IMG/VR virus record: IMGVR_UViG_3300027770_000025
Location: 124,001-188,000 of that record
Strand: one strand, 5' to 3'
Source of the DNA: a virus
DNA length: 64,000 nt
Position 1 is the first letter of the stretch. Every line of letters starts with the position of its first letter. A model generated the notes under the pieces. It saw only the letters and a list, made by a program, of their open reading frames with translations. It searched no databases and was not told the DNA's origin. The position numbers and the translations under genes are program-made. Shown here in pieces: positions 1 to 64,000 of the stretch.

Positions 1-281
1 GTGAGTTTAATTCCGCCTTCAACAAATTCCATTGCTTCGACTATAAGTCCTTCCCATTCTGTCTCATAGTAACCCATATCAGCTCCTGGTTGATTTTCAT
101 GTTCGACTGTGGTGTAAGGTCCTCCCGGAGGATCAAACATTATAAGCTTATTGTCATCGGTGACTGAAGTCCGATAAAAATCTGCAGAGTATCCTGACAT
201 TATAAATTCGGTCAGGGATATTCTTTCAACTACTATCTTATCTGAATGGCGATTTATATAAATTGATTCTTTAATATTCAT
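1..281 (-). CDS. partial hypothetical protein (3' end outside window)
   Basis: The reading frame starts at the ATG at 281 and stays open to the window edge, giving 93 visible residues. I do not recognise a domain. A DPPGGPY stretch lies near residue 49. A TATAAATA box, identical to the T4 late-promoter core, lies 12 nt upstream of the start. Confidence 0.7.
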   Translation of the reverse strand, partial: MNIKESIYINRHSDKIVVERISLTEFIMSGYSADFYRTSVTDDNKLIMFDPPGGPYTTVEHENQPGADMGYYETEWEGLIVEAMEFVEGGIKL

Positions 282-293
282 ATTCTACTTGGA

Positions 294-301
294 TATTTAT
301 A
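294..301 (-). promoter_or_regulatory. putative late promoter, TATAAATA
   Basis: On the minus strand this reads TATAAATA, the T4 late-promoter core, 12 nt before the start of the partial gene ending at 281. In an AT-rich genome one such match can arise by chance. Confidence 0.4.
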
Positions 302-338
302 TTTTTAGATTATAGACGCAAACTTAATTAATAATCCC

Positions 339-347
339 GGTATATAA
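339..347 (+). promoter_or_regulatory. putative late-type promoter, GGTATATAA
   Basis: This variant of the window's GATATATAA motif lies about 70 nt before the P-loop gene at 417. The same GGTATATA form occurs before the gene at 49833. Confidence 0.3.
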
Positions 348-416
348 AAATAAATTATTGGTTTATCCCGGATCCTTTATCATAAAATAGTGTATAACCC
401 CTATAAATTAATTAAA

Positions 417-1001
417 ATGAAGGAGAATCAGGAGTCACGTTTAATCTCGATAATAGGTGCACCGAGTTCAGGTAAGTCCACGCTTGCAACATCTATACAT
501 CACGGATTAAAGATATCAAAAAGAAATTCTGTGTTTGTTGGGGAAGCAGCAACGGACTATATTGCAGAGTGGGGGATACCAAATACACCCACCGATCAAA
601 TCATCATATTCTATAAGCAACTCGGTAGGGAAAGAATGTATGTTGGATCTAAAGAGTTTATCATCTGTGATTCTAGCTCTATTCTAAACTACTTCTATTT
701 CAGATCTTTATTTAGCCCTGTTTTAAGCTTAAAGGATATAGCAACAATAAATCATTTACAGAAGGAAATTCTAAAGTCCTTAAGTCAGTGGCATAAAATA
801 TATTATGTCCCGCCGTTTCTTGATGAAGAAGATCAGAACGATGGTATAAGATACCATAACAAAGAGCAGATAATTAAATTGGATTTGATAATAAAGAATT
901 ATCTTGAACTTGAAAGAATTCCGTATATCGATCTTTCATCAATACCAATGGAAGAAAGAGATAAATGGATTTTGAATGATCTTACTAAACCACGTAAGTA
1001 A
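417..1001 (+). CDS. P-loop ATPase/kinase, AAA_28 (NadR-like) type
   Basis: A 194-residue P-loop NTPase. The Walker A motif GAPSSGKST is at residues 14-22, followed by GEAATDYIAEWG and a CDSS strand, the order seen in AAA_28/NadR-type nucleoside or nicotinamide-riboside kinases. The substrate cannot be told from sequence. An in-frame GTG at 390 would add nine residues, but the ATG at 417 has the AT-rich upstream usual here and puts the P-loop at a normal distance from the N-terminus. It converges with the minus-strand gene ending at 1002, with no gap. Confidence 0.75.
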   Translation: MKENQESRLISIIGAPSSGKSTLATSIHHGLKISKRNSVFVGEAATDYIAEWGIPNTPTDQIIIFYKQLGRERMYVGSKEFIICDSSSILNYFYFRSLFSPVLSLKDIATINHLQKEILKSLSQWHKIYYVPPFLDEEDQNDGIRYHNKEQIIKLDLIIKNYLELERIPYIDLSSIPMEERDKWILNDLTKPRK

Positions 1002-1445
1002 TTAGAAAACTGGTATAATAGCCCAAGGTTCTGCAGGGAGCCAATATTGTGCATCATCTATAACCTTTTGCATTTGCTGTACATTTATAGTATTTCTCCA
1101 GTTAGGAGTTTTATTTTTATTTAACCCTATATTAAACCCTGTCATACCAACCCATTTTTTGAGATACTCTTTTGTTGGCATAACTTTTTTATAAGATAAT
1201 TTTCCATCCTTATATCCCATAATATAAATCTCTTCATACAAATTAGTCATATAAACAGGTATCCCTGGCTTATTTCCGACCTTCATTCTGGATAATTCCT
1301 GAACATATTTAACCGGCATAAGAAAAACATAGCTTTTATCTTCTCTATCTTTCTGAGGATTACCCTTAATAAAAACCCATCCTCCCTGTGTCCATGGTAG
1401 GGTGCCTTCATTTAGCCAGATTTGATATTCTAGTAAGTTTTCCAC
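1002..1445 (-). CDS. hypothetical virion protein with capsid-targeting-like leader
   Basis: 147 residues with a GTG start. The N-terminus MENLLEYQIWLNEG matches the leader shared by many proteins here (aromatic at 7 and 10, Glu at 13), so I infer head packaging with cleavage after Glu13. The remainder is Trp-rich and has no domain I recognise. A GATATATAA box lies just 3 nt before the GTG, which supports late expression and this start. Confidence 0.75.
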   Translation of the reverse strand: MENLLEYQIWLNEGTLPWTQGGWVFIKGNPQKDREDKSYVFLMPVKYVQELSRMKVGNKPGIPVYMTNLYEEIYIMGYKDGKLSYKKVMPTKEYLKKWVGMTGFNIGLNKNKTPNWRNTINVQQMQKVIDDAQYWLPAEPWAIIPVF

Positions 1446-1448
1446 ACC

Positions 1449-1457
1449 TTATATATC
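1449..1457 (-). promoter_or_regulatory. putative late promoter, GATATATAA
   Basis: The minus strand reads GATATATAA followed by GGT and the GTG start of the gene ending at 1445. The 3-nt gap also occurs at 10166, 48242 and 49833 and implies a leaderless or nearly leaderless mRNA. Confidence 0.5.
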
Positions 1458-1492
1458 AAATCTATAAGATATATATAATGTAAAAAAAAACA

Positions 1493-1501
1493 GATATATA
1501 A
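1493..1501 (+). promoter_or_regulatory. putative late promoter, GATATATAA
   Basis: GATATATAA lies 13 nt before the ATG at 1515, which opens a run of three leader-bearing virion-type genes. It is divergent from the similar box at 1449. Confidence 0.5.
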
Positions 1502-1514
1502 AAATAAATACAAA

Positions 1515-1985
1515 ATGGAAAACATATTAGAATTTGAAACGTTTAATCCTCAAGCTACAGGATCTGCTCCAGCAGGAGTTGAAGTAGCACCTCCGGTTTT
1601 TGGTAATATAGATTTTACCATGTCGGGAGTATCTGATGATGCTATGAAGCTTATTGCAGGACTTATGGCTCAATCGGTATTAGCATCAGGTGAAGCTGAA
1701 AGAATAGCTAGAATGGCAGATACAGACCCAGCTTCGGCAGCGTCTTATCTACAAAAGAAGGTGGAAGGGATCTTAATTGGAGTTCCGGGATTAGCTCCTA
1801 CATTTATTCAGTCTATGAAATCTCAATCTTCAAATATTTCTAAGATTATGGTTCAAACAATTCCAGGATTACTTGGTAGCTTAACAGATAAAGATATTGA
1901 AGCAAACGAATTAAAACCAGATACATCTAAAGCATCTTTCCTAAGTAAACTTAGCGGATTTTTTGCTGACAATCAGGGAGCATAA
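1515..1985 (+). CDS. hypothetical virion protein with capsid-targeting-like leader
   Basis: 156 residues, starting MENILEFETFNPQA, a leader of the shared type. The body is rich in Ala, Gly, Ser and Met with helical hydrophobic stretches (around residues 45-60 and 85-120), compatible with an internal head protein or a membrane-active one. There is no known domain. It is first in a plus-strand run with the genes at 1991 and 2574. Confidence 0.75.
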   Translation: MENILEFETFNPQATGSAPAGVEVAPPVFGNIDFTMSGVSDDAMKLIAGLMAQSVLASGEAERIARMADTDPASAASYLQKKVEGILIGVPGLAPTFIQSMKSQSSNISKIMVQTIPGLLGSLTDKDIEANELKPDTSKASFLSKLSGFFADNQGA

Positions 1986-1990
1986 TCACT

Positions 1991-2560
1991 ATGAGGTCTA
2001 TAACACCATTTGATAATTTTAAAGCTACCATTAACGAGGAAACTGCGGTTAATCTGGTTGGCTATACTAAGAGTGATGTTGAAACCGCATTCCGTAGTAT
2101 AGAAGATGATCTTAGTGATTATTATTCTATTGATGAGGGTAACACGAGTATATCCCTTGAATGGGATGTGAAGTATGGATCATCACTTGAGGTTGAATGC
2201 TTGATTAATAGTATTGAATTTGATTTTAATCATTCAGGATTCTCCGGAGCTCTTATGAGAAACTTATCGCAGGATCCAGATTCAACAGGACCTAGATTCA
2301 GCAAGTCTGAAATAGAAAGAGCAATAGGGGAAGTACATTATAATGCAGTATTCCAGGAGAATATTGATGTAGATTCAAGGGATTTTTCTACCAGTATATC
2401 CGTGGATCAGGATAGGAATTCAACCGAGCTTACAGTTACCGGAGAAATAGATGAAGACTCTGTTGATTTATCTGATGCTGATATAGATACGGATGAAATA
2501 TTGGAGAAAATAACGGAAGAACTCTACCGAGGTGTTTCTAGAAGAATTGATTATGCATAA
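1991..2560 (+). CDS. hypothetical virion protein with capsid-targeting-like leader
   Basis: 189 residues, acidic, starting 5 nt after the previous stop. The leader MRSITPFDNFKATINEE has aromatics at 7 and 10 and INE ending at residue 16, a plausible prohead-protease site. The rest alternates polar and hydrophobic residues as a beta-rich fold might. No family recognised. Confidence 0.75.
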   Translation: MRSITPFDNFKATINEETAVNLVGYTKSDVETAFRSIEDDLSDYYSIDEGNTSISLEWDVKYGSSLEVECLINSIEFDFNHSGFSGALMRNLSQDPDSTGPRFSKSEIERAIGEVHYNAVFQENIDVDSRDFSTSISVDQDRNSTELTVTGEIDEDSVDLSDADIDTDEILEKITEELYRGVSRRIDYA

Positions 2561-2573
2561 TAATAATAACAAT

Positions 2574-3383
2574 ATGAAAAGAATTAAATTATTTGAATCA
2601 TTTATAAAAGAGACTGCAATAGATCTACCGGATCCAAGCACAGCTGGTGAAGTTTTTTCTGGCGTGTTAGCAGGAAATAGAAATGCTAAGGAAGAACCAA
2701 AAGGTTCTAATACAGGATCAATGGTTAACCAATACCTATCTTCGGTTGGTCTCAAACCAGGATTACCCTGGTGTGCAGCCTTTGTTTATTATATCTTCGA
2801 TCAGGTTACTAGAAGGCTTCGCGTAAAAAATCAACTCCCTAAAACTGGCGGTGTAATGAATATGTGGAAAGGATCAGACCCGTCACTAAAAATAGATATA
2901 AAAGATGCTAAAGCAAATCCATCTCTTATAAGACCAGGTCAGATATTTATTATGTCTAGACCGGGCAAGGGATTAGGTCACACAGGAATAGTTATAGGTG
3001 TTGATGTCAATAAAAGGGAATTCATAACGATAGAGGGTAATACTAACGACCAGCAGTCTGGCGAGGGTGATAGAGTAGGAGTTAACAGAAGAAAACTTGA
3101 TAAATTACCTCTCCTTGGATTTATAGATTTTTTCAGAAATAACAGAACCCCTGAATTTGAGAAAGATATTATGTCTATGATAGACGGGAATAAACCGCCT
3201 TTATCACCTTTAGATGCTATACCCACGGATGCAGTTGTTAGTGGGTATGAAGAGGGCCCAACTCAGATTAAATCAAAACCAGCGGGATTCATGGCTAAGA
3301 TATTAGCTAACTTAGCAAATACTACTAGCGGGAAATTAGCAGATGCCGACGAGATACAGGCTCAGATGGATAAGCTTAAGTAA
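2574..3383 (+). CDS. CHAP/NlpC-like cysteine peptidase with capsid-targeting-like leader
   Basis: A 269-residue protein. The leader MKRIKLFESFIKET is followed by a CHAP-type amidase/peptidase domain: PWCAAFV holds the likely catalytic Cys67 and GLGHTGIVIGV the likely His136, within about residues 45-200. Such domains cut peptidoglycan peptide stems or amide bonds. The leader suggests it is carried in the head and delivered at infection, not used as the main endolysin, which is at 38665. The start was moved from a GTG at 2532 to the ATG at 2574, where the leader begins. Confidence 0.75.
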   Translation: MKRIKLFESFIKETAIDLPDPSTAGEVFSGVLAGNRNAKEEPKGSNTGSMVNQYLSSVGLKPGLPWCAAFVYYIFDQVTRRLRVKNQLPKTGGVMNMWKGSDPSLKIDIKDAKANPSLIRPGQIFIMSRPGKGLGHTGIVIGVDVNKREFITIEGNTNDQQSGEGDRVGVNRRKLDKLPLLGFIDFFRNNRTPEFEKDIMSMIDGNKPPLSPLDAIPTDAVVSGYEEGPTQIKSKPAGFMAKILANLANTTSGKLADADEIQAQMDKLK

Positions 3384-3570
3384 GCTTAATAACTTCTTTA
3401 TTTTTTATTCCCCCCAAAGTTCTTCTTCTTCCATAAGGCTCGTTTCCATCATCTACTAGCCAAACATAAGTTTTGTTGTAGGCATTTTCGTCTATCAAAT
3501 ATTTTTTTCCTTCTATTTGATAGATCCTGTCAACTTCTAGTACAATCGGTTTTTCTTTTTTATTATACAT
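3376..3570 (-). CDS. hypothetical protein
   Basis: 64 residues from the ATG at 3570, a better choice than the TTG at 3606 because it overlaps the preceding stop by only 8 nt. Basic, with a probable small beta fold (VDRIYQI, YVWLVDDG). No family recognised. Last gene of the early operon starting at 5268; its 3' end overlaps the convergent CHAP gene by 8 nt. Confidence 0.65.
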   Translation of the reverse strand: MYNKKEKPIVLEVDRIYQIEGKKYLIDENAYNKTYVWLVDDGNEPYGRRRTLGGIKNKEVIKLT

Positions 3571-3820
3571 CCTGATTTTGTTTAATTTCTGGGTACTCCG
3601 TATCAATCTCTATTTCTTCCATACCAAATCTTTCTTTTAACATGTTTGTTATCGCTGAAGGTCCTCCTGTATATTCTACAGTAGGCCATTGACCTCCTTC
3701 ACTTTCTAATATCTTGTGTGATATTGAATATTCATCAAGATACTCAAAAAAAGATTTATCAAATTCTTCGTTCTCCCCGAGAATAGTATCAACCTTTACT
3801 GTAACAAATTTAAAAATCAT
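3563..3820 (-). CDS. hypothetical protein
   Basis: 85 residues, acidic. No domain recognised. It sits in the same minus-strand operon as the lipoprotein upstream (3 nt away) and overlaps the next gene, which suggests translational coupling. Confidence 0.65.
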   Translation of the reverse strand: MIFKFVTVKVDTILGENEEFDKSFFEYLDEYSISHKILESEGGQWPTVEYTGGPSAITNMLKERFGMEEIEIDTEYPEIKQNQDV

Positions 3821-3823
3821 ATC

Positions 3824-4132
3824 CTATTTTCTTTTTTTAGCAATTTTATATACCTGTTTAGAACCGACCGGTATGTGAGCCCTTGTCTCATATGTGCTAT
3901 CCAAGTCTGTCCTATTCAGCCAAATAGGTGATCCTTCCTCCATGACATTTCTTGGTATGATTCTTTCAGAGCTGATCACTGTATGGGTATCCACTGTGAT
4001 ATCAAAAGTGTCTTTTCCTGAAATGAGTATGTCGCCATCGACAGCTTTTTCTATTGCCTTTTTATCCCCGGTTCTGCACGAAGTGATTAATATAGATGTG
4101 GCTAATAATGTAAAAAATATTTTATTTTTCAT
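3824..4132 (-). CDS. small lipoprotein
   Basis: 102 residues. A basic N-terminus and hydrophobic stretch end in a lipobox (ITSC, Cys19), so it should be exported and lipidated in the host envelope. The mature part is short and unrecognised. It lies in the early operon driven from about 5283, so it could alter the host surface during infection, for example in superinfection exclusion; this is inference. Confidence 0.75.
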   Translation of the reverse strand: MKNKIFFTLLATSILITSCRTGDKKAIEKAVDGDILISGKDTFDITVDTHTVISSERIIPRNVMEEGSPIWLNRTDLDSTYETRAHIPVGSKQVYKIAKKRK

Positions 4133-4172
4133 TTATTTATATTTTAGTGTAAAACATATGATTCGTTTCGGC

Positions 4173-4658
4173 TTAATGGAAAGAAAGTATTCCCCCTTTA
4201 GAAGCTATTTCGAATCCTTTCATAAAGTTATCATAAACACTTTCATAATAACCCTTATATGGATTTTTTGATTTAATTTTTTTATGGAAGGTTTCTCTAT
4301 GCTCCATGAAATCTTTATGTAACTTATCTGACATCTGAGGCCCGAAGTTACCCTCGCAATCGGAAAAGTTTATCATTTCGTAGAATGGTTTGCCTACATA
4401 TTTCTCTTCTTCCACCCAAACCTTTTGGGCTTCAACACCAAGTGCTATTTGACTAAGAAGATTTCGGAAAACGTTATATCCAGAATACGATCCTGCTCTA
4501 AATCTACATGTTTCTGCTTCGATGTCTTCTATATACGTACCCTTCTCGATGTCTTTAGCCTGGTCGTTATGATTCTCTCCACGGTAGATAAAGATTGTTG
4601 CTTCGTCAAGATTATCTGTCTTGTTGATTTTGCTGCATGCTGAAATGTCTAATCCCAT
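4173..4658 (-). CDS. conserved phage hypothetical protein (MGLDISA start)
   Basis: 161 residues starting MGLDISACS, a start I associate with small phage and bacterial proteins of unknown function. Several acidic and aromatic stretches (FSDCEGNFGP, KGYYESVYDNFMKGFE) but no catalytic motif I can name. Part of the operon 5268 to 3376. Confidence 0.75.
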   Translation of the reverse strand: MGLDISACSKINKTDNLDEATIFIYRGENHNDQAKDIEKGTYIEDIEAETCRFRAGSYSGYNVFRNLLSQIALGVEAQKVWVEEEKYVGKPFYEMINFSDCEGNFGPQMSDKLHKDFMEHRETFHKKIKSKNPYKGYYESVYDNFMKGFEIASKGGILSFH

Positions 4659-4668
4659 ATTTTTATTT

Positions 4669-4908
4669 TTAAAAAGGTTGATCTAAAGCTAGTGCCATCA
4701 TGTGTGTTTCCCTTGCACCCCATTCTACTAGAATTTCTGCAAATTGGTTTCTTGATAAGCCATTTATGAAGTATGATTTTTCCTCTAACAGATGCTTAGG
4801 CGAATCCTCAGGTTCGTTAAGATCTGTGATGTCATAGAAGTACCCTAGAGCATGATCGAAACCATAAACTAGTTGCTTGTTGTCTTTTTTAATACTATAT
4901 CTACTCAT
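4669..4908 (-). CDS. hypothetical protein
   Basis: 79 residues, start MSRYSIKK. No domain recognised. Spaced 10 nt before the MGLDISA gene and 12 nt after the SLOG gene, in one operon. Confidence 0.7.
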   Translation of the reverse strand: MSRYSIKKDNKQLVYGFDHALGYFYDITDLNEPEDSPKHLLEEKSYFINGLSRNQFAEILVEWGARETHMMALALDQPF

Positions 4909-4920
4909 AAGCGTTTTGTT

Positions 4921-5268
4921 TTAATAGTTTATTACATGAACCGATATCCCCTTTTCAGTTGCAAGATCTATCATGTGTTTTGTACCTCTTGATTCGCCGT
5001 CCCAAAATGCGATTAAGCAATCTGCGTAATCGGCCATTTCTTTGTTTCTAACGTATCCTGCCGCTTTACCGTGTTTATCCCAGTCGGCAGGGAATTGACG
5101 CACGCTATAGCCTTTTAAACTGGCGTAGTGCTCACCTAACTTGTCAGCTCCTCTAGCAGTACCACTTATGATCTCAGCTTCATTGGCATTTGCCAATACC
5201 TCTTCACACTTTGTGTAAAGAAGTTGAAAATCTGAGAAGTCTCTGCTGCCTGCTATTATCACTTTCAT
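4921..5268 (-). CDS. SLOG-domain protein (DUF2493/YspA-like)
   Basis: 115 residues from the ATG at 5268; a TTG at 5295 is less likely and would overlap the promoter. A Rossmann-like SLOG fold is indicated by VIIAGSRDFSD at the N-terminus, SGTARGADKLGE in the middle and CLIAFWDGESRGT near the C-terminus. SLOG proteins bind nucleotides or their derivatives; some act in defence signalling or nucleotide processing. First gene behind an early-type promoter, so expected early in infection. Confidence 0.8.
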   Translation of the reverse strand: MKVIIAGSRDFSDFQLLYTKCEEVLANANEAEIISGTARGADKLGEHYASLKGYSVRQFPADWDKHGKAAGYVRNKEMADYADCLIAFWDGESRGTKHMIDLATEKGISVHVINY

Positions 5269-5282
5269 TTTGTTAATTTCTA

Positions 5283-5314
5283 CAATATTAATCAATACCC
5301 TCGGGAGAAAAAAA
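5283..5314 (-). promoter_or_regulatory. early-type promoter, T7-CTCCCG-N11-TAATATTG
   Basis: On the minus strand a 13-mer T-tract/CG element (5302..5314) is followed by exactly 11 nt and TAATATTG (5283..5290), a TAnnTTTG-like Bacteroidota -7 box. It serves the operon 5268 to 3376. One of ten copies with identical spacing. Confidence 0.75.
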
Positions 5315-5317
5315 TAA

Positions 5318-5348
5318 AAAAGGGAAAACTTTTTATGTTCTCCCTTTT
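5318..5348 (-). terminator. intrinsic terminator after gp23-like gene
   Basis: Inverted arms AAAAGGGA and TCCCTTTT flank a short loop, with a T-run following on the minus strand. It separates the gp23-like gene (stop at 5352) from the promoter at 5283..5314. Confidence 0.65.
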
Positions 5349-5351
5349 ATT

Positions 5352-6242
5352 TTATTTCTTAAAGATTCTGTTGATAAGATGAGTTATTATATTGTGCCTT
5401 TTAATAGTGGTATTAAGAGTATAGTATTTTAAGTGAGCATTATCTGTTGCTACCAAAGCCATTCTCTTTTTATAATTAAGAACAATATAAGGCATAAGAT
5501 TATCTGGACTTATCTCCTCTGTCTCGATTATCTCTGGCTCCATCTCGTACTGGTATATTCCTTCCTGGCCTTCAAAAGTATTAGATCCTATAACTATAGA
5601 CTCGTCATTCCAATGTAGCATTGGATTGATTATCACTGAGAACTTATTTCCAAAAGCACCAACTTTATGTATAAGTCCTGTACTACGATCTAGATCTGGT
5701 TGATTGGGATCGTTATAAACGAATTGGGGTAGATCCATTATTCTAGATCCCATAGCAGGTCCAACCATAATAAAATCAGCATCAGATCTTCTTGTTTTAC
5801 TGGCTATTGAATTAGAGATAGAAATTATTTTTCCAAATAGATCAGAATCTTCTTTTACCCTAAATTTAGGCTCATAGCCAAACCATTTGTTAGCTTTAAA
5901 AACTATGGTTGACCATCCGATCTTTTCGTTAACAGACCCAGCATACCTAATCATATTATAGATAAGCTTATCCTGCTCCCTTTTATCCTGTTCCTCAATT
6001 TCTGACATTAACATAGCCTTAGGATCTACTGAATGTAGCTTTTCTAGATCTGCTATCTGTTCTTTAGTAACTTTTGATTTAATCATGTAAGTTTCTAACT
6101 GAAAAATCTTTCTTAGGGTCTTCATAGAAAGGGTTCCAGTTCCTTCTGAGTCTTTCTCGGGGGTTTCTGATGTTAGGTAGAATATCTCTCCCGAACTTTT
6201 ATCTGTCTTATTCCAACAGATTCTATTTTTGATTTCTTGCAT
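5352..6242 (-). CDS. gp23/gp24-like capsid protein (shortened)
   Basis: 296 residues. The segment about 60-105 (KEQIADLEKLHSVDPKA then MSEIEEQ) and the C-terminal part (VGAFGNKFSVIINPM, then GIYQYEMEP) match by eye the order seen in T4 gp23/gp24: a DLRAVHGMDA-type helix, then VLGGKYRVYID and AGIYYAPY. That suggests an HK97-fold capsid or vertex protein. T4 gp23 is about 520 residues, so this copy lacks much of the N-terminal half. It follows a gp21-like gene with a 20-nt overlap, the same order as T4 genes 21-23. It could be a vertex or decorative paralogue; other capsid genes may lie outside the window. Confidence 0.65.
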   Translation of the reverse strand: MQEIKNRICWNKTDKSSGEIFYLTSETPEKDSEGTGTLSMKTLRKIFQLETYMIKSKVTKEQIADLEKLHSVDPKAMLMSEIEEQDKREQDKLIYNMIRYAGSVNEKIGWSTIVFKANKWFGYEPKFRVKEDSDLFGKIISISNSIASKTRRSDADFIMVGPAMGSRIMDLPQFVYNDPNQPDLDRSTGLIHKVGAFGNKFSVIINPMLHWNDESIVIGSNTFEGQEGIYQYEMEPEIIETEEISPDNLMPYIVLNYKKRMALVATDNAHLKYYTLNTTIKRHNIITHLINRIFKK

Positions 6243-6771
6243 CTGCGTTATTTGTTTTTGTATCTTTTGTATTAGAATTCTCTTTAGTTTGTTTCACATT
6301 AATCCAGTTAATCCTCTTCTGTAGCTGTTTATCGTGAATGGGAATAAGATCCACGGTGATAACGTCATGAATTAAAATCTCAGATGTTTCCCTATCTACA
6401 TTTCCCTTTATTGTTGGCCTGAAACTTGCTAGACCATCGGAGAATATCTTTAATGCTTCCTTTCCGTTTCTGGTATTTCTAAATTTAACAACAGCCATAA
6501 TAAAATTATCTTCAATAAATAAATCGTCTATTATATGCGAAGCCTCCTCAAGTTTAACTAAATAGTGATATTTGGAATTCCAAGTATCGTATCCACCGTC
6601 ATTAAGGAGTACGTCAACCAGTTCCCCCATAAAAAATTTCTTCTCCTCCAGAATTTTGAATATTTTATCCGCTGATTCCTTAGTGTAAATGTTGCCTACA
6701 TTATTAGGAACACCTATCTCCATAAGGGGAACCTCTCTGATAACTGATTTAGCTTCTCCTATTTTAAGCAT
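6223..6771 (-). CDS. gp21-like prohead core protease homologue, catalytic His not evident
   Basis: 182 residues. Segments match T4 gp21 in order: NIYTKESADKIF (for gp21 RLYPKRILEKAV), FMGELVDV (for LGELNHP), EASHIIDDLFIEDN (for AAIIIEDMWWKGN) and GLASFRPTIKG (for GVSSRGLG). T4-type proteases process the head and remove capsid-targeting leaders. Here the His after GEL is replaced by Val-Asp, so it may be an inactive paralogue, a scaffold, or a variant protease. The C-terminus is a polar Asn/Lys/Thr tail. It overlaps the gp23-like gene by 20 nt. Confidence 0.6.
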   Translation of the reverse strand: MLKIGEAKSVIREVPLMEIGVPNNVGNIYTKESADKIFKILEEKKFFMGELVDVLLNDGGYDTWNSKYHYLVKLEEASHIIDDLFIEDNFIMAVVKFRNTRNGKEALKIFSDGLASFRPTIKGNVDRETSEILIHDVITVDLIPIHDKQLQKRINWINVKQTKENSNTKDTKTNNADARNQK

Positions 6772-6843
6772 TATAAAAATGTATTTAATATCATAACAAA
6801 CTTTGATTTAGATAATGTTGCCTATGTGGATTCTTTCCCCTTT

Positions 6844-7320
6844 TTATTTTACACCCAAATAAGTTAATACCTCTTTCCATCCGGGAAATTGGTCTGTTCC
6901 AAAGTGGATATGTTCACCTCCGAAATCTGCAACACCATTGGCAATTCTGTCATCAATAAGGAAATCACCCTTAACCAATCCCTTATGGTGGCAGAGAATA
7001 AGCTTCTTGTTAACCGATTTACCTAAATGTGTTTCTACCCAAATTCTTTTCTCAGCCCATGCATCTGGGTTGCTCCAAGGTGGTGTACTTAAAATGTAGG
7101 TCTCGTACTTATCCTGCAAAGCAGCCCATGCACTTATTGCTCCTTCGATAGGTTCAAGATCTTTATATGCACTCGGATGTTTAAAGAGGCTTTGTCCCTT
7201 TATCCCTTGCAATTCTAGTTCTGCTGCTCTCTTATCAAAATCGCAGATAACCCCGTCGAGATCGATTAACAAAATAGGCTTTGTTATTTTAATGCTTGCT
7301 CTTAGCCACGGTTGGTCCAT
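6844..7320 (-). CDS. 5'(3')-deoxyribonucleotidase (HAD family)
   Basis: 158 residues. The HAD motif I LLIDLDGVICDFD near residues 17-29 supplies the nucleophile and acid/base Asp pair; LSTPPWSNP is the motif II region and LIDDRIANG motif III. These fit the NT5C deoxyribonucleotidase family, which removes phosphate from dNMPs and helps balance dNTP pools. It has its own early-type promoter at 7337..7368 and seems monocistronic. Confidence 0.85.
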   Translation of the reverse strand: MDQPWLRASIKITKPILLIDLDGVICDFDKRAAELELQGIKGQSLFKHPSAYKDLEPIEGAISAWAALQDKYETYILSTPPWSNPDAWAEKRIWVETHLGKSVNKKLILCHHKGLVKGDFLIDDRIANGVADFGGEHIHFGTDQFPGWKEVLTYLGVK

Positions 7321-7336
7321 ATATTATATTTTTTAG

Positions 7337-7368
7337 CAAATATAATAAACAGGTACGAGGTAAAAAAA
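7337..7368 (-). promoter_or_regulatory. early-type promoter, T7-ACCTCG-N11-TATATTTG
   Basis: A T-tract/ACCTCG element (7356..7368), exactly 11 nt, then TATATTTG (7337..7344) on the minus strand, upstream of the deoxyribonucleotidase start at 7320. Confidence 0.8.
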
Positions 7369-7390
7369 TAAATAAAGGGATTTGTTGAAA

Positions 7391-7789
7391 TTATGAAAAT
7401 TTCATACGATCTTTAGCACTAAAATATTTAGGGTCTATTTCTTTTTCTAAGCTGAATTCTATTCTCTGAACATTGCCGTTCGGCGAAAATTGCCAATCTA
7501 TTTTAGTTCCGAATTCTTCAGAAATGATTTCTGCGATGTCGTCTATGTAGTAGGATATTCTTTGTGGGATTCTTCCATCGAAAGACTTTGGCCAGTATTC
7601 GATAACAAATTTTTCAGGGTCATCAACATCTACAAAATCTACGTCCATTAATCTGGAGTTGAAATGAGATATAATATCCTTCTTAGAAAGCTCAACCATT
7701 TTTGATAGAAGCTCTATACCTTCTTCACCCTCTTGTTTAGCACTATCCGATGGCAAGTTCCAGAGTTCATATAGTTTAATGTTCTTCAT
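7391..7789 (-). CDS. hypothetical virion protein with capsid-targeting-like leader
   Basis: 132 residues, starting MKNIKLYELWNLPSD, of the shared leader type (aromatics at 7 and 10). The body is acidic with mixed helix and strand; no domain recognised. Its ATG overlaps the preceding stop (TAATG), so it is coupled to the gene at 7789..8580. Confidence 0.75.
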   Translation of the reverse strand: MKNIKLYELWNLPSDSAKQEGEEGIELLSKMVELSKKDIISHFNSRLMDVDFVDVDDPEKFVIEYWPKSFDGRIPQRISYYIDDIAEIISEEFGTKIDWQFSPNGNVQRIEFSLEKEIDPKYFSAKDRMKFS

Positions 7790-8580
7790 TAGATACCCTT
7801 TAATATTCTAGATGATCTAAGGTATGCTCTGATGACCTTAACCACATCTGTTTCTTCCATTTTTTCTAGCCCTCTTATGATGGAATCTAAAGTATCCCTG
7901 TCCTCGATATCGGAAATGGTGCTTAAAATTGTTTTATCTGATGCGTATATTTCTGCTATAATAGATCCAAGATTTTCCCCCATAGATTCGGGTGATTCCC
8001 CTTTATAGAAGAATGAATCTACCGCATTTTTATAGCTTTCGAGTACTTTCTTTTTCAATGAAGGTTTTAATGAATCCGGCAGATTCTTTTTACCTACCTG
8101 AACCATTACTCTAACTTTCTTGATTTCCCCTATGACCTCTTCGATAGCTTTATTTACTATCGTAACCACCTGATCTTTATTATCAGCGTTAAAATCTATA
8201 TGAAATTCTCTGAACTTAGCTTTATGGGAAGATGACTCAGATGCTATTATGTCCATTAGATATTTCCCATTACCCATTTTTTTATCTCTAACAAAAGTTA
8301 TCCTCATCTTAGATGTTTCGAAATAATGGGGAATGAATTCTATCTCTGATTTTTCTAGAGCATCAAAGTACTCCTTGAGTGATCCAGATAATATGTCAAT
8401 AGAAAATTTATGTGCGTATACATTTGATGAAAATGCAGTGCTCAGTCCTTTTTCTTTGAGACCCTCCGCAATTTTACAGTTCTTCTGAATATACTCAAGA
8501 TCATTCTCGGTTACTCTGTATTCCTCAGGAGTTTCCGATTCAGATAGCCAATTTTTATATTTCAGTAGGGAATTCTGCAT
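7789..8580 (-). CDS. hypothetical virion protein with capsid-targeting-like leader
   Basis: 263 residues. The leader MQNSLLKYKNWLSESE has a plausible cleavage after Glu14. A Lys/Glu-rich mostly helical C-terminal half follows. No family recognised. It overlaps the HNH gene upstream by 26 nt and couples to the gene at 7391. Confidence 0.75.
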   Translation of the reverse strand: MQNSLLKYKNWLSESETPEEYRVTENDLEYIQKNCKIAEGLKEKGLSTAFSSNVYAHKFSIDILSGSLKEYFDALEKSEIEFIPHYFETSKMRITFVRDKKMGNGKYLMDIIASESSSHKAKFREFHIDFNADNKDQVVTIVNKAIEEVIGEIKKVRVMVQVGKKNLPDSLKPSLKKKVLESYKNAVDSFFYKGESPESMGENLGSIIAEIYASDKTILSTISDIEDRDTLDSIIRGLEKMEETDVVKVIRAYLRSSRILKGI

Positions 8581-9058
8581 TCACTATATATCCCTCAGCA
8601 GGCTCTTCTTGCTGACTGAACTGAACATCAACAACCTCTGAAGATCTCTCAATCTTCTCAGGTTTGTGCGGTTTCTCCTTAAATGGGGATATTTTCTTAT
8701 AGATGCACTCTATTTCATCAAAAGATAGATTACTTTTTTTGCCGTTAATGTCAACTGTGCATGCAACCACATTACCTTCTATGTAACCCTTAGCAGAGTC
8801 AACCCTATCAAAACTTCTGGAGAAGTTACCCTCTTCCTCAAATTTCTTATTGGTGTAGTAGCATGTTTGATAGCTTAGCAGTTTTTTGACAGACTCGAAT
8901 GATAAATTGAATTCTAGCTTTCTGTCTGCTGCACTTTGATATATCTTTAGCATCTTTTTTGCAACCTCTAGATCATTAATCTCTATAGATTCTTGTAAAA
9001 AGACTGGTCTTGGTTTTGTGCGATTTGGTTTTTTTGGTTTAGGATTTGTTTTTTCCAT
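8555..9058 (-). CDS. HNH-type endonuclease
   Basis: 167 residues. A basic proline-rich N-terminus precedes an HNH-like core at about residues 60-125: a CYYTNKKF knuckle, FDRVDSAKGYIEGNVV and NGKKSNLS, the usual D-x-D-GYxxGNVV-N-K spacing of phage HNH/homing nucleases. The first His of a classical HNH is replaced by the DRVD Asp, common in this subgroup. The C-terminus is polar and acidic. Role could be DNA processing, host DNA degradation or homing. Confidence 0.75.
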   Translation of the reverse strand: MEKTNPKPKKPNRTKPRPVFLQESIEINDLEVAKKMLKIYQSAADRKLEFNLSFESVKKLLSYQTCYYTNKKFEEEGNFSRSFDRVDSAKGYIEGNVVACTVDINGKKSNLSFDEIECIYKKISPFKEKPHKPEKIERSSEVVDVQFSQQEEPAEGYIVNAEFPTEI

Positions 9059-9067
9059 ATATAATGT

Positions 9068-9571
9068 ATGCGTTACTTAATTATTTTAATTCTATTTATC
9101 CCTTTTACTTCTTTAGCCCAAATAAAAACTGATAAGGCTGGGGATTTCTGGGATCTTAAAGTAGATTCAGCCCTAAATAAGATAAAGTTGATCGACTCTG
9201 TTTATTATAGTCGCATTCTTCAGGTTTGTGACACTGTTTCATTCTGGACAGGAAATTTTTCTAGCTGTTATGGTGGTTATGCAAAAAGAGGAACTATAAT
9301 TATCTCGTCTAAAGATATGAGATCCAATGATATAGATGATATTTGTGCTGTTCTCGTTCATGAGTCTCTTCATCTAAAAATATTAATGATGGGTATGGAA
9401 ATGAATGATAATAACGAGGAAGCATTATGTTATGCTTATGAGAAGCTATTTCTATTAAAGGTACCCGGGGTTAATGAATACCTTATAAAACACGCAGATG
9501 ATATGATTTTTATAATGGAGGCTAAAGGAAATCTATTTCCTCAATATCTCCCAGATCATATCCAGCATTAA
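9068..9571 (+). CDS. secreted HEXXH metallopeptidase-like protein
   Basis: 167 residues. A signal peptide (hydrophobic to about residue 14, cleavage likely after SLA, residue 17) targets it to the periplasm. HESLH at 98-102 is a HEXXH zinc motif, with Glu117/118 as the possible third ligand. Cys54, Cys67, Cys93 and Cys121 could form disulfides. It starts 9 nt from the divergent HNH gene and its 3' end overlaps the convergent gene at 9522 by 50 nt. Substrate unknown. Confidence 0.7.
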   Translation: MRYLIILILFIPFTSLAQIKTDKAGDFWDLKVDSALNKIKLIDSVYYSRILQVCDTVSFWTGNFSSCYGGYAKRGTIIISSKDMRSNDIDDICAVLVHESLHLKILMMGMEMNDNNEEALCYAYEKLFLLKVPGVNEYLIKHADDMIFIMEAKGNLFPQYLPDHIQH

Positions 9572-10166
9572 AGCTTCCCTCAGCGCTAACTGACATGGAG
9601 TAGTTTTGAGAATCTGATGTTTCATAACTATCAAATATTAATGTTGTCATTTCATCATCTCTATATGTGTCAGCGTGCTCAAATTTCCCGGTAACCATAT
9701 TCTTGCCATTCCAGAATAACATCTCTATGTGGTTCTCGTTAAAATCATTGAAAGTTATTTCTCTCATTCTGGACTTATCCAGAACGTCATAAGAAAATAT
9801 TCCTTTGTGTATGTTAACGCATGACTTATATCTCATAAAGTTAGACATAATGGTGAAAGTCAGTCCATATTCAAAATTATCAAAGGGATTTGAGTAATCT
9901 ATATTGCTGACAGACATTAGAGCTTTTAGAGTTCTTTCATCTGAAGTTGGAAAGAACTCAACTTCATAATTCTTTTCTTTTAGAAACTGGACTAGTTCTA
10001 TGATTTTTTCGGCAGGATAATTCTTTCCTATATTTGCCGTATAGTTTGAAGAGTATCTTCGTCTGTTTTTGAAAATATCAACTGTTCCCAAAAATTCAGC
10101 AATCTCAAGGGCTAGATCTTCCTCCTTAGGATACGTAAATTCCTCGTACAGTTTAAGATTTTTCAT
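9522..10166 (-). CDS. hypothetical virion protein with capsid-targeting-like leader
   Basis: 214 residues starting MKNLKLYEEFTYPKEE, nearly the same leader as the gene ending at 7789. The body looks beta-rich and acidic, with no domain recognised. Its putative late promoter is fused to the end of galE: the last codons of galE (GAT ATA TAA) are part of GATATATAA, 3 nt before this ATG. Confidence 0.75.
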   Translation of the reverse strand: MKNLKLYEEFTYPKEEDLALEIAEFLGTVDIFKNRRRYSSNYTANIGKNYPAEKIIELVQFLKEKNYEVEFFPTSDERTLKALMSVSNIDYSNPFDNFEYGLTFTIMSNFMRYKSCVNIHKGIFSYDVLDKSRMREITFNDFNENHIEMLFWNGKNMVTGKFEHADTYRDDEMTTLIFDSYETSDSQNYSMSVSAEGSFNAGYDLGDIEEIDFL

Positions 10167-10169
10167 GGA

Positions 10170-10178
10170 TTATATATC
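10170..10178 (-). promoter_or_regulatory. putative late promoter overlapping the galE stop codon
   Basis: Minus strand GATATATAA followed by TCC and ATG of the gene ending at 10166. The TAA is also the galE stop codon. The 3-nt gap is shared with boxes at 1449, 48246 and 49821. Confidence 0.5.
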
Positions 10179-11201
10179 CATGCCTCGGAGTCTCTTCTCC
10201 CATTCCCAGGCACTCTTTAGAATGTCAAAAGTGGTTAGCTTAGACTCCCAGCCTAATACTTCCTTAGCCTTTGTGGTATCGCACCAAACTTCTGCTGTGT
10301 CTCCTGGTCTTCTGTCTGCCTTTTCACAAACAATCATATCAGGTTCAACGTCCATAACAAATGTTTCTAACATTTCGTAAACTGATGTGCCTTTACCAGT
10401 TCCTATATTAAACACATCGAATGTATGTAGTTCCTGTTTGCCAAGCCATTCTAAAGAAGCTAGATGTGCCTGAGCTAAATCTGTTACGTGAATATAGTCT
10501 CTGATAGCGGATCCGTCAGGAGTTGGAAAATCAGTTCCTGTTACCTTGATTGGTTGTTCATAGTAACCCGCTGCTGCCTGTGTGATAATAGGAACTAAAT
10601 TTCCTGGCTTACCTATTGGCATCTCTCCAATCCAACCTGAAGCATCTGCTCCTGCTGGATTAAAATATCGGAGTGCTACTGATTTTAATTTTTTGATTGC
10701 TGTGCAATCATCTAATATCCATTCTCCAACAACTTTTGAAGACCCGTAAGGTGTTGTACCCTTTGATATTGGATGGGATTCGTTTATTGGTAGATAGCGG
10801 GGTTCACCATAGACAGTGCATGAACTGGAGAATATAAAATTCTTAATATCTAGGATCTCGCATAGTCTGATCGAAGTGAGCAAAGAATCTATATTGTTTC
10901 TATAATACGTCAAAGGATTTCCCACAGAATCAGGAGAAGACTTAAGTGCAGCGAAATGAATTAGTGCATCAGCTTTTCTTGAGTGCTCACCTATTACATC
11001 ATAAATATCTAGTGGAGAATCAAGAAGAGATAACTTATAAAACGTCACGGATTTACCAGCGGCTTGTTCTATTCTTTCTATTGACTCGTGTGATGAGTTG
11101 ATCAAAGAATCTATTATAATTACTTCATGGCCTGCTCTCAGAGCTTCTACTGCTGTATGTGAACCGATATATCCTGCTCCTCCTGTGATTATTATTTTCA
11201 T
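10170..11201 (-). CDS. galE: UDP-glucose 4-epimerase
   Basis: 343 residues, the usual length for GalE. The N-terminus IIITGGAGYIGSHT is the NAD-binding GxxGxxG loop; TPYGSSKVVGE carries the YxxxK catalytic pair; the LRYFNPAGAD stretch is typical of sugar epimerases. It interconverts UDP-glucose and UDP-galactose (or the N-acetyl forms) in the cytosol. The start at 11201 removes 19 basic residues read only from an upstream TTG/ATG-less extension. It follows a small membrane protein and an RNA ligase in an early operon. Confidence 0.92.
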   Translation of the reverse strand: MKIIITGGAGYIGSHTAVEALRAGHEVIIIDSLINSSHESIERIEQAAGKSVTFYKLSLLDSPLDIYDVIGEHSRKADALIHFAALKSSPDSVGNPLTYYRNNIDSLLTSIRLCEILDIKNFIFSSSCTVYGEPRYLPINESHPISKGTTPYGSSKVVGEWILDDCTAIKKLKSVALRYFNPAGADASGWIGEMPIGKPGNLVPIITQAAAGYYEQPIKVTGTDFPTPDGSAIRDYIHVTDLAQAHLASLEWLGKQELHTFDVFNIGTGKGTSVYEMLETFVMDVEPDMIVCEKADRRPGDTAEVWCDTTKAKEVLGWESKLTTFDILKSAWEWEKRLRGMDI

Positions 11202-11211
11202 ATACTGTTTT

Positions 11212-11358
11212 CTAGCTCGGTTCTTTTTTATCTTCCGTATCAATAAATAATTTTGCACACTTGTACCCGATCCACATTCCGATTGAAATACCTAAACATA
11301 AACCACCGAAGAATAATCTCATCTCCATTGGTGTAAAAACCTCATTGATTGTTCCCAT
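11212..11358 (-). CDS. small single-pass membrane protein
   Basis: 48 residues. One hydrophobic, glycine-rich helix (residues about 14-35, including FFGGLCLGISIGMWIGY) with a charged C-terminal tail. Its ATG lies 1 nt after the RNA ligase stop and its stop is 10 nt before the galE start, a spacing typical of a real operon gene. No family recognised. Confidence 0.6.
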   Translation of the reverse strand: MGTINEVFTPMEMRLFFGGLCLGISIGMWIGYKCAKLFIDTEDKKEPS

Positions 11359-11359
11359 G

Positions 11360-12451
11360 TTACTTCTCTTTTAATAAAAACGTATTTGATATAGCTTTGA
11401 AAGAAACGCTCTTGTCTTTGTTTCTAATAACTATACCTTCTCTATCTGTTAACCCATTCAATCTTGACTTGTCATCAGCATATCTGATGATCTCATCGAT
11501 AGTTGGTGGTAATTTGTAATCGTAATTAACAACCGGTACAAGCTCTAGTGGTTTGTTATCAACATTTACTTTTTGTAGAAAATGCACCATGTCATCAAGG
11601 CCAAGGTATTCTTGAGTGTCTATATTGAAGATGTTAAAGATTAATACTGTTTGACCCTTGAGCTTATATGCATTACCTTGAATTCCCTCTCCGATAAGCT
11701 CACCCTGAATTGCATAGTTCTCTTCTAGAGTTCCTAATTTTTCTTCGATATGCAATTCTCTTGCAACCTTCCAGAATGTATTCCCTTCACTTTCTAATAG
11801 CTCCAGATTTCTGGAACACACCCCAAACACACCATCTCTAAAGTAGTATGTTGCAGAACTACCATCGAGCTTTTCTGTAACATAATATGGCTTATCCTTC
11901 ATGCTCTCGTATTCAGCAGTCATGTTCTGGATTCTTTCCTCATCAGTTTTTCTAATGAATCCAGGGAATCCGCCTTTAACTTTTCCTGATAATTCTGCTG
12001 GGATCGGCGGTTCGTATTTGAGGACACACATGTAAGCTGTAACATCAGCTCCCTCTTCGATAACTATTGCATCATCATAAGGTCCAAGCTGAAGTTGGTC
12101 ACCCCAAGGTTGTTTACTGATCCCGATTTTCATTTCATCATCCTTTTCCAGAACGCTTAACGGTAAGCAAAGTCCCTGTGAAACTTGCCCCTTTAATTTG
12201 ATGGTTCTTAATCTGAATCCTTCTAAGTCACCCATCTTTCTGTAAGATGATTTTCTTAGGAATTCGAAATCTTTTTCCATCGGTAAGAATGAATCGATTT
12301 CGAAGTAAACACAAAGATCCCCTTCTTTAAATTCTCCCTTCTTAGTAACAACCCTCCAAGAGTTAATTGTTACCATTTCTATTGCGTCTGCTCCCATAAT
12401 GGGCAATACTGATCCTATCCTTTGGATGGATGCTAATTTTCTATTTTCCAT
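11360..12451 (-). CDS. RNA ligase, Rnl5/DraRnl-like
   Basis: 363 residues. The N-terminal region (1-150) looks like the OB-type domain that precedes the ligase domain in Deinococcus RNA ligase (Rnl5). The nucleotidyltransferase motif I is TEKLDGSS with Lys194 as the adenylated lysine; FGVCSRNLEL is motif III-like and EGIVIRNKD/SFKAIS are motifs IV-V. It would seal nicked RNA using ATP. This is a second ligase, distinct from the Rnl1-like enzyme at 22135. It lies in the operon behind the promoter at 13159..13190. Confidence 0.85.
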   Translation of the reverse strand: MENRKLASIQRIGSVLPIMGADAIEMVTINSWRVVTKKGEFKEGDLCVYFEIDSFLPMEKDFEFLRKSSYRKMGDLEGFRLRTIKLKGQVSQGLCLPLSVLEKDDEMKIGISKQPWGDQLQLGPYDDAIVIEEGADVTAYMCVLKYEPPIPAELSGKVKGGFPGFIRKTDEERIQNMTAEYESMKDKPYYVTEKLDGSSATYYFRDGVFGVCSRNLELLESEGNTFWKVARELHIEEKLGTLEENYAIQGELIGEGIQGNAYKLKGQTVLIFNIFNIDTQEYLGLDDMVHFLQKVNVDNKPLELVPVVNYDYKLPPTIDEIIRYADDKSRLNGLTDREGIVIRNKDKSVSFKAISNTFLLKEK

Positions 12452-12457
12452 TTTATT

Positions 12458-12667
12458 TTATTTATTGTACCATGAAACGTGTGTGGCGTTAAGTTGTGGA
12501 TCGGAGAACACCATATCCTCAGATTCCATACCGTCTTTCATCCAGTAACCGTGGCCATCCCACTTTGTTAATTCTTTTCCTTCAACTGCGGTGTTGAAAT
12601 TTTCAACCGTCAGTATTTCTGATGCTCTCCTAGGAGAGTTGCTGTAAATTCTTAGAGCCGTTTCCAT
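12458..12667 (-). CDS. hypothetical protein
   Basis: 69 residues, start METALRIYSNSPRR; rich in aromatic and charged residues, no domain recognised. Lies between the YkgJ-like gene and the RNA ligase, 6 nt from each, so it is co-transcribed. Confidence 0.65.
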   Translation of the reverse strand: METALRIYSNSPRRASEILTVENFNTAVEGKELTKWDGHGYWMKDGMESEDMVFSDPQLNATHVSWYNK

Positions 12668-12673
12668 TTTTTT

Positions 12674-13129
12674 TTATTGTTCTTCGGATATCTTATTGAT
12701 TGTTTGTGAAATTATTTCATTATAGGGTAGCCATTCCAATGTCATTTTTTCCTTTTTGTAAGCAGCCGGAACGTGGCATCCGTGATTTTCCATCGGTATC
12801 AATGCTCTGCATTGAGCAGGTCTAGCTTCAAAAGATTTTGAACAACCAGTTTCCGTTAAGAAAACACATTCACCTCCCCAGGATCCGTCTACTATTTTAC
12901 CAACAGATTTCTTAGTCTGTGGTCTTAAATAATAGAGCGTGATGTCTTCGTGTTCAGGTTTACCCGTCATATTCCCTTCCCAGTAATCAAATTGATACCC
13001 TTTTTTAAAAAGGTCGCTTAGAGATTCGACAGTTATTTCACTTAGATCTTTAGGTGAAACTATCCCCGGCATTCCTTTGCAGCATTTACCGCATTTAGAA
13101 CACAGTGATATATTTTCGTTATTTTCCAT
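12674..13129 (-). CDS. YkgJ-type cysteine-cluster protein
   Basis: 151 residues. A CSKCGKCCKG cluster at about residues 10-19, then CVFLTETGCSKSFEARPAQC further on: the CxxCxxCC...C...C arrangement of the YkgJ/CxxCxxCC family, thought to bind Zn or an iron-sulfur centre. The biological role of the family is poorly known. First gene behind an early-type promoter and upstream of the RNA ligase. Confidence 0.8.
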   Translation of the reverse strand: MENNENISLCSKCGKCCKGMPGIVSPKDLSEITVESLSDLFKKGYQFDYWEGNMTGKPEHEDITLYYLRPQTKKSVGKIVDGSWGGECVFLTETGCSKSFEARPAQCRALIPMENHGCHVPAAYKKEKMTLEWLPYNEIISQTINKISEEQ

Positions 13130-13158
13130 CGATGTGAATCTAATTCCTTTATTTTCCT

Positions 13159-13190
13159 CAAATTTATAACATATGGGCGAGATAAAAAAA
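13159..13190 (-). promoter_or_regulatory. early-type promoter, T7-ATCTCG-N11-TAAATTTG
   Basis: T-tract/ATCTCG (13178..13190), 11 nt, then TAAATTTG (13159..13166) on the minus strand, upstream of the gene starting at 13129. It is divergent from the late-type box at 13212, so this 96-nt gap holds both promoter classes. Confidence 0.8.
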
Positions 13191-13211
13191 TATTATTTGA
13201 TAATTTTATCG

Positions 13212-13220
13212 GATATATAA
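13212..13220 (+). promoter_or_regulatory. putative late promoter, GATATATAA
   Basis: GATATATAA lies 5 nt before the ATG at 13226 of the packaged phosphodiesterase. Confidence 0.5.
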
Positions 13221-13225
13221 GTCAC

Positions 13226-14311
13226 ATGACTAATATATTAGATTTTACATCCTTTATTAACGAAGCTGAAAATGTTTACTCTGGAGGAGGCGATCCATAT
13301 TCATATAAGGTGATTAACGGGGAATGGTGGACAAAAGGTCCTCAGATTCCAAATTGGAAAAGTATAGGTGACAACGTAAGAGCCACCCAGATACTAGATA
13401 CAAGATATCCAGGTACAAGAGGAAATGTGGGTATTCCAAATCCTACCCAAGTTTCATCTATATACCAAAGCAATACATCTAATCAATATAATCCGCAAAC
13501 ATCAGCTATAACTCAGACATCTAAGGACATTATGGTTTGTTCCCATGCTGCTAGATGGGATGGCCCAGGGGGAACGAAAGTTTTTAACTCAATTAAGAAT
13601 TTTGAACTAAATGTTAAGAACGGGACAGATATGATAGAAGTTGATATTCAGATCACAGCAGACGGTGTTCCTGTTTTATATCACGACGGAACATTGGATG
13701 CTAGAACTTCAGCTAAAGGTAAAATTCAGAATAAAAATTGGGCCGAGGTAAAGAACATATCATACGACGAGGATCCTAAAGAGAAGATACCTTCATTAGC
13801 AGAAGCAGTTAGAATACTCAAAACTAGCAATAAAACTAAATTACAGTTGGATAAGTGTGATGCTTCAGAGCTTGCTATTATTCACAAATTAGGTCTACTT
13901 AAAGGTATAGAGAACAGAGTTATTGCGAAGGGAACTTCGTACACCCCACCGGCGATAATTAGAAGTATGGGAATCCAATGGATGCCAATAATACCCGGAA
14001 ATATGGTTGGTTCTATAACGGATCAAAAAAATGCAGATTCCGTTGTTGCTAAATGCTCTCCGGGATATCTTGAATATCAATTTAGCGATTCAGATACTTA
14101 TGTAACTAATGGGTATCTTTCAGATGCTCTAAGAGCTAGAGGCGTTATGCCTTTAGTTGTAGCTGTAGGCGGAACAGATAAGACCAACGGAAAATCTTTC
14201 AGAGGAGACGGAGATTCTGCATGGAATAAAATGATAACACAGATTAATCCTAGTGTTATTATGACAAATAGCCCAAAGAGATTAAGAGATAAAATAAATT
14301 CTACCAGATAA
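13226..14311 (+). CDS. glycerophosphodiester phosphodiesterase with capsid-targeting-like leader
   Basis: 361 residues. Leader MTNILDFTSFINEA (cleavage likely after Glu13). Residues about 23-65 (DPYSYKVI ... W ... LDTRYPGTR) form a small module also found in the protein at 46812. Residues about 100-355 are a GDPD TIM barrel: His107 in CSHAARWDG, Glu138/Asp140 in IEVDIQ and His153 in LYHDGTLD. Such enzymes hydrolyse glycerophosphodiesters. With the leader it is probably packaged and could act on host phospholipids or teichoic-type polymers at entry; the delivery is inference. Confidence 0.85.
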   Translation: MTNILDFTSFINEAENVYSGGGDPYSYKVINGEWWTKGPQIPNWKSIGDNVRATQILDTRYPGTRGNVGIPNPTQVSSIYQSNTSNQYNPQTSAITQTSKDIMVCSHAARWDGPGGTKVFNSIKNFELNVKNGTDMIEVDIQITADGVPVLYHDGTLDARTSAKGKIQNKNWAEVKNISYDEDPKEKIPSLAEAVRILKTSNKTKLQLDKCDASELAIIHKLGLLKGIENRVIAKGTSYTPPAIIRSMGIQWMPIIPGNMVGSITDQKNADSVVAKCSPGYLEYQFSDSDTYVTNGYLSDALRARGVMPLVVAVGGTDKTNGKSFRGDGDSAWNKMITQINPSVIMTNSPKRLRDKINSTR

Positions 14312-14889
14312 TGAAATATCCTAAGAAATATTTAACAACTAATCCCAATATCATGAAAAGAGAGATCAAGAAGCATGCAGGCAAAGCTGATAATGACGGT
14401 TCTGCATATAAAGAATGGGACGCCGATTATAAAAGCGGAAAAGCAGGAAAGGGTAAAGCAGTTCCAACTAAGACCAGCAAGTACACTAAGAAGTACAAGG
14501 AAATGTTTGGTGAAGGTGAGGAATATGTTTCTAACAACATAGTTAGCTATGATTCATATGAAGATCCACAAAACGTCTTTGAAGAAATAGTACTAGAGGA
14601 CGAAAGCATAACAGCTGAAATGCTAGAAGAAGCTTCAAAAATGAGTAAGGATAGCCCAGTTTATAAGGGTCTTAAGAATAAGTCTGACAAGACAGGATTT
14701 CCATTGGGTATATTAAAGCAAGTTTGGGGTAGAGGATATGCTGCTTGGAAAATAGGACATATACCAGGAACAACACCTCAGCAATGGGCAATGGCTAGGG
14801 TTAATTCATTTTTAACTGGGGGTAAAACTACTAAGATGGGTGATAAAGCTCTTTATAAGAGCGCTAAAGCTAATTTAAAGGATCATTAA
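14311..14889 (+). CDS. conserved phage protein, DUF5872/DUF5824-like
   Basis: 192 residues. The N-terminal third is Lys-rich (PKKYLTTNPNIMKREIKKH, SKYTKKYKEMFGE); the C-terminal part has KTGFPLGILKQVWGRGYAAW then HIPGTTPQQWAMARVNSFL, a motif I recall from small phage proteins of unknown function (DUF5824-like; name from memory). Its ATG overlaps the GDPD stop, so the two are coupled and probably both late. Confidence 0.7.
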   Translation: MKYPKKYLTTNPNIMKREIKKHAGKADNDGSAYKEWDADYKSGKAGKGKAVPTKTSKYTKKYKEMFGEGEEYVSNNIVSYDSYEDPQNVFEEIVLEDESITAEMLEEASKMSKDSPVYKGLKNKSDKTGFPLGILKQVWGRGYAAWKIGHIPGTTPQQWAMARVNSFLTGGKTTKMGDKALYKSAKANLKDH

Positions 14890-14891
14890 GA

Positions 14892-15917
14892 TTATTCCTT
14901 TTGTGTTATCCTAAGCCCTATGTTTATTTCAATATCAAATGGCATAGTAATAAATCTATCGTGATATATTTTTTCTCCTTCGTGGAATACCTTAATTTCT
15001 AACCCGTTATTTTCCTGAATATAATCACTATGCCAAGTTCCACTATTGAGGGTAACCCGTGAAGACATATTAAATTCCTGATTATCCTCAGCATTCACAA
15101 ATATAATGTACACCTTAGTTTGCGTGTCGCATTCAAACGAGGCATTACATTTTCCTGAATCTGCCCATATTCTTAGTTTACCTGATGTTCTGACAGTTAC
15201 ATCATTTCTGCTATCCTCCCTTATTATAGCAGTCTTTCCTCTAAGACCCACATGGTGATTAGAGAACTCCGATTTAGAATAATCCATCCAGCTTTCTGAT
15301 ATTAAATTATTTCGTAAATCTAATATATGTCCATGTAATTTCTTTTGTGTGCGGTATAGATTTGTATCCAATAAATACTCATTCTCGGAAATCATATTCC
15401 ATTTTTTTTCAAAGAAAGATAATGCACATCCTCTATTAGGAGACAGAGGTGATTCTTTTTCGGGATATCTGCTAAAATCATATCCCCATATGATCGCTTT
15501 ATTAAATAGCTTCAATCTCAGCGAGAAGTCATCATCCTCATACTCAGATCCAAGGTACCTCTCGTCGAATAGCCCTATATTTCTAAATAGCTCAACTGTT
15601 GCTCCACAATATCCTGTTCCTATAACGGAAACAAAACAATACCCGGAGATCAGCTTATCAATCATGTGATCTATGTCACTAATTAGAGGTTCAATCTTGG
15701 GATTAATGAATATAATATATTCGTTCGGTGATTCCGATATGCACTCATTTGCTATTTGGGACCATGTATAATAATAACCCTCAAATTTATCGCATCTTCT
15801 CCAGAAGAAGAAATCATAGTCCGAGTTTTGACTTAAAATGGAATCCTGCTGTGCATTAGTTTGCCCGACATTACCCCCAATAAAGCATATGGTTATTTTT
15901 TTGGACCTTTCTATCAT
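14892..15917 (-). CDS. glycosyltransferase-like protein (GT-A fold, GT2-type)
   Basis: 341 residues. The N-terminal half resembles a GT2 domain: ICFIGGN strand, IIFINPKIEPL at the place of the DxD, and GLFDERYLGSEYEDDDFSLRLK, the usual acceptor-site ED-D pattern. The C-terminal part (from about 200) looks beta-rich, perhaps a small jelly-roll. Last gene of the long operon starting at 23744; overlaps the CapF-like gene by 4 nt (ATGA). Confidence 0.7.
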   Translation of the reverse strand: MIERSKKITICFIGGNVGQTNAQQDSILSQNSDYDFFFWRRCDKFEGYYYTWSQIANECISESPNEYIIFINPKIEPLISDIDHMIDKLISGYCFVSVIGTGYCGATVELFRNIGLFDERYLGSEYEDDDFSLRLKLFNKAIIWGYDFSRYPEKESPLSPNRGCALSFFEKKWNMISENEYLLDTNLYRTQKKLHGHILDLRNNLISESWMDYSKSEFSNHHVGLRGKTAIIREDSRNDVTVRTSGKLRIWADSGKCNASFECDTQTKVYIIFVNAEDNQEFNMSSRVTLNSGTWHSDYIQENNGLEIKVFHEGEKIYHDRFITMPFDIEINIGLRITQKE

Positions 15918-16978
15918 TTTTCTATTTTTAAAAAGTAGGTGTCTGGTTTATTAGGATCAAAAATCTCATTTGTCCAGAAAGCGCATATCAATTCTTCGTC
16001 ACCTATATTCTTTAACGTGTGCACATTCATAACTGGTATATCTATAACCTTATTGTCGCTATCCGATATGGCGAATGTTTCCACCTCATTTCTGTCTGGT
16101 TTTTGAAACTCTATCTCTGCGGATCCTTTGATAACTATAAATCTCTCTATTTTATGGAAATGAAAATGATTACCCCTTGTTATACCAGGCTTTGTTATCG
16201 AATAAAACATGTGACTATTTCGTGACTTCGTTCTTAGACACTCCAGCAGATAGCCTCTCTCATCAGATTTCCTATCTAGATCTCTAACAGGATTTGAAAA
16301 TGATCTGAACGTATTGAATAAATCAATATCAAATTTGCTATCCATATCGGGTATTGTGTTATTTGAATTATAATCCGAATTATAAATTGATAGCTTATTT
16401 AATACCTCCGATACTTTTATCCGGGTTGTTGTAAAATCCCGGCGTTCATTTACGATTATTGAATGTATATGTTCACATAAATCAGTAACGTAGACGAGCT
16501 CAACCTCATTATCATCGATGATAGTTGGTGTTCCACCATAGCTTAATAGATAGGAGAATGTTGATATAAATGAATTGTAATGTGGCTTGCATAAAGGACC
16601 AAATACATTTGGTATTTTTAATGACTCAACATCCCCAGAATATGAGCTTCTTAATGCAGCAACTGATTCTTGCTTGGCTGTTCCGTATTCTGTTCCGTTA
16701 CCTTCCTGTAGTGATGATGTAAATATTAATTTAGGGGTCAACCATAAATCTCCCAGTATGGAAATCAGATCGTTTGTTATACCCATATTTCTATCATACA
16801 CATCCTCACCCCGATTTACGCCAGCTAAATGCACTATCACGTCGCATGATTCAATTGATTTTATATCGTTCTGGAATCTCCCGCTTGATGGAAGCACCTC
16901 CAGATCTGTTCGGTGTTTTAAATACTGTGTCAGATGATATCCGATAAAACCTTGTGCTCCTGTTATGTAAACTTTCAT
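15914..16978 (-). CDS. CapF/FnlB/WbjC-like reductase with C-terminal cupin
   Basis: 354 residues in two domains. Residues 1-240 are a short-chain NAD(P) domain (VYITGAQGFIGYHL). Residues about 245-354 are a cupin: GNHFHFHKIERFIVIKG and DPNKPDTYFL match the end of CapF, which reduces a 4-keto sugar in the UDP-FucNAc pathway. It forms a pair with the CapE-like gene next door (4-nt overlap). Confidence 0.85.
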   Translation of the reverse strand: MKVYITGAQGFIGYHLTQYLKHRTDLEVLPSSGRFQNDIKSIESCDVIVHLAGVNRGEDVYDRNMGITNDLISILGDLWLTPKLIFTSSLQEGNGTEYGTAKQESVAALRSSYSGDVESLKIPNVFGPLCKPHYNSFISTFSYLLSYGGTPTIIDDNEVELVYVTDLCEHIHSIIVNERRDFTTTRIKVSEVLNKLSIYNSDYNSNNTIPDMDSKFDIDLFNTFRSFSNPVRDLDRKSDERGYLLECLRTKSRNSHMFYSITKPGITRGNHFHFHKIERFIVIKGSAEIEFQKPDRNEVETFAISDSDNKVIDIPVMNVHTLKNIGDEELICAFWTNEIFDPNKPDTYFLKIEK

Positions 16979-17907
16979 GATTTAAAATAGTTGTGTTGTG
17001 TTAATATTGATTCCAGCTCCTCTTTGCTCACAACAACAAGATCACTTGTTAGTTGTTTAAGTCCTAGAGTCTCGTTTACTATATCTCGATAGTGCATGTA
17101 ATACGTGTTATTGCTGCTATCGTAGCTTGTTCGCGGTGATTCCTCCTCGGAGATCATCATCTCGTGAAGTTTCTCTGATATTCGCGGTTCACCTATTCTA
17201 TATTTAAGACCAAATTTATCTGCATAGATTTCAAAAAGATCCTTTACTCTAAATGATTTAAGATTTGGTATCACATTATACCCGTTAACTTCCAACCCTC
17301 TTTCGATCAGATTCATTGCTTCCCCTATATCTATCATGAATCTTGTCATGTGCTCGGAATAAAGAACCAGTTCATAACCTTCAGCTATCGAATTCCAGAT
17401 AAGAGGAATAATGCTGCCTGTAGAATTCATGACGTTTCCATATACTGCGCAGGACAATCTGGTCTTAGATTCTTCGGCATTAACGATAAAGCTTTCGCCG
17501 GCCACAAACTTCATCGACCCATATAGCGTGGTAGCTGCTCTGGATTTATCACTAGAGATGAAGCAAGCTGCTTCGAATCCGCACTCCTCGGAAACTCTTC
17601 TAGAATTAATTGCACCTTTAACTATAATCTCAAGAGCCTCTTCTACATTCTGATCCACGGCCTCTATTTGTTTTAAAGAAGCAGCAAAGATTCCGATGTC
17701 GTGACCTGATGCTGATCTTTTTAAAAGATCAAAATTTCTAACATCACCCACTATACATTTTACGTTGGGATATCTTTTTTTAAGGTAATAATGCTTTGCT
17801 TCGTCTCTTGAGTATACCGTGATTTCATTATCTTTGTAATATCTCTTTACTAGATTCCATCCGAGATATCCTGCACCGCCAGTAATAAAAATTTTCTTAC
17901 CTATCAT
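16975..17907 (-). CDS. CapE/FlaA1-like UDP-sugar 4,6-dehydratase
   Basis: 310 residues. NAD-binding IFITGGAGYLGWNL at the N-terminus, and ISSDKSRAATTLYGSMKFVAGE at about 117-138, the SDKA...YG..K active-site signature of inverting 4,6-dehydratases (CapE, FlaA1, PseB family). It would make a 4-keto-6-deoxy UDP-sugar for the CapF-like enzyme. Somewhat shorter than typical CapE (about 340). Confidence 0.85.
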   Translation of the reverse strand: MIGKKIFITGGAGYLGWNLVKRYYKDNEITVYSRDEAKHYYLKKRYPNVKCIVGDVRNFDLLKRSASGHDIGIFAASLKQIEAVDQNVEEALEIIVKGAINSRRVSEECGFEAACFISSDKSRAATTLYGSMKFVAGESFIVNAEESKTRLSCAVYGNVMNSTGSIIPLIWNSIAEGYELVLYSEHMTRFMIDIGEAMNLIERGLEVNGYNVIPNLKSFRVKDLFEIYADKFGLKYRIGEPRISEKLHEMMISEEESPRTSYDSSNNTYYMHYRDIVNETLGLKQLTSDLVVVSKEELESILTQHNYFKS

Positions 17908-18635
17908 AATTTTTTATTTTGGTAATCTATAACTGAATAACCTACTGGCTCATGCACAATAGGAGCTGAGGTAGCAAATATAGGAACTCTCGTATCGTAA
18001 TTCCAATAAAGCCAAATATCCCAAGCATGCCAACCGCTATTCTTTAATTTGTTCTGCATGCTTTCTTTTTCTAATTCGAATACCATATAACAGTGTGCAC
18101 ATAGAAAATGATCAATCTGTTTATACTTACCCATATAGATCGCTGTGTCTGAAACCGAAGCTTTTGATGCAGTTCCATAACTAACTGCTCCGAATGTAAA
18201 CATTGCACCAGATCTCTGAACACCAAATTCATATGCATCATAAATCTCCTTAACCATTTCTTCTGGGCTCACGTCATACACAACATCACTTTCGATAACC
18301 AGAATAGCATCGTAATTTCCGAAGTCTTCAATAGCAGATCTATGAGCAACGTAAGCTCCGTAGTGGCCATATGATAATACCGGTGGGACGTTGATAAATT
18401 CCTTAGATGTGTTTATGATCTCCGGCTGTGCGCAATTCTCTGATGGTAAATCAGTACGATTAACAACGGAATACATCTGGGAATAACAAGCAAAATTACT
18501 AGCTATTTTTTCAAATGCAGAAATTGACGCTTTCTGTTTATCCATAGCTGAATCCCATCTTTCGGAATGAATATCTTGAGGCTGATTAGGATCCAGTAGT
18601 AAATGACAGATTTTAATTCTTGGTCTTACGCTCAT
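17904..18635 (-). CDS. probable glycosyltransferase
   Basis: 243 residues. Contains YDAILVIESDVVYDVSPEEM, a strand-loop with acidic residues where GT-A enzymes bind the metal/nucleotide sugar, and YGHYGAYVAHRSAI upstream. I cannot assign a family (GT25-like is possible). Sits between the sugar dehydratase and IMPDH/GMPR genes with 4- and 1-nt overlaps, so it is probably part of the same pathway. Confidence 0.55.
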   Translation of the reverse strand: MSVRPRIKICHLLLDPNQPQDIHSERWDSAMDKQKASISAFEKIASNFACYSQMYSVVNRTDLPSENCAQPEIINTSKEFINVPPVLSYGHYGAYVAHRSAIEDFGNYDAILVIESDVVYDVSPEEMVKEIYDAYEFGVQRSGAMFTFGAVSYGTASKASVSDTAIYMGKYKQIDHFLCAHCYMVFELEKESMQNKLKNSGWHAWDIWLYWNYDTRVPIFATSAPIVHEPVGYSVIDYQNKKL

Positions 18636-19696
18636 TATTTCTTAAATCTATTTAATGAATTTGTCGAGATCATATTCCATTTAGCGTTTCCTATGAACTC
18701 TTGTAGAGTAGTTGCATTACTGTAACTCATTGCGGAGCTAAGATAGCTTTTGAAATTTTCTGTCCATCCAGATAAAGTGTATTCAACTGGTTGCATCCGG
18801 GTAACACCCTCACTTGTTTTTAAATCTGTCTTGCCCATAGCCTTCTGAGCCTCTTTGGTGCTCATTCCCCTGAACTTCTTAAACATCTTAGTTCCGTAGT
18901 TAAAAAGATTTCTAGTCTCGTCGGAATACTGATCTATCTTCTCTCCTGGCTCGGTCCAACCTTCACCCTTCGTATTAGCTAAATAGGTGTCGCCTGCGCT
19001 CTCTAAAGTCTTATTCAATATTGAACCAAGCATAACGTGATCTGCGCCTAAAGCGAGCGCTTTAATGATGTCTGCGTAACTTTTAAATCCTCCATCTGCA
19101 ACGATTTTTGCTGGTGTTTGTAATGTACAGCTAATTTCGTAGCATTCGTGTATAAGTGAAGCCATAGGATAGCCAATTCCAGTTTGTACTGTTGTTAGAC
19201 ACCCCCCGCCATTGCCTATACCTATTCTTACTAGATCTGCTCCTGCTTCGGAGAAAATCCTATATGTTTCTGGGTTGGCAACGTTACCAACCATTAAAAT
19301 CATGCTGCCACCATATAAAGATTTGGCTTGAAACGTTGCATCGAGTAAACCCTGCATGTGACCATTTGCAATGTCAATCAGAATATAATATTTTTCCGCA
19401 ACATCTACCTTTCCGTTATCTAAAAATATCTTCTTAAACTCATCCTTTCCAAATGATAAGAAGTTATTAAAATCACTATCTAAATTAACTCCGAACGATG
19501 GTGCCTTTCTGGGTCTCACCACATTTATTCCAGATTGCTGAAATAAAGAATAATTACGATCATCTATAACAGTGTCCATTGGTGCGGTGAATAATGGAAG
19601 ATACCCATTATCATAGAAAACATCAACCTGTTTTCTTGATTCAATCCTGCTAATCGCTGCCGGCTGAATTAATATGTCGTCAAAGTCAAATTTCAT
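18635..19696 (-). CDS. IMP dehydrogenase/GMP reductase family enzyme without CBS domains
   Basis: 353 residues, TIM barrel. The catalytic loop GIGNGGGCLTT holds Cys166; ADGGFKSYADIIKALALGADHVMLGS is the phosphate-binding part, and KFRGMSTKEAQ fits the flap. The CBS pair of IMPDH is absent, so GMP reductase (GMP to IMP) or a minimal IMPDH are both possible. It would adjust purine pools. Overlaps neighbours by 1 nt on each side, firmly in the operon. Confidence 0.85.
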   Translation of the reverse strand: MKFDFDDILIQPAAISRIESRKQVDVFYDNGYLPLFTAPMDTVIDDRNYSLFQQSGINVVRPRKAPSFGVNLDSDFNNFLSFGKDEFKKIFLDNGKVDVAEKYYILIDIANGHMQGLLDATFQAKSLYGGSMILMVGNVANPETYRIFSEAGADLVRIGIGNGGGCLTTVQTGIGYPMASLIHECYEISCTLQTPAKIVADGGFKSYADIIKALALGADHVMLGSILNKTLESAGDTYLANTKGEGWTEPGEKIDQYSDETRNLFNYGTKMFKKFRGMSTKEAQKAMGKTDLKTSEGVTRMQPVEYTLSGWTENFKSYLSSAMSYSNATTLQEFIGNAKWNMISTNSLNRFKK

Positions 19697-19968
19697 TATG
19701 TTTGTTTTAGATAGTTAACGACTTCTTGCAGTCTCTCTGCATCGTCTGTATTAAATATAAATTCATCAAAAGCACCATACCTACATTTATAGCCAAAAAT
19801 GTATTTAATTCCGTATTTTAATCTTTCCCAGAAGGGTCTTTTATTCAAATGAACATTCGAATAAACCATGGGATATCCATCATCCTCACTATATAGGATA
19901 ACCATCTGGTGATCAGTGGAGTGGCATTCACAAATAAAAATTTCTGGTGCTTTAGTTTTCTTCATCAT
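19696..19968 (-). CDS. hypothetical protein
   Basis: 90 residues from the ATG at 19968 (an upstream TTG at 19986 is less likely). Contains two paired Cys (ICEC) and an aromatic, basic middle (WERLKYGIKYIFGYKCRYGAF). No family recognised. Overlaps the gene upstream by 17 nt. Confidence 0.65.
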   Translation of the reverse strand: MMKKTKAPEIFICECHSTDHQMVILYSEDDGYPMVYSNVHLNKRPFWERLKYGIKYIFGYKCRYGAFDEFIFNTDDAERLQEVVNYLKQT

Positions 19969-20188
19969 GTGATAGTGATTTAACAAAAGGTCTGTTCATG
20001 AAACATTTGTATGCTTCCCAAGTTCCTTTTAGTTGGTAAGTGTAATAGCCGTGCGTATCATCATATTCATTGACGACCTCGACAAAATACCTCTGGTCGC
20101 TGTCTTCGATCATGTTGTTAATGAATTCCTTCAGGATTACCCCATCTTCAGGAATAATCCCCACGTAAAAGTATATTTTATCTTTCAT
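19952..20188 (-). CDS. hypothetical protein
   Basis: 78 residues, acidic, no domain recognised. Located between two other small genes of the RNA-repair/sugar operon with a 12-nt gap upstream. Confidence 0.65.
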   Translation of the reverse strand: MKDKIYFYVGIIPEDGVILKEFINNMIEDSDQRYFVEVVNEYDDTHGYYTYQLKGTWEAYKCFMNRPFVKSLSHDEEN

Positions 20189-20200
20189 ATCCCTAGTTTC

Positions 20201-20404
20201 TTACCAGCTATCGACATCGGTTAAATCTAATTCTGTTTTTGTGTTGTGACTATAAACTACAATCTCACTACCAATTCCATTTGGAGTTATTTTCCAAGTA
20301 AATAATCCATACTCACCATAAATTGCTTTAATGTGTGATAACCATTCATCATACATTTCCTGTTGTTTCTCGTTGAGTTCCTTGTGTATTACAGTATTAC
20401 GCAT
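20201..20404 (-). CDS. hypothetical protein
   Basis: 67 residues. A helical first half (NEKQQEMYDEWLSHIKAIYG) and a beta-type second half (FTWKITPNGIGSEIVVYSH). No family recognised. 3 nt after the cREC gene. Confidence 0.65.
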   Translation of the reverse strand: MRNTVIHKELNEKQQEMYDEWLSHIKAIYGEYGLFTWKITPNGIGSEIVVYSHNTKTELDLTDVDSW

Positions 20405-20407
20405 CGA

Positions 20408-20842
20408 TTATTCTTCTTGATGTCTGTTATACTCCTCTTGCTCCTGGAATTTTCGATAATTGTCCAAATACATAAAGATATTTTTACCTCCTGCTGGATT
20501 CATTGAGTGGATAATGTATTCAGGAAGATCCTGTTTTGTATCAATGCAGAAATCAACCAACCATTTAGCGCAGTCCATTCCAGTTTTTTCTTGGAATGTT
20601 TCGTAGTTCTTGTTGTAGACCTCAGTACTAGCATGCATGTCAGAAGAGTAATGTTCATCAGCCAAATCATGATCAAAAGATATGATGTTAGGCAAGCCAT
20701 TCTTCCTGATGAAGTTAACAAACTCATCATAGTTTCTAACGATAACAAATTCGTTATTGAAATAGAATTTTGCGTCTGGCATGTACTGACAGCAGTCTTT
20801 TGGATTTCTTACATCATCCAAGAATAAATTGTATGTTTTCAT
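20408..20842 (-). CDS. cyclic-phosphate-processing receiver-like domain (cREC) protein
   Basis: 144 residues. LFLDDVRNPKD at residues 6-16, VRNYDEFVNFI at 35-45, ISFDHDLADEHY at 54-65 and IHSMNPAGGKNI near the end are the order expected for cREC, a receiver-like domain predicted to process 2',3'-cyclic phosphate RNA ends and found beside RNA ligases. The assignment is from recalled motifs. Co-operonic with a P-loop kinase, a phosphoesterase and an Rnl1-type ligase. Confidence 0.75.
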   Translation of the reverse strand: MKTYNLFLDDVRNPKDCCQYMPDAKFYFNNEFVIVRNYDEFVNFIRKNGLPNIISFDHDLADEHYSSDMHASTEVYNKNYETFQEKTGMDCAKWLVDFCIDTKQDLPEYIIHSMNPAGGKNIFMYLDNYRKFQEQEEYNRHQEE

Positions 20843-20851
20843 TTTTATTTT

Positions 20852-21301
20852 CTAAAGTTTTACCTCGAATCTTTGTCTCATTTTTTCCAGAGTTTCCACT
20901 GGAACGTTGTGGACATTTGAGCTACCGTGTCTGTTCTCTACGATAAGAGTTGTAACCTGATAACCATACTTCTTAGCAAGGTCGATATAGGCTTGCATCT
21001 CCCATTCTTGTGTGAATGTATTTGACACCACAATCTCTGGATAATACTGGGGATTGACCTGATGATCACTCATTCTGGTCTCAACCTCATTTTTACACCA
21101 CTCGTGGGCTTCTTTTAATCTTGATGCGTCAAAGTTATATTCCCCAGTTTCTTTGCTGTGAAAAAACTTATCAGCTTCACAAATAGCGTACTCATTCCAG
21201 ATATGATTTGCAAAAGTGCTCTTACCTGATCCTGGAATTCCTCTCACAATAAATAGCGTTGGGTTCAGTGTGTGATATTCTTCGCTTCTTACGTTTTCCA
21301 T
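20852..21301 (-). CDS. P-loop kinase (AAA_33, polynucleotide-kinase-like)
   Basis: 149 residues. Walker A RGIPGSGKST at 20-29, then CEADKFFH and a helical segment ending VSNTFTQEWEMQAYIDLAKKYGY, the pattern of AAA_33 kinases related to T4 PNK's kinase half and N4BP2. It may phosphorylate 5'-OH RNA ends made by anticodon nucleases. The start overlaps the stop of the 57-residue gene upstream (TAATG). Confidence 0.8.
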   Translation of the reverse strand: MENVRSEEYHTLNPTLFIVRGIPGSGKSTFANHIWNEYAICEADKFFHSKETGEYNFDASRLKEAHEWCKNEVETRMSDHQVNPQYYPEIVVSNTFTQEWEMQAYIDLAKKYGYQVTTLIVENRHGSSNVHNVPVETLEKMRQRFEVKL

Positions 21302-21474
21302 TATTCAAAAATTATTCCTTCTTTTTCTACATACTCAACGAAAGCTTTTTCAGCTTCTTCTTTTGTTGGATAATATCCTATAATCTCATCATGAGTGATA
21401 GGATCATTAACTCCAAATTTTTCTCCGCCTATTGTAGAGAATACGAATGTGTCTAAAATTTCTTGTGTTACCAT
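21301..21474 (-). CDS. small hypothetical protein
   Basis: 57 residues, acidic (MVTQEILDTFVF ... EEAEKAFVEYVEKEG). Too short for a domain call. It overlaps the kinase start by one base and lies 15 nt below the phosphoesterase stop, which supports it being a real operon gene. Confidence 0.65.
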   Translation of the reverse strand: MVTQEILDTFVFSTIGGEKFGVNDPITHDEIIGYYPTKEEAEKAFVEYVEKEGIIFE

Positions 21475-21489
21475 TTTTTATATTTTTTT

Positions 21490-22131
21490 TTATTCTTCTG
21501 TGTGATGATCTTTGGGTAGAACCAGATGTTTAACGGGTCTTCCGTCCATGATCTTCAGTATCTCATTTAAGCTGTAAGGTTCAAGATTGTTTCCATCCAC
21601 ACCAACATCCATTGCCTTTCCTTCGTGGATTTTTAATCTTGGTGGTAGGTGAACATGCCCATGTAAATGCGGAACGTTCTTATTCATCCCATCCCAACTA
21701 GCTATTGGAAAGTGACAGCAAACAAATTGATATTTACCTACCACCTTACCCTCCGGTCTACGTATTTCTAAAACGTCATAACTGGAAACGTGTTTGAAGT
21801 GACCCTGTACACCTTCTTTATTATTACGAATGTGATGATCGTGATTACCTAAAAATAGAATCACGTTCTTGCAAGCAATTCTCTTTCTGAACTCTATAAT
21901 GGATTCAAATCCACCAAAGCTCCAGTCACCCATGTGGACCAGATAATCATCAGCACCAACAACTGAGTTAATGCCGCTTACAATCGCATCGTTCATTTCA
22001 CCTAATGAATGAAAGTCACGTGTACCTCTTCCACCTCCCCAATTTGACGTTGCCCGACAGATATTAGAGTGATTAAAATGCGAATCACTACTGAAAAATA
22101 TGTTCTGATTTTTTTCTAATACTATTTTCAT
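21490..22131 (-). CDS. calcineurin-like metallophosphoesterase
   Basis: 213 residues. SSDSHFNH (DxH), VHMGDWSFGG (GD), FLGNHDHH (GNHD), CCHFP and HLHGHVHLPP (GHxH) give the complete two-metal phosphoesterase set. In this operon a 2',3'-cyclic phosphodiesterase or 3'-phosphatase acting on damaged RNA is the attractive reading; other substrates are possible. Confidence 0.85.
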   Translation of the reverse strand: MKIVLEKNQNIFFSSDSHFNHSNICRATSNWGGGRGTRDFHSLGEMNDAIVSGINSVVGADDYLVHMGDWSFGGFESIIEFRKRIACKNVILFLGNHDHHIRNNKEGVQGHFKHVSSYDVLEIRRPEGKVVGKYQFVCCHFPIASWDGMNKNVPHLHGHVHLPPRLKIHEGKAMDVGVDGNNLEPYSLNEILKIMDGRPVKHLVLPKDHHTEE

Positions 22132-22134
22132 TTC

Positions 22135-23274
22135 TTAATCTTTTTTAATCCATTTTGAATCTGCTGGAATTTCTTCTTCCTTATTCCAGAAAGGTTTTTG
22201 GTATTTCGGTTTTATCATTTTCCATATGATGTGATCGTAATTCTTTCTGTCCCACATTGCAAAACAGATAGATCTTATGCTTGGTTCAACCCCACAAAAT
22301 TCTAAGTGCTCTGCAAATTCTTTTTTGGTAGGCTCGGGATCACGATCCCTATATTTTCCATATCTGAAATAGTCATGGGTTTTACCTGCTCTTTCCCCTA
22401 TTCTATATTTATAATATTGCAAATCGCTTATTGTCTCTTTAACCCATTTATCGAACTCATCTGGCACTCTATCTAAAAACTCGTCCAGGCTCTTACCATC
22501 TTTTAAAAGCTCCCAGATATCAACGTTTGAAAAGCTGGTTAGCAACCTATGTAGCCTAACGTACTCCTCACCTTTGATCTTCATTCTGAATCCAGATTTG
22601 AATTTGATTACAAATCCTTCCGCATTGCTCTCGATCATAGATTTCAGCTGTTTGTAATCCTGAACGCCGTCGTACTTCTTAACGATCTTAAATCCTAGGT
22701 TGTTGTAGAGATTAACAAATCTAATACCTTCAAGGTGTATGTCATTGTCATGTATTCTAAGCTCGTAGCCATCCTTGTTATCAATAACAGCAAGCATAAC
22801 CAAATCTTCATATCCATAATCAACTACGATTCTATTTTCAGGGTAGAGGATCTCAAAAAGGTAGGTGAATCCAGGAATTAGTTTATCGTACCTGTATTTG
22901 CTTAGTATCTCCTTACCTTTTATTGCCTGCTCAGAAACAAAGGATCCTCTGGTAGCTAAATGCCAGTCACCTTCGTAGTGGAAAAGAATCCCTAATGATC
23001 CGTCCATCTTTTCAAACACCTCAAACTCCTCATTAGGAATTTCTTCCGGCTTGTGCTCTTCCATATTAAAGAATTTTGGAAAAGTTCTAGCCACAATGTT
23101 ACCCTCACGATCTAAAACTGTACCCCTCATATTTAGCGTAACACTATCCCAAGCTTCGCTATATTGACAATCTCTTGAATAGTTATAAATATCAAGAGGC
23201 AATGTTGGGTGAGAATTCTTAATTAGAAGTCCACGCTCAATATAATCGTTCAATATGTTTAAATCATATTTCAT
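22135..23274 (-). CDS. RNA ligase, T4 Rnl1-like
   Basis: 379 residues. RGTVLDREGNIVARTFPKFFN precedes motif I FEKMDGSLG (Lys89 as the AMP-binding lysine), followed by ATRGSF (motif Ia/III), TYLFEILYPENRIV, EGFVIKF (IV) and MKIKG (V), the order of T4 RNA ligase 1, which repairs tRNA cut by anticodon nucleases. The C-terminal region is helical like Rnl1's. It sits with a kinase, phosphoesterase and cREC, the expected partners for break healing. Confidence 0.9.
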   Translation of the reverse strand: MKYDLNILNDYIERGLLIKNSHPTLPLDIYNYSRDCQYSEAWDSVTLNMRGTVLDREGNIVARTFPKFFNMEEHKPEEIPNEEFEVFEKMDGSLGILFHYEGDWHLATRGSFVSEQAIKGKEILSKYRYDKLIPGFTYLFEILYPENRIVVDYGYEDLVMLAVIDNKDGYELRIHDNDIHLEGIRFVNLYNNLGFKIVKKYDGVQDYKQLKSMIESNAEGFVIKFKSGFRMKIKGEEYVRLHRLLTSFSNVDIWELLKDGKSLDEFLDRVPDEFDKWVKETISDLQYYKYRIGERAGKTHDYFRYGKYRDRDPEPTKKEFAEHLEFCGVEPSIRSICFAMWDRKNYDHIIWKMIKPKYQKPFWNKEEEIPADSKWIKKD

Positions 23275-23276
23275 TA

Positions 23277-23744
23277 TTAGAGAATTTTATTATCGTTGTC
23301 AAGTTTTCTTTCTATGTGTGCTGCAATATCAATGATGGAGTTGCTATCAATCCAATTGTAACTTTCCCCGTTAAACACAACAGAGAAATCTCCGTCAGTC
23401 CAATCATAAACAGCTTTATCAAATTTCTTGATCTCGACTGTCTGCTTGTTAAGTTCATTTATTAGATCGTTAAATATCTTAGATCCTCCTCTATTTCTCT
23501 TGCTTCTCGTTCCAAAATATTGTGTACCCTCGTGATTAGCGCATCTTAGCATAAGATGCAGTGTCTTGTAATCCTTTACCTTCTCGTAATTGTCAAGAAT
23601 GTAAATCTTTGCTGCTTCTACAAGAGATCTTGTTTCTGCAGAAAGTTCTATGTAGAGGATTTCAAAGTTTCCACCGTTATATTTTTTACCCCCTCTGATT
23701 ACGGAAAGAACTTCTTCTTCACCTTTTGATACGTCTACTAGCAT
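23277..23744 (-). CDS. hypothetical protein at head of RNA-repair operon
   Basis: 155 residues, first gene behind the promoter at 23769..23800 and 2 nt before the Rnl1-like ligase. Lys/Asn-rich with a YFGTRSKRNRGGSK basic stretch that could contact RNA. No family recognised. Confidence 0.65.
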   Translation of the reverse strand: MLVDVSKGEEEVLSVIRGGKKYNGGNFEILYIELSAETRSLVEAAKIYILDNYEKVKDYKTLHLMLRCANHEGTQYFGTRSKRNRGGSKIFNDLINELNKQTVEIKKFDKAVYDWTDGDFSVVFNGESYNWIDSNSIIDIAAHIERKLDNDNKIL

Positions 23745-23768
23745 AATTAGGTTTTAAGTATTCTATTG

Positions 23769-23800
23769 CAATATTAAATAAATCTTTCGGGGTAAAAAAA
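23769..23800 (-). promoter_or_regulatory. early-type promoter, T7-ACCCCG-N11-TAATATTG
   Basis: T-tract/ACCCCG (23788..23800), 11 nt, TAATATTG (23769..23776). It precedes a run of minus-strand genes with no comparable promoter between 23744 and 14892, so one long transcript is likely. The rest of the gap 23801..23898 shows no gene. Confidence 0.8.
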
Positions 23801-23898
23801 TTAAATCGGAAGTTTTACCCCACTTAAAAAGAATATTGGGACGTGGGCATAAATTTCTGTTGTTTTAGGGGAACCCGTAATTGAAAATATAACCCAAA

Positions 23899-24498
23899 TT
23901 AAGCTACATTAACGTTTTCTGGCTTAGATTTAGCCGTTAAATCGTTTTTGGAATAAAAATATGTTTTCCCAGCATAATTCCAGAAAAAAGCATTGTTACT
24001 TTTGTTACTTTGTCTCTCTATGGGTTTAGCTGCTCCACCACTTTTTGGTTTATCAGCTAAAAACTCAGTTCTAGACTGAACGTGTTTACCCGCTTCGTTG
24101 GATAGTTTTACGTCCTTTTGAGCCAATATGGAGTTGTTGATAGCAAGGGTAGCTTTATTTCTATCTACTTTCTTTGTTTTCATGTATACTATTATAGCCT
24201 TGTCCTTGGAGTTTATTGAATTCCAATCCGCTCCTCTCTTCTTTCCAATGCTAACAGGCTCATATTGGCCTTTATAAAGAATTATTTCCTTAATTGTTTT
24301 TCCGTAAGGTTTCTTAGGAACTGCTAATCTATTATAAATCGATTGTGCTGTATCTGCCATAGCCTGCTTTTGATCTGAAAAATTCTCACATGCCATTATA
24401 GTTATTAAAGTCCAATACTCCGAATTATCTATTGCACCTGGTGTATTAGACTTCTCGTTGAGTTCGTTAAATTGATTAAATTCTAATACATTTATCAT
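23899..24498 (-). CDS. SleB-like cell-wall hydrolase with capsid-targeting-like leader
   Basis: 199 residues from the ATG at 24498 (an upstream start at 24555 lacks the leader). Leader MINVLEFNQFNELNE. ACENFSDQKQAMADTAQSIYNR, KTIKEIILYKGQYEPV and NAFFWNYAGKTYFY match the SleB/Hydrolase_2 pattern, with the Glu of ACEN as catalytic candidate. It would cleave peptidoglycan; the leader suggests packaging and use at entry. Confidence 0.7.
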   Translation of the reverse strand: MINVLEFNQFNELNEKSNTPGAIDNSEYWTLITIMACENFSDQKQAMADTAQSIYNRLAVPKKPYGKTIKEIILYKGQYEPVSIGKKRGADWNSINSKDKAIIVYMKTKKVDRNKATLAINNSILAQKDVKLSNEAGKHVQSRTEFLADKPKSGGAAKPIERQSNKSNNAFFWNYAGKTYFYSKNDLTAKSKPENVNVA

Positions 24499-24670
24499 AA
24501 TGTTTCTATTATAAATGGAATCCCAGCAAGAGATATTTATCCTTGATATTTCCAAATGCTATCTTCGAATTCAGATTTAATCATAGGATAATATATATCC
24601 TCTTTCGTTGTAAATATTACCTGATTTGCCGTATTCTAATGAATAAGAATATCCAGATTAGAGAAACCTA
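24499..24670. other. intergenic region 24499-24670, no confident gene
   Basis: It holds a possible 15-codon minus-strand ORF (24535..24582, starting MIKSEFEDS) 6 nt after a GATATATAT box at 24591..24599. I see no terminator or promoter of the early type. Too short to call a gene. Confidence 0.4.
24591..24599 (-). promoter_or_regulatory. possible late promoter, GATATATAT
   Basis: A late-type box upstream of the SleB-like gene (start 24498) and of a possible 15-codon ORF. Long leader, so tentative. Confidence 0.3.
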
Positions 24671-26119
24671 CTAGAATCTTTTCAGAACATAGAGCTTTCT
24701 ACTTGATCTGGTATACGCAGTGTACTTGATTCTATTGCGTTCTACGATTTCCCAGTTCATATCAATATCATCCTCCAGAACGAAGGTTGTGTTGTATGTG
24801 CTTCCTTGTGACTTGTGGGCGGTTATGCAATATCCGTAATTCACATCCGCATACTTTCTAAGAAAGTTATAGTACACCAACCAGCTTTTATCTTTGCCTT
24901 TCTTTTCAATAGCTCTAAGCTTTAGCATATTAGCCAGCTTTTTAAAATCCATCTCGCTGTCTTCGTGTAAGATCTGTATGTTAACCCTTACTGTTTCATC
25001 CTCATCATCAAGATAGCTAACAACAGTTTCATAATACTTTAGTGTTATTGGAAATGGTTCGGCATCAGGATGATCAGATACGTGGTATCTAAGATCATCG
25101 CTATCTATAACAAAACTATCCACACTGAATTCGTCGTTGGTGTTCAGAACTATAGACTCACCTTGAATGATTGGATTGTTTGCTATTAGCTTTTCCCCAA
25201 CTAATATCTTTGATCCTAATGCTTCGTCTCCGTAGATAACTTTACGGATAACATCATTCATGGTTGCAACAGTTTTATTTCTCCATGCAATGATCTTTGC
25301 ATACTCAGAATCTTTTTTGAATTCATCAGTGACAAAATAGCGTCTCAGTATTTCTGAGAATCCCTTTCTTGTCTCGGGAATATTGAGATTGAGAAATTCT
25401 ATTCCTTCACCTTTCTCATTTAACTTTGTAACGGGTTCAACTGGATTTTTCGATCTACCAAGCTCAGATCTAATAGCAACAGATGATTCAATAATAGCAT
25501 TATCTTTCTTCTGACGCATGATCTGTTTTAAATTAAGTGTTTTAATTCTATAACCTGCAGCCAGCTCTTCTCTAAAAGGAATACAATCGGGTTTACCTAC
25601 TGGAGGAATCTGCGCTGGATCGCCCATGCAGATAATTTTTATTCTATCTCGGTATTTTAATACTTCCTGAAACAGATCATCGTTCAGCATCGAAACCTCA
25701 TCGATAATAAGTAACTTTACAGTCTTAATCTTCGGCTGAAAATCCCCTTGGTTAACAAATTCTTGCACACCTTCCTTGGTTATCCTTTCGGTTAGACCAA
25801 GCATTTTATGAATTGTCTGAAACGAAACCCTAGGATTTTTAAGTCCACTGGTTTTCTTAATAACTCTCACTGATTTATTAGTTGGCCCTGTAACTGCTAT
25901 TCGATACCAATTATGAGTTGGGTGTATCACCTCAAGAACATATCTAACAAGCACACTCACACAATAGGTCTTTCCTGTTCCTGCCCAACCTTTCAACACA
26001 TAAACGCTATCATCTCCCTTATCACAGATGAAATCCCTTAGATCTTTAAAAGCTGTCTTCTGATCTGAGTTAAGAGATTCTAAATCTATTATTGGTTTTA
26101 TCTTTTTAACTTTAGCCAT
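24671..26119 (-). CDS. dda: Dda-like SF1B DNA helicase
   Basis: 482 residues. Walker A LKGWAGTGKTY at about 42-52, TGPTNKSVR, FQTIHKMLGL, LLIIDEVSML (Walker B near 138-145), GDPAQIPPV and the C-terminal YCITAHKSQGST motif follow the order of T4 Dda/RecD/Pif1 helicases. In T4, Dda helps start replication and remodel proteins on DNA. It is last of an early operon that begins at 26645. Confidence 0.92.
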   Translation of the reverse strand: MAKVKKIKPIIDLESLNSDQKTAFKDLRDFICDKGDDSVYVLKGWAGTGKTYCVSVLVRYVLEVIHPTHNWYRIAVTGPTNKSVRVIKKTSGLKNPRVSFQTIHKMLGLTERITKEGVQEFVNQGDFQPKIKTVKLLIIDEVSMLNDDLFQEVLKYRDRIKIICMGDPAQIPPVGKPDCIPFREELAAGYRIKTLNLKQIMRQKKDNAIIESSVAIRSELGRSKNPVEPVTKLNEKGEGIEFLNLNIPETRKGFSEILRRYFVTDEFKKDSEYAKIIAWRNKTVATMNDVIRKVIYGDEALGSKILVGEKLIANNPIIQGESIVLNTNDEFSVDSFVIDSDDLRYHVSDHPDAEPFPITLKYYETVVSYLDDEDETVRVNIQILHEDSEMDFKKLANMLKLRAIEKKGKDKSWLVYYNFLRKYADVNYGYCITAHKSQGSTYNTTFVLEDDIDMNWEIVERNRIKYTAYTRSSRKLYVLKRF

Positions 26120-26124
26120 CTATT

Positions 26125-26334
26125 TTACTCTCCCTTTTTTAATCGATATAGATTTATAGCGATCACTAATATGTTCATTATTATTATAGGGTATGCTGAC
26201 AAAAAAATTCCATATACAACAAACATTGAGCATGCTATGCTGTTTATAATTCTTAGTTTGCTGAAATCCTTCATAGTCATGGAGTAAAGAACAACCAGCA
26301 TTGATAGGTATCCGAATATTTCTATTTTAGTCAT
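26125..26334 (-). CDS. small membrane protein, YgjV-like
   Basis: 69 residues with two hydrophobic helices (about 5-18 and 30-60) around a short polar loop (KDFSKLRIINS), reminiscent of half of the YgjV inner-membrane family. Co-transcribed with the Dda helicase. Confidence 0.6.
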   Translation of the reverse strand: MTKIEIFGYLSMLVVLYSMTMKDFSKLRIINSIACSMFVVYGIFLSAYPIIIMNILVIAINLYRLKKGE

Positions 26335-26347
26335 GTGGAATATAAAA

Positions 26348-26416
26348 TTATGGGGTTACCTTAAGCATTCTCTTCTGAAAGCTTAGCATTTTTCTTATGA
26401 GATTAAAATTCTCCAT
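26348..26416 (-). CDS. possible 22-residue basic peptide
   Basis: A start-to-stop ORF (MENFNLIRKMLSFQKRMLKVTP) beginning one base after the previous stop. Position and translational coupling are the only support, so it may be spurious. Confidence 0.3.
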   Translation of the reverse strand: MENFNLIRKMLSFQKRMLKVTP

Positions 26417-26417
26417 T

Positions 26418-26645
26418 CTATTTTTTATTATTTTCTTTTTCTACTAGATGCACGTTGTGCTTAATGTCGCCGATAACAGCTACCTTTTTTAGATCTTCTC
26501 CTTGGATGTCATACCATCCGTCGGAAAGTGGATCCTCACCCACCTTAACCGCATCAATTTTCCAGATTGTGTTTTCTTTGCCGAAATAAATCGCCATTGG
26601 CTCTAGCCATTGACGATTTCTAGAGTCCCATATTTTTATGTCCAT
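26418..26645 (-). CDS. hypothetical protein (YopX-like start)
   Basis: 75 residues. MDIKIWDSRNRQW is reminiscent of YopX-type small phage proteins; the rest is beta-like. Directly behind an early promoter. Confidence 0.65.
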   Translation of the reverse strand: MDIKIWDSRNRQWLEPMAIYFGKENTIWKIDAVKVGEDPLSDGWYDIQGEDLKKVAVIGDIKHNVHLVEKENNKK

Positions 26646-26665
26646 AATACATAGCTTCTTTGAAG

Positions 26666-26697
26666 CAAAAGTAATATCTGGCTACGGATAAAAAAAA
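26666..26697 (-). promoter_or_regulatory. early-type promoter, T8-ATCCG-N11-TACTTTTG
   Basis: T-tract/ATCCG (26685..26697), 11 nt, then TACTTTTG (26666..26673) on the minus strand. It drives the operon to the Dda helicase. Confidence 0.8.
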
Positions 26698-26706
26698 TAT
26701 TTCCGC

Positions 26707-26739
26707 AAAAAAAATTCCAACCTTTTGAGCTGGAATTTT
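26707..26739 (-). terminator. intrinsic terminator after zinc-ribbon protein gene
   Basis: Arms AAAATTCCA and TGGAATTTT flank an 11-nt loop, with a T-run on the minus strand. It closes the late block ending at 26758, just before the promoter at 26666..26697. Confidence 0.7.
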
Positions 26740-26757
26740 AAAATTATGAGGTTATTC

Positions 26758-27759
26758 TTATTCTGTCTTTTTATCCTCTGTGCTAGCTGGTGTTTCTGTG
26801 CTAGTATCGGGAGTTGGAGAGGAAGAAGTTGGCTGAGGAGTAGGTGCTGGCTGTTCTGGTTTACCTGGTGCTGGTTTACCTCCGGGTTTACCTGGTGCTG
26901 GTTTAGCTCCTGGTTTACCTGGTGCTGGTTTACCTGGTGCTGGTTTACCTGGTGCTGGTTTACCTGGTGCTGGTTTAGTTGATTTGTAGTTACCTTCTTT
27001 ATTTAGTATTTCACTAAAATCTTTATTCTGTTTCAAAATAGATTCTCTAGCTACCTTACGAACTAAATATAAGCTACCGAGTGTTTGTCCAACTTGTTTG
27101 GATAATAAAACAGATGGATCTGCTTTAACCGAAGCAATCAATTTCTGGAGTGAATTCACATAAATTGCAGAGATCGTCTTCATCTGTTGACTTGCTGCAA
27201 GTTCTTTTCTAAATTCTGCAGGATTATTTCCTGCTTTTTTCATAGAATCTGCTATTCCCTTACTTACTGATATTAATAGGCCGTTTACCTTGGGATCTAC
27301 TGATTCCTGACCCATTCCTTTAGAGATCTTACCTGTAATTGATGAGATAAAAGATTTTATCTTGCCCATTAAGTCAGAGCTGTCGTTCTTTCCCTCATTT
27401 AACCCTTCGTCCAATCCTTCTTCTAAACAGGCTTGATCTAGGAAATCCCATTCGGGTAGATTTTCTTTTTCGTGAACTCTTGATTCTACGAATTTTGTGA
27501 ATTTAATTATGTTGTTCATATTTTCTGGTTTTTTTTCTTCGCTTAATTTTTGATTTGGCTGCATAACAGGAGAGTTCTGAAGCCATTTAGAAATACCTAA
27601 AGTTTTAGCTGCCGCTCTCTCGTGATATGCCTTATGAGGAAATGCTCCACATGTTGGGCATTCTTTTTCACTGTCTTCTATGCTTTTTCCGCAACCAGAA
27701 CAAACGTCCTGTCTTTTTCTTTCTGTTACGAATTGGGTTATTTGTTTTAGTTGCTTCAT
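26758..27759 (-). CDS. zinc-ribbon virion protein with two leader-like segments and PGKPA repeats
   Basis: 333 residues. It starts with a leader (MKQLKQITQFVTE), then a four-Cys zinc ribbon (CSGCGK ... CPTCGAF, residues 20-38). A second leader-like segment (MNNIIKFTKFVESRVHE) starts at residue 81, where an internal ATG at 27519 could start a shorter product. A helical middle follows, and the last about 60 residues are PGKPA repeats with Lys/Pro and a Thr/Ser-rich end. It could be two fused genes. Confidence 0.75.
   Translation of the reverse strand: MKQLKQITQFVTERKRQDVCSGCGKSIEDSEKECPTCGAFPHKAYHERAAAKTLGISKWLQNSPVMQPNQKLSEEKKPENMNNIIKFTKFVESRVHEKENLPEWDFLDQACLEEGLDEGLNEGKNDSSDLMGKIKSFISSITGKISKGMGQESVDPKVNGLLISVSKGIADSMKKAGNNPAEFRKELAASQQMKTISAIYVNSLQKLIASVKADPSVLLSKQVGQTLGSLYLVRKVARESILKQNKDFSEILNKEGNYKSTKPAPGKPAPGKPAPGKPAPGKPGAKPAPGKPGGKPAPGKPEQPAPTPQPTSSSPTPDTSTETPASTEDKKTE
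26857..26977 (-). repeat. tandem 15-bp repeats encoding PGKPA
   Basis: On the plus strand the unit reads GGTTTACCTGGTGCT with variants, several copies in the 3' part of the zinc-ribbon gene. A low-complexity coding repeat, not CRISPR. Confidence 0.85.
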
Positions 27760-27760
27760 A

Positions 27761-29005
27761 TTATACGTATCTTAATGCTTTAGAAACATTGATCAATCTC
27801 TTAGTTAATCCGTCGATGTCTTCGATCTTAGTTGCCATATCAACATACTGATTCATCTTATCGTTTCCTGAGATTAGACTCTTAATTGACATTGATCCCT
27901 CCTTTAGGAGATATTTAATTAGAATAGCTTTAGCGTTCTCGTGTACTGCTGTTGTGTCGTGTTCTTTATCGAAGAAAACAGTTTGACTCACATCCGCTGA
28001 TGCATCATGAAAATAGTTTGCAAGAAGGCCGTTAAGTTCTTCCATTGTTTCTTTATCTTCTGCCGATGCTCTCCATCCAGGTATTACTAATTTCTCGTCT
28101 AGAGATTTACCCTTTGCTCTTTTAAAAGTTCTTTTTGCAATAGCAATAAAAATGGCGTTAAACATCTCGACGTCTTCCAACCTACATCTTAGAGTGTTTT
28201 CACCTGTTCTAAAATTAACGGAGTTGATAGGCATTCTTTGTGTGTTGGTAACTGTCCAAGTTTCGTAATCTGTTTTGGTAATCATTTGACCGTGTGTATC
28301 ACCACCTACTAGATCTTTAATTAGATCTCCATAAAGTTGTTTAGCTCTTTCTAAAGCTCTCAGGTAGAAATAGTACTTAACTTTACCGCCTTTAGAAATG
28401 TCTCTCACTAAACTAACCCTTCCGCTGCTAGAATATCTGACACTCTTACCAACGAAGTCAAGTTCAACCAACCTTTGCATTGTTGCAAGCTGAAGTAACT
28501 CGTCGTTATTAGGATGAGCTAATTGATCTCCTCCCATCATAGGTTTTAGCCTTTCCCTAATCTGATCAAGGGTAAGTTCTTCACCTGCAGGATACATCTC
28601 ATCAAAATCAACTTTCTCGTTAACGTCTCTCTTGCTTATAAGTGAAGCTGGAATTCCGTTTTTAACAATTCTAAGCCAGATGTGTCTGAAAAGTTCTTGT
28701 GGGGTATCAAAACTAGCAAATCCATATGTTTCTAATCCAGGTTTACTTGAGTAGTGTTCGCAACAGTAATTACCATCATCATCAACAAACATGGAGGTTT
28801 TAGGCATTGAGCTTCCTCTGATTTCTAATCTAATCTTCTGATCATCTATTCTCTGAACGGTTACATTTAACCCTCTTTTAAGGTCTCTCGCAGAAGGTAG
28901 ATTGCTGTCAAAAGAATCTATTAATTCTCTTCCTGGAGGATTGAGCCAGTTTTTACTCCAATAAGCTTCCCCGATAAACTCGGAGTAATTTGAAACTTTT
29001 TCCAT
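27761..29005 (-). CDS. large hypothetical virion protein with capsid-targeting-like leader
   Basis: 414 residues. Leader MEKVSNYSEFIGEA, cleavage likely after Glu13. The N-terminal 100 residues look beta-rich; the remainder is mixed. No family recognised. One nucleotide separates it from the gene upstream (stop at 29007) and from the zinc-ribbon gene's start region, so the block 30548 to 26758 is one operon. Confidence 0.8.
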   Translation of the reverse strand: MEKVSNYSEFIGEAYWSKNWLNPPGRELIDSFDSNLPSARDLKRGLNVTVQRIDDQKIRLEIRGSSMPKTSMFVDDDGNYCCEHYSSKPGLETYGFASFDTPQELFRHIWLRIVKNGIPASLISKRDVNEKVDFDEMYPAGEELTLDQIRERLKPMMGGDQLAHPNNDELLQLATMQRLVELDFVGKSVRYSSSGRVSLVRDISKGGKVKYYFYLRALERAKQLYGDLIKDLVGGDTHGQMITKTDYETWTVTNTQRMPINSVNFRTGENTLRCRLEDVEMFNAIFIAIAKRTFKRAKGKSLDEKLVIPGWRASAEDKETMEELNGLLANYFHDASADVSQTVFFDKEHDTTAVHENAKAILIKYLLKEGSMSIKSLISGNDKMNQYVDMATKIEDIDGLTKRLINVSKALRYV

Positions 29006-29006
29006 A

Positions 29007-30548
29007 TTATAATTTAGATTTAATTCTTTTAGCTATATTTTGCTCTTCTCTAACCACGTTTTTCATGCTTTCGACTTGGGTAGGCTTTAATGGAAGATTT
29101 CCTTCTGCATTAAGATCCAAAACGTACTTAATCTCTTCGATACCCTTTTCTGTTGCCTTTAATATATCTTCGATATCAGCTTTAGTGTAATCATCACCAA
29201 TAAGTCTATTGAATACATTTAGAGTTGCCTCACTGAAGATACCATATTGTTTAAACTCGTTCATGAAGTCACTTTTCTTAAGACCTTTAACATCATAGAT
29301 GATCTGAGCAACCAATCCTGAGATCTTCTCCCAGTCTTCCTGTGGCATAGCACCAGCTAAGAAACCTTTTGATGTTGCTATAAGGGATTCAATAATGTTT
29401 CTAATAGTAAGACCTGTTCCGTCTCGGTAATATCTTTCAAGAGCGATCTTGATATCACACTCCATTTTGAACTTTGACATAACAGTATCAACCAGATCCT
29501 TAGGGTAATCGAGTCCTTCTAAAACATCTTTTAGCGTTTTGAACGTGTTATTGTTTTTATCCCTTAGTCTATTGTTAGGTCTTGTGGCATCAGTGTGGAT
29601 TGATCCGTCTTGGTTAACCGTGACACCAATTAAGCTGTGTATATCAGTAACGGGAACGTTTGAGTTAATGATATTGATCTGTACCCTTCCCCCGTTATAG
29701 GACCAGAATGTTGAATCTGTTCTAATACACCAGTTGGTATCTGCACATATTGCTCTTTGGGCTTCCGGTGTTCTTGCGGATTCCACGATGTAACCGTCCT
29801 TAGCATAAAGAATACCTGCCATTGGACCTAGATCCTTAAGCTTCTTAAGTAATCCGGACTCGTCTTGGCTCCAGCCTTCAATAAATTCTAATGCGTCCTT
29901 AATAATATCAGCGAAAGCCACCTTTTCATCTCTGTATTCAGGATAAGTTCTGGTGTCTTCGTATTTCTTTAGTCCTTTGGTGAATTCTTTCCAAGCAATT
30001 TTTCCGTCTTTATCTTTTAGTTGTTCTAATTGGTTGGAGATTTCGGTAAGGTCATCAATTTGTTTGTCCGTTGCTTTTGCGAAAACCTTTCTCATTTTAC
30101 CTGTTAACTCACCGTAAAACTTTTTTAGTTTTCTTTTTCTCTCGATATTTCTAAGGTCGTCACCCAAAACTTCATATCCTGGACGGATGTCGTCTTCCGT
30201 AGGTTCAACTTTAGCGTAATCATTAATGTTCATAGACAAATCCTGTCCTAGGGTTTGTTTATATTTCATTAGATTATCGAAAATCTCCTTTAGTTCCTCC
30301 ATGTGAGCTTTCTGATCGAATCTGAATTTTACGAACATTGGGGTGTAGCCAGGGAATTTTTCTGTTAAATCCTTAACCTCTTTAAATTTTGGATCTGCTA
30401 GGATCTTTTTCTTTGTTTCTTCACCGATTTCAGATGTTTTTATCTTCTTTTCTAAAGCATATCTCTTTAAAAGATAGTCCTTAGCAGCTTGGACATTTTC
30501 TAACAGAGCTTGTTTCTCTGAAAATGTTGGGAAACTATATTTCATCAT
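29007..30548 (-). CDS. large hypothetical protein, leader variant
   Basis: 513 residues from the ATG at 30548 (the longer frame to 30644 uses a non-ATG start and adds an unrelated extension). MMKYSFPTFSEKQALLE is a variant of the shared leader. Lys/Glu-rich helices to about 220, then a segment with WCIRTDSTFWSYNGG and RVQINIINS that I do not recognise as a family but that resembles a compact globular domain. First gene of the minus-strand virion block. Confidence 0.75.
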   Translation of the reverse strand: MMKYSFPTFSEKQALLENVQAAKDYLLKRYALEKKIKTSEIGEETKKKILADPKFKEVKDLTEKFPGYTPMFVKFRFDQKAHMEELKEIFDNLMKYKQTLGQDLSMNINDYAKVEPTEDDIRPGYEVLGDDLRNIERKRKLKKFYGELTGKMRKVFAKATDKQIDDLTEISNQLEQLKDKDGKIAWKEFTKGLKKYEDTRTYPEYRDEKVAFADIIKDALEFIEGWSQDESGLLKKLKDLGPMAGILYAKDGYIVESARTPEAQRAICADTNWCIRTDSTFWSYNGGRVQINIINSNVPVTDIHSLIGVTVNQDGSIHTDATRPNNRLRDKNNNTFKTLKDVLEGLDYPKDLVDTVMSKFKMECDIKIALERYYRDGTGLTIRNIIESLIATSKGFLAGAMPQEDWEKISGLVAQIIYDVKGLKKSDFMNEFKQYGIFSEATLNVFNRLIGDDYTKADIEDILKATEKGIEEIKYVLDLNAEGNLPLKPTQVESMKNVVREEQNIAKRIKSKL

Positions 30549-30568
30549 AAGGTATAATTTTGTATTGT

Positions 30569-30577
30569 GATATATAT
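30569..30577 (+). promoter_or_regulatory. putative late promoter, GATATATAT
   Basis: Box 19 nt before the ATG at 30597, in the short divergent gap between the minus-strand virion block and the plus-strand one. Confidence 0.4.
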
Positions 30578-30596
30578 TCAAATTAAAAAACCAACT

Positions 30597-30863
30597 ATGA
30601 AAGTTTTCACCAAAATAGAAGAGTTTTTGGCAACTAAGCCCCAAACGGCACCTGGTCAGCCAACTACAAGGCCTGGAACTACCCCAGGAACGAGACCTAC
30701 TCCTTCAAGACCAAGTCCAATCAGAAGGGATAAACCAGCTGTTGACCCAGCTCCTAAAGCTAAAGCATCTGCCGTTGTTGATAGATTTATGGTGGAACTT
30801 AAAAAGGCTAAGGCACCTATAAAATTTAACATCTCAAAATTAAAAGACAGATATGAATCTTAA
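30597..30863 (+). CDS. proline-rich virion protein with leader-like N-terminus
   Basis: 88 residues from the ATG at 30597. MKVFTKIEEFLATK is leader-like, followed by a Thr/Pro/Arg-rich stretch (residues about 15-50) and a basic helical end. Overlaps the next gene by 11 nt. Confidence 0.65.
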   Translation: MKVFTKIEEFLATKPQTAPGQPTTRPGTTPGTRPTPSRPSPIRRDKPAVDPAPKAKASAVVDRFMVELKKAKAPIKFNISKLKDRYES

Positions 30864-32271
30864 ATCATTTACACAGTTAGTAGACGAAGCCTCATTAAAG
30901 GATAATCCAGGAATACCTGGCGAAGGCGGAAAAGAAGGGGATTACCTTGCAAAAGTTGAAGGTAGAGCCAAAGAAAGAATTGATGCTCTCCAAAGAAGAC
31001 ATGGAGCAGATATCCCTAGATTCATGTCACTTGTTTCTAGGACAAAACAAATCCAATCAGGAAAAGAGAAAGAGCTAGAAAAGCTTGCAGAGGACTCAAT
31101 CAGATTATATTACGGTTCTATTCTAGAGGAGGTCACGCTAAACATTAAGTTTGAGAAGGACGATGAGATTAAGAAGTCTATGGAGAAGGTTCAAGCAGAA
31201 CCCCCTGAAATGCCACAACTTAAAGAGCTTAAGGATGCTAATATCATTTCAGAAATCCAAAAAAGAAAAATAGCAAACAACATCACCCAAGGGGAAGCTA
31301 AGAACACTAAGCTAATACTAAATCTACCTGAGGTTAGAGACGGTTTAATTAGAATACTAGGACAAGAGCAAGGTACAGAGTATAAAGATCTACTTAATAA
31401 GATCACAGAAATCGCTGGATTCTTTGATTGGAAAATCCCAATGGAAGTTCAGTTGGAGATGTGGACAAGAGATAAATCAGGATTTAGTGGATCAGTAACC
31501 GTTGAATGGAACACTGACAAAGAGGAAGATTCAGAAGAACTTGCACAGGAGATTCTTGGTGAATTAGAAGACGACACAGAAATACCAGAAGAGACTGAAG
31601 AACTATTCTCACAAACACAGCCTACTATTAATGCTTTAGGTACTGACTTTGCCATGTTACTTCATGAGGCAGTTAAAGGTATCTATGAACTTATAGCTGC
31701 AGTGGGTATTCCTGATGATGAAGAAACAGCAGAAACAGTTATAATGAACACCGATTCATTAGCAGACGAGATCGAAGATCTTAGATATGGACCAGAAATT
31801 GCAGCAGATCTCAGAGATCTTGTTAACTCGTTTCCCGAATTTGAGAGCATTCCTAATTTAAGAGAACATGTTTTCGGTAAGATGATGGCAATGGAAGCTA
31901 AGGATTTCCTTGAGCTTATGTACATGATACTTATTGAGGATCCTAAGGCTAAGCCAATTGTACAGGAGTTCATTGACGAGATTGCAGAAGAGATTGGTAA
32001 ATACGAGCTTGGTCAGGCAGGAATAGATAATGACGACGACTACGAGCCAGCGGAAACACCAGGTAGAGCACCAGCACAGGCTGGACAGGAAGAGGTTGAT
32101 TACTCTGAACTTACAAGAAGAGAGATTGAGAGATTGATCGATGCTGCTCTAGATGTTAAAGACTTTGATAGGGTTAGGGATCTTTCTAAGTACCTAAAAG
32201 AGTCAAAACAACAAGAAATCTCAGAAAAACTTCACAAAGAAATGGGTTACCCATCAAATTTAGAAGAATGA
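30853..32271 (+). CDS. large acidic virion protein with capsid-targeting-like leader
   Basis: 472 residues. MNLKSFTQLVDEAS has LVDE ending at 12, a good prohead-protease site. The rest is long, helical and very acidic (an EDSEEL.../EDDTEIPEETEEL stretch at about 225-250), ending in Lys-rich helices. No family recognised. Similar acidic scaffolding-like composition is known in phage core proteins, but this is only composition. Confidence 0.75.
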   Translation: MNLKSFTQLVDEASLKDNPGIPGEGGKEGDYLAKVEGRAKERIDALQRRHGADIPRFMSLVSRTKQIQSGKEKELEKLAEDSIRLYYGSILEEVTLNIKFEKDDEIKKSMEKVQAEPPEMPQLKELKDANIISEIQKRKIANNITQGEAKNTKLILNLPEVRDGLIRILGQEQGTEYKDLLNKITEIAGFFDWKIPMEVQLEMWTRDKSGFSGSVTVEWNTDKEEDSEELAQEILGELEDDTEIPEETEELFSQTQPTINALGTDFAMLLHEAVKGIYELIAAVGIPDDEETAETVIMNTDSLADEIEDLRYGPEIAADLRDLVNSFPEFESIPNLREHVFGKMMAMEAKDFLELMYMILIEDPKAKPIVQEFIDEIAEEIGKYELGQAGIDNDDDYEPAETPGRAPAQAGQEEVDYSELTRREIERLIDAALDVKDFDRVRDLSKYLKESKQQEISEKLHKEMGYPSNLEE

Positions 32272-32369
32272 GATAGATATATAGTAAAACTAATAAATAA
32301 TATGAAAAATAATATGAAAAATAACAAACCAGTATTTGAGAGCTTTAATGAATTCATTAAGTTCATTTA
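32272..32369 (+). repeat. direct repeat copy 1 (late promoter plus leader)
   Basis: A segment running from GATAGATATATAG through the first 20 or so codons of the OmpA-like gene. The same sequence, with small changes, recurs at 34476..34568. Confidence 0.85.
32276..32284 (+). promoter_or_regulatory. putative late promoter, GATATATAG
   Basis: Box 17 nt before the ATG at 32302; part of the duplicated promoter/leader segment. Confidence 0.5.
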
Positions 32370-33675
32370 TGAAGCAGATCAATTAAACGAAGGAGAAACA
32401 ACAGGTTACGCAGGTAAGTTATCTGCTATTCTATCTGGAGGTATGAAACTCCAAGGACAGAATAAGACTTTTACCGAAACTCTAGTTACTGAATATCTTA
32501 ACAAATATTACAATGCTAGCGTGCCAGGAACTAAGGAGATGGCAGATACGCTAATACAAGTCTTAAGTGATGCTTTTGATACGCTTAACAATAAAGTAAT
32601 AAGAACTACACCTGGTGTTGTCTCAAAAACAATACTACCAACAACTTACGAATATTTAACCGACGGTGTGGTTAAAGCGGAAGGACATTGTAATCTAGAG
32701 ACTACTTTTGAATACACCGGCTATGATGATAAGGGAAATTTACAAGGAGGTCTAGAAGGTAGTTACACAATTGGAGATAGAGTAGATGAAACACAAACGT
32801 TACCCTTGTCATATCTTTTAGCAGCTGTTAATGCTCATAATTTTAACGCATTTGCAGAACTGGTTGACATGGCAGCGGGATATAAAAAAGGGGATACTAT
32901 AGTAAATTATGGGGACAAAGCCGATCTGAAGGGGTATCTAAAATGGTCTACTGGAACAAGTAATGAGAATAAAAGATTTTTCCAAATGGATTCCGAATCT
33001 CTTGGTGGTAATATCATTCAATTTACTGATTACAAACCTAAAGGAACCGCACCTGGTTGGGGATGGCAATTCCCTATTTACGTAGCTTCTTTTATTACCG
33101 CAGGTGGGGGTAGTCTTGTAGATGCTTCAACGTATGACGAAGTTATTCAGCCAGCAGGAAATTCGGTAGAGGTTTCTGAAAAGGAATATAATGCTCCACC
33201 CGAAGCTAAATTCTTTGACGCAAACGAGGTAACAATCTCTGAAGATGGTAAAGCATCATTAAATGCTATACTTTCCTCATTTAACTCTATTGATAAAATT
33301 TTAGTTAACGGTGGTGCTTCAAGCTCAAAAACTGATAGAGAAGGAGGAAACGAACAACTTGCTAAAGATAGACAAGCAGCTGGTATTACAGAATTAAATG
33401 CTCTTAAAGAATCAGGAGTACTTCAACTTAAAGATACAGTAATTGAAGCGGGAACAGCTAAAGTTCAGGATGCAGCAGAAAAAAGTGATCCTACAAAACA
33501 GCAAGTTTCTTTTATTATTTCAGGTAAGATTAAATCAACTAAAGTTGTAGAAACCAAACCAGTTACAATTCAAAGGGTTGAGACGATAAAAGGAGATGCT
33601 GTTCAATTTACTGAATACGTATTTAACATTATGGTTAATGCAGAGCCTAACACTAAAACTCTAACAGAAGCTTAA
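32302..33675 (+). CDS. OmpA-like virion protein with capsid-targeting-like leader (copy 1)
   Basis: 457 residues. The leader KPVFESFNEFIKFIYEAD ... NEGE is followed by an unassigned N-terminal domain and, in the last third (from about 305), an OmpA-like peptidoglycan-binding fold: FFDANEVTISEDGK then VNGGASS and a run with an ELNALKESGV helix. It is paralogous to the gene at 34513. Packaged protein that could bind the host cell wall is a reasonable inference. Confidence 0.75.
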   Translation: MKNNMKNNKPVFESFNEFIKFIYEADQLNEGETTGYAGKLSAILSGGMKLQGQNKTFTETLVTEYLNKYYNASVPGTKEMADTLIQVLSDAFDTLNNKVIRTTPGVVSKTILPTTYEYLTDGVVKAEGHCNLETTFEYTGYDDKGNLQGGLEGSYTIGDRVDETQTLPLSYLLAAVNAHNFNAFAELVDMAAGYKKGDTIVNYGDKADLKGYLKWSTGTSNENKRFFQMDSESLGGNIIQFTDYKPKGTAPGWGWQFPIYVASFITAGGGSLVDASTYDEVIQPAGNSVEVSEKEYNAPPEAKFFDANEVTISEDGKASLNAILSSFNSIDKILVNGGASSSKTDREGGNEQLAKDRQAAGITELNALKESGVLQLKDTVIEAGTAKVQDAAEKSDPTKQQVSFIISGKIKSTKVVETKPVTIQRVETIKGDAVQFTEYVFNIMVNAEPNTKTLTEA

Positions 33676-33690
33676 ATATTTTTATAACAC

Positions 33691-33726
33691 ACAAAAAAAG
33701 CCTAGAATATTCTAGGCTTTTTTTGT
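33691..33726. terminator. bidirectional intrinsic terminator (perfect palindrome)
   Basis: A 36-nt perfect palindrome built on GCCTAGAATATTCTAGGC flanked by seven A and seven T. It ends both the plus-strand OmpA-like gene and the convergent minus-strand gene. Confidence 0.85.
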
Positions 33727-33740
33727 GATCTTTATTTTAT

Positions 33741-34343
33741 TTATTCAACGATTACAGTGAATCCTATACTTTCTAATTCTTTATCTAATTTTTCAACGTC
33801 TACAATTACTGAGTTACGGTCGAAGTTTCTGTCAATTACCAAAGCATATAGGATAATCCCATTTTTATTAATAGCCAAAGCATCAAATTCTACATATCCC
33901 AATTTGCCTAATCCCTCTGGTGTTACGTCGATTGCTAATCTTTTTACTAGTCTTTCTTTATATTCAGTAACGATTCTTTTTGCTTCTTCCTTTTCATTTG
34001 CTGTAATACTAGCTTTACCTTTATCTCTAGCAGTAAAACATGATGGGTTTCCAGCTACTTCTTGTGCTTCCTTTAATACCACATATGTTTTTTTTCCGTT
34101 AGGTAAATCAACCAATTTGTTTGTACCGTCCGAGTTTTTTTCATATACGTTTTCTGCTCTCAGTACATAATCTAGAGTTGTGTCCAAATTTAATCCTGGA
34201 AATTGAATGTACATCTCATCAACCAATGCTTTCTGAAATAGGCTGACATCAAATCCTTTTGCTGTGTCTGCTGGCTGAGCTTTTACCTGTGCAGTAGTTA
34301 CCGATGCGATAACGATTGCTGCGATTGCGATTAACTTTTTCAT
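33741..34343 (-). CDS. secreted protein, unit 1
   Basis: 200 residues. A signal peptide (hydrophobic helix, cleavage likely after KA at 22) matches that of the protein at 35818 almost exactly. The mature part is unrecognised: mixed helices with a possible ferredoxin-like beta end (IVDVEKLDKELESIGFTVIV). It has its own early-type promoter at 34376..34407. Periplasmic, early, faces the late OmpA-like gene. Confidence 0.75.
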   Translation of the reverse strand: MKKLIAIAAIVIASVTTAQVKAQPADTAKGFDVSLFQKALVDEMYIQFPGLNLDTTLDYVLRAENVYEKNSDGTNKLVDLPNGKKTYVVLKEAQEVAGNPSCFTARDKGKASITANEKEEAKRIVTEYKERLVKRLAIDVTPEGLGKLGYVEFDALAINKNGIILYALVIDRNFDRNSVIVDVEKLDKELESIGFTVIVE

Positions 34344-34435
34344 AACTTTTTTTATTTTATATTTTAATTACAATACAAATATAAGACCCATTCACGGGAT
34401 AAAAAAATTTTTATGGGGATTTATTAATATTTTTT
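34276..34435. repeat. repeat copy 1: signal peptide plus promoter region
   Basis: This 160-nt stretch (minus-strand signal peptide, 5' leader and early promoter) recurs at 36194..36352 with few changes, though the mature parts of the two proteins differ strongly. Confidence 0.85.
34376..34407 (-). promoter_or_regulatory. early-type promoter, T7-ATCCCG-N11-TATATTTG
   Basis: T-tract/ATCCCG (34395..34407), 11 nt, TATATTTG (34376..34383) on the minus strand, upstream of the secreted protein at 34343. Confidence 0.8.
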
Positions 34436-34475
34436 AGCAGGCTAGATCTATTATACATCAAATTTGGAATAATTA

Positions 34476-34568
34476 GATAGATATATAGTAAAACTAATAA
34501 ATAACAAATAACATGACAAACAATAAACCAGTATTTGAGAGCTTTAATGAATTCATTAAGTTCATTTA
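34476..34568 (+). repeat. direct repeat copy 2 (late promoter plus leader)
   Basis: Second copy of the segment at 32272..32369, covering the late box and leader codons of the second OmpA-like gene. Confidence 0.85.
34480..34488 (+). promoter_or_regulatory. putative late promoter, GATATATAG
   Basis: Box 24 nt before the ATG at 34513; second copy of the duplicated promoter. Confidence 0.5.
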
Positions 34569-35751
34569 CAGCGATGCAATTTACGAATCGGTAAAAATCG
34601 AAAATCTTTCCGACTTGCAAAGAACCCTAGGAAGCTTGGGTATGGATAAAGTAGGAAAAAATGCACTGACCGAGATTGAAAGCTTAGCAGAGCAATCTGG
34701 GGCTATATTTTCTGCAGCGGATCTAAGCCAAATTGGGGTAGTCCTAGGAAAGTTAACAATCCCTGACGTAATCTCTATTACAGATGTAAATGTAGATGTA
34801 GAAAAATTCTACTACGACAATTTAATGGGCGGAGCGGTTAAAACACAAAAGGGTGATAAAGTAGGTCTTGCCCAATTCTTAACCCAAGCAAATAAGGAGA
34901 ATTTAAAACCTTTGAGTGGAAAGATCCCAAATATAAACCTAAAGAAGAAGAAGTTTGATTTAGACGAGAATGGAAAATTTGTACCAGGATCAGGTTTAAT
35001 TGGCCAATATTTACCGGTTCAGATAGAGGGTACACTAGATCTGAAGAAATGGAAATTTGATGACCCTGTTAAGAATTCTGTGATTGCTTTACCAGATTAT
35101 GATCCTTCGGGAACAAGTATTAGTTCCAGCGAACCAGTATCTAAGGAAACTCGAGCATATATGTACGGCGAAATACATGTTGCGTATGTGCTTTATCATC
35201 CAACCTTTGTAGGTAATAATGGTCAGCCATACACATCTAAAAAGGTGGAAACATACGTTCGTCCAGTACCTACAGTTACGGAGAAATTAAACCCTATCGT
35301 TGTTCAAGAAGAGCTTCCGCTTTTCGTAGTAAATACTGCAAATCTAACGGAAGAAGGAAAAATTGCAATCATGCAAGCACTATCAAACGTAACAACAGCT
35401 AAATCTATTTCAATCAGAGGCGGTGCTTCTCAAGAAGGAACTCCGGAAAGAAATAAGGAACTTTGTAAACTACGATCTGAAGCAGTGGCTGAATTTCTTA
35501 AACCTACTTTCCCTGATGCTGCTATCACTGCAGAAGCAGAAGGTGAGATACAACCTAAAACACCAGATACAGACGAGAAAACAAGAAAAACTTTCAGAAA
35601 GATAATTATGGACGTTGATGGTACAACATTGGTTAAACAGCCAGGAACAAAGGATGAAACTATTACAACAATTAACACCGTTAGCAAGAGAGCACAAAAG
35701 GTTACTATTGCAGCAACTATAATTACTATAACCGCTAAGTTTAATGAATAA
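34513..35751 (+). CDS. OmpA-like virion protein with capsid-targeting-like leader (copy 2)
   Basis: 412 residues. Leader KPVFESFNEFIKFIYSDA as in the first copy. An N-terminal domain, then an OmpA-like C-terminal part from about residue 275: FVVNTANLTEEGK, IRGGASQEG then TPERNKELCKLRSEAV, an arrangement typical of peptidoglycan-binding OmpA domains. A C-terminal extension follows. The two copies differ in length and most of the N-domain, so duplication is not recent except at the leader. Confidence 0.8.
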   Translation: MTNNKPVFESFNEFIKFIYSDAIYESVKIENLSDLQRTLGSLGMDKVGKNALTEIESLAEQSGAIFSAADLSQIGVVLGKLTIPDVISITDVNVDVEKFYYDNLMGGAVKTQKGDKVGLAQFLTQANKENLKPLSGKIPNINLKKKKFDLDENGKFVPGSGLIGQYLPVQIEGTLDLKKWKFDDPVKNSVIALPDYDPSGTSISSSEPVSKETRAYMYGEIHVAYVLYHPTFVGNNGQPYTSKKVETYVRPVPTVTEKLNPIVVQEELPLFVVNTANLTEEGKIAIMQALSNVTTAKSISIRGGASQEGTPERNKELCKLRSEAVAEFLKPTFPDAAITAEAEGEIQPKTPDTDEKTRKTFRKIIMDVDGTTLVKQPGTKDETITTINTVSKRAQKVTIAATIITITAKFNE

Positions 35752-35766
35752 GTATAATATCAAAAC

Positions 35767-35801
35767 AAAAAAAGATCAAAGTTAGCTTTGATCTTTTTTT
35801 T
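35767..35801. terminator. bidirectional intrinsic terminator
   Basis: Stem GATCAAAG / CTTTGATC with a TTAG loop and A/T tracts on both sides, between the convergent genes ending at 35751 and 35818. Confidence 0.85.
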
Positions 35802-35817
35802 GTGGTCTTTGATTTTA

Positions 35818-36261
35818 TTAATACCCGCTCATTTCTTTCTTAATGCTTTCCACTGTTGTTCTAACCTGATAATCCTGAATTAAGATGAAGTATTTAGCTC
35901 CTTCATTTTCGATAACGGTGAAGCTATATAGATCATAGTCATAATCTGAATTTACCTCGCTATTAATGTCTCTAACAAATTGATTGTATACTTTTTCGGC
36001 ATTATCCTTATACTCAAGCGGAAATTCAGCGGGGAATGCAACCACTTGGAATGCCAAAGGAATTTGTCCATTAAAGATTGGCTCCCCATCTTTAGTAATA
36101 CCTGATACCTGATATCTTTCAATCTTAGCGTACTCCGAATGCTGAGCTTTCATAAAGGTATCGATAGAGATACTAATACGTTCTGATGCTGGTTGAGCTT
36201 TTACCTGTGCAGTAGTTACCGATGCGATAACGATTGCTGCGATTGAGATTAACTTTTTCAT
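35818..36261 (-). CDS. secreted protein, unit 2
   Basis: 147 residues. Same signal peptide as the protein at 33741, different mature part: aromatic/acidic with KVYNQFVRDINSEV and LYSFTVIENEG. No family recognised. Early promoter at 36294..36325. Confidence 0.75.
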   Translation of the reverse strand: MKKLISIAAIVIASVTTAQVKAQPASERISISIDTFMKAQHSEYAKIERYQVSGITKDGEPIFNGQIPLAFQVVAFPAEFPLEYKDNAEKVYNQFVRDINSEVNSDYDYDLYSFTVIENEGAKYFILIQDYQVRTTVESIKKEMSGY

Positions 36262-36352
36262 AACTTTTTTTATTTTATATTTTAATTACAATACAAATAT
36301 AAGACCCATTCACGAGATAAAAAAATTTTTCTGGGTATTTATTAATATTTTT
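36194..36352. repeat. repeat copy 2: signal peptide plus promoter region
   Basis: Second copy of 34276..34435. It carries the early promoter at 36294..36325. Confidence 0.85.
36294..36325 (-). promoter_or_regulatory. early-type promoter, T7-ATCTCG-N11-TATATTTG
   Basis: T-tract/ATCTCG (36313..36325), 11 nt, TATATTTG (36294..36301), upstream of the secreted protein at 36261. Confidence 0.8.
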
Positions 36353-36366
36353 CAAAAGTAATGTTC

Positions 36367-36537
36367 TTACATCCTAGCAATTATATAGATCACTGTTCCT
36401 GCGATAGCAACTATCGCTGCAATAAAAGCTATGACTATTAATATACCACCTCCTTGTCGTTCTCTTTCATCCTCTTCCCAGCCTTCCCAATTCAAATTGG
36501 AATCTTTCGTATGATCTTCTATTTTTTTCTTTTTCAT
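36367..36537 (-). CDS. small membrane protein
   Basis: 56 residues: a basic N-terminus (MKKKKIEDHT), an acidic middle and one C-terminal helix (ILIVIAFIAAIVAIAGTVIYIIA). Not recognised as a family; short and AT-rich, but a clean start-to-stop frame in the operon direction. Confidence 0.6.
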   Translation of the reverse strand: MKKKKIEDHTKDSNLNWEGWEEDERERQGGGILIVIAFIAAIVAIAGTVIYIIARM

Positions 36538-36549
36538 AGTTATTAGTTA

Positions 36550-36945
36550 TTAATAGAAGTTTGACATAAGGTTTCGATAATCAGCGGGGGTGGAAACTCT
36601 GAATGTTGTGGTATCGACATTACAGATAGTTCCTGACTTGGTTGGTGCACCATATTTTTTTTCAGCCTGTTTAATAGCTTCCTCTTCATAGAAAGCCCAT
36701 TCGGAATTCCAACCACCCCCTTTAAAATTGAAGAGGTATTCTCTTCTATTATCTTTTAAGTCTTTAAGGTGCAGAAGTTCTTCTTCGGTCTCTTTGATGA
36801 TATCTTCTAAATCGTTTAGATGTGACTGTCCAAAGCTCATATGAATAGTTGGCTTAACCTCATCTATAATAAGTCTTAAACTATCTACCCTATTAAGAAG
36901 GTCTGTATAACGTTGTAGCATTTTATTTCTTTCCGCCTTTTTCAT
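36550..36945 (-). CDS. hypothetical protein
   Basis: 131 residues. A Lys/Glu-rich coiled-coil first half (RYTDLLNRVDSLRLIIDEV, ETEEELLHLKDLK) and a C-terminal part with Trp and Thr. No family recognised. Confidence 0.7.
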   Translation of the reverse strand: MKKAERNKMLQRYTDLLNRVDSLRLIIDEVKPTIHMSFGQSHLNDLEDIIKETEEELLHLKDLKDNRREYLFNFKGGGWNSEWAFYEEEAIKQAEKKYGAPTKSGTICNVDTTTFRVSTPADYRNLMSNFY

Positions 36946-36952
36946 TATTGAG

Positions 36953-37240
36953 TTATTTAATTATAGGTTGGAACCAAGCTTCTTTCTGTATGTAAGGTTT
37001 ACTAATAGACATTGAATCAAACGAGAAGGACATTACCTCTGATTCTATAATAGTAAACTCTATCCCTTCTAGTACGTATCTGTCTATCTTCTTATGTGCT
37101 CTACTTTCTTTATTAGAGAAATAAGGACCGAAATTACCCATAGTCCCGTATAGACCTGCTTTAATAAGTGCTTCTTTAGCACGGCGAAAGTCTGTCGGAT
37201 CTTCTGTTAGACCGTTTTGATAAATCTTTGGCTGTCTCAT
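36953..37240 (-). CDS. hypothetical protein
   Basis: 95 residues. No domain recognised. In the same minus-strand operon as the exonuclease upstream (27-nt gap). Confidence 0.65.
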   Translation of the reverse strand: MRQPKIYQNGLTEDPTDFRRAKEALIKAGLYGTMGNFGPYFSNKESRAHKKIDRYVLEGIEFTIIESEVMSFSFDSMSISKPYIQKEAWFQPIIK

Positions 37241-37267
37241 AGTGATTATTTAATTAACTAAAAATTT

Positions 37268-37945
37268 TTAATATTGGGTTCTCAGTAACTGTATAACGTC
37301 CCAAGCATCTTCTAAAGCATCGTGTGTAACTATACCTTCGATATTAGCCCTCTGTTTGCATTCATATAAAGAAGGGATTGCTTTATCATCAGTCCAATTT
37401 GTAAAGATCACTGATGGATCGATGATCCGCTGTCTGATCCTAATAACCTGCTGCCATCTGGGTAATCTCTCTAGGAAGTGCTTGTCGAACGAAGCAAAGT
37501 TTTTTCCTGCCACATTGATAGTAACAGGTTTCATCTTTGATGTTAACATTGGATAGCTTTTTCCGTTTTCCAATTTAACCATCTGGCTCTTAAATTTCTC
37601 CATATCAAATTCGACTACATCGTTATCATAAAGCCATCGATAGAATCCTTCTACAACCTGATCCTCCTGATAAAAGTGCATGCCGGTCATCTGAACTAGA
37701 TCGTTCTTTTCATCCTGATCTTTTGCTGTTTGATATTGCACAATAGCTTCAATAATCTTCTTGTTCATATTGAGAGCAAAAGGAGAACCTGTGATCTCGT
37801 TGTGCAGGATAGCTGCATGAAACTTAGGTATTTCTTCAAAACTAAGCTTCTTAGTTGTATCCTCTAGAATAGCACCGATTGAAAGAATCTGATAGCGATC
37901 CTTTTCTAATCCTGTCGTTTCGACATCGATTGAAATGTATATCAT
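37268..37945 (-). CDS. DEDDh 3'-5' exonuclease (DnaQ-like)
   Basis: 225 residues from the ATG at 37945 (the longer frame to 38035 reads through the promoter). ISIDVETTG gives the first Asp/Glu pair; THDALEDAWD the last His and Asp of a DEDDh site, about 180 residues on. It lies behind an early promoter and would proofread, degrade or process nucleic acid; replication proofreading or RNA trimming are both possible. Confidence 0.85.
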   Translation of the reverse strand: MIYISIDVETTGLEKDRYQILSIGAILEDTTKKLSFEEIPKFHAAILHNEITGSPFALNMNKKIIEAIVQYQTAKDQDEKNDLVQMTGMHFYQEDQVVEGFYRWLYDNDVVEFDMEKFKSQMVKLENGKSYPMLTSKMKPVTINVAGKNFASFDKHFLERLPRWQQVIRIRQRIIDPSVIFTNWTDDKAIPSLYECKQRANIEGIVTHDALEDAWDVIQLLRTQY

Positions 37946-37978
37946 ATTATTTATAGGGATTTTTAATATTATTTGTTC

Positions 37979-38010
37979 CAAATGTATTATAAACTCCCGA
38001 GGAAAAAAAA
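37979..38010 (-). promoter_or_regulatory. early-type promoter, T8-CCTCG-N11-TACATTTG
   Basis: T-tract/CCTCG (37998..38010), 11 nt, TACATTTG (37979..37986). It is divergent from the late box at 38022, so the divergent pair shows both classes side by side. Confidence 0.8.
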
Positions 38011-38021
38011 TAAAAGCGGGG

Positions 38022-38030
38022 GATATATAA
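38022..38030 (+). promoter_or_regulatory. putative late promoter, GATATATAA
   Basis: Box 16 nt before the ATG at 38047, start of the lysis block. Confidence 0.5.
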
Positions 38031-38046
38031 AACAAAATTAAAAAAT

Positions 38047-38649
38047 ATGGCTTATAAAAGAGAGCAAATCGAAAAAGCGGTAAAAGAAAAAGGATACGTT
38101 TGGTTTGAAGGAGCCAAAGATTTTGATGTTAATATTGTTGGTATTAGAAATAATGCTCCCGCGATAGCAGATAAGGTAACTAATGTATTTGATGATTACA
38201 TAACGCTATCTTTTAAAGAAGCTGGGGTATGGAAATTTTATGAGTGGAATATTACCACAGATCCTGGAACAAAAGCTGTTAAAGAGTTTCACAATCCAAA
38301 TGGGGTTGCAAGAGTAGTACCTGGGCAATATCGGGGAATGTGGGCCGTTGGTTTACATCAGGGTAAATACGAAGCTATGCGTCAGGTTAAACCAGTTAAG
38401 GTTTACCGTGACAAGAATAAGGATATGACTTTTAATGAAACTGTTATCCAAGAGGGTATTTTTGGAATCAATGGACATAGATCTAATCCAACTACTGAGT
38501 CCGCTTATGTAGAAAATTGGTCGGAAGGATGTCAAGTATTCAAGAGGGTAAAGGATTTTAATGAATTTATGGGACTTATTAATAAAGCAAAGGCGATCCA
38601 CGGTAATCAATTTACCTACACACTAATAGAGTCAAATGACTTAATATAA
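38047..38649 (+). CDS. YkuD-like (SxGC motif) cell-wall protein
   Basis: 200 residues. The C-terminal part has GINGHRSN and then WSEGCQVFKR (His144, Cys162), a His-x-x-Ser-x-Gly-Cys order like the YkuD L,D-transpeptidase active site, but it is not a clear family match. It is followed 15 nt on by the GH19 endolysin, which makes a cell-wall role attractive. Confidence 0.55.
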   Translation: MAYKREQIEKAVKEKGYVWFEGAKDFDVNIVGIRNNAPAIADKVTNVFDDYITLSFKEAGVWKFYEWNITTDPGTKAVKEFHNPNGVARVVPGQYRGMWAVGLHQGKYEAMRQVKPVKVYRDKNKDMTFNETVIQEGIFGINGHRSNPTTESAYVENWSEGCQVFKRVKDFNEFMGLINKAKAIHGNQFTYTLIESNDLI

Positions 38650-38664
38650 AAAAAACCAAAAAAT

Positions 38665-39486
38665 ATGTTATTAAAAAACGGGTCTAAAGGGGAAGACGTT
38701 AAAAAACTCCAAGCAAAATTAGGTGCTACCGCAGACGGAAATTTTGGTCCAGGTACGGAAGCAAAAGTAAAAGCGTGGCAATCAGCTAATGGATTAGTAG
38801 CAGACGGCGTTGTAGGAGATGGAACTTGGGCTAAGATGTTTGGCTCTGCTCCAGTAGCAGCAGCTCCAGCAGCTATTCCAGCTTCATCTTTTAAATTGGA
38901 AGCTCTGAGAGGTCACATTCCTGATGCAGTTATTGCGCAAATCCCAGATACAGCAGCTAAATTTGGTATTACGAATACCCTAAGACTAGCTCACTTCTTA
39001 GCTCAGTGCGGTCACGAATCTGGTGGATTCAAAGCAGTTAATGAAAATCTTAACTACTCAGCTGATGGTCTTAAAAAGATCTTCCCTAAATACTTCCCTG
39101 GAAATTTAAACGAGTCTTATGCAAGACAGCCGGAGAAAATTGCTAATAAGGTGTACTCATCTAGAATGGGCAACGGAGACGAAGCATCTGGTGATGGATA
39201 TCGATATAAAGGTGCGGGTTTTATCCAATTAACAGGCAAAAGCAACTATGCTGCTTTTGATAAATTTGTTGATGATGACATATTAGCAAATCCCAATTTA
39301 GTTGCAACCAAATATCCATTAGCCTCTGCAGCATTCTTTTTTAATTCAAATAAGCTTTGGTCTATATGTGATAAAGGAGCTGATGATGCTACAGTGACTG
39401 CGGTTACGAAGCGTGTAAACGGTGGCACAATCGGGCTAGCTGATAGAATTAAACACTTTAAGGAATACTATAATCTACTTAAATAA
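38665..39486 (+). CDS. endolysin: peptidoglycan-binding plus GH19 domain
   Basis: 273 residues. Residues 1-60 are PG_binding_1 (GEDVKKLQAKLG, DGNFGPGTEAKVKAWQ). After an Ala/Pro linker, residues about 85-273 are GH19 chitinase-type lysozyme: LAQCGHESGGF with Glu118 as the catalytic acid and YRYKGAGFIQLTGKSNYAAF downstream. It cuts the glycan strand of peptidoglycan at lysis. No signal peptide, so it would need the holin-like protein that follows. Confidence 0.9.
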   Translation: MLLKNGSKGEDVKKLQAKLGATADGNFGPGTEAKVKAWQSANGLVADGVVGDGTWAKMFGSAPVAAAPAAIPASSFKLEALRGHIPDAVIAQIPDTAAKFGITNTLRLAHFLAQCGHESGGFKAVNENLNYSADGLKKIFPKYFPGNLNESYARQPEKIANKVYSSRMGNGDEASGDGYRYKGAGFIQLTGKSNYAAFDKFVDDDILANPNLVATKYPLASAAFFFNSNKLWSICDKGADDATVTAVTKRVNGGTIGLADRIKHFKEYYNLLK

Positions 39487-39487
39487 G

Positions 39488-39496
39488 AATATATAA
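39488..39496 (+). promoter_or_regulatory. possible late promoter, AATATATAA
   Basis: Weaker late-like box 22 nt before the holin-like gene at 39519. Confidence 0.3.
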
Positions 39497-39518
39497 AGGG
39501 TAAAAATAAAAAAAATAT

Positions 39519-39860
39519 ATGAAAAACTTATTTTCTTCAATTAAAGAACACAGTAAAGGACTATGTTCCTGGGTAGCTGGCTTATTCAAAGATGAGTCTG
39601 GCCACCCATCATCCAAAAGATTTGTAGGCATAGTAGCTTCGCTTACTTTATGTATTACTATGTACCACAATAGCTATACTGCCGTGGACATTGCGCCAGC
39701 AGAATATCTTGTGAATGCTGTAGCACTTCTTGCATTTTCAACACTCGGACTTTCGTCTGTTGACAAATTTGTAAAGAGTAGAAAAGACATGCACATGGCT
39801 ACTAAAGCCAATGAAACCCCAGCAGAAACGACTGAAGAATCAACAGAAAACCCGTTATGA
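39519..39860 (+). CDS. holin-like membrane protein
   Basis: 113 residues with two predicted helices (FVGIVASLTLCITMY and YLVNAVALLAFSTLGL) separated by a short loop and a polar C-terminus. Size, topology and position next to the endolysin fit a class II-type holin. Overlaps the next gene by 4 nt (ATGA). Confidence 0.65.
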   Translation: MKNLFSSIKEHSKGLCSWVAGLFKDESGHPSSKRFVGIVASLTLCITMYHNSYTAVDIAPAEYLVNAVALLAFSTLGLSSVDKFVKSRKDMHMATKANETPAETTEESTENPL

Positions 39861-40162
39861 AAAAGTTTATTTTATTAGCAGCTTTTGCTTTAATCAGCAA
39901 TTTAGGAATCTCACAATGTTGTAAAGATTCTAAAAAAGTTAATCAACCTTGGGCATTAAGTACAAGTCTTGGCTATATCAACGTATCAAATACTACAATT
40001 GGACCAAGATACCAATCAAATGCATGGGGATCTCTTAACATTAGCTATAGTACAAATAGGTGGACTTTCGGTGCTTGGGCAGGAGCTAACTATTGGGTAA
40101 ATGGTAAACAGCCCGATCTTAGATTAGGAGTCACTACTACATACACAATAAAAAAATGGTAA
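39857..40162 (+). CDS. secreted small protein, possible outer-membrane barrel
   Basis: 101 residues. Signal peptide (about 1-19), then a beta-rich mature part with regularly spaced aromatics (ALSTSLGYINV, SYSTNRWTFGAWAGANYW, TTTYTIKKW), suggestive of a small beta barrel. Could be a spanin-like or outer-membrane lysis factor; not certain. Confidence 0.55.
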   Translation: MKKFILLAAFALISNLGISQCCKDSKKVNQPWALSTSLGYINVSNTTIGPRYQSNAWGSLNISYSTNRWTFGAWAGANYWVNGKQPDLRLGVTTTYTIKKW

Positions 40163-40167
40163 TATAA

Positions 40168-40524
40168 ATGAAAGATATAGGCATAACACTTAGTTTCTTA
40201 ATAAGTGGTCTTTTCGGTGCTATTCTAATGGTATCGAACAATGCACAGGGAAACTTAAAATCTGCTATGCTGTCAATCATCGGCGGAATGGCATCAGCTA
40301 ATTACCTAACCCCTGTTATGATCGAGATGCTGGGTCTTAAGGAAGCTAAATTACAGAATGGTTTAGCTTTTATTGTCGGATTTTTAGGGTTAAAATTAGT
40401 TGAGGTTCTTAGCAATAAATTTCTTAAGCAAGTTTCTCCTTCTGAGCAGGTTGTAAAAGAGCCAGTTAGAAGAAAGCCTGCGGCTAAGAAACCAGCAGTG
40501 AAGAAACCTGTGACAAAGAAATAG
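40168..40524 (+). CDS. membrane protein with Lys/Pro/Ala tail
   Basis: 118 residues. Two or three hydrophobic helices (about 7-22, 30-50, 65-80) and a C-terminal tail RKPAAKKPAVKKPVTKK like histone H1 tails. Could be a second holin/antiholin. The tail may bind DNA or a polyanion. Confidence 0.65.
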   Translation: MKDIGITLSFLISGLFGAILMVSNNAQGNLKSAMLSIIGGMASANYLTPVMIEMLGLKEAKLQNGLAFIVGFLGLKLVEVLSNKFLKQVSPSEQVVKEPVRRKPAAKKPAVKKPVTKK

Positions 40525-40547
40525 CATAAAAGAATTAAAATATTAAT

Positions 40548-41252
40548 ATGAAAGAAATAATCGAAAAGATAAAATCAAAACTTTGGTTTATTACTATTCC
40601 AGTAGCAGCTTTAGTTTTGTTTTCAATGTCAGCATTGAAAGATATAGAAGCTTCCCATCAAGAATTAGAAACGGGAAAGAAATTAAGTTATTATTTAAGA
40701 ACTTCTACAGATAGCTTAACTTATCTTGCAATAGCTTATACATCAACTAAAGATCCAAAATTTTTAGATCAATTTAACGGCCATCTAGAACGTAGAAAAT
40801 ATAAACAAATTGATATTGATCCTGAATTTCAAATCTATTACAACGAAGGTCTTAGTTTAAGTAATGAATTAGCAACTAAGATTGAAGCTCCTGCATTTGA
40901 AAAGATGGACGATCAAGCTTTTTTCTCAAAAGAATATATCGATTACAAAACGAGGATAATCGCATCTATTGAAAAACTGAGAGAAGAGACATATAAGAAA
41001 TCTAATAATAAACTAAGTAGAGCTCTTTTAGAAATTAACATCTATATCTATTCGCTAATTCTTATCATTCTAGCATTCATCATTCTTATTAGATTTGAAT
41101 CTAAAGAAGAAGTTCAAGTAAAGAGAGTTACGAAGCCTAAAGCTAAAGCTAAATTAACACCTGTTAAAAAGGCACCTGTTAAAAAGGCACCTGTTAAAAA
41201 GGCACCTGTTAAAAAGGCACCTGTTAAAAAATCAACAAAAAATAAAATATGA
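40548..41252 (+). CDS. two-TM protein with sensor-like external domain and KKAPV repeat tail
   Basis: 234 residues. N-terminal TM (about 12-29), an external helical domain of about 120 residues (resembling a four-helix sensor), a second TM near 168-185, then a KKAPV repeat tail. The tail repeats are encoded by a 15-bp tandem repeat at 41158..41232. No family assigned; next to the lysis block, so inhibition or signalling of lysis is a possibility. Confidence 0.6.
   Translation: MKEIIEKIKSKLWFITIPVAALVLFSMSALKDIEASHQELETGKKLSYYLRTSTDSLTYLAIAYTSTKDPKFLDQFNGHLERRKYKQIDIDPEFQIYYNEGLSLSNELATKIEAPAFEKMDDQAFFSKEYIDYKTRIIASIEKLREETYKKSNNKLSRALLEINIYIYSLILIILAFIILIRFESKEEVQVKRVTKPKAKAKLTPVKKAPVKKAPVKKAPVKKAPVKKSTKNKI
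41158..41232 (+). repeat. 15-bp tandem repeat encoding KKAPV
   Basis: Unit CACCTGTTAAAAAGG, about five copies. Coding low-complexity repeat. Confidence 0.9.
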
Positions 41253-42601
41253 AAAAAATAATAGGCCTATTAATTCTTTGTTCAGGAATTTTTGTTATTC
41301 TACACTCATGCGCAAAAGTGGAAAAGAAGATTACACCAGTTCAATTCCCCGATGTAGCAATTCAAAATTTTAGATTCCCCGAAGATTCAACAACTATTAA
41401 TGGGTGGTTATCTAAACAAGACACTACACAGATTGTAAGTCATGCATGGGGTATTTGGGCAGGTTTAACCGAGCCTACCGATCAAAAATATAACGGTCAA
41501 ACTTTATTAGTATTCGAAACATGGCTAGGCATACAGGAAATAGCAAATTCATCAAATAATAATACTTCTAAAATTAATAGAACTGCATTAAATGTACCAA
41601 AACAATTTATCCACGGTGCATTAAGAGACCCACAAGTTATAGACACTGCATTTCAAGTTCTAGAAACCGTATCATATGATCCTTTTGCGGCAAACTTTGC
41701 AATATCTAATCAACTGTTGACTGGCTCAAAATTAAGATCTTATGCAGTAACCGACGGGATTGGTTTTATACCGGATTTTCCCAACGCATCTATTGTAACT
41801 AAACCTACATACTATACGGGTGTACCTGATAAGAATAGTTTAATCAGAGTTCCTGTTTGGGTATCACCAGTTCCTGCTAAGGCGTTCAGATCGTCAGATT
41901 GGAAAACTTGGGTTTATGCTGATATTAACAATCGTCAAAAACCTAATAAGATTTTAGTTCCTGTAACTTCTTCAAACCCCTCTAAAAAACAGATTGAAGA
42001 TGCAACGTGCAATCTAAACGAATTTATTAACTACAAACTTGATGAAGAAGGTGCTGAGTATTTAAACCTACATGAGGATTTTAATAGTACCACTTATAAA
42101 GATGGTGATTATGTTTTATTGGTTGCTATGCACGTTGCGACTAAGGAGATTAAAAACTGGACATGGCAAACATATTTTTGGTGTCCTGATCCAACAAATC
42201 CTCCATCTCCAAGCTCAAAATTTGCAGCAAACTTAAAACCTAAAGAATTGAAAGGTGCAGCATCTCATTATGCAGTCAGTGTTGCTTATGCAATGGTTTG
42301 GCCAAATCAACCAATAACTGGGGGGAGTGATAAAAACACAAGACCTATCATAGCATTTAACCCATATTTAGAAGGAGGTTTTGGACCTGGAGTTTTTAAT
42401 CAGCCTAACACATATAAACCAGAATTTATTTATGGCATGCAAACGAATTGTATGTCTTGCCATGCATTAGCTACATATAAAGGTACAGTTGGCTATACAA
42501 CAGATCAATACATAGATATGAAAAATTCAAAACTATTCAAAAATGACATTCAATTAGATTTTCTTTGGTCAATTCAGGGAAACATGGATACGCTTAAATA
42601 A
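41249..42601 (+). CDS. lipoprotein with C-terminal cytochrome-c motif
   Basis: 450 residues. A lipobox (FVILHSC, Cys21) marks a lipoprotein. The main part is an unassigned fold with many Trp/Tyr. Near the C-terminus, TNCMSCHALA has a CxxCH heme-attachment motif (Cys401, Cys404, His405). One heme c could be attached only if the host has a cytochrome c maturation system. I do not know of this in a phage lysis module. The first codon overlaps the previous gene. Confidence 0.75.
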   Translation: MKKIIGLLILCSGIFVILHSCAKVEKKITPVQFPDVAIQNFRFPEDSTTINGWLSKQDTTQIVSHAWGIWAGLTEPTDQKYNGQTLLVFETWLGIQEIANSSNNNTSKINRTALNVPKQFIHGALRDPQVIDTAFQVLETVSYDPFAANFAISNQLLTGSKLRSYAVTDGIGFIPDFPNASIVTKPTYYTGVPDKNSLIRVPVWVSPVPAKAFRSSDWKTWVYADINNRQKPNKILVPVTSSNPSKKQIEDATCNLNEFINYKLDEEGAEYLNLHEDFNSTTYKDGDYVLLVAMHVATKEIKNWTWQTYFWCPDPTNPPSPSSKFAANLKPKELKGAASHYAVSVAYAMVWPNQPITGGSDKNTRPIIAFNPYLEGGFGPGVFNQPNTYKPEFIYGMQTNCMSCHALATYKGTVGYTTDQYIDMKNSKLFKNDIQLDFLWSIQGNMDTLK

Positions 42602-42621
42602 AAATAAAATAAAAACAGATT

Positions 42622-42879
42622 ATGAACAACTACAATACATTAGGCACTATTATGCTATTTGCTGGAAATTTTGCACCACAAGGGTGGATGTACTGCAATG
42701 GCGCAACATTATCAATTCAGCAATACGAGGCACTATTCTCTATTCTTGGAATTACGTATGGAGGTGATGCTGAACAAGTCTTTAAATTGCCAAATCTTAT
42801 AGGACCGGCATCTACTGAGGTCTCTTTACCAATAAACTACATTATATGCGTAGAGGGAATTTTTCCAGCTAGACAGTAA
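42622..42879 (+). CDS. tail-collar (MdpB/microcystin-dependent-type) domain protein
   Basis: 85 residues. AGNFAPQGWMYCNGATLSIQ, the EALFSILGITYGGD run and FKLPNL are the tail-collar signature. Probably a short virion adhesin/collar component. Followed 22 nt on by the gene at 42901. Confidence 0.85.
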   Translation: MNNYNTLGTIMLFAGNFAPQGWMYCNGATLSIQQYEALFSILGITYGGDAEQVFKLPNLIGPASTEVSLPINYIICVEGIFPARQ

Positions 42880-42900
42880 TTAAAAAAAAATAAAGAAAAA

Positions 42901-43512
42901 ATGAACACTACAGAACAGAGATTACAAGAATTAACTAACATTGCCCCAACAGTATCCGTCAAAATGGATATGGAGTGGTTGGGTTCAACAACAAACACTG
43001 CGGATTTCCAAATTCGATTAACAAACACAGGTACATCAGTAGTTAAATTAAATGCTTTGATTATTCGTGGAATCCATTCACCTAAATTAACAACAGGAAC
43101 TATAACATGGAAAGCATTAAATGACAATACTGATCCGTCATGGTTAGGCTGGCCTAAAAAAGGAACAGATAACTTGCCTTATATTTCAGGTGCAAGAAAA
43201 TTAAATTTCTCTTCAGCAACAAATATCTTTACTAACGAAACTGCTCCTATTATACCAAAAGAAACAGGAGTAATAGCTGGGACTTTTAGAGTTTCTACAA
43301 CAACAACATGGAATCCAAATACTGATTTTGGTTTTGTATGGGAAATGACAACAGGTGGAGTTGTAGGTTACATAAATTTTGAAACGCAATCTTCAACTTC
43401 ATTACTACCAGTTGGTTTTATGCATTACGGACCAACAACATCTAATTCAATAGGTAAATGTTTAACTGTAACAGCACCAAGTGCACAGAAATTAAATGAA
43501 TTGAAAAAATAA
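42901..43512 (+). CDS. beta-sandwich virion protein, probable adhesin
   Basis: 203 residues, Thr/Ser/Asn-rich and beta-heavy (PTVSVKMDMEWLGST, TSVVKLNALIIRG), like an immunoglobulin or jelly-roll fold. No family recognised. Between collar and fibre genes, so a receptor-binding role is plausible. Confidence 0.65.
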   Translation: MNTTEQRLQELTNIAPTVSVKMDMEWLGSTTNTADFQIRLTNTGTSVVKLNALIIRGIHSPKLTTGTITWKALNDNTDPSWLGWPKKGTDNLPYISGARKLNFSSATNIFTNETAPIIPKETGVIAGTFRVSTTTTWNPNTDFGFVWEMTTGGVVGYINFETQSSTSLLPVGFMHYGPTTSNSIGKCLTVTAPSAQKLNELKK

Positions 43513-43515
43513 ATT

Positions 43516-44514
43516 ATGAAAAAACACGCAAATGTTAAACAAAACCACACAGCAGAAACGCATTCAGACGAAACTTCAGGTGGTGCATCGATTGATACTA
43601 CAACAACTGCATCGGCAGGAGTAGAAACAGGAGATGAAAATGCATCAATTGGTATCGAAGTGTCTGCTAAAACTGGAACTGAAGCATCAGTTGATGGTGG
43701 ATTAGATGGAAATAATGTATATGTAGAAGCAAACTATTCAGATACAACCGAGGTTCATGTTACAGTAGAAGGCCAAGCTAATGCTGAAGGATTTGGAGTT
43801 GGCGGTTCTGTAGATGCTTATGCAAAAACAGGAAACGAAGCTAGCATTGAAGTGCGAGCAGGAGACGAAGGTGTAGTAGCAAATGGGAGTGTATCAGCAG
43901 GATCATCTGTTGGTGTTGACGGAGAAGGAACTGCTGATTTAAGAGAAGGTTCTGTTACAGCTGGTGCAGGTGTGTCAGTCGGAGAACAAGTTGGAATTGG
44001 TGGTGGAGGAGAAGCTACATATGTAGATGGCGTTGCAACTGTTGGTGTTAGTGGTGAAGTTGCAGTTTTACTTGGTGTTGATGTTGATTTAAGTGTAAGT
44101 GTTGATACAAACCAAATAGCAGAAGATGCTGCTGCTGCTCAAAAACTTGCTGAAGAACAAGCTGCTGAGGCAAAACGTTTATCTGATGAAGCTGATAGAG
44201 TATTAGCTGAACAAGCTGCTGCTGCACAAAAACTTGCTGAAGAGCAAGCTGCTGAAGCTAACAGAGTATTAGCTGAACAAGCTGCTGCTGCACAAAGAGA
44301 AACTGAAAGACAAGCAAAAGCTGCTCAGGAAGAATTTGATAGACAAGCAAGAGCTGCTCAAGAAGAATTTGATAGACAAGCAAGAGCTGCTCAAGAAGCT
44401 GCCGAAGCTGCACAAAGAGAAACAGAAAGGGTAGCTAGAGAAACTCAAGACGCTTTAAATCAAGCAGCAGAAGATGCTAAAAAATCAAAATGGAATCCTA
44501 AAAATTGGTTCTAA
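43516..44514 (+). CDS. fibre-like protein: Gly/Val-rich repeats then Ala-rich coiled coil
   Basis: 332 residues. The first about 190 residues are Gly/Val/Ala-rich with repeated short strands (SAKTGTEASVDGGL, AYAKTGNEASIEV, AGAGVSVGEQVG), like a beta-solenoid or fibre shaft. The rest is an Ala/Gln/Glu coiled coil with repeated AQKLAEEQAAEA and RQARAAQEEFD units, ending in a short basic/Trp tail. A trimeric or fibrous virion protein is likely. Confidence 0.7.
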   Translation: MKKHANVKQNHTAETHSDETSGGASIDTTTTASAGVETGDENASIGIEVSAKTGTEASVDGGLDGNNVYVEANYSDTTEVHVTVEGQANAEGFGVGGSVDAYAKTGNEASIEVRAGDEGVVANGSVSAGSSVGVDGEGTADLREGSVTAGAGVSVGEQVGIGGGGEATYVDGVATVGVSGEVAVLLGVDVDLSVSVDTNQIAEDAAAAQKLAEEQAAEAKRLSDEADRVLAEQAAAAQKLAEEQAAEANRVLAEQAAAAQRETERQAKAAQEEFDRQARAAQEEFDRQARAAQEAAEAAQRETERVARETQDALNQAAEDAKKSKWNPKNWF

Positions 44515-44689
44515 ATCAATGCTTTGTAGAAAAAACAAAAGTATGATATGATTAGAAAATATTCAAATTTCTAATCATTTAAGTAAAGAAATTAACCAGA
44601 GGGAAAGTAAAACAGGAAGTGTGAGTAAACCACTTCCTGAACTGGTACGATATAAGAATAGCGATATATAGTTCTAAAAACATCCCAAA
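44515..44689 (+). other. structured non-coding gap with two hairpins
   Basis: Hairpin 1: 44548..44558 pairs with 44568..44578 (ATGATTAGAAA / TTTCTAATCAT, 9-nt loop). Hairpin 2: 44613..44621 pairs with 44631..44639 (CAGGAAGTG / CACTTCCTG, 9-nt loop). A late box at 44663..44671 follows. No ORF fits. Neither hairpin has a following U-tract typical of a terminator, so they may act at the RNA level. Confidence 0.7.
44663..44671 (+). promoter_or_regulatory. putative late promoter, GATATATAG
   Basis: Box 18 nt before the TTG start at 44690. Confidence 0.5.
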
Positions 44690-45718
44690 TTGGCAACAGT
44701 CAGAACATTCGCATACAATTCAGGAACTGGTGTAACCGGAACAACACAGGTTGGCTATATAGCAGCAGGGGCAACCGCTGCTGACTATGGTGCAGGTATT
44801 ACCTGGTGGAAAGGACCGGACGAAGATCTAGGCTATGTTATATGTCACACATCAGAGGCTAGAACAGCAGGACGAAACGCATATGCTGTTGCAGCACCCA
44901 CTATAGGATTTTGGAGAAGCCCAGCAAAAACAGATTCTAGCTTTATTGATTTCTGTAATAGCGTATTCAAACAAAATTTCACAACCGCGATCGATGCAAG
45001 TACTTGGCTAACGATCAATGGGTATTGGAGTTCATATCCCGAATCTATATCATTAGTAATGAATCTGGATTCAACAACAGGGGTTACTGGTTCAAACTGG
45101 ACTGATATTTCAGGTGGGGGTCATAATGCAACATTAAATGGTGGGTATGGGACAACAACATATAACGGTAACCAAGTTGTTACCCTTAATGGAACGAGCG
45201 GTTATGTTTTACCATCCTCTTTTGGAACTCAATTAAATTCAACAGGATTTACATATAATGTTTGGGTTTATCCAACTACAACATCCAACGGAACAATAAT
45301 TGGCGAATGGGGAGGAACACCTCCGAATGGTTGGACAGATGCTCAAATTGCATTGGTTTCTGGAACTATAAGGGGCGGTGTATTTTCTCCGTCAGCTTTT
45401 TCACCAACAGGTTATATTACAGGGCAAACATTCTTCACAAACACTTGGTATAATATCGCAATGACATACAATCCAACAACTAAAGATCTTAAGTTGTATA
45501 TCAACGGAACATTGAATTCAACTATAAACGGGGTAAAATCAAATCCAGGTACATTGTATTTAACTTTGGGAAGACCCGATGGTGTATCAAGCTATTTAGG
45601 AGGTGCTTCGGGATATTTTCAAGGATATGTTGGATCTTGGAAAATATGGAATGGTCCAATATCTGCAACAAGCATTTTATCAAATTATAACTTAACCAAA
45701 TCAATATACGGATTATAA
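44690..45718 (+). CDS. LamG/concanavalin-type virion protein with TTG start
   Basis: 342 residues. TTG start (44690-44692) read as Met gives MATVRTFAYN, which fits the N-terminus I recall for this phage family (then ITWWKGPDEDLGYVI). Residues about 130-340 form a LamG/concanavalin-like domain (LNGTSGYVL, TYNVWVYPTT, KLYINGT), usual for carbohydrate binding. No earlier in-frame ATG exists after the stop at 44675. Confidence 0.75.
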   Translation: MATVRTFAYNSGTGVTGTTQVGYIAAGATAADYGAGITWWKGPDEDLGYVICHTSEARTAGRNAYAVAAPTIGFWRSPAKTDSSFIDFCNSVFKQNFTTAIDASTWLTINGYWSSYPESISLVMNLDSTTGVTGSNWTDISGGGHNATLNGGYGTTTYNGNQVVTLNGTSGYVLPSSFGTQLNSTGFTYNVWVYPTTTSNGTIIGEWGGTPPNGWTDAQIALVSGTIRGGVFSPSAFSPTGYITGQTFFTNTWYNIAMTYNPTTKDLKLYINGTLNSTINGVKSNPGTLYLTLGRPDGVSSYLGGASGYFQGYVGSWKIWNGPISATSILSNYNLTKSIYGL

Positions 45719-45733
45719 AAAAAATAAATTAAT

Positions 45734-46033
45734 ATGGAAAAAAAAGAACCACAAAATACTCAAAGCCCAATGAATGGATTTGCTGATGCGTTTTTTTCAA
45801 AACTCAAAGAACAATCATTCACCATTATAGTTATGGTTGGTATAATTTGGTACCAAGGTAAAATGATGGAAGAGCGAGTAGCATATTGGCAAAAACTATA
45901 TGAAGACCAAAAAGCCTATATTGAACAAACGGTAAAAGAGGATAAAGCAATTATGCTAAACAGAATAAATTATCTACAGGATCAGAGAGATAAGTATGTC
46001 GAGGCTGCAATAGATGAATTAAAAATAAAATAA
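45734..46033 (+). CDS. membrane-anchored coiled-coil protein
   Basis: 99 residues. One TM (about 30-44, FTIIVMVGIIWY), then a helical Glu/Lys-rich coiled coil. Spanin-, Rz- or holin-accessory-like in shape; no family assigned. Confidence 0.6.
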   Translation: MEKKEPQNTQSPMNGFADAFFSKLKEQSFTIIVMVGIIWYQGKMMEERVAYWQKLYEDQKAYIEQTVKEDKAIMLNRINYLQDQRDKYVEAAIDELKIK

Positions 46034-46048
46034 AATACAGGATAAAAA

Positions 46049-46459
46049 ATGGAAACACCCTTCGTACCTAACCACCTACATTTAATTGTTAAGGGATATT
46101 TTAAAACTCCCCCTAGGGAAGAGAAAATCTTAAATGACTGGCTTAGAAGGCTAGTTGAAAAAGTAAGAATGGTGGTTGTCGCCGGACCCTCGTCCATTTA
46201 TGTTGATGAACCAGGAAATGAAGGGATTACAGGAACAGTTACCCTAGCAACTTCACACGCTGCTATTCACGTTTGGGATCGCGCTGTTCCTGCAATGTTT
46301 CAATTTGATATCTACTCCTGCTCAGAGTTCACCGCAGAGGAGGTTTTAGAGCATCTAGATGAGTTTGGTCTTATTTCATGTGAATACATTCGGATTGACA
46401 GAAACGGAGAAAGCATGACAGTTATAGAGCAAAAGAAGATAGGATATACAGCATCTTAA
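46049..46459 (+). CDS. S-adenosylmethionine decarboxylase-like (SpeD-like) protein
   Basis: 136 residues. GTVTLATSHAAIHVWDR and QFDIYSCSEF align by eye with SpeD VVISESHLTIHTW and DLFTCG: Ser69 (pyruvoyl Ser), His74 and Cys91 are kept. But the Glu before the processing Ser is Thr (ATSH instead of SESH), so self-cleavage may be lost. Either a divergent decarboxylase for polyamines or a recruited structural fold. Confidence 0.65.
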   Translation: METPFVPNHLHLIVKGYFKTPPREEKILNDWLRRLVEKVRMVVVAGPSSIYVDEPGNEGITGTVTLATSHAAIHVWDRAVPAMFQFDIYSCSEFTAEEVLEHLDEFGLISCEYIRIDRNGESMTVIEQKKIGYTAS

Positions 46460-46465
46460 CGAAAC

Positions 46466-46502
46466 AAAAAAAGCCTAGTAATTTATTTTACTAGGCTTTT
46501 TT
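46466..46502. terminator. bidirectional intrinsic terminator
   Basis: Stem AAGCCTAGTAA / TTACTAGGCTT with A- and T-tracts between the SpeD-like gene and the convergent thioredoxin gene. The stem core matches the palindrome at 33691. Confidence 0.85.
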
Positions 46503-46519
46503 GTGGATTGTTAAGTCTA

Positions 46520-46804
46520 TTATACTAATAAAAATTCGTTAATCATTTTGGCGATTTTTTCTTTGGAGTGATTGCCAGATACCTTTGAAGCTTCCTCTCC
46601 GTCTTTTAAAAAAATAAGTGTCGGAATTCCTCTAATGTTATACTTTTGTGTGAGTTCAGGCTCGTTGTCAACGTTCACCTTTTTAATCTCAACATTAGAA
46701 CCCTCCACATTATATTCAGCCATTAGTGACTCGATTGCTGGCCCCATTGATTTGCAGGGCTCGCACCATTCAGCGTAAAAATCTAATACTTTTACCTTTG
46801 CCAT
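46520..46804 (-). CDS. thioredoxin
   Basis: 94 residues. AEWCEPCKSM is the WCxxC redox site (WCEPC), followed by RGIPTLIFLKDGEEA with the cis-Pro. Canonical thioredoxin of about the right length. It could serve ribonucleotide reductase or host redox proteins. 8 nt after the gene at 46812. Confidence 0.92.
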   Translation of the reverse strand: MAKVKVLDFYAEWCEPCKSMGPAIESLMAEYNVEGSNVEIKKVNVDNEPELTQKYNIRGIPTLIFLKDGEEASKVSGNHSKEKIAKMINEFLLV

Positions 46805-46811
46805 TTTTTAT

Positions 46812-48242
46812 TTATCGTTTATATTTCCTTGCTAATTCCTGTGCATGATTCAAGTCCCTAACACCAAATTTCTGGGATTGCTGCAAATACCCATCAGCAA
46901 ATGATCTAGGCTTATTTAAAGCCATTGAATTCCATCCATTATAATTTGTACTGTATTTCCAAATCTGGTCTGTAGTTGCTATAGATCCATTAGGTCTTTC
47001 CGTGTATAAATAACCACCTACATTACCTCCTGTTCGATCTGCTCCATGAGCGCAGTGTACTAATGTGTTACCACTTTTAATAATTTCATTTACCTTGTCC
47101 TGATCTCTAGTAGATGAAAGCTTATAGAATTTACATCCTAGCTGTTTACATAATGCTTCCTCTTCTGCGATTGAAACAGATTGATCTTTTCTTTGATGTC
47201 TTCCATCCTTTCCATCCCCGTTAAATCGTATAACATTCTTTATTCCGTATTTAGGGTACATCTGTTTCATTACCTCGAGAGGAAATTGTGCACTTCTGTA
47301 ATTTGTTCCCTTTCCGTCAGGAATCAAATGAAAATTATACTCTCTAGAAATAGCTGCATCATCCTGTTCTGGATTAGTCCCCACCACAGCAGGAGTAAAT
47401 ATTATATTGTTATTAGGTATCGGAGATTGGTTATTAACTATCTGAGATGTATTATTGGCATCTGCGCCAGATTTCTTAGGAGCATTCTTAGACCTCATGT
47501 TTGGGTTTTCGCTATCCAATGTGTCAATGGAAATCTGATAAGCTGGATTAAAATCTGCTCCAGTTAGCTCATACCATCTTGATTGACTATCTTTTTTAGC
47601 TAACCAATGATCGCCTTCTACCTTATATTTATAAGGATCCTTCGGTCTAGAAATAATTTGACTCGCTGTAGAGTTTCCTTTACTTAGATCTGTTGGTGGA
47701 ATGTATCCAGATTGGTTTGTTACCAACCCGTCAATTTCCTTTGCTATAGTATCATATACAGGTAGATTAACATGGGGGTTTGTTACTTTCCCGATTGGTG
47801 GTTCAATAACGGTAACGCCTTCACCTTTAAATCTGTCATAGTATTGCTTAACCTTATCAGTGGTTACTGATACATTTCCGCCCCAACCCCATGATCCCTG
47901 AACAACAGACAATTTTGCCTGCGGAAAAACTCTTCTTAATTCAGAAACTAGACCTTTGATGTCGTCATTGGGGCTAAATCCCCCATTCGTTCCGATGTTT
48001 ATTACAACATCTTTAACTTTAGTGTCAACTGGATGCTTAGAAACAGCCCCATTCAGCCATTTAACGCCCATTCCACTTTTCCATAAGTTTTCTTCCGATC
48101 CAGTAGTTCCTAACATTGTAAGGGTCTTGGATCTCCTGAATATGTTTGGAGTACAAGAATCACCTATTACGATGCTTGTCCCATCACTTTTAGACTCGTT
48201 TAAACTTATAAAAGATTTAAAATCATGTATTCTATTTTTCAT
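46812..48242 (-). CDS. SGNH hydrolase/tyrosine phosphatase fusion with capsid-targeting-like leader
   Basis: 476 residues. Leader MKNRIHDFKSFISLNE (cleavage likely after Glu16). Residues 22-175: SGNH hydrolase-like (IGDSCT with Ser29, INIGTNGG). Residues 202-252: the DPYKYKV ... W ... LDS module shared with the GDPD at 13226. Residues about 290-476: dual-specificity phosphatase fold with VHCAHGADRTGG (Cys397, Arg403). A packaged effector combining ester hydrolysis and dephosphorylation is inferred; no substrate known. Confidence 0.75.
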   Translation of the reverse strand: MKNRIHDFKSFISLNESKSDGTSIVIGDSCTPNIFRRSKTLTMLGTTGSEENLWKSGMGVKWLNGAVSKHPVDTKVKDVVINIGTNGGFSPNDDIKGLVSELRRVFPQAKLSVVQGSWGWGGNVSVTTDKVKQYYDRFKGEGVTVIEPPIGKVTNPHVNLPVYDTIAKEIDGLVTNQSGYIPPTDLSKGNSTASQIISRPKDPYKYKVEGDHWLAKKDSQSRWYELTGADFNPAYQISIDTLDSENPNMRSKNAPKKSGADANNTSQIVNNQSPIPNNNIIFTPAVVGTNPEQDDAAISREYNFHLIPDGKGTNYRSAQFPLEVMKQMYPKYGIKNVIRFNGDGKDGRHQRKDQSVSIAEEEALCKQLGCKFYKLSSTRDQDKVNEIIKSGNTLVHCAHGADRTGGNVGGYLYTERPNGSIATTDQIWKYSTNYNGWNSMALNKPRSFADGYLQQSQKFGVRDLNHAQELARKYKR

Positions 48243-48245
48243 GAA

Positions 48246-48254
48246 TTATATATC
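48246..48254 (-). promoter_or_regulatory. putative late promoter, GATATATAA
   Basis: Minus strand GATATATAA, then TTC, then the ATG at 48242: a 3-nt gap as at 1445, 10166 and 49833. Confidence 0.5.
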
Positions 48255-48273
48255 CCATTTTATAATACATTTA

Positions 48274-48840
48274 TCAGATTAGGTATTCTAAAAGCTTATT
48301 TTTTATTCCCGATTGTTTAATTCCTTCATTTGACCTGGGGGTGAGCACAAAGTTTTTTAACCCGTGTCCCTGGTTATATTCAGGTGACATGTTTAAATCA
48401 TCTATAGCAACCCAATGGGTAATCTCTGGATGTAGTTCAAGATATTTTTGTATTTCTAATATCCTCTCTTTTTCTTTCCAGCCTTTCCAATGATAAAGAC
48501 CAGCAGCTCCCTCATCGAAGTCGTAGAGATCGGGAGTTGTTGCTATAGGTTTCTTTATAATACCTTGGGATTCGTAATACTCTCCAAGTCCTTCTAGATC
48601 AGCATGCAGCTTCCAGTCAGACGAGACCACTATTTCTGCCCCCGTTTCTTGCAGCACCTCATTTAATATCAATACTGCTTTTTTATCAAAGTCATCGAAT
48701 CTCACAGTAACTGGAGCATCTTTTAACTCCCTGCTAGATTCTGGATTTTCTCTCCGATATCTAGACCATTTTTTGCTTCGCCCACCCCAATTACTCGAGA
48801 GACAAATTACTCCGTCATTATCCAAGAACAAGATTTTCAT
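48274..48840 (-). CDS. HAD-family phosphatase (RNA-repair/SAK-type)
   Basis: 188 residues. Motif I ILFLDNDGVIC, motif II VVSSDWK and motif III/IV VAIDDLNMS fit the small HAD family found in RNA-repair 'Swiss army knife' proteins and other small HADs. It could act on RNA 3'-phosphates. Start codon at 48840; the next gene upstream ends 5 nt away. Confidence 0.7.
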   Translation of the reverse strand: MKILFLDNDGVICLSSNWGGRSKKWSRYRRENPESSRELKDAPVTVRFDDFDKKAVLILNEVLQETGAEIVVSSDWKLHADLEGLGEYYESQGIIKKPIATTPDLYDFDEGAAGLYHWKGWKEKERILEIQKYLELHPEITHWVAIDDLNMSPEYNQGHGLKNFVLTPRSNEGIKQSGIKNKLLEYLI

Positions 48841-48844
48841 TTTA

Positions 48845-49036
48845 TTATTTGTTTACAGTAAACATATCAGCGTAAACAGCTATTCTTTCATCAGCTATCC
48901 CCAAAGAAAATTCTAGCTGCTTTTCCTTTTTTCCTTTGGGGTATTTCTTTCTCATTAGTTCATAGAGTGCAGTTCTTCTTTCGGAAGGTTCTCTCAGAAA
49001 TACCTGTTCTTCGTTTTCTTTTTGTTTATTTGTCAT
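48845..49036 (-). CDS. hypothetical protein
   Basis: 63 residues from the ATG at 49036; the longer frame uses TTG. Lys/Glu-rich; no domain recognised. Overlaps the gene at 49026 by 11 nt. Confidence 0.65.
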   Translation of the reverse strand: MTNKQKENEEQVFLREPSERRTALYELMRKKYPKGKKEKQLEFSLGIADERIAVYADMFTVNK

Positions 49037-49370
49037 TGTTAAAATTTTCAATCTTTGCTAAATCTGATTTAAGTCTTTCTATAAAAGTGTCTTCCCCGTC
49101 GTCACCGCTAAGCAACCAATCTACTCTCTGAGCATAAATCTCAGCTACCCTAAGATGCTTAACCGCATTCTTAAATTCTGCCAAGACTTCTTCTGTATAT
49201 TTGTGGTGATTCAGATCCTCCGGATACTTCTCGTACCAACTGGGATCCCTCCAACTATCCTTAATCTCCTCTTGAGTTTTTGGACGTCCGCTGCTTTCTA
49301 TCTCATGCTCTATCTGATCAGCTATGTAGCCGATCTTGTACTGATTATATTCAAATGCTCCGCCGCTCAT
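49026..49370 (-). CDS. conserved hypothetical protein (MSGGAFEYNQ start)
   Basis: 114 residues, helical, acidic. MSGGAFEYNQYKIG is a start I have seen on small proteins of unknown function in large phages and bacteria. No catalytic motif visible. Confidence 0.7.
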   Translation of the reverse strand: MSGGAFEYNQYKIGYIADQIEHEIESSGRPKTQEEIKDSWRDPSWYEKYPEDLNHHKYTEEVLAEFKNAVKHLRVAEIYAQRVDWLLSGDDGEDTFIERLKSDLAKIENFNNDK

Positions 49371-49371
49371 A

Positions 49372-49749
49372 TTATTTAGATTTATAGTTTTCTTCTAGAT
49401 ATTCCCAGGTCGATTTAACAGAATAAAAAATAGGCTTTCCGTTTTCGTCCGTTGCACCGTATTTCTTTTTCTTTGATTTTTTTACCTTGACCATCTTACC
49501 GTCAATGGTTTCATACGTGTCTAGGTTTCCCTTATTCCAATCTTTCTCACCATACTCAGCTTCGTAACAGAACCAGCTGAACCAGTCAGCTCCTTCCTCT
49601 CCATATACCTCTTTAATTAGTATATTTATTATGTGATGTAGCCCGTCCGCAAAATCGTAAACGTCTATGCCAACCTTATGTGCTTTCTGCACTGAAGAAT
49701 CATACTCTTTTAGGCGATCTATGATTTCAGAAAATTCTTTATATTCCAT
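49372..49749 (-). CDS. hypothetical protein
   Basis: 125 residues. Acidic helical N-half, then a Lys-rich stretch (KKSKKKKYG) and a C-terminal Trp/Tyr end. Behind its own early promoter. No family recognised. Confidence 0.7.
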   Translation of the reverse strand: MEYKEFSEIIDRLKEYDSSVQKAHKVGIDVYDFADGLHHIINILIKEVYGEEGADWFSWFCYEAEYGEKDWNKGNLDTYETIDGKMVKVKKSKKKKYGATDENGKPIFYSVKSTWEYLEENYKSK

Positions 49750-49781
49750 GGTATTTATAGAAATCAGTTCATATTTTGTTC

Positions 49782-49813
49782 CAAATATAATGATTCTTTG
49801 CGGGGATAAAAAT
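49782..49813 (-). promoter_or_regulatory. early-type promoter, T5-ATCCCCG-N11-TATATTTG
   Basis: ATTTTTATCCCCG (49801..49813), 11 nt, TATATTTG (49782..49789), upstream of the gene starting at 49749. The T-tract is shorter than in the other copies. Confidence 0.75.
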
Positions 49814-49820
49814 ATTTAAT

Positions 49821-49829
49821 GGTATATAG
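49821..49829 (+). promoter_or_regulatory. putative late-type promoter, GGTATATAG
   Basis: GGTATATAG, then 3 nt and ATG (49833). The same 3-nt spacing as several leader genes. Confidence 0.4.
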
Positions 49830-49832
49830 ATT

Positions 49833-50048
49833 ATGAAACCTAGCAAAGAATATTTAGATCATATAGCTAAAAGACTCGAAGCAATGAATCCCAATATAGT
49901 TAACGGGGTTAACATTATACAGGAGCCATATAAAATGCCAAGCTTCGAGGACCAATTAGGTCAAACAGCAATGGCTTATTTAGCAAACAAAAAAAATCAG
50001 GAACACGCAGCTCCTGATCCTCTTTTTCCTGATAGAAACTCCTACTGA
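49833..50048 (+). CDS. small hypothetical protein
   Basis: 71 residues, starts MKPSKEYLDHIAKRLEAM. No family recognised. Its 3' end overlaps the convergent carbamoyltransferase gene by 7 nt. Confidence 0.65.
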   Translation: MKPSKEYLDHIAKRLEAMNPNIVNGVNIIQEPYKMPSFEDQLGQTAMAYLANKKNQEHAAPDPLFPDRNSY

Positions 50049-51730
50049 TTCGGTTTCCTGGTAATCACATAATTCCCTATACAAAGTGCATGCAGATTTC
50101 TTCCCCAGAATGTTCTGATCGCATGATAGGGCGATTCAACTATAGGCTCGTCAGGTCCATTAAAACTAGTATTGAGAACAAGGGGTATACCACTTATTGA
50201 TTCGAATTCGGAAATCAATTTATGATAATATAGGTTGGATTCTTTAGTTACTGATTGATATCTTGAAGTTCCGTCTATATGAACCACTGATGGTATTTTA
50301 GATTTCCACTCTTCTCTAACCCTCGCGGTCACCATCATATAAGGGGAATAAACATCAAGATCAAAAACATCCTTTTGTTTTTCGAAAAGAACCGAGGGAG
50401 CAAATGGTCTGTACCATTCCCTTAATTTAATGTCATGATTAATATGGTCTTTCATCCATGAGCATTTAGGTGAAGCTATTATCGACCGGTTACCTAAAGC
50501 TCTTGGACCAATTTCAGATCCTCCTTGGAATAGACCAATAACTTTATTTTGATTAATTAACGAAGCTACATTTTTAATTTGTTCGGATTTATCCCGATAT
50601 AGCTCAATATTAACCAGGTCACCAAATTCAAACTCTGATGAAGCTTTATCTATGTCATCTTTTATCTGGAGATCCGAATACGATCTCCCCATGTATGGAT
50701 TAAGGTACTTTCCTTTATGTGCTCCCCCGCTTTTAACGTAACCCCACCAAGCACAACCTAATGGTATACCGCTATCATCTGAACACGGAACGAAATACTG
50801 ATCTTTATATAAACCAGATTTTATGATCATCTCGTTCGTGTTGCAGTTTAGAAAAGATCCTCCGGCAACGCAAACATTCTCGGATCCAGTTAATCTTTTA
50901 GCCATTTCAACCAGATGAATTGAATTCTGTTCCTGATCCCTTTGATATAATCCAGCAACATTTGCTTTGGAATAGAAGTCAGATTTGTAATCAACCTCTG
51001 GCATTATCTTAACCGAAGGTATAAAGATGTCATACTCTCTTAAAGTTGTATGTGAAGGGATTTGGTTAACCCACTCCTGATCTGCATATGAAGCTAGTCC
51101 CATAAGTTTCCCCGCTGGCCATGAATGTGTTTTTGTATCATATACAAGTTGGAGAGATCCCTTCGTGTATTGTTCGCCTATTGATGTTTCCGAATTTTCG
51201 TCTATAAGCATTGGATACTTTATCAACTTCTTGTAAACCTCTCGATCTTCTTCCTGAGAGAACTTATAAATAGTTATACCTTCTGCATATTCATAATCCT
51301 CTGTACCTGGCCATTCCTGATTAAACCACTTTAGAGCATTGCTATTCCTTTTCAAAACGCTACCCATAGCATCAGCAACAACAACCGCAGCTTCAGAAAA
51401 GCCAGAGCTATAAAAGGTTGAATACGCATGGGCCAAGTGATGAGGAATGAAATGAAGTCTGCTTTTACCGATTCCAAAGGTCTTCTCGAAAGAATCAGCT
51501 ACAACATCATCATCCTCTACCGTATCAAATGTCCATCTGTCAACGTCTGAATACTCAAAACCGAGATATTTCAGGCAGTAATCTATAGATTCCACGGGTA
51601 AACCAGTGCTATATGCGCCATCATGTTTCACTCTAGTGATCCTTTCCTGTGATATACCCACTTTAACCTCTCCGTCTACTATGATTACACAGCCTTTATC
51701 GTGTCCTACTGAAAATCCTAAGCTTACCAT
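50042..51730 (-). CDS. carbamoyltransferase, NodU/TobZ/CmcH family
   Basis: 562 residues. The N-terminal Kae1/ASKHA-like half holds HHLAHAYSTF (His pair of the metal/carbamoyl-adenylate site) and VVVADAMGSVL; the C-terminal YrdC-like half holds LGNRSIIASP. Such enzymes transfer carbamoyl from carbamoyl phosphate onto a hydroxyl of a sugar or small molecule. It is last of the glycan operon, so it probably decorates a surface or virion glycan; a role in DNA modification cannot be excluded. Confidence 0.9.
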   Translation of the reverse strand: MVSLGFSVGHDKGCVIIVDGEVKVGISQERITRVKHDGAYSTGLPVESIDYCLKYLGFEYSDVDRWTFDTVEDDDVVADSFEKTFGIGKSRLHFIPHHLAHAYSTFYSSGFSEAAVVVADAMGSVLKRNSNALKWFNQEWPGTEDYEYAEGITIYKFSQEEDREVYKKLIKYPMLIDENSETSIGEQYTKGSLQLVYDTKTHSWPAGKLMGLASYADQEWVNQIPSHTTLREYDIFIPSVKIMPEVDYKSDFYSKANVAGLYQRDQEQNSIHLVEMAKRLTGSENVCVAGGSFLNCNTNEMIIKSGLYKDQYFVPCSDDSGIPLGCAWWGYVKSGGAHKGKYLNPYMGRSYSDLQIKDDIDKASSEFEFGDLVNIELYRDKSEQIKNVASLINQNKVIGLFQGGSEIGPRALGNRSIIASPKCSWMKDHINHDIKLREWYRPFAPSVLFEKQKDVFDLDVYSPYMMVTARVREEWKSKIPSVVHIDGTSRYQSVTKESNLYYHKLISEFESISGIPLVLNTSFNGPDEPIVESPYHAIRTFWGRNLHALCIGNYVITRKPNQ

Positions 51731-51735
51731 TGTAT

Positions 51736-51786
51736 TTAATTTTGAATGCGTCTAGCGGCTCCTAACGAGCTCTTAGAGATGTTCAT
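51736..51786 (-). CDS. possible 16-residue coupled peptide
   Basis: ATG at 51786 overlaps the stop of the gene at 51786 (TAATG) and stops 5 nt before the carbamoyltransferase start. MNISKSSLGAARRIQN; basic. Could be a leader-type ORF coupling translation. Confidence 0.3.
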   Translation of the reverse strand: MNISKSSLGAARRIQN

Positions 51787-52163
51787 TAGTTGGAATAATG
51801 TTTGTATGATTTTTCCTCCACAAAAAGCGAACCGTATTTTATGTTGATTTCTTTTTTGATTTCTGCTCTTTTATCGTTTGTGTAATAAACAGACCTAGCA
51901 AGCTCTATGAAATCCTGATCAAATTCATTAACTTTCTCCTTATCTCTAAGATCATCTTCAATAACCCATAAAGATCTATTAACCTCTAATAATCTGGAGT
52001 AGTCATCATAGCTGATATCCAATTGCGAGAATACAATTTCATATAGGTAAACATATTCCTTGTTGACGTTTTCTAATTTAACCTCGTCTGTTATGTTGTC
52101 TTTTTTAATGTGTAGGATTGACAGCTTATCTACTATCTCACCTATCGATACTTCTATTTTCAT
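51786..52163 (-). CDS. DUF6165-like protein
   Basis: 125 residues. SIGEIVDKLSILHIKKDNI and a helical remainder match a small family (DUF6165, name from memory) that I associate with glycosyltransferase clusters, consistent with the GT2 gene upstream. Confidence 0.65.
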   Translation of the reverse strand: MKIEVSIGEIVDKLSILHIKKDNITDEVKLENVNKEYVYLYEIVFSQLDISYDDYSRLLEVNRSLWVIEDDLRDKEKVNEFDQDFIELARSVYYTNDKRAEIKKEINIKYGSLFVEEKSYKHYSN

Positions 52164-52174
52164 ATTTAATTTTT

Positions 52175-52900
52175 TTATTCCCAGTATTTTTGATCCTTAT
52201 AGAAGTGCTTCTTATTATCCCTATTAAACCAATTTTTCATGGCCATTTTAAGCATGTTAAGATATCCGAACTTCTTAAATCTTCTATTATCCTGGGTTAT
52301 TAAATTAGGAATAAGTTTAAAGTACTTGGATTTTATTTGTCTACTCAGTAACCAATCTTCCGATTGATGAACCATTTCATCAAATCCGCCTAAATCCGTG
52401 AATTTTTTCCTTGATATCAACATAAATGCTCCAATTGCAAATGGATCTGTTATTGACATTATTCTAGCTGTGAATCTGTTAAAAATGAATATCAGACTAG
52501 CCGCTATATCGGGCTCTCCCATGTATTCAGGGGTTGTTCCAATAAGCTCGAGATTTGTATTTTCTTTAAGTGCCTCGAATGACATTTCTATCGCTAATAA
52601 ATCAGTAAATGTTATATCAGCATCGAGAAATAATATAAAAGGAGTTTTAACTAAAGCAGCTCCTCTATTTCTGCCAACAGAAACTGTTCCTCCTTCTATA
52701 ACCTCTATCTTTAGGTTGTTTTCTTCCGATTTTATGAATTCTTCTATTTTTTGAAGCGTAGAATCTGTGGATCCTCCATCGGCAATAATAATTCTCGTTC
52801 CCCTTATACCTGATTGGATAGATATCTCATTAAGAGTTCTTTTAATGTAGTTTTCCTCGTTTTTACAAGGAATAACGATGCTCAAATAATCCTTTATCAT
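52175..52900 (-). CDS. glycosyltransferase family 2
   Basis: 241 residues. SIVIPCKNEENYIKRTL, IADGGSTDSTLQ and FLDADITFTDLL (DxD) are GT2 hallmarks. Likely a phage-encoded surface or virion glycan transferase. The C-terminal 25 residues are basic/aromatic, perhaps membrane-associating. Overlaps the LpxH-like gene by 38 nt. Confidence 0.85.
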   Translation of the reverse strand: MIKDYLSIVIPCKNEENYIKRTLNEISIQSGIRGTRIIIADGGSTDSTLQKIEEFIKSEENNLKIEVIEGGTVSVGRNRGAALVKTPFILFLDADITFTDLLAIEMSFEALKENTNLELIGTTPEYMGEPDIAASLIFIFNRFTARIMSITDPFAIGAFMLISRKKFTDLGGFDEMVHQSEDWLLSRQIKSKYFKLIPNLITQDNRRFKKFGYLNMLKMAMKNWFNRDNKKHFYKDQKYWE

Positions 52901-53564
52901 AAACTATATAGCTATTATTTTCTATCCAGTCACCACAATTAAGATAGTGGATTCCGTCAATGTGGGTATCAGCCACTGTGTGTATGTGTCCGCATATAAC
53001 CCCGGTGCATCCTCTTTTCTTAGCCTGAAAGGCTAATTGTTTTTCAAAGGAGGTTATAAATTTAACCGCTCCTTTAACTTTGTTTTTTAAATACTTACTT
53101 AGTGATCTCTTGTACCCGAGACTCTTTAAAAATCTATCCAGAGATATTGCTATCTCATACCCAATAGAGCCTAACATACCAAGCCACTTTAACTTAACAA
53201 CTCCATCATAAAGATCTCCATGTGTTATATAGTATTCTTTAAATCTTGCTTCGTCGACAACATTTATATTATCCCCAAGAGATAATGGAACGTAATGTCT
53301 TAGAAATTCGTCATGATTTCCTGTTACGTAAGTTACATTAGTTCCGTTTTTGCTGTATGATAATATTTTTCTGATTAAATTGGTGTTCTCTTGTGTCCAA
53401 TAGTGTCTCTTCTTAAGAAGCCAGCCATCAATAAAATCACCAACTATAAAGAGTTCCTCGGGATCGTACATTTTTAGGGTTTCCAAAAGTTTTCCTGAAT
53501 TAGATCCCCTGCTACCCAAGTGGACATCTGATATAAATAGGGCTTCTATTTTTTTCGCTTTCAT
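52863..53564 (-). CDS. LpxH-like metallophosphoesterase
   Basis: 233 residues. FISDVHLGSRG (DxH), VGDFIDGW (GD), TGNHDEFLR (GNHD), CGHIHTVAD (GHxH) and LNCGDWIEN are typical of UDP-2,3-diacylglucosamine hydrolase-type enzymes. Lipid A precursor processing is one reading; in phage context other lipid or nucleotide phosphodiesters are possible. Confidence 0.8.
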   Translation of the reverse strand: MKAKKIEALFISDVHLGSRGSNSGKLLETLKMYDPEELFIVGDFIDGWLLKKRHYWTQENTNLIRKILSYSKNGTNVTYVTGNHDEFLRHYVPLSLGDNINVVDEARFKEYYITHGDLYDGVVKLKWLGMLGSIGYEIAISLDRFLKSLGYKRSLSKYLKNKVKGAVKFITSFEKQLAFQAKKRGCTGVICGHIHTVADTHIDGIHYLNCGDWIENNSYIVYDKGLFEHRYSL

Positions 53565-53971
53565 TATTTTCTTTTATCTATATATGGATCTTTGAAAACT
53601 AACGAATCCATATTTTCTTCTTCCATTTGATACCACGTATTCATCCAACAGAATTCTCTAGATCCTATTTTAATTTTTTTATCACTTCCTATCACAACTC
53701 CATTTTCTAGGGTTACGATATATTTAGTGGTAATCCAATTTTTATCTTTCGATGTATTTATTTCGCATGAAATAACAGGTACCGGCATCCATTCATTTCC
53801 TGTTTTGAAATCTATAGAGGAAGTATCTATCTCTTCTATCTCATCTGAAGATTCTATATCAGGTGTTTCTGCAATTTTTGTAATTTCTTTAGATGAATTA
53901 CTATTTATAAAAATATTAAGAGCTATTCCAAGAATGATTAGAATTGTTATTAATGCTATATTATTTCTCAT
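53564..53971 (-). CDS. membrane-anchored hypothetical protein
   Basis: 135 residues. N-terminal TM (about 5-20), then a Glu/Asp-rich linker and a beta-like domain with several Cys (CEINTS, FCWMNTW). No family recognised. Confidence 0.65.
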   Translation of the reverse strand: MRNNIALITILIILGIALNIFINSNSSKEITKIAETPDIESSDEIEEIDTSSIDFKTGNEWMPVPVISCEINTSKDKNWITTKYIVTLENGVVIGSDKKIKIGSREFCWMNTWYQMEEENMDSLVFKDPYIDKRK

Positions 53972-54332
53972 TTTTACTTTTTAAATGGTTGTCATAGTAC
54001 TCAGATAAAGACTTGGATAGCTCAATTCCACCATCATAGAAAAACTTAACTGCATATGATTCTATCTTTGGATTATCCTCGTTTTCGAACCTTCCGTCCA
54101 TCTCATAGAGAACATAGAGATCCTCACTTAATATAAATGCTAGATCGGCTATGAAAGTTTGCTTTAGAGTTACGTCTAAATCCCCCCACCAGATCTTTTC
54201 ATCCTTAGTACAGATGTTTGCATTGAAGATTGATAAATTTTCAGGATGTTTTTCCCTGTATCCGCTTTTTGAATGGGAGATAATAGTTCCTAGTGGTCCT
54301 ATTATCGATTGTGCTTTTTGTTCTTTATTCAT
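53961..54332 (-). CDS. hypothetical protein
   Basis: 123 residues. A conserved look with WWGDLDVTL, but no recognised domain. Overlaps the gene at 54329 by 4 nt (ATGA) and the next gene by 11 nt. Confidence 0.65.
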   Translation of the reverse strand: MNKEQKAQSIIGPLGTIISHSKSGYREKHPENLSIFNANICTKDEKIWWGDLDVTLKQTFIADLAFILSEDLYVLYEMDGRFENEDNPKIESYAVKFFYDGGIELSKSLSEYYDNHLKSKNEK

Positions 54333-54730
54333 TTTTTTAAGCTTTGAGCTATTAAAGTTTTATATTTTGTTGTTGACCAACCATGATCTCTATTGAGATA
54401 GTGTATAGGTATTTCTAGATCATCCCCGGTAAAAGATTTCCCTGTGTAATCATCTCCTAGAAATCTAACCCCAGGATTCATATCTTTTAGAATTTCGTAA
54501 AGATCTGATTCTGTCTTATAAGTAATTACATTATCAATTTGTTTAAGTGATAGGAGTATGTCCGTTCTCTCACCCGAGGATAAAACAGGTTTGCACTTTT
54601 CTGGTCTTTCTATTGTGGGATCTTCATGTAGTAAAACTACAAATTCTTTGCAGTTGGCTTTGCACTCATCAAACATATAGATGTATCCAGGATGGATCAC
54701 GTCAAAATTACCAGCTATTACTCCGAGCAT
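54329..54730 (-). CDS. cytidylyltransferase-like protein (TagD/FAD-synthetase type)
   Basis: 133 residues. GNFDVIHPGYIYMF holds the HxGx signature, HPGY where the family usually has HxGH; SSGERTDILLS and DDYTGKSFTG follow. The usual second His is replaced by Tyr. Nucleotidyltransfer (CTP to a phospho-alcohol or similar) is inferred; activity is uncertain. Confidence 0.7.
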   Translation of the reverse strand: MLGVIAGNFDVIHPGYIYMFDECKANCKEFVVLLHEDPTIERPEKCKPVLSSGERTDILLSLKQIDNVITYKTESDLYEILKDMNPGVRFLGDDYTGKSFTGDDLEIPIHYLNRDHGWSTTKYKTLIAQSLKK

Positions 54731-54731
54731 A

Positions 54732-55163
54732 TTATTTGATTTTTATTGATTCAATAAATTCTTTGTTCGACTCAACCATTCGACCAACCGAGTTTCTGCC
54801 CTTCTCCCCGATAGGAATTGGGTTTCCCTCTTCGTCTATATGAACAAACTTAATGTGTGTTTTAAGAACCACCGACTGTCTGCCTGTGTAAACATTATGT
54901 GCTCTTGCCTCGATGTATAAAGTTATTGATGTGTGACCTATGTCGGTCGATATCCCATATATTTTAATTAATTGACCCTCTTTTGCGGGTTTTTCGAAAT
55001 AACACTTATCGATGAGTATCGTGACCATTCTCGGGGTATCACATAACTGCATAGAATATCCCGCCGCAGCTGCATCGATCCATGCTAATAATTGACCACC
55101 AAAAAGATTACCATGAAATCCAAGATCTGACTTTTTAATCGGGTGGGTGTTTAATAATTCCAT
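54732..55163 (-). CDS. acyl-CoA thioesterase (hotdog fold)
   Basis: 143 residues. GNLFGGQLLAWIDAAAAGYS is the hotdog helix with a typical catalytic/entry region, followed by KAHIKFVHIDEEGNP-like strand sequence. It would release acyl groups from CoA or another thioester carrier. One nucleotide from the next gene. Confidence 0.85.
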   Translation of the reverse strand: MELLNTHPIKKSDLGFHGNLFGGQLLAWIDAAAAGYSMQLCDTPRMVTILIDKCYFEKPAKEGQLIKIYGISTDIGHTSITLYIEARAHNVYTGRQSVVLKTHIKFVHIDEEGNPIPIGEKGRNSVGRMVESNKEFIESIKIK

Positions 55164-55176
55164 TCTTTATATCAAT

Positions 55177-56064
55177 CTAAACTTTTTGTGAAACCGAAAC
55201 TGATCTGATAACCATTGCACTTTCATCGGGTAAAACATTAGGCTGATTCTCGGTCCTTCCATGATTTAGTATTATTATCATCTGGTCTCTTTCTCCATTA
55301 TACCACTTTAATATTTTTTGGTCGGTTGTTTCGAAAACTAAAGCACCATCGTAATAGATTCTTATGAAATCTTTCTCCCAGTGGCAAACATACTGTACAA
55401 GCCTATTGGTACAATCAGCAACTGCCACGTCATAAGATCCGTACATTTCTTTTGTGCCATCCTCGACAACACCATAATGAAGGTTTGGCTGTATTCTACT
55501 AGTCTTACCTAAAGTGTGTTTTTTAGCGTAGTCTGGACTTTGATCGCTGTAAGCCTCAAATATGTCAATTTCTGGTGGCCAACTATTAAGCCCGCTTAAC
55601 CAAAAAGCTGGCCAATATGATTGTCCATATGGTAATTGAACCCATGACTCAAACCAGCCATACTGCCATCCGATTTTTGATGTGGCATAACCAACGCCAG
55701 TAGGTATGGTAAATTCATCGGGAAGCTGTGCGGTTTGTCTCCAATCAGGTAACTCTGATTTAATATATGTCTTTGGCGTATTTCTCAGCTCGAGAATTAA
55801 TCCTTCTGGTGAAACATACGATAGTGTACCATCAGTGTCATAATATTGATATAAGGCATTAGGGTGAAAATCACCCCAGGAAGGTCCATATCCCCAATTT
55901 TCTTGGTTTAGCGGCGATTCGAATTTATCTACGAAAACGGGGGAATATCCGTCAGGCAAAGAAACCGATCTTGTCCCGCCCTTATAATATCTTGCTCTTA
56001 TCCTTGATCTTATCTTACGAATGCAATTAAGCAATGTATCTTTTAGATTATGTTTTATATTCAT
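55177..56064 (-). CDS. glycoside hydrolase family 16
   Basis: 295 residues. The catalytic ExDxxE segment PPEIDIFEAYSD lies in a beta-jelly-roll, with WPAFWLSGLN before it and HTLGKTSRIQPNLHYG after. GH16 enzymes cut beta-1,3 or beta-1,4 glucans, agars or other polysaccharides. No signal peptide, so it may act on a virion-associated or intracellular glycan or be released at lysis. The N-terminal basic run (KIRSRIRARYY) is unusual. Confidence 0.85.
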   Translation of the reverse strand: MNIKHNLKDTLLNCIRKIRSRIRARYYKGGTRSVSLPDGYSPVFVDKFESPLNQENWGYGPSWGDFHPNALYQYYDTDGTLSYVSPEGLILELRNTPKTYIKSELPDWRQTAQLPDEFTIPTGVGYATSKIGWQYGWFESWVQLPYGQSYWPAFWLSGLNSWPPEIDIFEAYSDQSPDYAKKHTLGKTSRIQPNLHYGVVEDGTKEMYGSYDVAVADCTNRLVQYVCHWEKDFIRIYYDGALVFETTDQKILKWYNGERDQMIIILNHGRTENQPNVLPDESAMVIRSVSVSQKV

Positions 56065-56285
56065 ATTTTTAATTCTTTATATTCTCTATTGTAATATTCC
56101 TCAGAAGTTCCATTACAGCCTTGATTAAATTCGCCCTTATCATAGGCATCCATTATTTTTTCCTTCTCTTCGGGTAGGCTATTCTCCATCATAGTTACAA
56201 TTCCTTTCATAGTTAAAGTTATTCCCCTAGATTCAATTTCCTTAACCGATTCTATTAGATGCTCAAGTGTTGTTTTGTTTTTCAT
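56061..56285 (-). CDS. hypothetical protein
   Basis: 74 residues, helical acidic. Overlaps the GH16 start by 4 nt and the stop of the gene at 56282 (ATGA). No domain recognised. Confidence 0.65.
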   Translation of the reverse strand: MKNKTTLEHLIESVKEIESRGITLTMKGIVTMMENSLPEEKEKIMDAYDKGEFNQGCNGTSEEYYNREYKELKI

Positions 56286-56419
56286 ATCGATATTGTTAGT
56301 TGATAATTAAGCCATCCTATTATAAATTCGTAGTTACCGTTTAAGAACCTTTCGTGTGTTATCTTAATGTATGGGGTAATATACATCTGGTACATTACCT
56401 CGTCTATCCGTATCTTCAT
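56282..56419 (-). CDS. small hypothetical protein
   Basis: 45 residues, starts MKIRIDEVMYQMYI. Begins 2 nt after the thyA stop and overlaps the next gene by ATGA, so it looks real though it is below the usual size cut-off. Confidence 0.55.
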   Translation of the reverse strand: MKIRIDEVMYQMYITPYIKITHERFLNGNYEFIIGWLNYQLTISI

Positions 56420-56421
56420 GG

Positions 56422-57633
56422 TTAATTTGATAAAGGTGCTTTAATTGAAGGGTGTGATTGGTAATTTTCAACAACAAAATCAGTATTATCCAAATGTGTG
56501 ATTAAACTTAAATCTTCACCTAAGGATTTATAAAAATTATCGGTCTTCATATGTTTTAATGTTGGTAACGGAAATGGATCTCTAGTTTTTACCCTCGGGA
56601 TATCCCATTGATCAATCTCTAAATGTGATAGAGTTTCAGGGCCTCCAGCATTATAGATTTGATTAAACATTTCTTGTGTAACCATTTCTCTTCTTTCCTC
56701 CAGACTCAGAACCCTACCAATTTGTTCTTTCGCTTGCTCAATGTGATTCAAATACAAATGGGTATCCCCCAAGTTGCCAATTAGCTCATCGGGTACCATA
56801 TCCACTGCTTTTGCAATGATTTCAAGTAACAAACCGTAACTAGCAATATTAAACGGTAAACCTAAGAATGTATCTACTGAACGCTGATTCCACATTAAAG
56901 AGATTGCTCGGGTTGGAATATTGTAATCATCCCATCCTTTTGGAGTCATTGGTCCATTTATAGCATATGATTCTTTTATGGTTGAATTTGTTAATGCTAG
57001 CTGCTCTCGTTCATTGTAACTTAACTCTCTTGTATAAACTTGAAATCCATAATGACAAGGTGGAAGAACCATTTGGTCTAATTCACCTACATTCCAAGCA
57101 TTAACCATTAATCGTCTTGAGTCTGGATTTGTTTTAAGGTCGTTAATTAGATTTTGGATTTGGTCTATTTGTTTTGTATAAACACCAGGGTCAACTATTT
57201 TCTCATCACGAGTTGCATTTCGGTTCCAACTTCTCCATTGCTTTCCATACACAGGTCCAAGGTCACCCCACTTCTTAGCAAACTCATCATCTGTTTTGAT
57301 TTTGTTTATGAATTCTTGATAAGTACAACCTTTGATCAATTGTCTTGATTGCTGTTCACAATAGTTCTTATAAGCATCACCATCCCAAATATGACAATTA
57401 TTATCAACAAGGAACTTAATGTTTGTATCACCACGCAAGAACCACATTAGTTCTGTTGCGATAAGTCTGAACGGCATCTTCTTTGTTGTAAGTAATGGAA
57501 ACCCCTCACTCATTTTATGTCTAATCTGTCTACCAAACACTGAAAGAGTACCACCGTTTCTTGTTTCTTTTTTTACACCATTATCAAGGATGTCTTGTAG
57601 GAGTAATTGGTATTGTTTATCTAGGTTATTCAT
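56422..57633 (-). CDS. thyA: thymidylate synthase
   Basis: 403 residues. LPPCHYGFQ gives the catalytic Cys193, LRWF-like ELMWFLRGDT and PFNIASYGLL (with the Asn of dUMP recognition) are kept, so it is dTMP-forming, not the dCMP-hydroxymethylase variant. It is longer than typical ThyA (about 265) because of insertions around residues 85-125 and 200-240. It uses methylene-THF. First of a minus-strand group downstream of the tRNA region. Confidence 0.95.
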   Translation of the reverse strand: MNNLDKQYQLLLQDILDNGVKKETRNGGTLSVFGRQIRHKMSEGFPLLTTKKMPFRLIATELMWFLRGDTNIKFLVDNNCHIWDGDAYKNYCEQQSRQLIKGCTYQEFINKIKTDDEFAKKWGDLGPVYGKQWRSWNRNATRDEKIVDPGVYTKQIDQIQNLINDLKTNPDSRRLMVNAWNVGELDQMVLPPCHYGFQVYTRELSYNEREQLALTNSTIKESYAINGPMTPKGWDDYNIPTRAISLMWNQRSVDTFLGLPFNIASYGLLLEIIAKAVDMVPDELIGNLGDTHLYLNHIEQAKEQIGRVLSLEERREMVTQEMFNQIYNAGGPETLSHLEIDQWDIPRVKTRDPFPLPTLKHMKTDNFYKSLGEDLSLITHLDNTDFVVENYQSHPSIKAPLSN

Positions 57634-58027
57634 TAATAATCTCGTTTAATCGTTTAATTTCTGCTATCACATCATCCCCCAATTCGATCTTGGACATCAT
57701 GGTTAGATCCACTACTTGATTAGTTAGTAATTCAATTAATTCATCTCTAAATTTAATTTGTTTATGTTGTACTTGTGTATACTCATCGATCATCCACTTT
57801 ATCTTATCAAACTCAGATCGAATGTCATCGTTTAGTCTATTTAATTGAGTATCTGCTGTTATTGTTTTTTCCATATTTTTTATTAGTTCATATCGTTCAA
57901 CTTGTGGTTTTACTACAGTGTCTATAATATGTTGTGCCTTGCGATTGAATTCTTCTACATCTATTTTCATTAGTTCTTTACGTTTTTCTGGGTGTCTCCA
58001 CTTTCCATAGTTAGGCCATTTATTCAT
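57626..58027 (-). CDS. hypothetical protein, paralogous segment
   Basis: 133 residues from the ATG at 58027 (the longer frame to 58087 overlaps the previous gene). Helical. The C-terminal MMSKIELGDDVIAEIKRLN is shared with the gene at 58020. No family recognised. Overlaps thyA start by 8 nt. Confidence 0.65.
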   Translation of the reverse strand: MNKWPNYGKWRHPEKRKELMKIDVEEFNRKAQHIIDTVVKPQVERYELIKNMEKTITADTQLNRLNDDIRSEFDKIKWMIDEYTQVQHKQIKFRDELIELLTNQVVDLTMMSKIELGDDVIAEIKRLNEIINE

Positions 58028-58343
58028 AACGTTCCAATTGATTTTCGTTGAAGATGTGTAATAGTCCATATTCATCCATTTCACCAATCACCCGGACTTC
58101 ACCAGCAATTGTTTCAAATACACCTACAATTGTGCAAGGAAATTTATAACCTTTTGGTTTGTGTGCCTTATAACCAACCTTAAATTTTGGTTCTGTTTGA
58201 TTAATAATACCGTTTAATCGTTTAATCTCATCAATCACATCATCACCCAATTCAATTTTGGACATCATGGTTAGATCTACTACTTGAGAATATAATACTT
58301 TGATTAACAGGTCTTTTGCTTCTTCCTTATTTATTTTTCTCAT
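58020..58343 (-). CDS. hypothetical protein, paralogous segment
   Basis: 107 residues. N-terminal MMSKIELGDDVIDEIKRLN as in the gene at 57626, then a possible small beta domain (FKVGYKAHKPKGYKF). Possible segmental duplication. Confidence 0.65.
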   Translation of the reverse strand: MRKINKEEAKDLLIKVLYSQVVDLTMMSKIELGDDVIDEIKRLNGIINQTEPKFKVGYKAHKPKGYKFPCTIVGVFETIAGEVRVIGEMDEYGLLHIFNENQLERYE

Positions 58344-58451
58344 GATTTTTATTTTAATAAATTTTAATAGTGGAGTATTATGTTATGTCTACAAATCTCT
58401 TACCAACTTCGTAGTATTTTTCCAAAACCCACTCTAGCAATTTCTCTTTTG
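58344..58451. other. intergenic region upstream of the gene at 58343
   Basis: 108 nt, AT-rich, with no ORF, terminator or promoter of the types described here that I can see. It lies between the tRNA gene and the gene starting at 58343, so read-through from the tRNA is possible. Confidence 0.5.
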
Positions 58452-58522
58452 TAGCCAGGACAGGAATCGAACCTGTGTACTCCGACTTAAAAGGTCGGGC
58501 TTTACCATTAAGCCACCTGGCT
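58452..58522 (-). tRNA. tRNA-Lys(UUU)
   Basis: The minus strand folds as a cloverleaf: 7-bp acceptor (AGCCAGG / CCTGGCT), D-arm GCTT / AAGC with a 7-nt loop, anticodon stem CCGAC / GTCGG with loop CTTTTAA (anticodon TTT), and T-stem ACAGG / CCTGT with loop TTCGATT. 71 nt, discriminator A; CCA is not encoded. UUU reads AAA/AAG. It matches the target of the T4-related anticodon nuclease PrrC in type. Confidence 0.92.
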
Positions 58523-58532
58523 ATTTTATTTT

Positions 58533-58832
58533 TTATTTATTATATTCTTCCCAATTGCTATATTTTAATCCCCATTGTAAATTATTCCACATCATTTCAC
58601 GTTCGGCTAATGCTTTATTCATTTTAAGATTTTTACGTAGGTAAGCAATCCCCCATTTTTTCCATTCTTCAGACTGCTCAACAGTCATTAAGTATTCTAA
58701 AAACCATTTATCTTTACCTAAAATGTCATTATAAGTAACATCATAACCGGCAATAATAAACATTTGGTTAATCAAGTCAACAACTGCTTTTTCTCGTTTT
58801 TGGTCTCTAGTTAATCGTTTTTTAGTTTCCAT
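58533..58832 (-). CDS. hypothetical protein
   Basis: 99 residues, Lys/Trp-rich helical (EEWKKWGIAYLRKNLKMNK). No domain recognised. Immediately upstream of the tRNA. Confidence 0.65.
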   Translation of the reverse strand: METKKRLTRDQKREKAVVDLINQMFIIAGYDVTYNDILGKDKWFLEYLMTVEQSEEWKKWGIAYLRKNLKMNKALAEREMMWNNLQWGLKYSNWEEYNK

Positions 58833-58862
58833 AATTCATTCTTTCCCTTTACGAATCTTATT

Positions 58863-59054
58863 TTAATCCCCATTTTCCGTGCTTATTTCTCCGGTTTCCA
58901 AATCAAACCAAACTGTCTCTGGCCCTTCGTTACCCATCTGTGATAGAGCTTTCTGCAGCATTGGTCCTAAAACTTGATTCATCCATTGATCCTGGGTCAG
59001 ATCAGAATCTGGATTATCCTTTAGGTAATTTTTGTACTGTGATTCTAATGTCAT
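58863..59054 (-). CDS. small hypothetical protein
   Basis: 63 residues, acidic C-terminus. No family recognised. In the run between the AAA+ gene and the gene at 58832. Confidence 0.6.
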   Translation of the reverse strand: MTLESQYKNYLKDNPDSDLTQDQWMNQVLGPMLQKALSQMGNEGPETVWFDLETGEISTENGD

Positions 59055-59072
59055 ATCAATTTATTTTTAATA

Positions 59073-60068
59073 TTAATGTGATCCGAAGCCAACCTCTTTT
59101 TGCTTCTTACCTTTTGGCGTTTTTTTCATACCCTTAAGATGCTCTATCGCATTTTCGTATTTGTTGTCTAGCAACACAACAGAAATGAAAAGTTCTTTTA
59201 AATGAGACATAGAAAGATCCTCAGTATCATCTAACCATTTCTCGATGTTGATATCAATTTTATTATCTCCGATTTTATTTTCCAGGTAGGATTTTCTAAC
59301 CTCTCTAGAAGGTGGGGAAACGTAATATCTTCGGTCAAACCGTGAGGGTCTATTAGTAATCCTTTCCTCTAGTTTTTCTGGATAGTTCGTTGTTGCTATG
59401 TAAACAACATTTTCAATTTGTTTAATTCCGTCAAGAATATTAAGTAACACTGAAGTTGAATAATTACTATCCCCTGCAACGCTATCGATATCTTCGATAA
59501 CAACAACTAGCGGACGATTAGGTTCAATTTGTCTTAACTTTGGAACCATTTCAACATATGCTTTGATAGAGTCTTCGTTTTTAATATTGATAACAACACC
59601 AGATAACTCCCTGATGATGTGCATCATGCAAAGCTGTAAAATACCTGACTTACCACATCCAGGATCTCCATATAAAAGAATACCTCTTTTGTGCATAAGC
59701 TTATATGATTTATAAAGTTCTGCTTTTTTCCAGAATGATTTTATATCAGTTAGGATTTCTCCAATCTCAACTGTTGGAAGCTCATATAACTCATCGGTAT
59801 TAATGGCTTGTCTCATTACACACCACTCATTGGCTCTGCCATTCCATTCAAGTTCATATAGACCAGCAGGAAGTTGTTTCTCTGCTTTAGGAGCTGCGAT
59901 ATAACTACCGTCGCCCATCACAGACCACTGTGCAAAATCTAGTTTTTTCTCCTCATCCACCGAATCTGATGGAACAGCTTCAACATTAAGATAGTCATCA
60001 ACTTCTATTTCAATATTTGGCATACCTAAATCTGCCAGTAATCTTTCCTTAATTCTTCTGCTTGCCAT
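59073..60068 (-). CDS. AAA+ ATPase, BCS1/FtsH-like fold
   Basis: 331 residues. Walker A LLYGDPGCGKSG at about residues 130-141, Walker B VVVIEDIDSV, sensor 1 IATTN and an arginine segment RPSRFDRRYY are a complete AAA+ core. The N-terminal half (1-115) is unassigned and may be a substrate- or oligomer-interface domain. The C-terminus is Lys-rich. Possible roles: remodelling of phage complexes or host proteins. Confidence 0.85.
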   Translation of the reverse strand: MASRRIKERLLADLGMPNIEIEVDDYLNVEAVPSDSVDEEKKLDFAQWSVMGDGSYIAAPKAEKQLPAGLYELEWNGRANEWCVMRQAINTDELYELPTVEIGEILTDIKSFWKKAELYKSYKLMHKRGILLYGDPGCGKSGILQLCMMHIIRELSGVVINIKNEDSIKAYVEMVPKLRQIEPNRPLVVVIEDIDSVAGDSNYSTSVLLNILDGIKQIENVVYIATTNYPEKLEERITNRPSRFDRRYYVSPPSREVRKSYLENKIGDNKIDINIEKWLDDTEDLSMSHLKELFISVVLLDNKYENAIEHLKGMKKTPKGKKQKEVGFGSH

Positions 60069-60160
60069 TTTATGTAGATTATATTATTTTATATTTTTGA
60101 ATATTTTTTAGTTTCGGTTTAATCCTCACTAAATAGTGGGTTTGGTTTTTTATGAACATA

Positions 60161-60505
60161 CTAATTCCAATTGTTAGCTAAATAATTTATAATAAAATAC
60201 GAGATCTTATACCCAGTAAAAGCACCAAGTGCTGAGGGTATCGGAAACACTATTAGTTTTCCGAGATCGGTTACATACTTTGGTCTGTTTACAATTCTCC
60301 CTAAGTAAGAATAATAAACAAGATAACTCACTAATACAGCAAAGTCAACCCTTGTTGCTATAAAAACAACCAGGGTAGCACTAATAAATCCATAAATGAA
60401 ATTATCCCTAACTCCTTCCCAAATCTCTGCCGTGGTAGCATCTTTATATTCCTTAACTATTTTATTAATCGAAGTAATCTTTTTACCAGGTTTCTGTATT
60501 TCCAT
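60161..60505 (-). CDS. small membrane protein
   Basis: 114 residues, about three hydrophobic helices (FIYGFISATLVVFIATRV, VLVSYLVYYSYLG, IVFPIPSALGAFTGYKI) after a polar 30-residue N-terminus. No family recognised. It has an early-type promoter. Confidence 0.65.
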   Translation of the reverse strand: MEIQKPGKKITSINKIVKEYKDATTAEIWEGVRDNFIYGFISATLVVFIATRVDFAVLVSYLVYYSYLGRIVNRPKYVTDLGKLIVFPIPSALGAFTGYKISYFIINYLANNWN

Positions 60506-60510
60506 TTCTA

Positions 60511-60542
60511 CAAATATAATGTTTGACTACGTATTAAAAAAA
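60511..60542 (-). promoter_or_regulatory. early-type promoter, T7-AATACG-N11-TATATTTG
   Basis: T-tract/AATACG (60530..60542), 11 nt, TATATTTG (60511..60518), upstream of the gene at 60505. Weaker CG element than other copies. Confidence 0.7.
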
Positions 60543-61148
60543 TTAAATAGCGGATTCTTTTAAACTTTTTATCTGAGCTTCGTATAGCTTATTCTTATCC
60601 TCAAGCAAGATAAGATTGCTTCTTGTATTTTTCCAGTAGTAGTAGAACTTGTCGCAAAGTTTTTTTGTTAGTTCAATCTTTTCTTTGTGTAGGAATCTAG
60701 GCTCCTTTATAGTAGTGACCACACCATAGGAACTTACGTACATTAACCCTGCATAATCAGGAACTTCCTCCTTTTTAATTAGACCCTCGGGTACGCAATA
60801 ATAGAATTTATTGGGTCTAAATTTCCATTCTATCGGGCCATAGTAATGTTCAGATATCTTTTTCTTTGTTACTGAATCAGTATGATATCTATACTTCTTT
60901 TTCATATAGACACCTTCGTTTAGTATCCTGTGTTTGTTAGTTTTTTTGAAATCATTTAAGAAATCACCTCTGCTAATTTTTATTTCTATCTCATAGCAGT
61001 ATCCACTTTTCTGAACTACTAGAAAATCGGTTTCCCAGTCATCTTTGAAAAGATAAAGATTCCCTGCGGTGTACTTTATATTTCCGCTGTCAAATCTTTT
61101 TTCTAAATTATTCTGGATTGTTTTTTCTGTGTGTTTTTTATCTAGCAT
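60543..61148 (-). CDS. PD-(D/E)XK nuclease-like protein (MmcB-like)
   Basis: 201 residues from the ATG at 61148 (the longer frame starts with TTG). WETDFLVVQKSGYCYEIEIKISRGDF has the Asp ... Glu-x-Lys order of PD-(D/E)XK folds as in MmcB/DUF2034-type proteins. It probably binds or cleaves DNA. Starts 10 nt after the previous stop. Confidence 0.65.
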   Translation of the reverse strand: MLDKKHTEKTIQNNLEKRFDSGNIKYTAGNLYLFKDDWETDFLVVQKSGYCYEIEIKISRGDFLNDFKKTNKHRILNEGVYMKKKYRYHTDSVTKKKISEHYYGPIEWKFRPNKFYYCVPEGLIKKEEVPDYAGLMYVSSYGVVTTIKEPRFLHKEKIELTKKLCDKFYYYWKNTRSNLILLEDKNKLYEAQIKSLKESAI

Positions 61149-61158
61149 TTCTAATTTT

Positions 61159-61815
61159 TTAATCCCACCACCCGCGAAGACCTGTTCCGTCAAACCATTT
61201 ATAATAATGATCCTCGTCTTTGTGCTCTTCTTCGGTTAGTGATTCTAATATTTTTTGATATTCCCTGCGATCCTGGCCCTCTATAATTCTCCATAGCTCT
61301 TTCCATTCCTCTTGAGCTATTTCATGGGATCTTTCAAACACCTTTCTGTTGTGAGCTTTCTCCTCTTCAGTTTCTTTATCAATCAATTTAGAATATCCTG
61401 GCTTATCATCAACAGCTTCGAATTCCCAATCGTGGTTTATAATCTCCCCTAATTCTGCCTCAGCCATTTCGATATACAGATCCTCGTTATAGTTCCGCAT
61501 AAGCTCCGCAGCTCTCTTCATCGCTTTAACTTTTTTTAGTCTGCTGATGTCAACCTCGTGGCCATGTTTTTCCATTTTGTCTCCCATATCAGAAATCCCT
61601 ATTTCCATGAATTTAAGTAAAGAGTGATGATCCCACCAGTAGTGATTTGCTAGAGGCTTTCTGAATTTCCAAACATTTTTCAGAAATCTTGGAATGTCGT
61701 ATCTGAAAAGTGAGTAGGTTTTATACCACCATGTATTGTGTCTTATTAATCTTTTGATGCTATCGCCAAATGTGTCTGCAAACTCTACTTTCATAAAAAA
61801 TGGTTTGTTTTTCAT
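61159..61815 (-). CDS. conserved phage hypothetical protein
   Basis: 218 residues, Trp/His/Lys-rich, mostly helical. No domain recognised. The start at 61815 or 61794 (second Met) both possible. Confidence 0.65.
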   Translation of the reverse strand: MKNKPFFMKVEFADTFGDSIKRLIRHNTWWYKTYSLFRYDIPRFLKNVWKFRKPLANHYWWDHHSLLKFMEIGISDMGDKMEKHGHEVDISRLKKVKAMKRAAELMRNYNEDLYIEMAEAELGEIINHDWEFEAVDDKPGYSKLIDKETEEEKAHNRKVFERSHEIAQEEWKELWRIIEGQDRREYQKILESLTEEEHKDEDHYYKWFDGTGLRGWWD

Positions 61816-61841
61816 AGATTATGATCAATACAAAGTTCCAC

Positions 61842-61873
61842 AAAAAAAGCCAGATAAACTATATCTGGCTTTA
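61842..61873 (-). terminator. intrinsic terminator after acidic leader protein
   Basis: Arms AAAGCCAGATA / TATCTGGCTTT with a short loop and a T-run on the minus strand, after the gene ending at 61892. Confidence 0.8.
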
Positions 61874-61891
61874 AATATTATAGATTTTTAA

Positions 61892-62311
61892 TTATTCCTC
61901 ATCTTCCTCATCTTCATCTTCCTCGCCTTCTTCTTTCTCCCCATCTTCAACTTCTGGTTTTTCGTCGTCTTCAACTTCAACCTCTATGTTTTCCGGTTCG
62001 AATAATTCTTCTCCTGATTCTTCTGATGATCCTTCACCTTCAATTTCGTTTCTGATCCAATCAGCAACTTCTTGAATATCGTCTTTAGATGTAGCAATAT
62101 GATCAGCAGCCCAATCGTGACCATTCTTAAGATGATTATCGACTTCTTCTGGATCCATTTTAAGAATCTCTTCTATGTAATGTTTAATGGAAGTTAAGTT
62201 CGCAAAAAACATGTAATGCTGTTTCTCCTGACCTCCATCCATGTGGTTGTCGTCTTCCACTATTTCCGTAGCTTTTTTCTTGAAGTCGTCAAATGATACT
62301 ATTCTTTCCAT
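61892..62311 (-). CDS. acidic virion protein with leader-like N-terminus
   Basis: 139 residues. MERIVSFDDFKKKATEI is a weaker variant of the leader. The C-terminal third is a long Glu/Asp run. Acidic proteins of this type can be scaffold/core proteins or DNA mimics. A late box lies 21 nt upstream. Confidence 0.65.
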   Translation of the reverse strand: MERIVSFDDFKKKATEIVEDDNHMDGGQEKQHYMFFANLTSIKHYIEEILKMDPEEVDNHLKNGHDWAADHIATSKDDIQEVADWIRNEIEGEGSSEESGEELFEPENIEVEVEDDEKPEVEDGEKEEGEEDEDEEDEE

Positions 62312-62332
62312 TTTTTAAATTTTTATGTTTAT

Positions 62333-62341
62333 GTATATATC
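62333..62341 (-). promoter_or_regulatory. putative late promoter, GATATATAC
   Basis: Minus strand GATATATAC 21 nt before the ATG at 62311; like the duplicated OmpA-leader boxes it is preceded by GATA. Confidence 0.45.
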
Positions 62342-62349
62342 TATCTTCA

Positions 62350-62934
62350 CTATCTAATTATGTAATCTGTGTATTTAGGCTTTGCCGGTGTTTCGTTTGG
62401 AAAATAATACTTTATTGTCTTTTTAGACTTTTCTAGGTATATCGTTTTATAAAATCCGCTAGGAACGGTGGCTCCCGTTGGGAGTTTAATTGATTTCTTA
62501 TCAAAAACTAGCGTTATAGTAACTGTTACTTTCTCTCTTTTAGCTAATTCCCTCTCATATTCCTCTAGCATTCTCCAAACCCCTCTGTTTAAATATTGGT
62601 TTTGTAAAGCGCAGTTTAAATAACTAAATGTTTGGTGCAAAAGCTCCTTAGTGCAATTGAAATCAGCTGCAGGTGCTAAATGCCCTTTATCATAAATATT
62701 CTTTACGTAATCTTCATTATCTGATGTTTTGATCGAGTCATTGGTATAAAAATCCATGCCTGCTCTAGAAGCCGTCCCATTTGGACACTGTACGATATAT
62801 TGTATCCAGGTGGGCTGTTCTAATTTTTCGCTGTATACCACTTCATATATTGGGGTTTTTACCTTAACCTCTTCTCTAAATTTCTGCCCAAATACTAAGG
62901 TCGGTAATAATAGTATTAATATTAATTTTTTCAT
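62350..62934 (-). CDS. secreted DNA/RNA non-specific endonuclease
   Basis: 194 residues from the ATG at 62934. A hydrophobic signal peptide ends about FGQ (residue 17). YDKGHLAPAADF carries the NUC-family DRGH-like motif with His85 as the general base. Such enzymes cut DNA and RNA without sequence preference. As an exported protein it could destroy extracellular DNA, perhaps aiding release or competing phages. Confidence 0.8.
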   Translation of the reverse strand: MKKLILILLLPTLVFGQKFREEVKVKTPIYEVVYSEKLEQPTWIQYIVQCPNGTASRAGMDFYTNDSIKTSDNEDYVKNIYDKGHLAPAADFNCTKELLHQTFSYLNCALQNQYLNRGVWRMLEEYERELAKREKVTVTITLVFDKKSIKLPTGATVPSGFYKTIYLEKSKKTIKYYFPNETPAKPKYTDYIIR

Positions 62935-62971
62935 TAACAATTTTTACTACTATTTATCAAAATATCTGAAT

Positions 62972-64000
62972 TTATTTAGTCCAGCTCCTAGCCTCTATAG
63001 CATCCATTACCTGCTTTGCCGATATTCTCTTGGTGCATTCAAATTGTCTAGATGTTCCTTTATGCTCTGGACACCAGAACCAATCCCCGGGATCAAATGG
63101 GAATTTTTCGGGTGAGTTAAAACAGGAATTACAAACGTCTTCCTTGTGGACCCTAATACAATCCTCATCAAACTCATTATCCTTCTTGGTTACCCCTGAT
63201 ATCACGACAACTTTTTTCCCTAGTGCATGTGCCACCCAAGATAATCCACTGGAAAGCCCTACGAAGAATTCGCAATGCTCTATCCAGTGCATCATTTCTG
63301 TAAGCTCCATGCCTGTCTTATTCATGCAGTTCTTAGGGATCTCGTTCCAATTTCCTTCTGTACCAAAGCTATAATATCGATCTATACAAACTGGGGTTAG
63401 TCCCTTCTTAGTAAGAAGGTCACATAATTTTTCCCAAGAATTGTTATTGTTCCAATGCTTAGCCTGAGCCGTACTATGGCTGGAGAAGCAAACATACTTC
63501 TTATTTAAAGGAGAAGGTTTACCAGATGTCTTTAACTGTGGTCTAACTTTGCCCATATCGGCTAATCCTAGCTGTTTAGCGAAGCCTATTTGTAAAGGTA
63601 AGTCATAGATATAGTCACAGCATATAATGTCTGTATAAGCGCTTAAATCGCCTGGCATTTGTATCAGATTCACATTGGGATATAGATCTTGATACAGAAA
63701 CCCAAAATTACCAACAACATCGCATTCAATCCCATGTCTTTTAGCGTACTCGTCTGCATACGGCATGAACGATATGGTATCACCCAATGCAGCTGTTTTT
63801 AAAATTATAAGCGGATTATGGGATTTAACGTGATTGGGGCTAAAGTAAGATATTATCTGATCCGTGTTTAGCACTCTATAAAATCCAGACTCGTCATCAC
63901 CATTATATTTAAAATGTGGTACATAAATGTCTTCAAGGTATTTTGATTTTTCAGATATTGAAGGAATACACTTAGTCGAAGACACAAAGTCCTTGACTAT
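62972..64000 (-). CDS. GT9/TibC-like O-heptosyltransferase (5' end outside window)
   Basis: At least 343 residues: the frame continues through the window edge, with a GTG at 63985 as an internal possibility. LIILKTAALGDTISFMP fits a GT9 N-domain; FFVGLSSGLSWVAHAL the donor-site C-domain. CNSCFN, WFWCPEHKGTSRQFECTK supply the four Cys of the Fe-finger of Aah/TibC-type heptosyltransferases. It could glycosylate a Ser/Thr-rich phage protein, such as a fibre. Confidence 0.8.
   Translation of the reverse strand: MVKDFVSSTKCIPSISEKSKYLEDIYVPHFKYNGDDESGFYRVLNTDQIISYFSPNHVKSHNPLIILKTAALGDTISFMPYADEYAKRHGIECDVVGNFGFLYQDLYPNVNLIQMPGDLSAYTDIICCDYIYDLPLQIGFAKQLGLADMGKVRPQLKTSGKPSPLNKKYVCFSSHSTAQAKHWNNNNSWEKLCDLLTKKGLTPVCIDRYYSFGTEGNWNEIPKNCMNKTGMELTEMMHWIEHCEFFVGLSSGLSWVAHALGKKVVVISGVTKKDNEFDEDCIRVHKEDVCNSCFNSPEKFPFDPGDWFWCPEHKGTSRQFECTKRISAKQVMDAIEARSWTK

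Follow-up and report, generated by a model that had tools for sequence, protein, structure and literature searches.

The window analysed here, the whole 64-kb stretch of DNA, originates from a 348.6-kb jumbo-phage record. Four complete ORFs on its minus strand encode an Rnl1-type RNA ligase, a calcineurin-like metallophosphoesterase (MPE), a stand-alone P-loop kinase and a cREC protein, at the positions assigned by an initial annotation (Table 1). The genes follow each other in the order ligase, MPE, 57-aa ORF, kinase and cREC and are separated by start-to-stop distances between -1 and 15 nt. This spacing makes the previously asserted co-transcription plausible, but promoter-like and terminator-like matches occur at chance level in a sequence scan. 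The interval originally delineated (20408-23744) holds the four genes but was described with no mention of its 155-aa ORF and ends before a linked 67-aa ORF (o67). The 57-aa and 155-aa ORFs are seen in 9 and 11 loci, respectively, and in some of its loci the 155-aa ORF is as far as ~5 kb away from the ligase. Neither was adopted as a cassette member because conservation is confined to the nearest relatives. A DNA-level similarity search of known phages returned only short matches (~70%) to the kinase.

Table 1. Features of the RNA-repair locus and associated genes in the window.
Feature	Position	Strand	Matches or remarks
Second RNA ligase (lig2), DraRnl (DRB0094) type	11360..12451	-	TIGR02306, PF21189, PF09414
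o67, uncharacterised 67-aa protein	20201..20404	-	3 nt after cREC; linkage in relatives
cREC protein, 144 aa	20408..20842	-	PF20274 cREC_REC
Stand-alone P-loop polynucleotide-type kinase, 149 aa	20852..21301	-	AAA_33, phrog_2071, phrog_505
57-aa ORF	21301..21474	-	Between MPE and kinase; Pfam: no family
Calcineurin-like metallophosphoesterase (MPE), 213 aa	21490..22131	-	Metallophos, phrog_547
Rnl1-type RNA ligase, 379 aa	22135..23274	-	RNA_lig_T4_1, phrog_562, T4 Rnl1 structures
155-aa ORF	23277..23744	-	Upstream of ligase; no family found
HAD_SAK_2 phosphatase, predicted RNA-end phosphatase	48274..48840	-	PF18143 2.6e-19

The ligase matches the Pfam family RNA_lig_T4_1 (PF09511; 1.1e-15, 58.5 bits, cut-off 28.3) and the PHROG family phrog_562 (7e-67), and its best sequence match in the PDB is to T4 Rnl1 structures (1.9e-13). 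The catalytic motifs KxDG (K89/D91/G92), III (E141), IV (E219/G220) and V (K232/K234) are all invariant in an alignment of 37 sequences. The ligase model is closest to T4 Rnl1 (2c5u; 1.9e-18, 392 columns), followed by the fungal tRNA ligase Trl1. The alignment to 2c5u is full-length, but with a TM score of 0.53 and an rmsd of 11, and the model contains C-terminal helices at residues 272-353. In T4 Rnl1, the C-terminal helical domain is responsible for tRNA specificity. The NCBIfam equivalog TIGR02308 is matched at 5.9e-19, but the score of 68.4 bits is below the cut-off of 242.25. By its sequence, the ligase is a T4 Rnl1 relative within the wider family and not a T4 RnlA equivalog.

The kinase is assigned to AAA_33 (9e-12, 45.9 bits, cut-off 27), phrog_2071 (7.5e-44) and the polynucleotide kinase family phrog_505 (2.4e-8). 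In the PDB, its profile reaches T4 PNK (1ly1, 1.8e-4) and, at 2.5e-4, the 4gp7 group, which carries the label Metallophosphoesterase. The kinase weakly matches the bacterial Pnkp model TIGR04075 in NCBIfam (5e-4), and PADLOC gave only P-loop type matches. The residues K27, D44, N94, T95 and R124 are invariant among relatives, including those of the P-loop GxxGSGKS (K27) and the catalytic aspartate (D44). No HAD phosphatase domain is present in the 149 residues, as judged by the ORF extent and Pfam. These features point to the polynucleotide 5'-kinase type and predict a 5'-OH RNA kinase. The MPE passes the Metallophos cut-off narrowly (4.7e-5, 24.3 bits, cut-off 21.5) and matches the phosphoesterase family phrog_547 at 8.5e-41. 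Its metal-binding motifs (DxH, GD, GNH, H and GHxH) are all present, and D16, H18, D69, N96, H97, H140, H159 and H161 are invariant in an alignment of 31 sequences. The sole solved relative is aq_1665 (1xm7, 1.6e-10), a protein whose function is not established, and a profile search of the PDB detected no close relation to a characterised Pnkp phosphatase.

The cREC protein matches PF20274 (cREC_REC) at 5.6e-22 (78.7 bits, cut-off 27). The aspartate pair and third aspartate expected of a cREC (D9, D10 and D57) are present and invariant, as are H58, D59, T87, H112, S113 and N115. The cREC model (pLDDT 86) contains four strands, and its nearest PDB folds are mostly receivers, with weak similarity (E >= 4e-3, TM <= 0.46); by sequence, no meaningful PDB match was obtained. 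cREC is described as experimentally uncharacterised (PMC9503650) and has been predicted to use cADPR or 2',3'-cyclic nucleotides as substrates, with links elsewhere to NAD/ADPr enzymes (PMC7824862, PMC9503650). Each of the four domains named in the initial annotation thus lies above its Pfam cut-off in the HMM searches that it had proposed, and none of the four families shows variation in its active-site motifs among relatives.

The second ligase and the RNA-repair-type HAD protein noted elsewhere in the window were also corroborated. The second ligase, located ~8 kb from the cassette, scores 192.7 bits against TIGR02306 in NCBIfam (cut-off 151), which types it as DRB0094-like and not as Rnl1, and contains an N-terminal OB domain (PF21189, 3e-39) together with PF09414 (6.2e-27). 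In relatives such as L067, L084, L201 and L212, the DraRnl-type ligase directly adjoins the Rnl1 ligase or the kinase. The HAD_SAK gene is found in the order HAD-MPE-kinase-lig2 in L201 and L212 and beside the Rnl1 ligase in L032; a HAD-centred search located lig2 in 10 and cREC in 9 of 29 loci. The o67 protein gave no match of note in Pfam, NCBIfam or the PDB. It is 63-73 aa long among relatives and ends with LDLTDVDSW in the window. A repair gene is present in the fetched flanks of 19 of 23 non-redundant o67 relatives, most commonly the ligase or MPE (12 each), cREC or lig2 (11 each) and the kinase (10), and o67 adjoins varying partners (either ligase, the kinase or cREC). The DraRnl-type ligase, the Swiss-army-knife HAD and o67 belong to the same linkage group in relatives. 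Based on sequence linkage, o67 is a new candidate component of the RNA-repair set.

The linkage of the cassette genes was analysed in 42 non-redundant loci collected with the ligase as query. Among real neighbour families, MPE (35 loci) and kinase (34) occur most often, nearly always on the ligase strand, followed by cREC (16). A kinase-centred search likewise ranks MPE highest (26 of 42 loci), ahead of the ligase (18) and lig2 (12). Linkage is loosest for cREC; a repair gene is nearby in 11 of the 43 full-flank loci of a cREC-centred search. Gene order differs between lineages, and the 11 arrangements observed need 12 changes on the ligase tree, a figure that truncated contigs inflate somewhat. 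Because gene order is repeatedly reshuffled, the genes seem to be kept together by function and not by inherited synteny. The core is also found in the unrelated isolated phages rV5, Aeromonas phiA009 and Vibrio Quinn, and rV5 contains cREC, Rnl1, kinase and MPE. The kinase, MPE (weakly) and ligase match non-overlapping, collinear parts of phrog_8238. This profile alone suggests a fused kinase-MPE-ligase gene, and no fused ORF was found among the loci checked.

The gene set is real and of an already recognised type, and it is likely to be a cassette with which the phage heals and seals RNA ends. We infer the individual activities on RNA, the succession of steps, the tRNA substrate and the cREC chemistry as follows. 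A host metal-independent RNase would cut RNA to leave 2',3'-cyclic phosphate and 5'-OH ends. The MPE would restore the 3'-OH, helped or preceded by cREC through opening of the cyclic phosphate and possibly aided by the separately encoded HAD_SAK protein. The stand-alone kinase would phosphorylate the 5'-OH, and the Rnl1-type ligase would seal the break in single-stranded RNA, the most likely site being the anticodon loop of a tRNA. The DraRnl-type ligase would handle nicks in duplex RNA. The cut RNA is probably tRNA cleaved by host defences, although the sequence holds nothing that singles out tRNA as such, a specific tRNA or any one anticodon nuclease as the target. The record contains seven tRNA-like genes, and supplying tRNA could therefore be another way to respond to tRNA attack. 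Healing of cyclic-phosphate/5'-OH breaks, as originally proposed, is the best explanation, strengthened by the catalytic residues, ligase model and linkage, but the role of cREC on cyclic phosphates is a published prediction for the loosest member of the set. A family-by-family search of the 348.6-kb record yielded no matches to KptA, 2H, RtcB or RlaP, and none to SIR2 (PF02146). The locus makes the published prediction testable by asking whether cREC and a stand-alone MPE are able to heal RNA ends with a cyclic phosphate in a record where KptA, 2H, SIR2 and RtcB were not found, and the same core in rV5, an isolated E. coli phage, renders such tests feasible in laboratory strains. A broader reading, which we regard as tentative and rather doubtful, is a modular RNA-repair island in which Rnl1, DraRnl, kinase, MPE, HAD_SAK and cREC are shuffled and mixed, with o67 as an undescribed small subunit or adaptor coupling the separate enzymes. 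o67 would then serve the split genes in the way that fusion serves bacterial Pnkp, and this small linked protein is worth testing.

Other explanations of the gene set are less probable. cREC and MPE could break down alarm molecules of the host defence, of the cyclic nucleotide or ADP-ribose kind, with the ligase and kinase serving a separate purpose. The predicted cREC substrates, its NAD/ADPr-enzyme links and the lack of a nearby ligase for most sampled cRECs fit such counter-signalling, which is nevertheless unlikely given that both ligase and kinase have MPE as their most frequent neighbour and that neither SIR2 nor KptA was found in the record. It is very unlikely that the genes share no function and adjoin only through synteny inherited within one phage lineage. 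The whole region, including unrelated genes, is kept in the nearest relatives, but the cassette genes stay together despite the changes in order, and rV5, Thalassavirus and Plateaulakevirus show the same grouping. A Dda-like helicase gene, located 1.4 kb further upstream than the 155-aa ORF and used as a control, is near the ligase in the closest relatives only. A main role of the Rnl1 homologue in virion assembly (tail-fibre attachment, as for T4 gp63), with neighbours acting in nucleotide metabolism, is highly improbable. The label of phrog_562 ('RNA ligase and tail fiber protein attachment catalyst') and the annotation of homologues as tail attachment proteins in several phage records agree with such a role; against it, none of the catalytic motifs of the ligase varies, end-processing enzymes and not structural genes recur as neighbours, and cellular homologues are paired with Pnkp.

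The RNA-repair concept has already been published, including for jumbo phages (Iyer et al. 2021, 2022), and a sirtuin-linked RNA-repair neighbourhood was described in Escherichia phage V5/rV5 (Iyer et al. 2022, PMC9503650). Like the present record, that phage clusters cREC, a T4-like ligase, a kinase and a calcineurin-like phosphoesterase, as verified in rV5_ev156. However, rV5 has a sirtuin, whereas the record studied here has no SIR2 match; gene order and strands differ, and o67 occurs in the present record. The tRNA repair of T4 (Rnl1 and Pnkp), which the initial annotation had taken as a model, resembles the cassette in its Rnl1-type ligase and PNK-related P-loop kinase. T4 Pnkp is a single kinase-HAD protein. 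The analogy is loose, since the kinase of the window lacks a fused HAD phosphatase; instead, MPE and cREC adjoin, HAD_SAK is encoded elsewhere, and the phosphatase is calcineurin-like as in bacterial Pnkp.

In the bacterial Pnkp-Hen1 system, Clostridium thermocellum Pnkp combines kinase, calcineurin-type phosphatase and ligase in one chain and has the methyltransferase Hen1 as its partner. The cassette has the same three activity types, but in three separate ORFs and with a ligase of the Rnl1 type, and no Hen1 was seen among the neighbours. In the bacterial Pnkp1-Rnl-Hen1 complex, Pnkp1 has a T4-Pnkp-like phosphatase domain (PMC4411300). The ligase gene is separate from the end-healing enzyme in both systems, but the phosphatase adjoining the ligase in the window is of another superfamily than that of Pnkp1. 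The closest cellular ligase homologues found are chromosomal Rnl1 proteins of Bacteroidota, which predominate, and cyanobacteria (41-47% identity). These are also often located beside end-healing genes, but the partner is a fused AAA_33-HAD_PNKP protein (kinase-HAD Pnkp), or sometimes RlaP, rather than kinase, MPE and cREC. The end-healing enzymes are exchangeable parts around Rnl1-type ligases, with kinase-HAD in cells and kinase plus MPE in phages.

The window spans positions 124001-188000 of a 348,582-base virus record, and its Rnl1-type RNA ligase gene belongs to a run of seven minus-strand genes spaced by -1 to 15 nt, start-to-stop. Pfam and PHROGs confirm all four domains named in the initial annotation, namely the ligase, calcineurin-like metallophosphoesterase (MPE), stand-alone AAA_33 P-loop kinase and cREC (PF20274) domains. 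The RNA-repair cassette is real, well formed and of a kind already published. The close spacing makes co-transcription plausible, but promoter-like and terminator-like matches do not exceed the chance level. An IMP dehydrogenase/GMP reductase-like gene lies downstream within the same gene run.

Seven-gene run and other window features
Feature	Window position	Strand	Transcription order
155-aa ORF	23277-23744	-	first
Ligase	22135-23274	-	second
MPE	21490-22131	-	third
57-aa ORF	21301-21474	-	fourth
Kinase	20852-21301	-	fifth
cREC	20408-20842	-	sixth
67-aa ORF (o67)	20201-20404	-	last
IMP dehydrogenase/GMP reductase-like gene	18635-19696
Second RNA ligase (lig2)	11360-12451
Dda-like helicase	24671-26119
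Remnant of protein X	26378-26419
HAD_SAK_2 phosphatase	48274-48840
Nol-like carbamoyltransferase (phrog_1601, 6e-107)	50042-51730

Judged from their sequences, the cassette enzymes look functional. The ligase residues K89-x-D-G, E141, E219-G220 and K232-x-K234 are invariant in an alignment of 37, and the predicted ligase structure (pLDDT 86) has T4 Rnl1 as its top PDB match (E 1.9e-18, 392 columns, TM 0.53), followed by fungal tRNA ligase. The kinase retains the P-loop lysine, D44 and the invariant N94-T95 and E122-N-R-H, and its profile reaches T4 polynucleotide kinase at 1.8e-4. The MPE retains the full set of metal-ligand motifs; its sole solved relative, aq_1665, is itself without known function. 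D9, D10, D57-H-D59 and H112-S-x-N are retained in cREC, whose model resembles receiver domains only weakly and for which no meaningful solved relative is found by sequence in the PDB.

A ligase-only IMG/VR scan yielded 80 loci. After addition of the window itself and two isolates chosen by hand (these three not independent), the set was reduced to 42 at 85% identity. MPE (35/42) and kinase (34/42) are the commonest ligase neighbours when all families are counted, and cREC ranks third (16/42) with antisense shadows set aside. Among the non-redundant ligase loci, the order mpe-kin-lig occurs 15 times, the window's own type, lig-mpe-kin-crec with or without lig2, seven times, crec-mpe-(lig2)-lig four times and kin-lig-crec three times, alongside further orders. 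The 11 arrangements, a number slightly inflated by contigs cut short, require 12 changes on the ligase tree. A kinase-centred search recovers MPE (26/42), ligase (18/42) and lig2 (12/42) as neighbours. The cREC-centred search gives mostly solitary genes, with any repair gene in 11 of 43 full-flank loci, and cREC is thus an optional cassette member. The Dda-like helicase served as a control: only its closest relatives have the ligase nearby.

Further genes accompany this core. Several relatives encode the DRB0094-type (DraRnl) lig2 immediately next to Rnl1, MPE or kinase, and HAD_SAK_2 likewise directly adjoins repair genes in three relative loci (L032, L201 and L212). An o67-centred search places a repair gene within the fetched flanks of 19 of 23 non-redundant loci; ligase, MPE, cREC, lig2 and kinase are the commonest neighbours, and the immediate partner varies. 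The o67 family, with invariant L10, G30, I44-G45, D60, T62 and W67, has no recognised family in Pfam or NCBIfam and no solved relative in the PDB, and is a candidate cassette member. Protein X (~205 aa, no Pfam match) lies just before the Dda-like helicase in relatives (L376:7185-7790 and L377:7369-8001) and near ligase, MPE or kinase genes in other phages. Only about its first 14 codons are left in the window, a pattern consistent with deletion of the gene here.

In the proposed pathway, cREC and/or MPE, with HAD_SAK, would convert the 2',3'-cyclic phosphate to a 3'-OH, and the kinase would phosphorylate the 5'-OH. Rnl1 would then seal single-stranded loops, and DraRnl would seal nicks. T4 Rnl1 has a known role in tRNA repair, and attack on tRNA is a common host defence; on these grounds, tRNA would be the substrate. 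The record contains seven tRNA-like genes, including Lys(UUU), Arg(UCU), Arg(UCG), His, Cys and Met. ARAGORN assigns one tRNA-like gene (G000:C1:46421-46492) a two-base anticodon (tt) only, and this gene may be odd or degraded.

The closest named MPE relative (60%) is from Flavobacterium phage immuto_2-6A, followed by those of Cellulophaga phages, which are also among the nearest cREC relatives. In immuto_2-6A (L003:5552-6651), the MPE relative directly follows phage tRNA genes (Ser, Glu and Gln). The closest cellular ligase relatives (80 loci, L399-L478; 41-47% identity) are mostly from Bacteroidota, with some from cyanobacteria and Dictyobacter. Together with A-rich, Shine-Dalgarno-poor start contexts, these phage and cellular relatives suggest a Bacteroidota host.

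RNA end-healing by kinases, HAD/calcineurin-like phosphatases and cREC, preceding the action of ATP-grasp ligases, has been proposed for jumbo phages (Iyer et al. 2021, PMC7824862). The published V5-type cluster comprises a sirtuin, a T4-like ligase, cREC, a kinase and an occasional calcineurin-like phosphoesterase (Iyer et al. 2022, PMC9503650), and rV5_ev156 carries cREC, Rnl1, kinase, MPE and SIR2 all together. The window is a member without a sirtuin; SIR2, KptA, 2H, RtcB and RlaP are not found in the possibly incomplete record. The Rnl1-kinase-MPE core also occurs in isolated Vibrio and Aeromonas phages.

A P-loop kinase protein adjoins the chromosomal ligase in about half of the 80 cellular loci, and RlaP sometimes also adjoins chromosomal Rnl1 genes in Bacteroidota. 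Because all five scanned kinase neighbours are fused AAA_33-HAD_PNKP proteins, the ligase partner is a T4-type Pnkp in cells, whereas it is a split kinase and metallophosphoesterase in these phages. One branch of a quick ligase tree separates phage from cellular ligases with weak support. This phosphatase exchange and o67 are worth following; the phage/cell partner difference echoes the use of two phosphatase superfamilies by bacterial Pnkp and Pnkp1 (PMC4411300).
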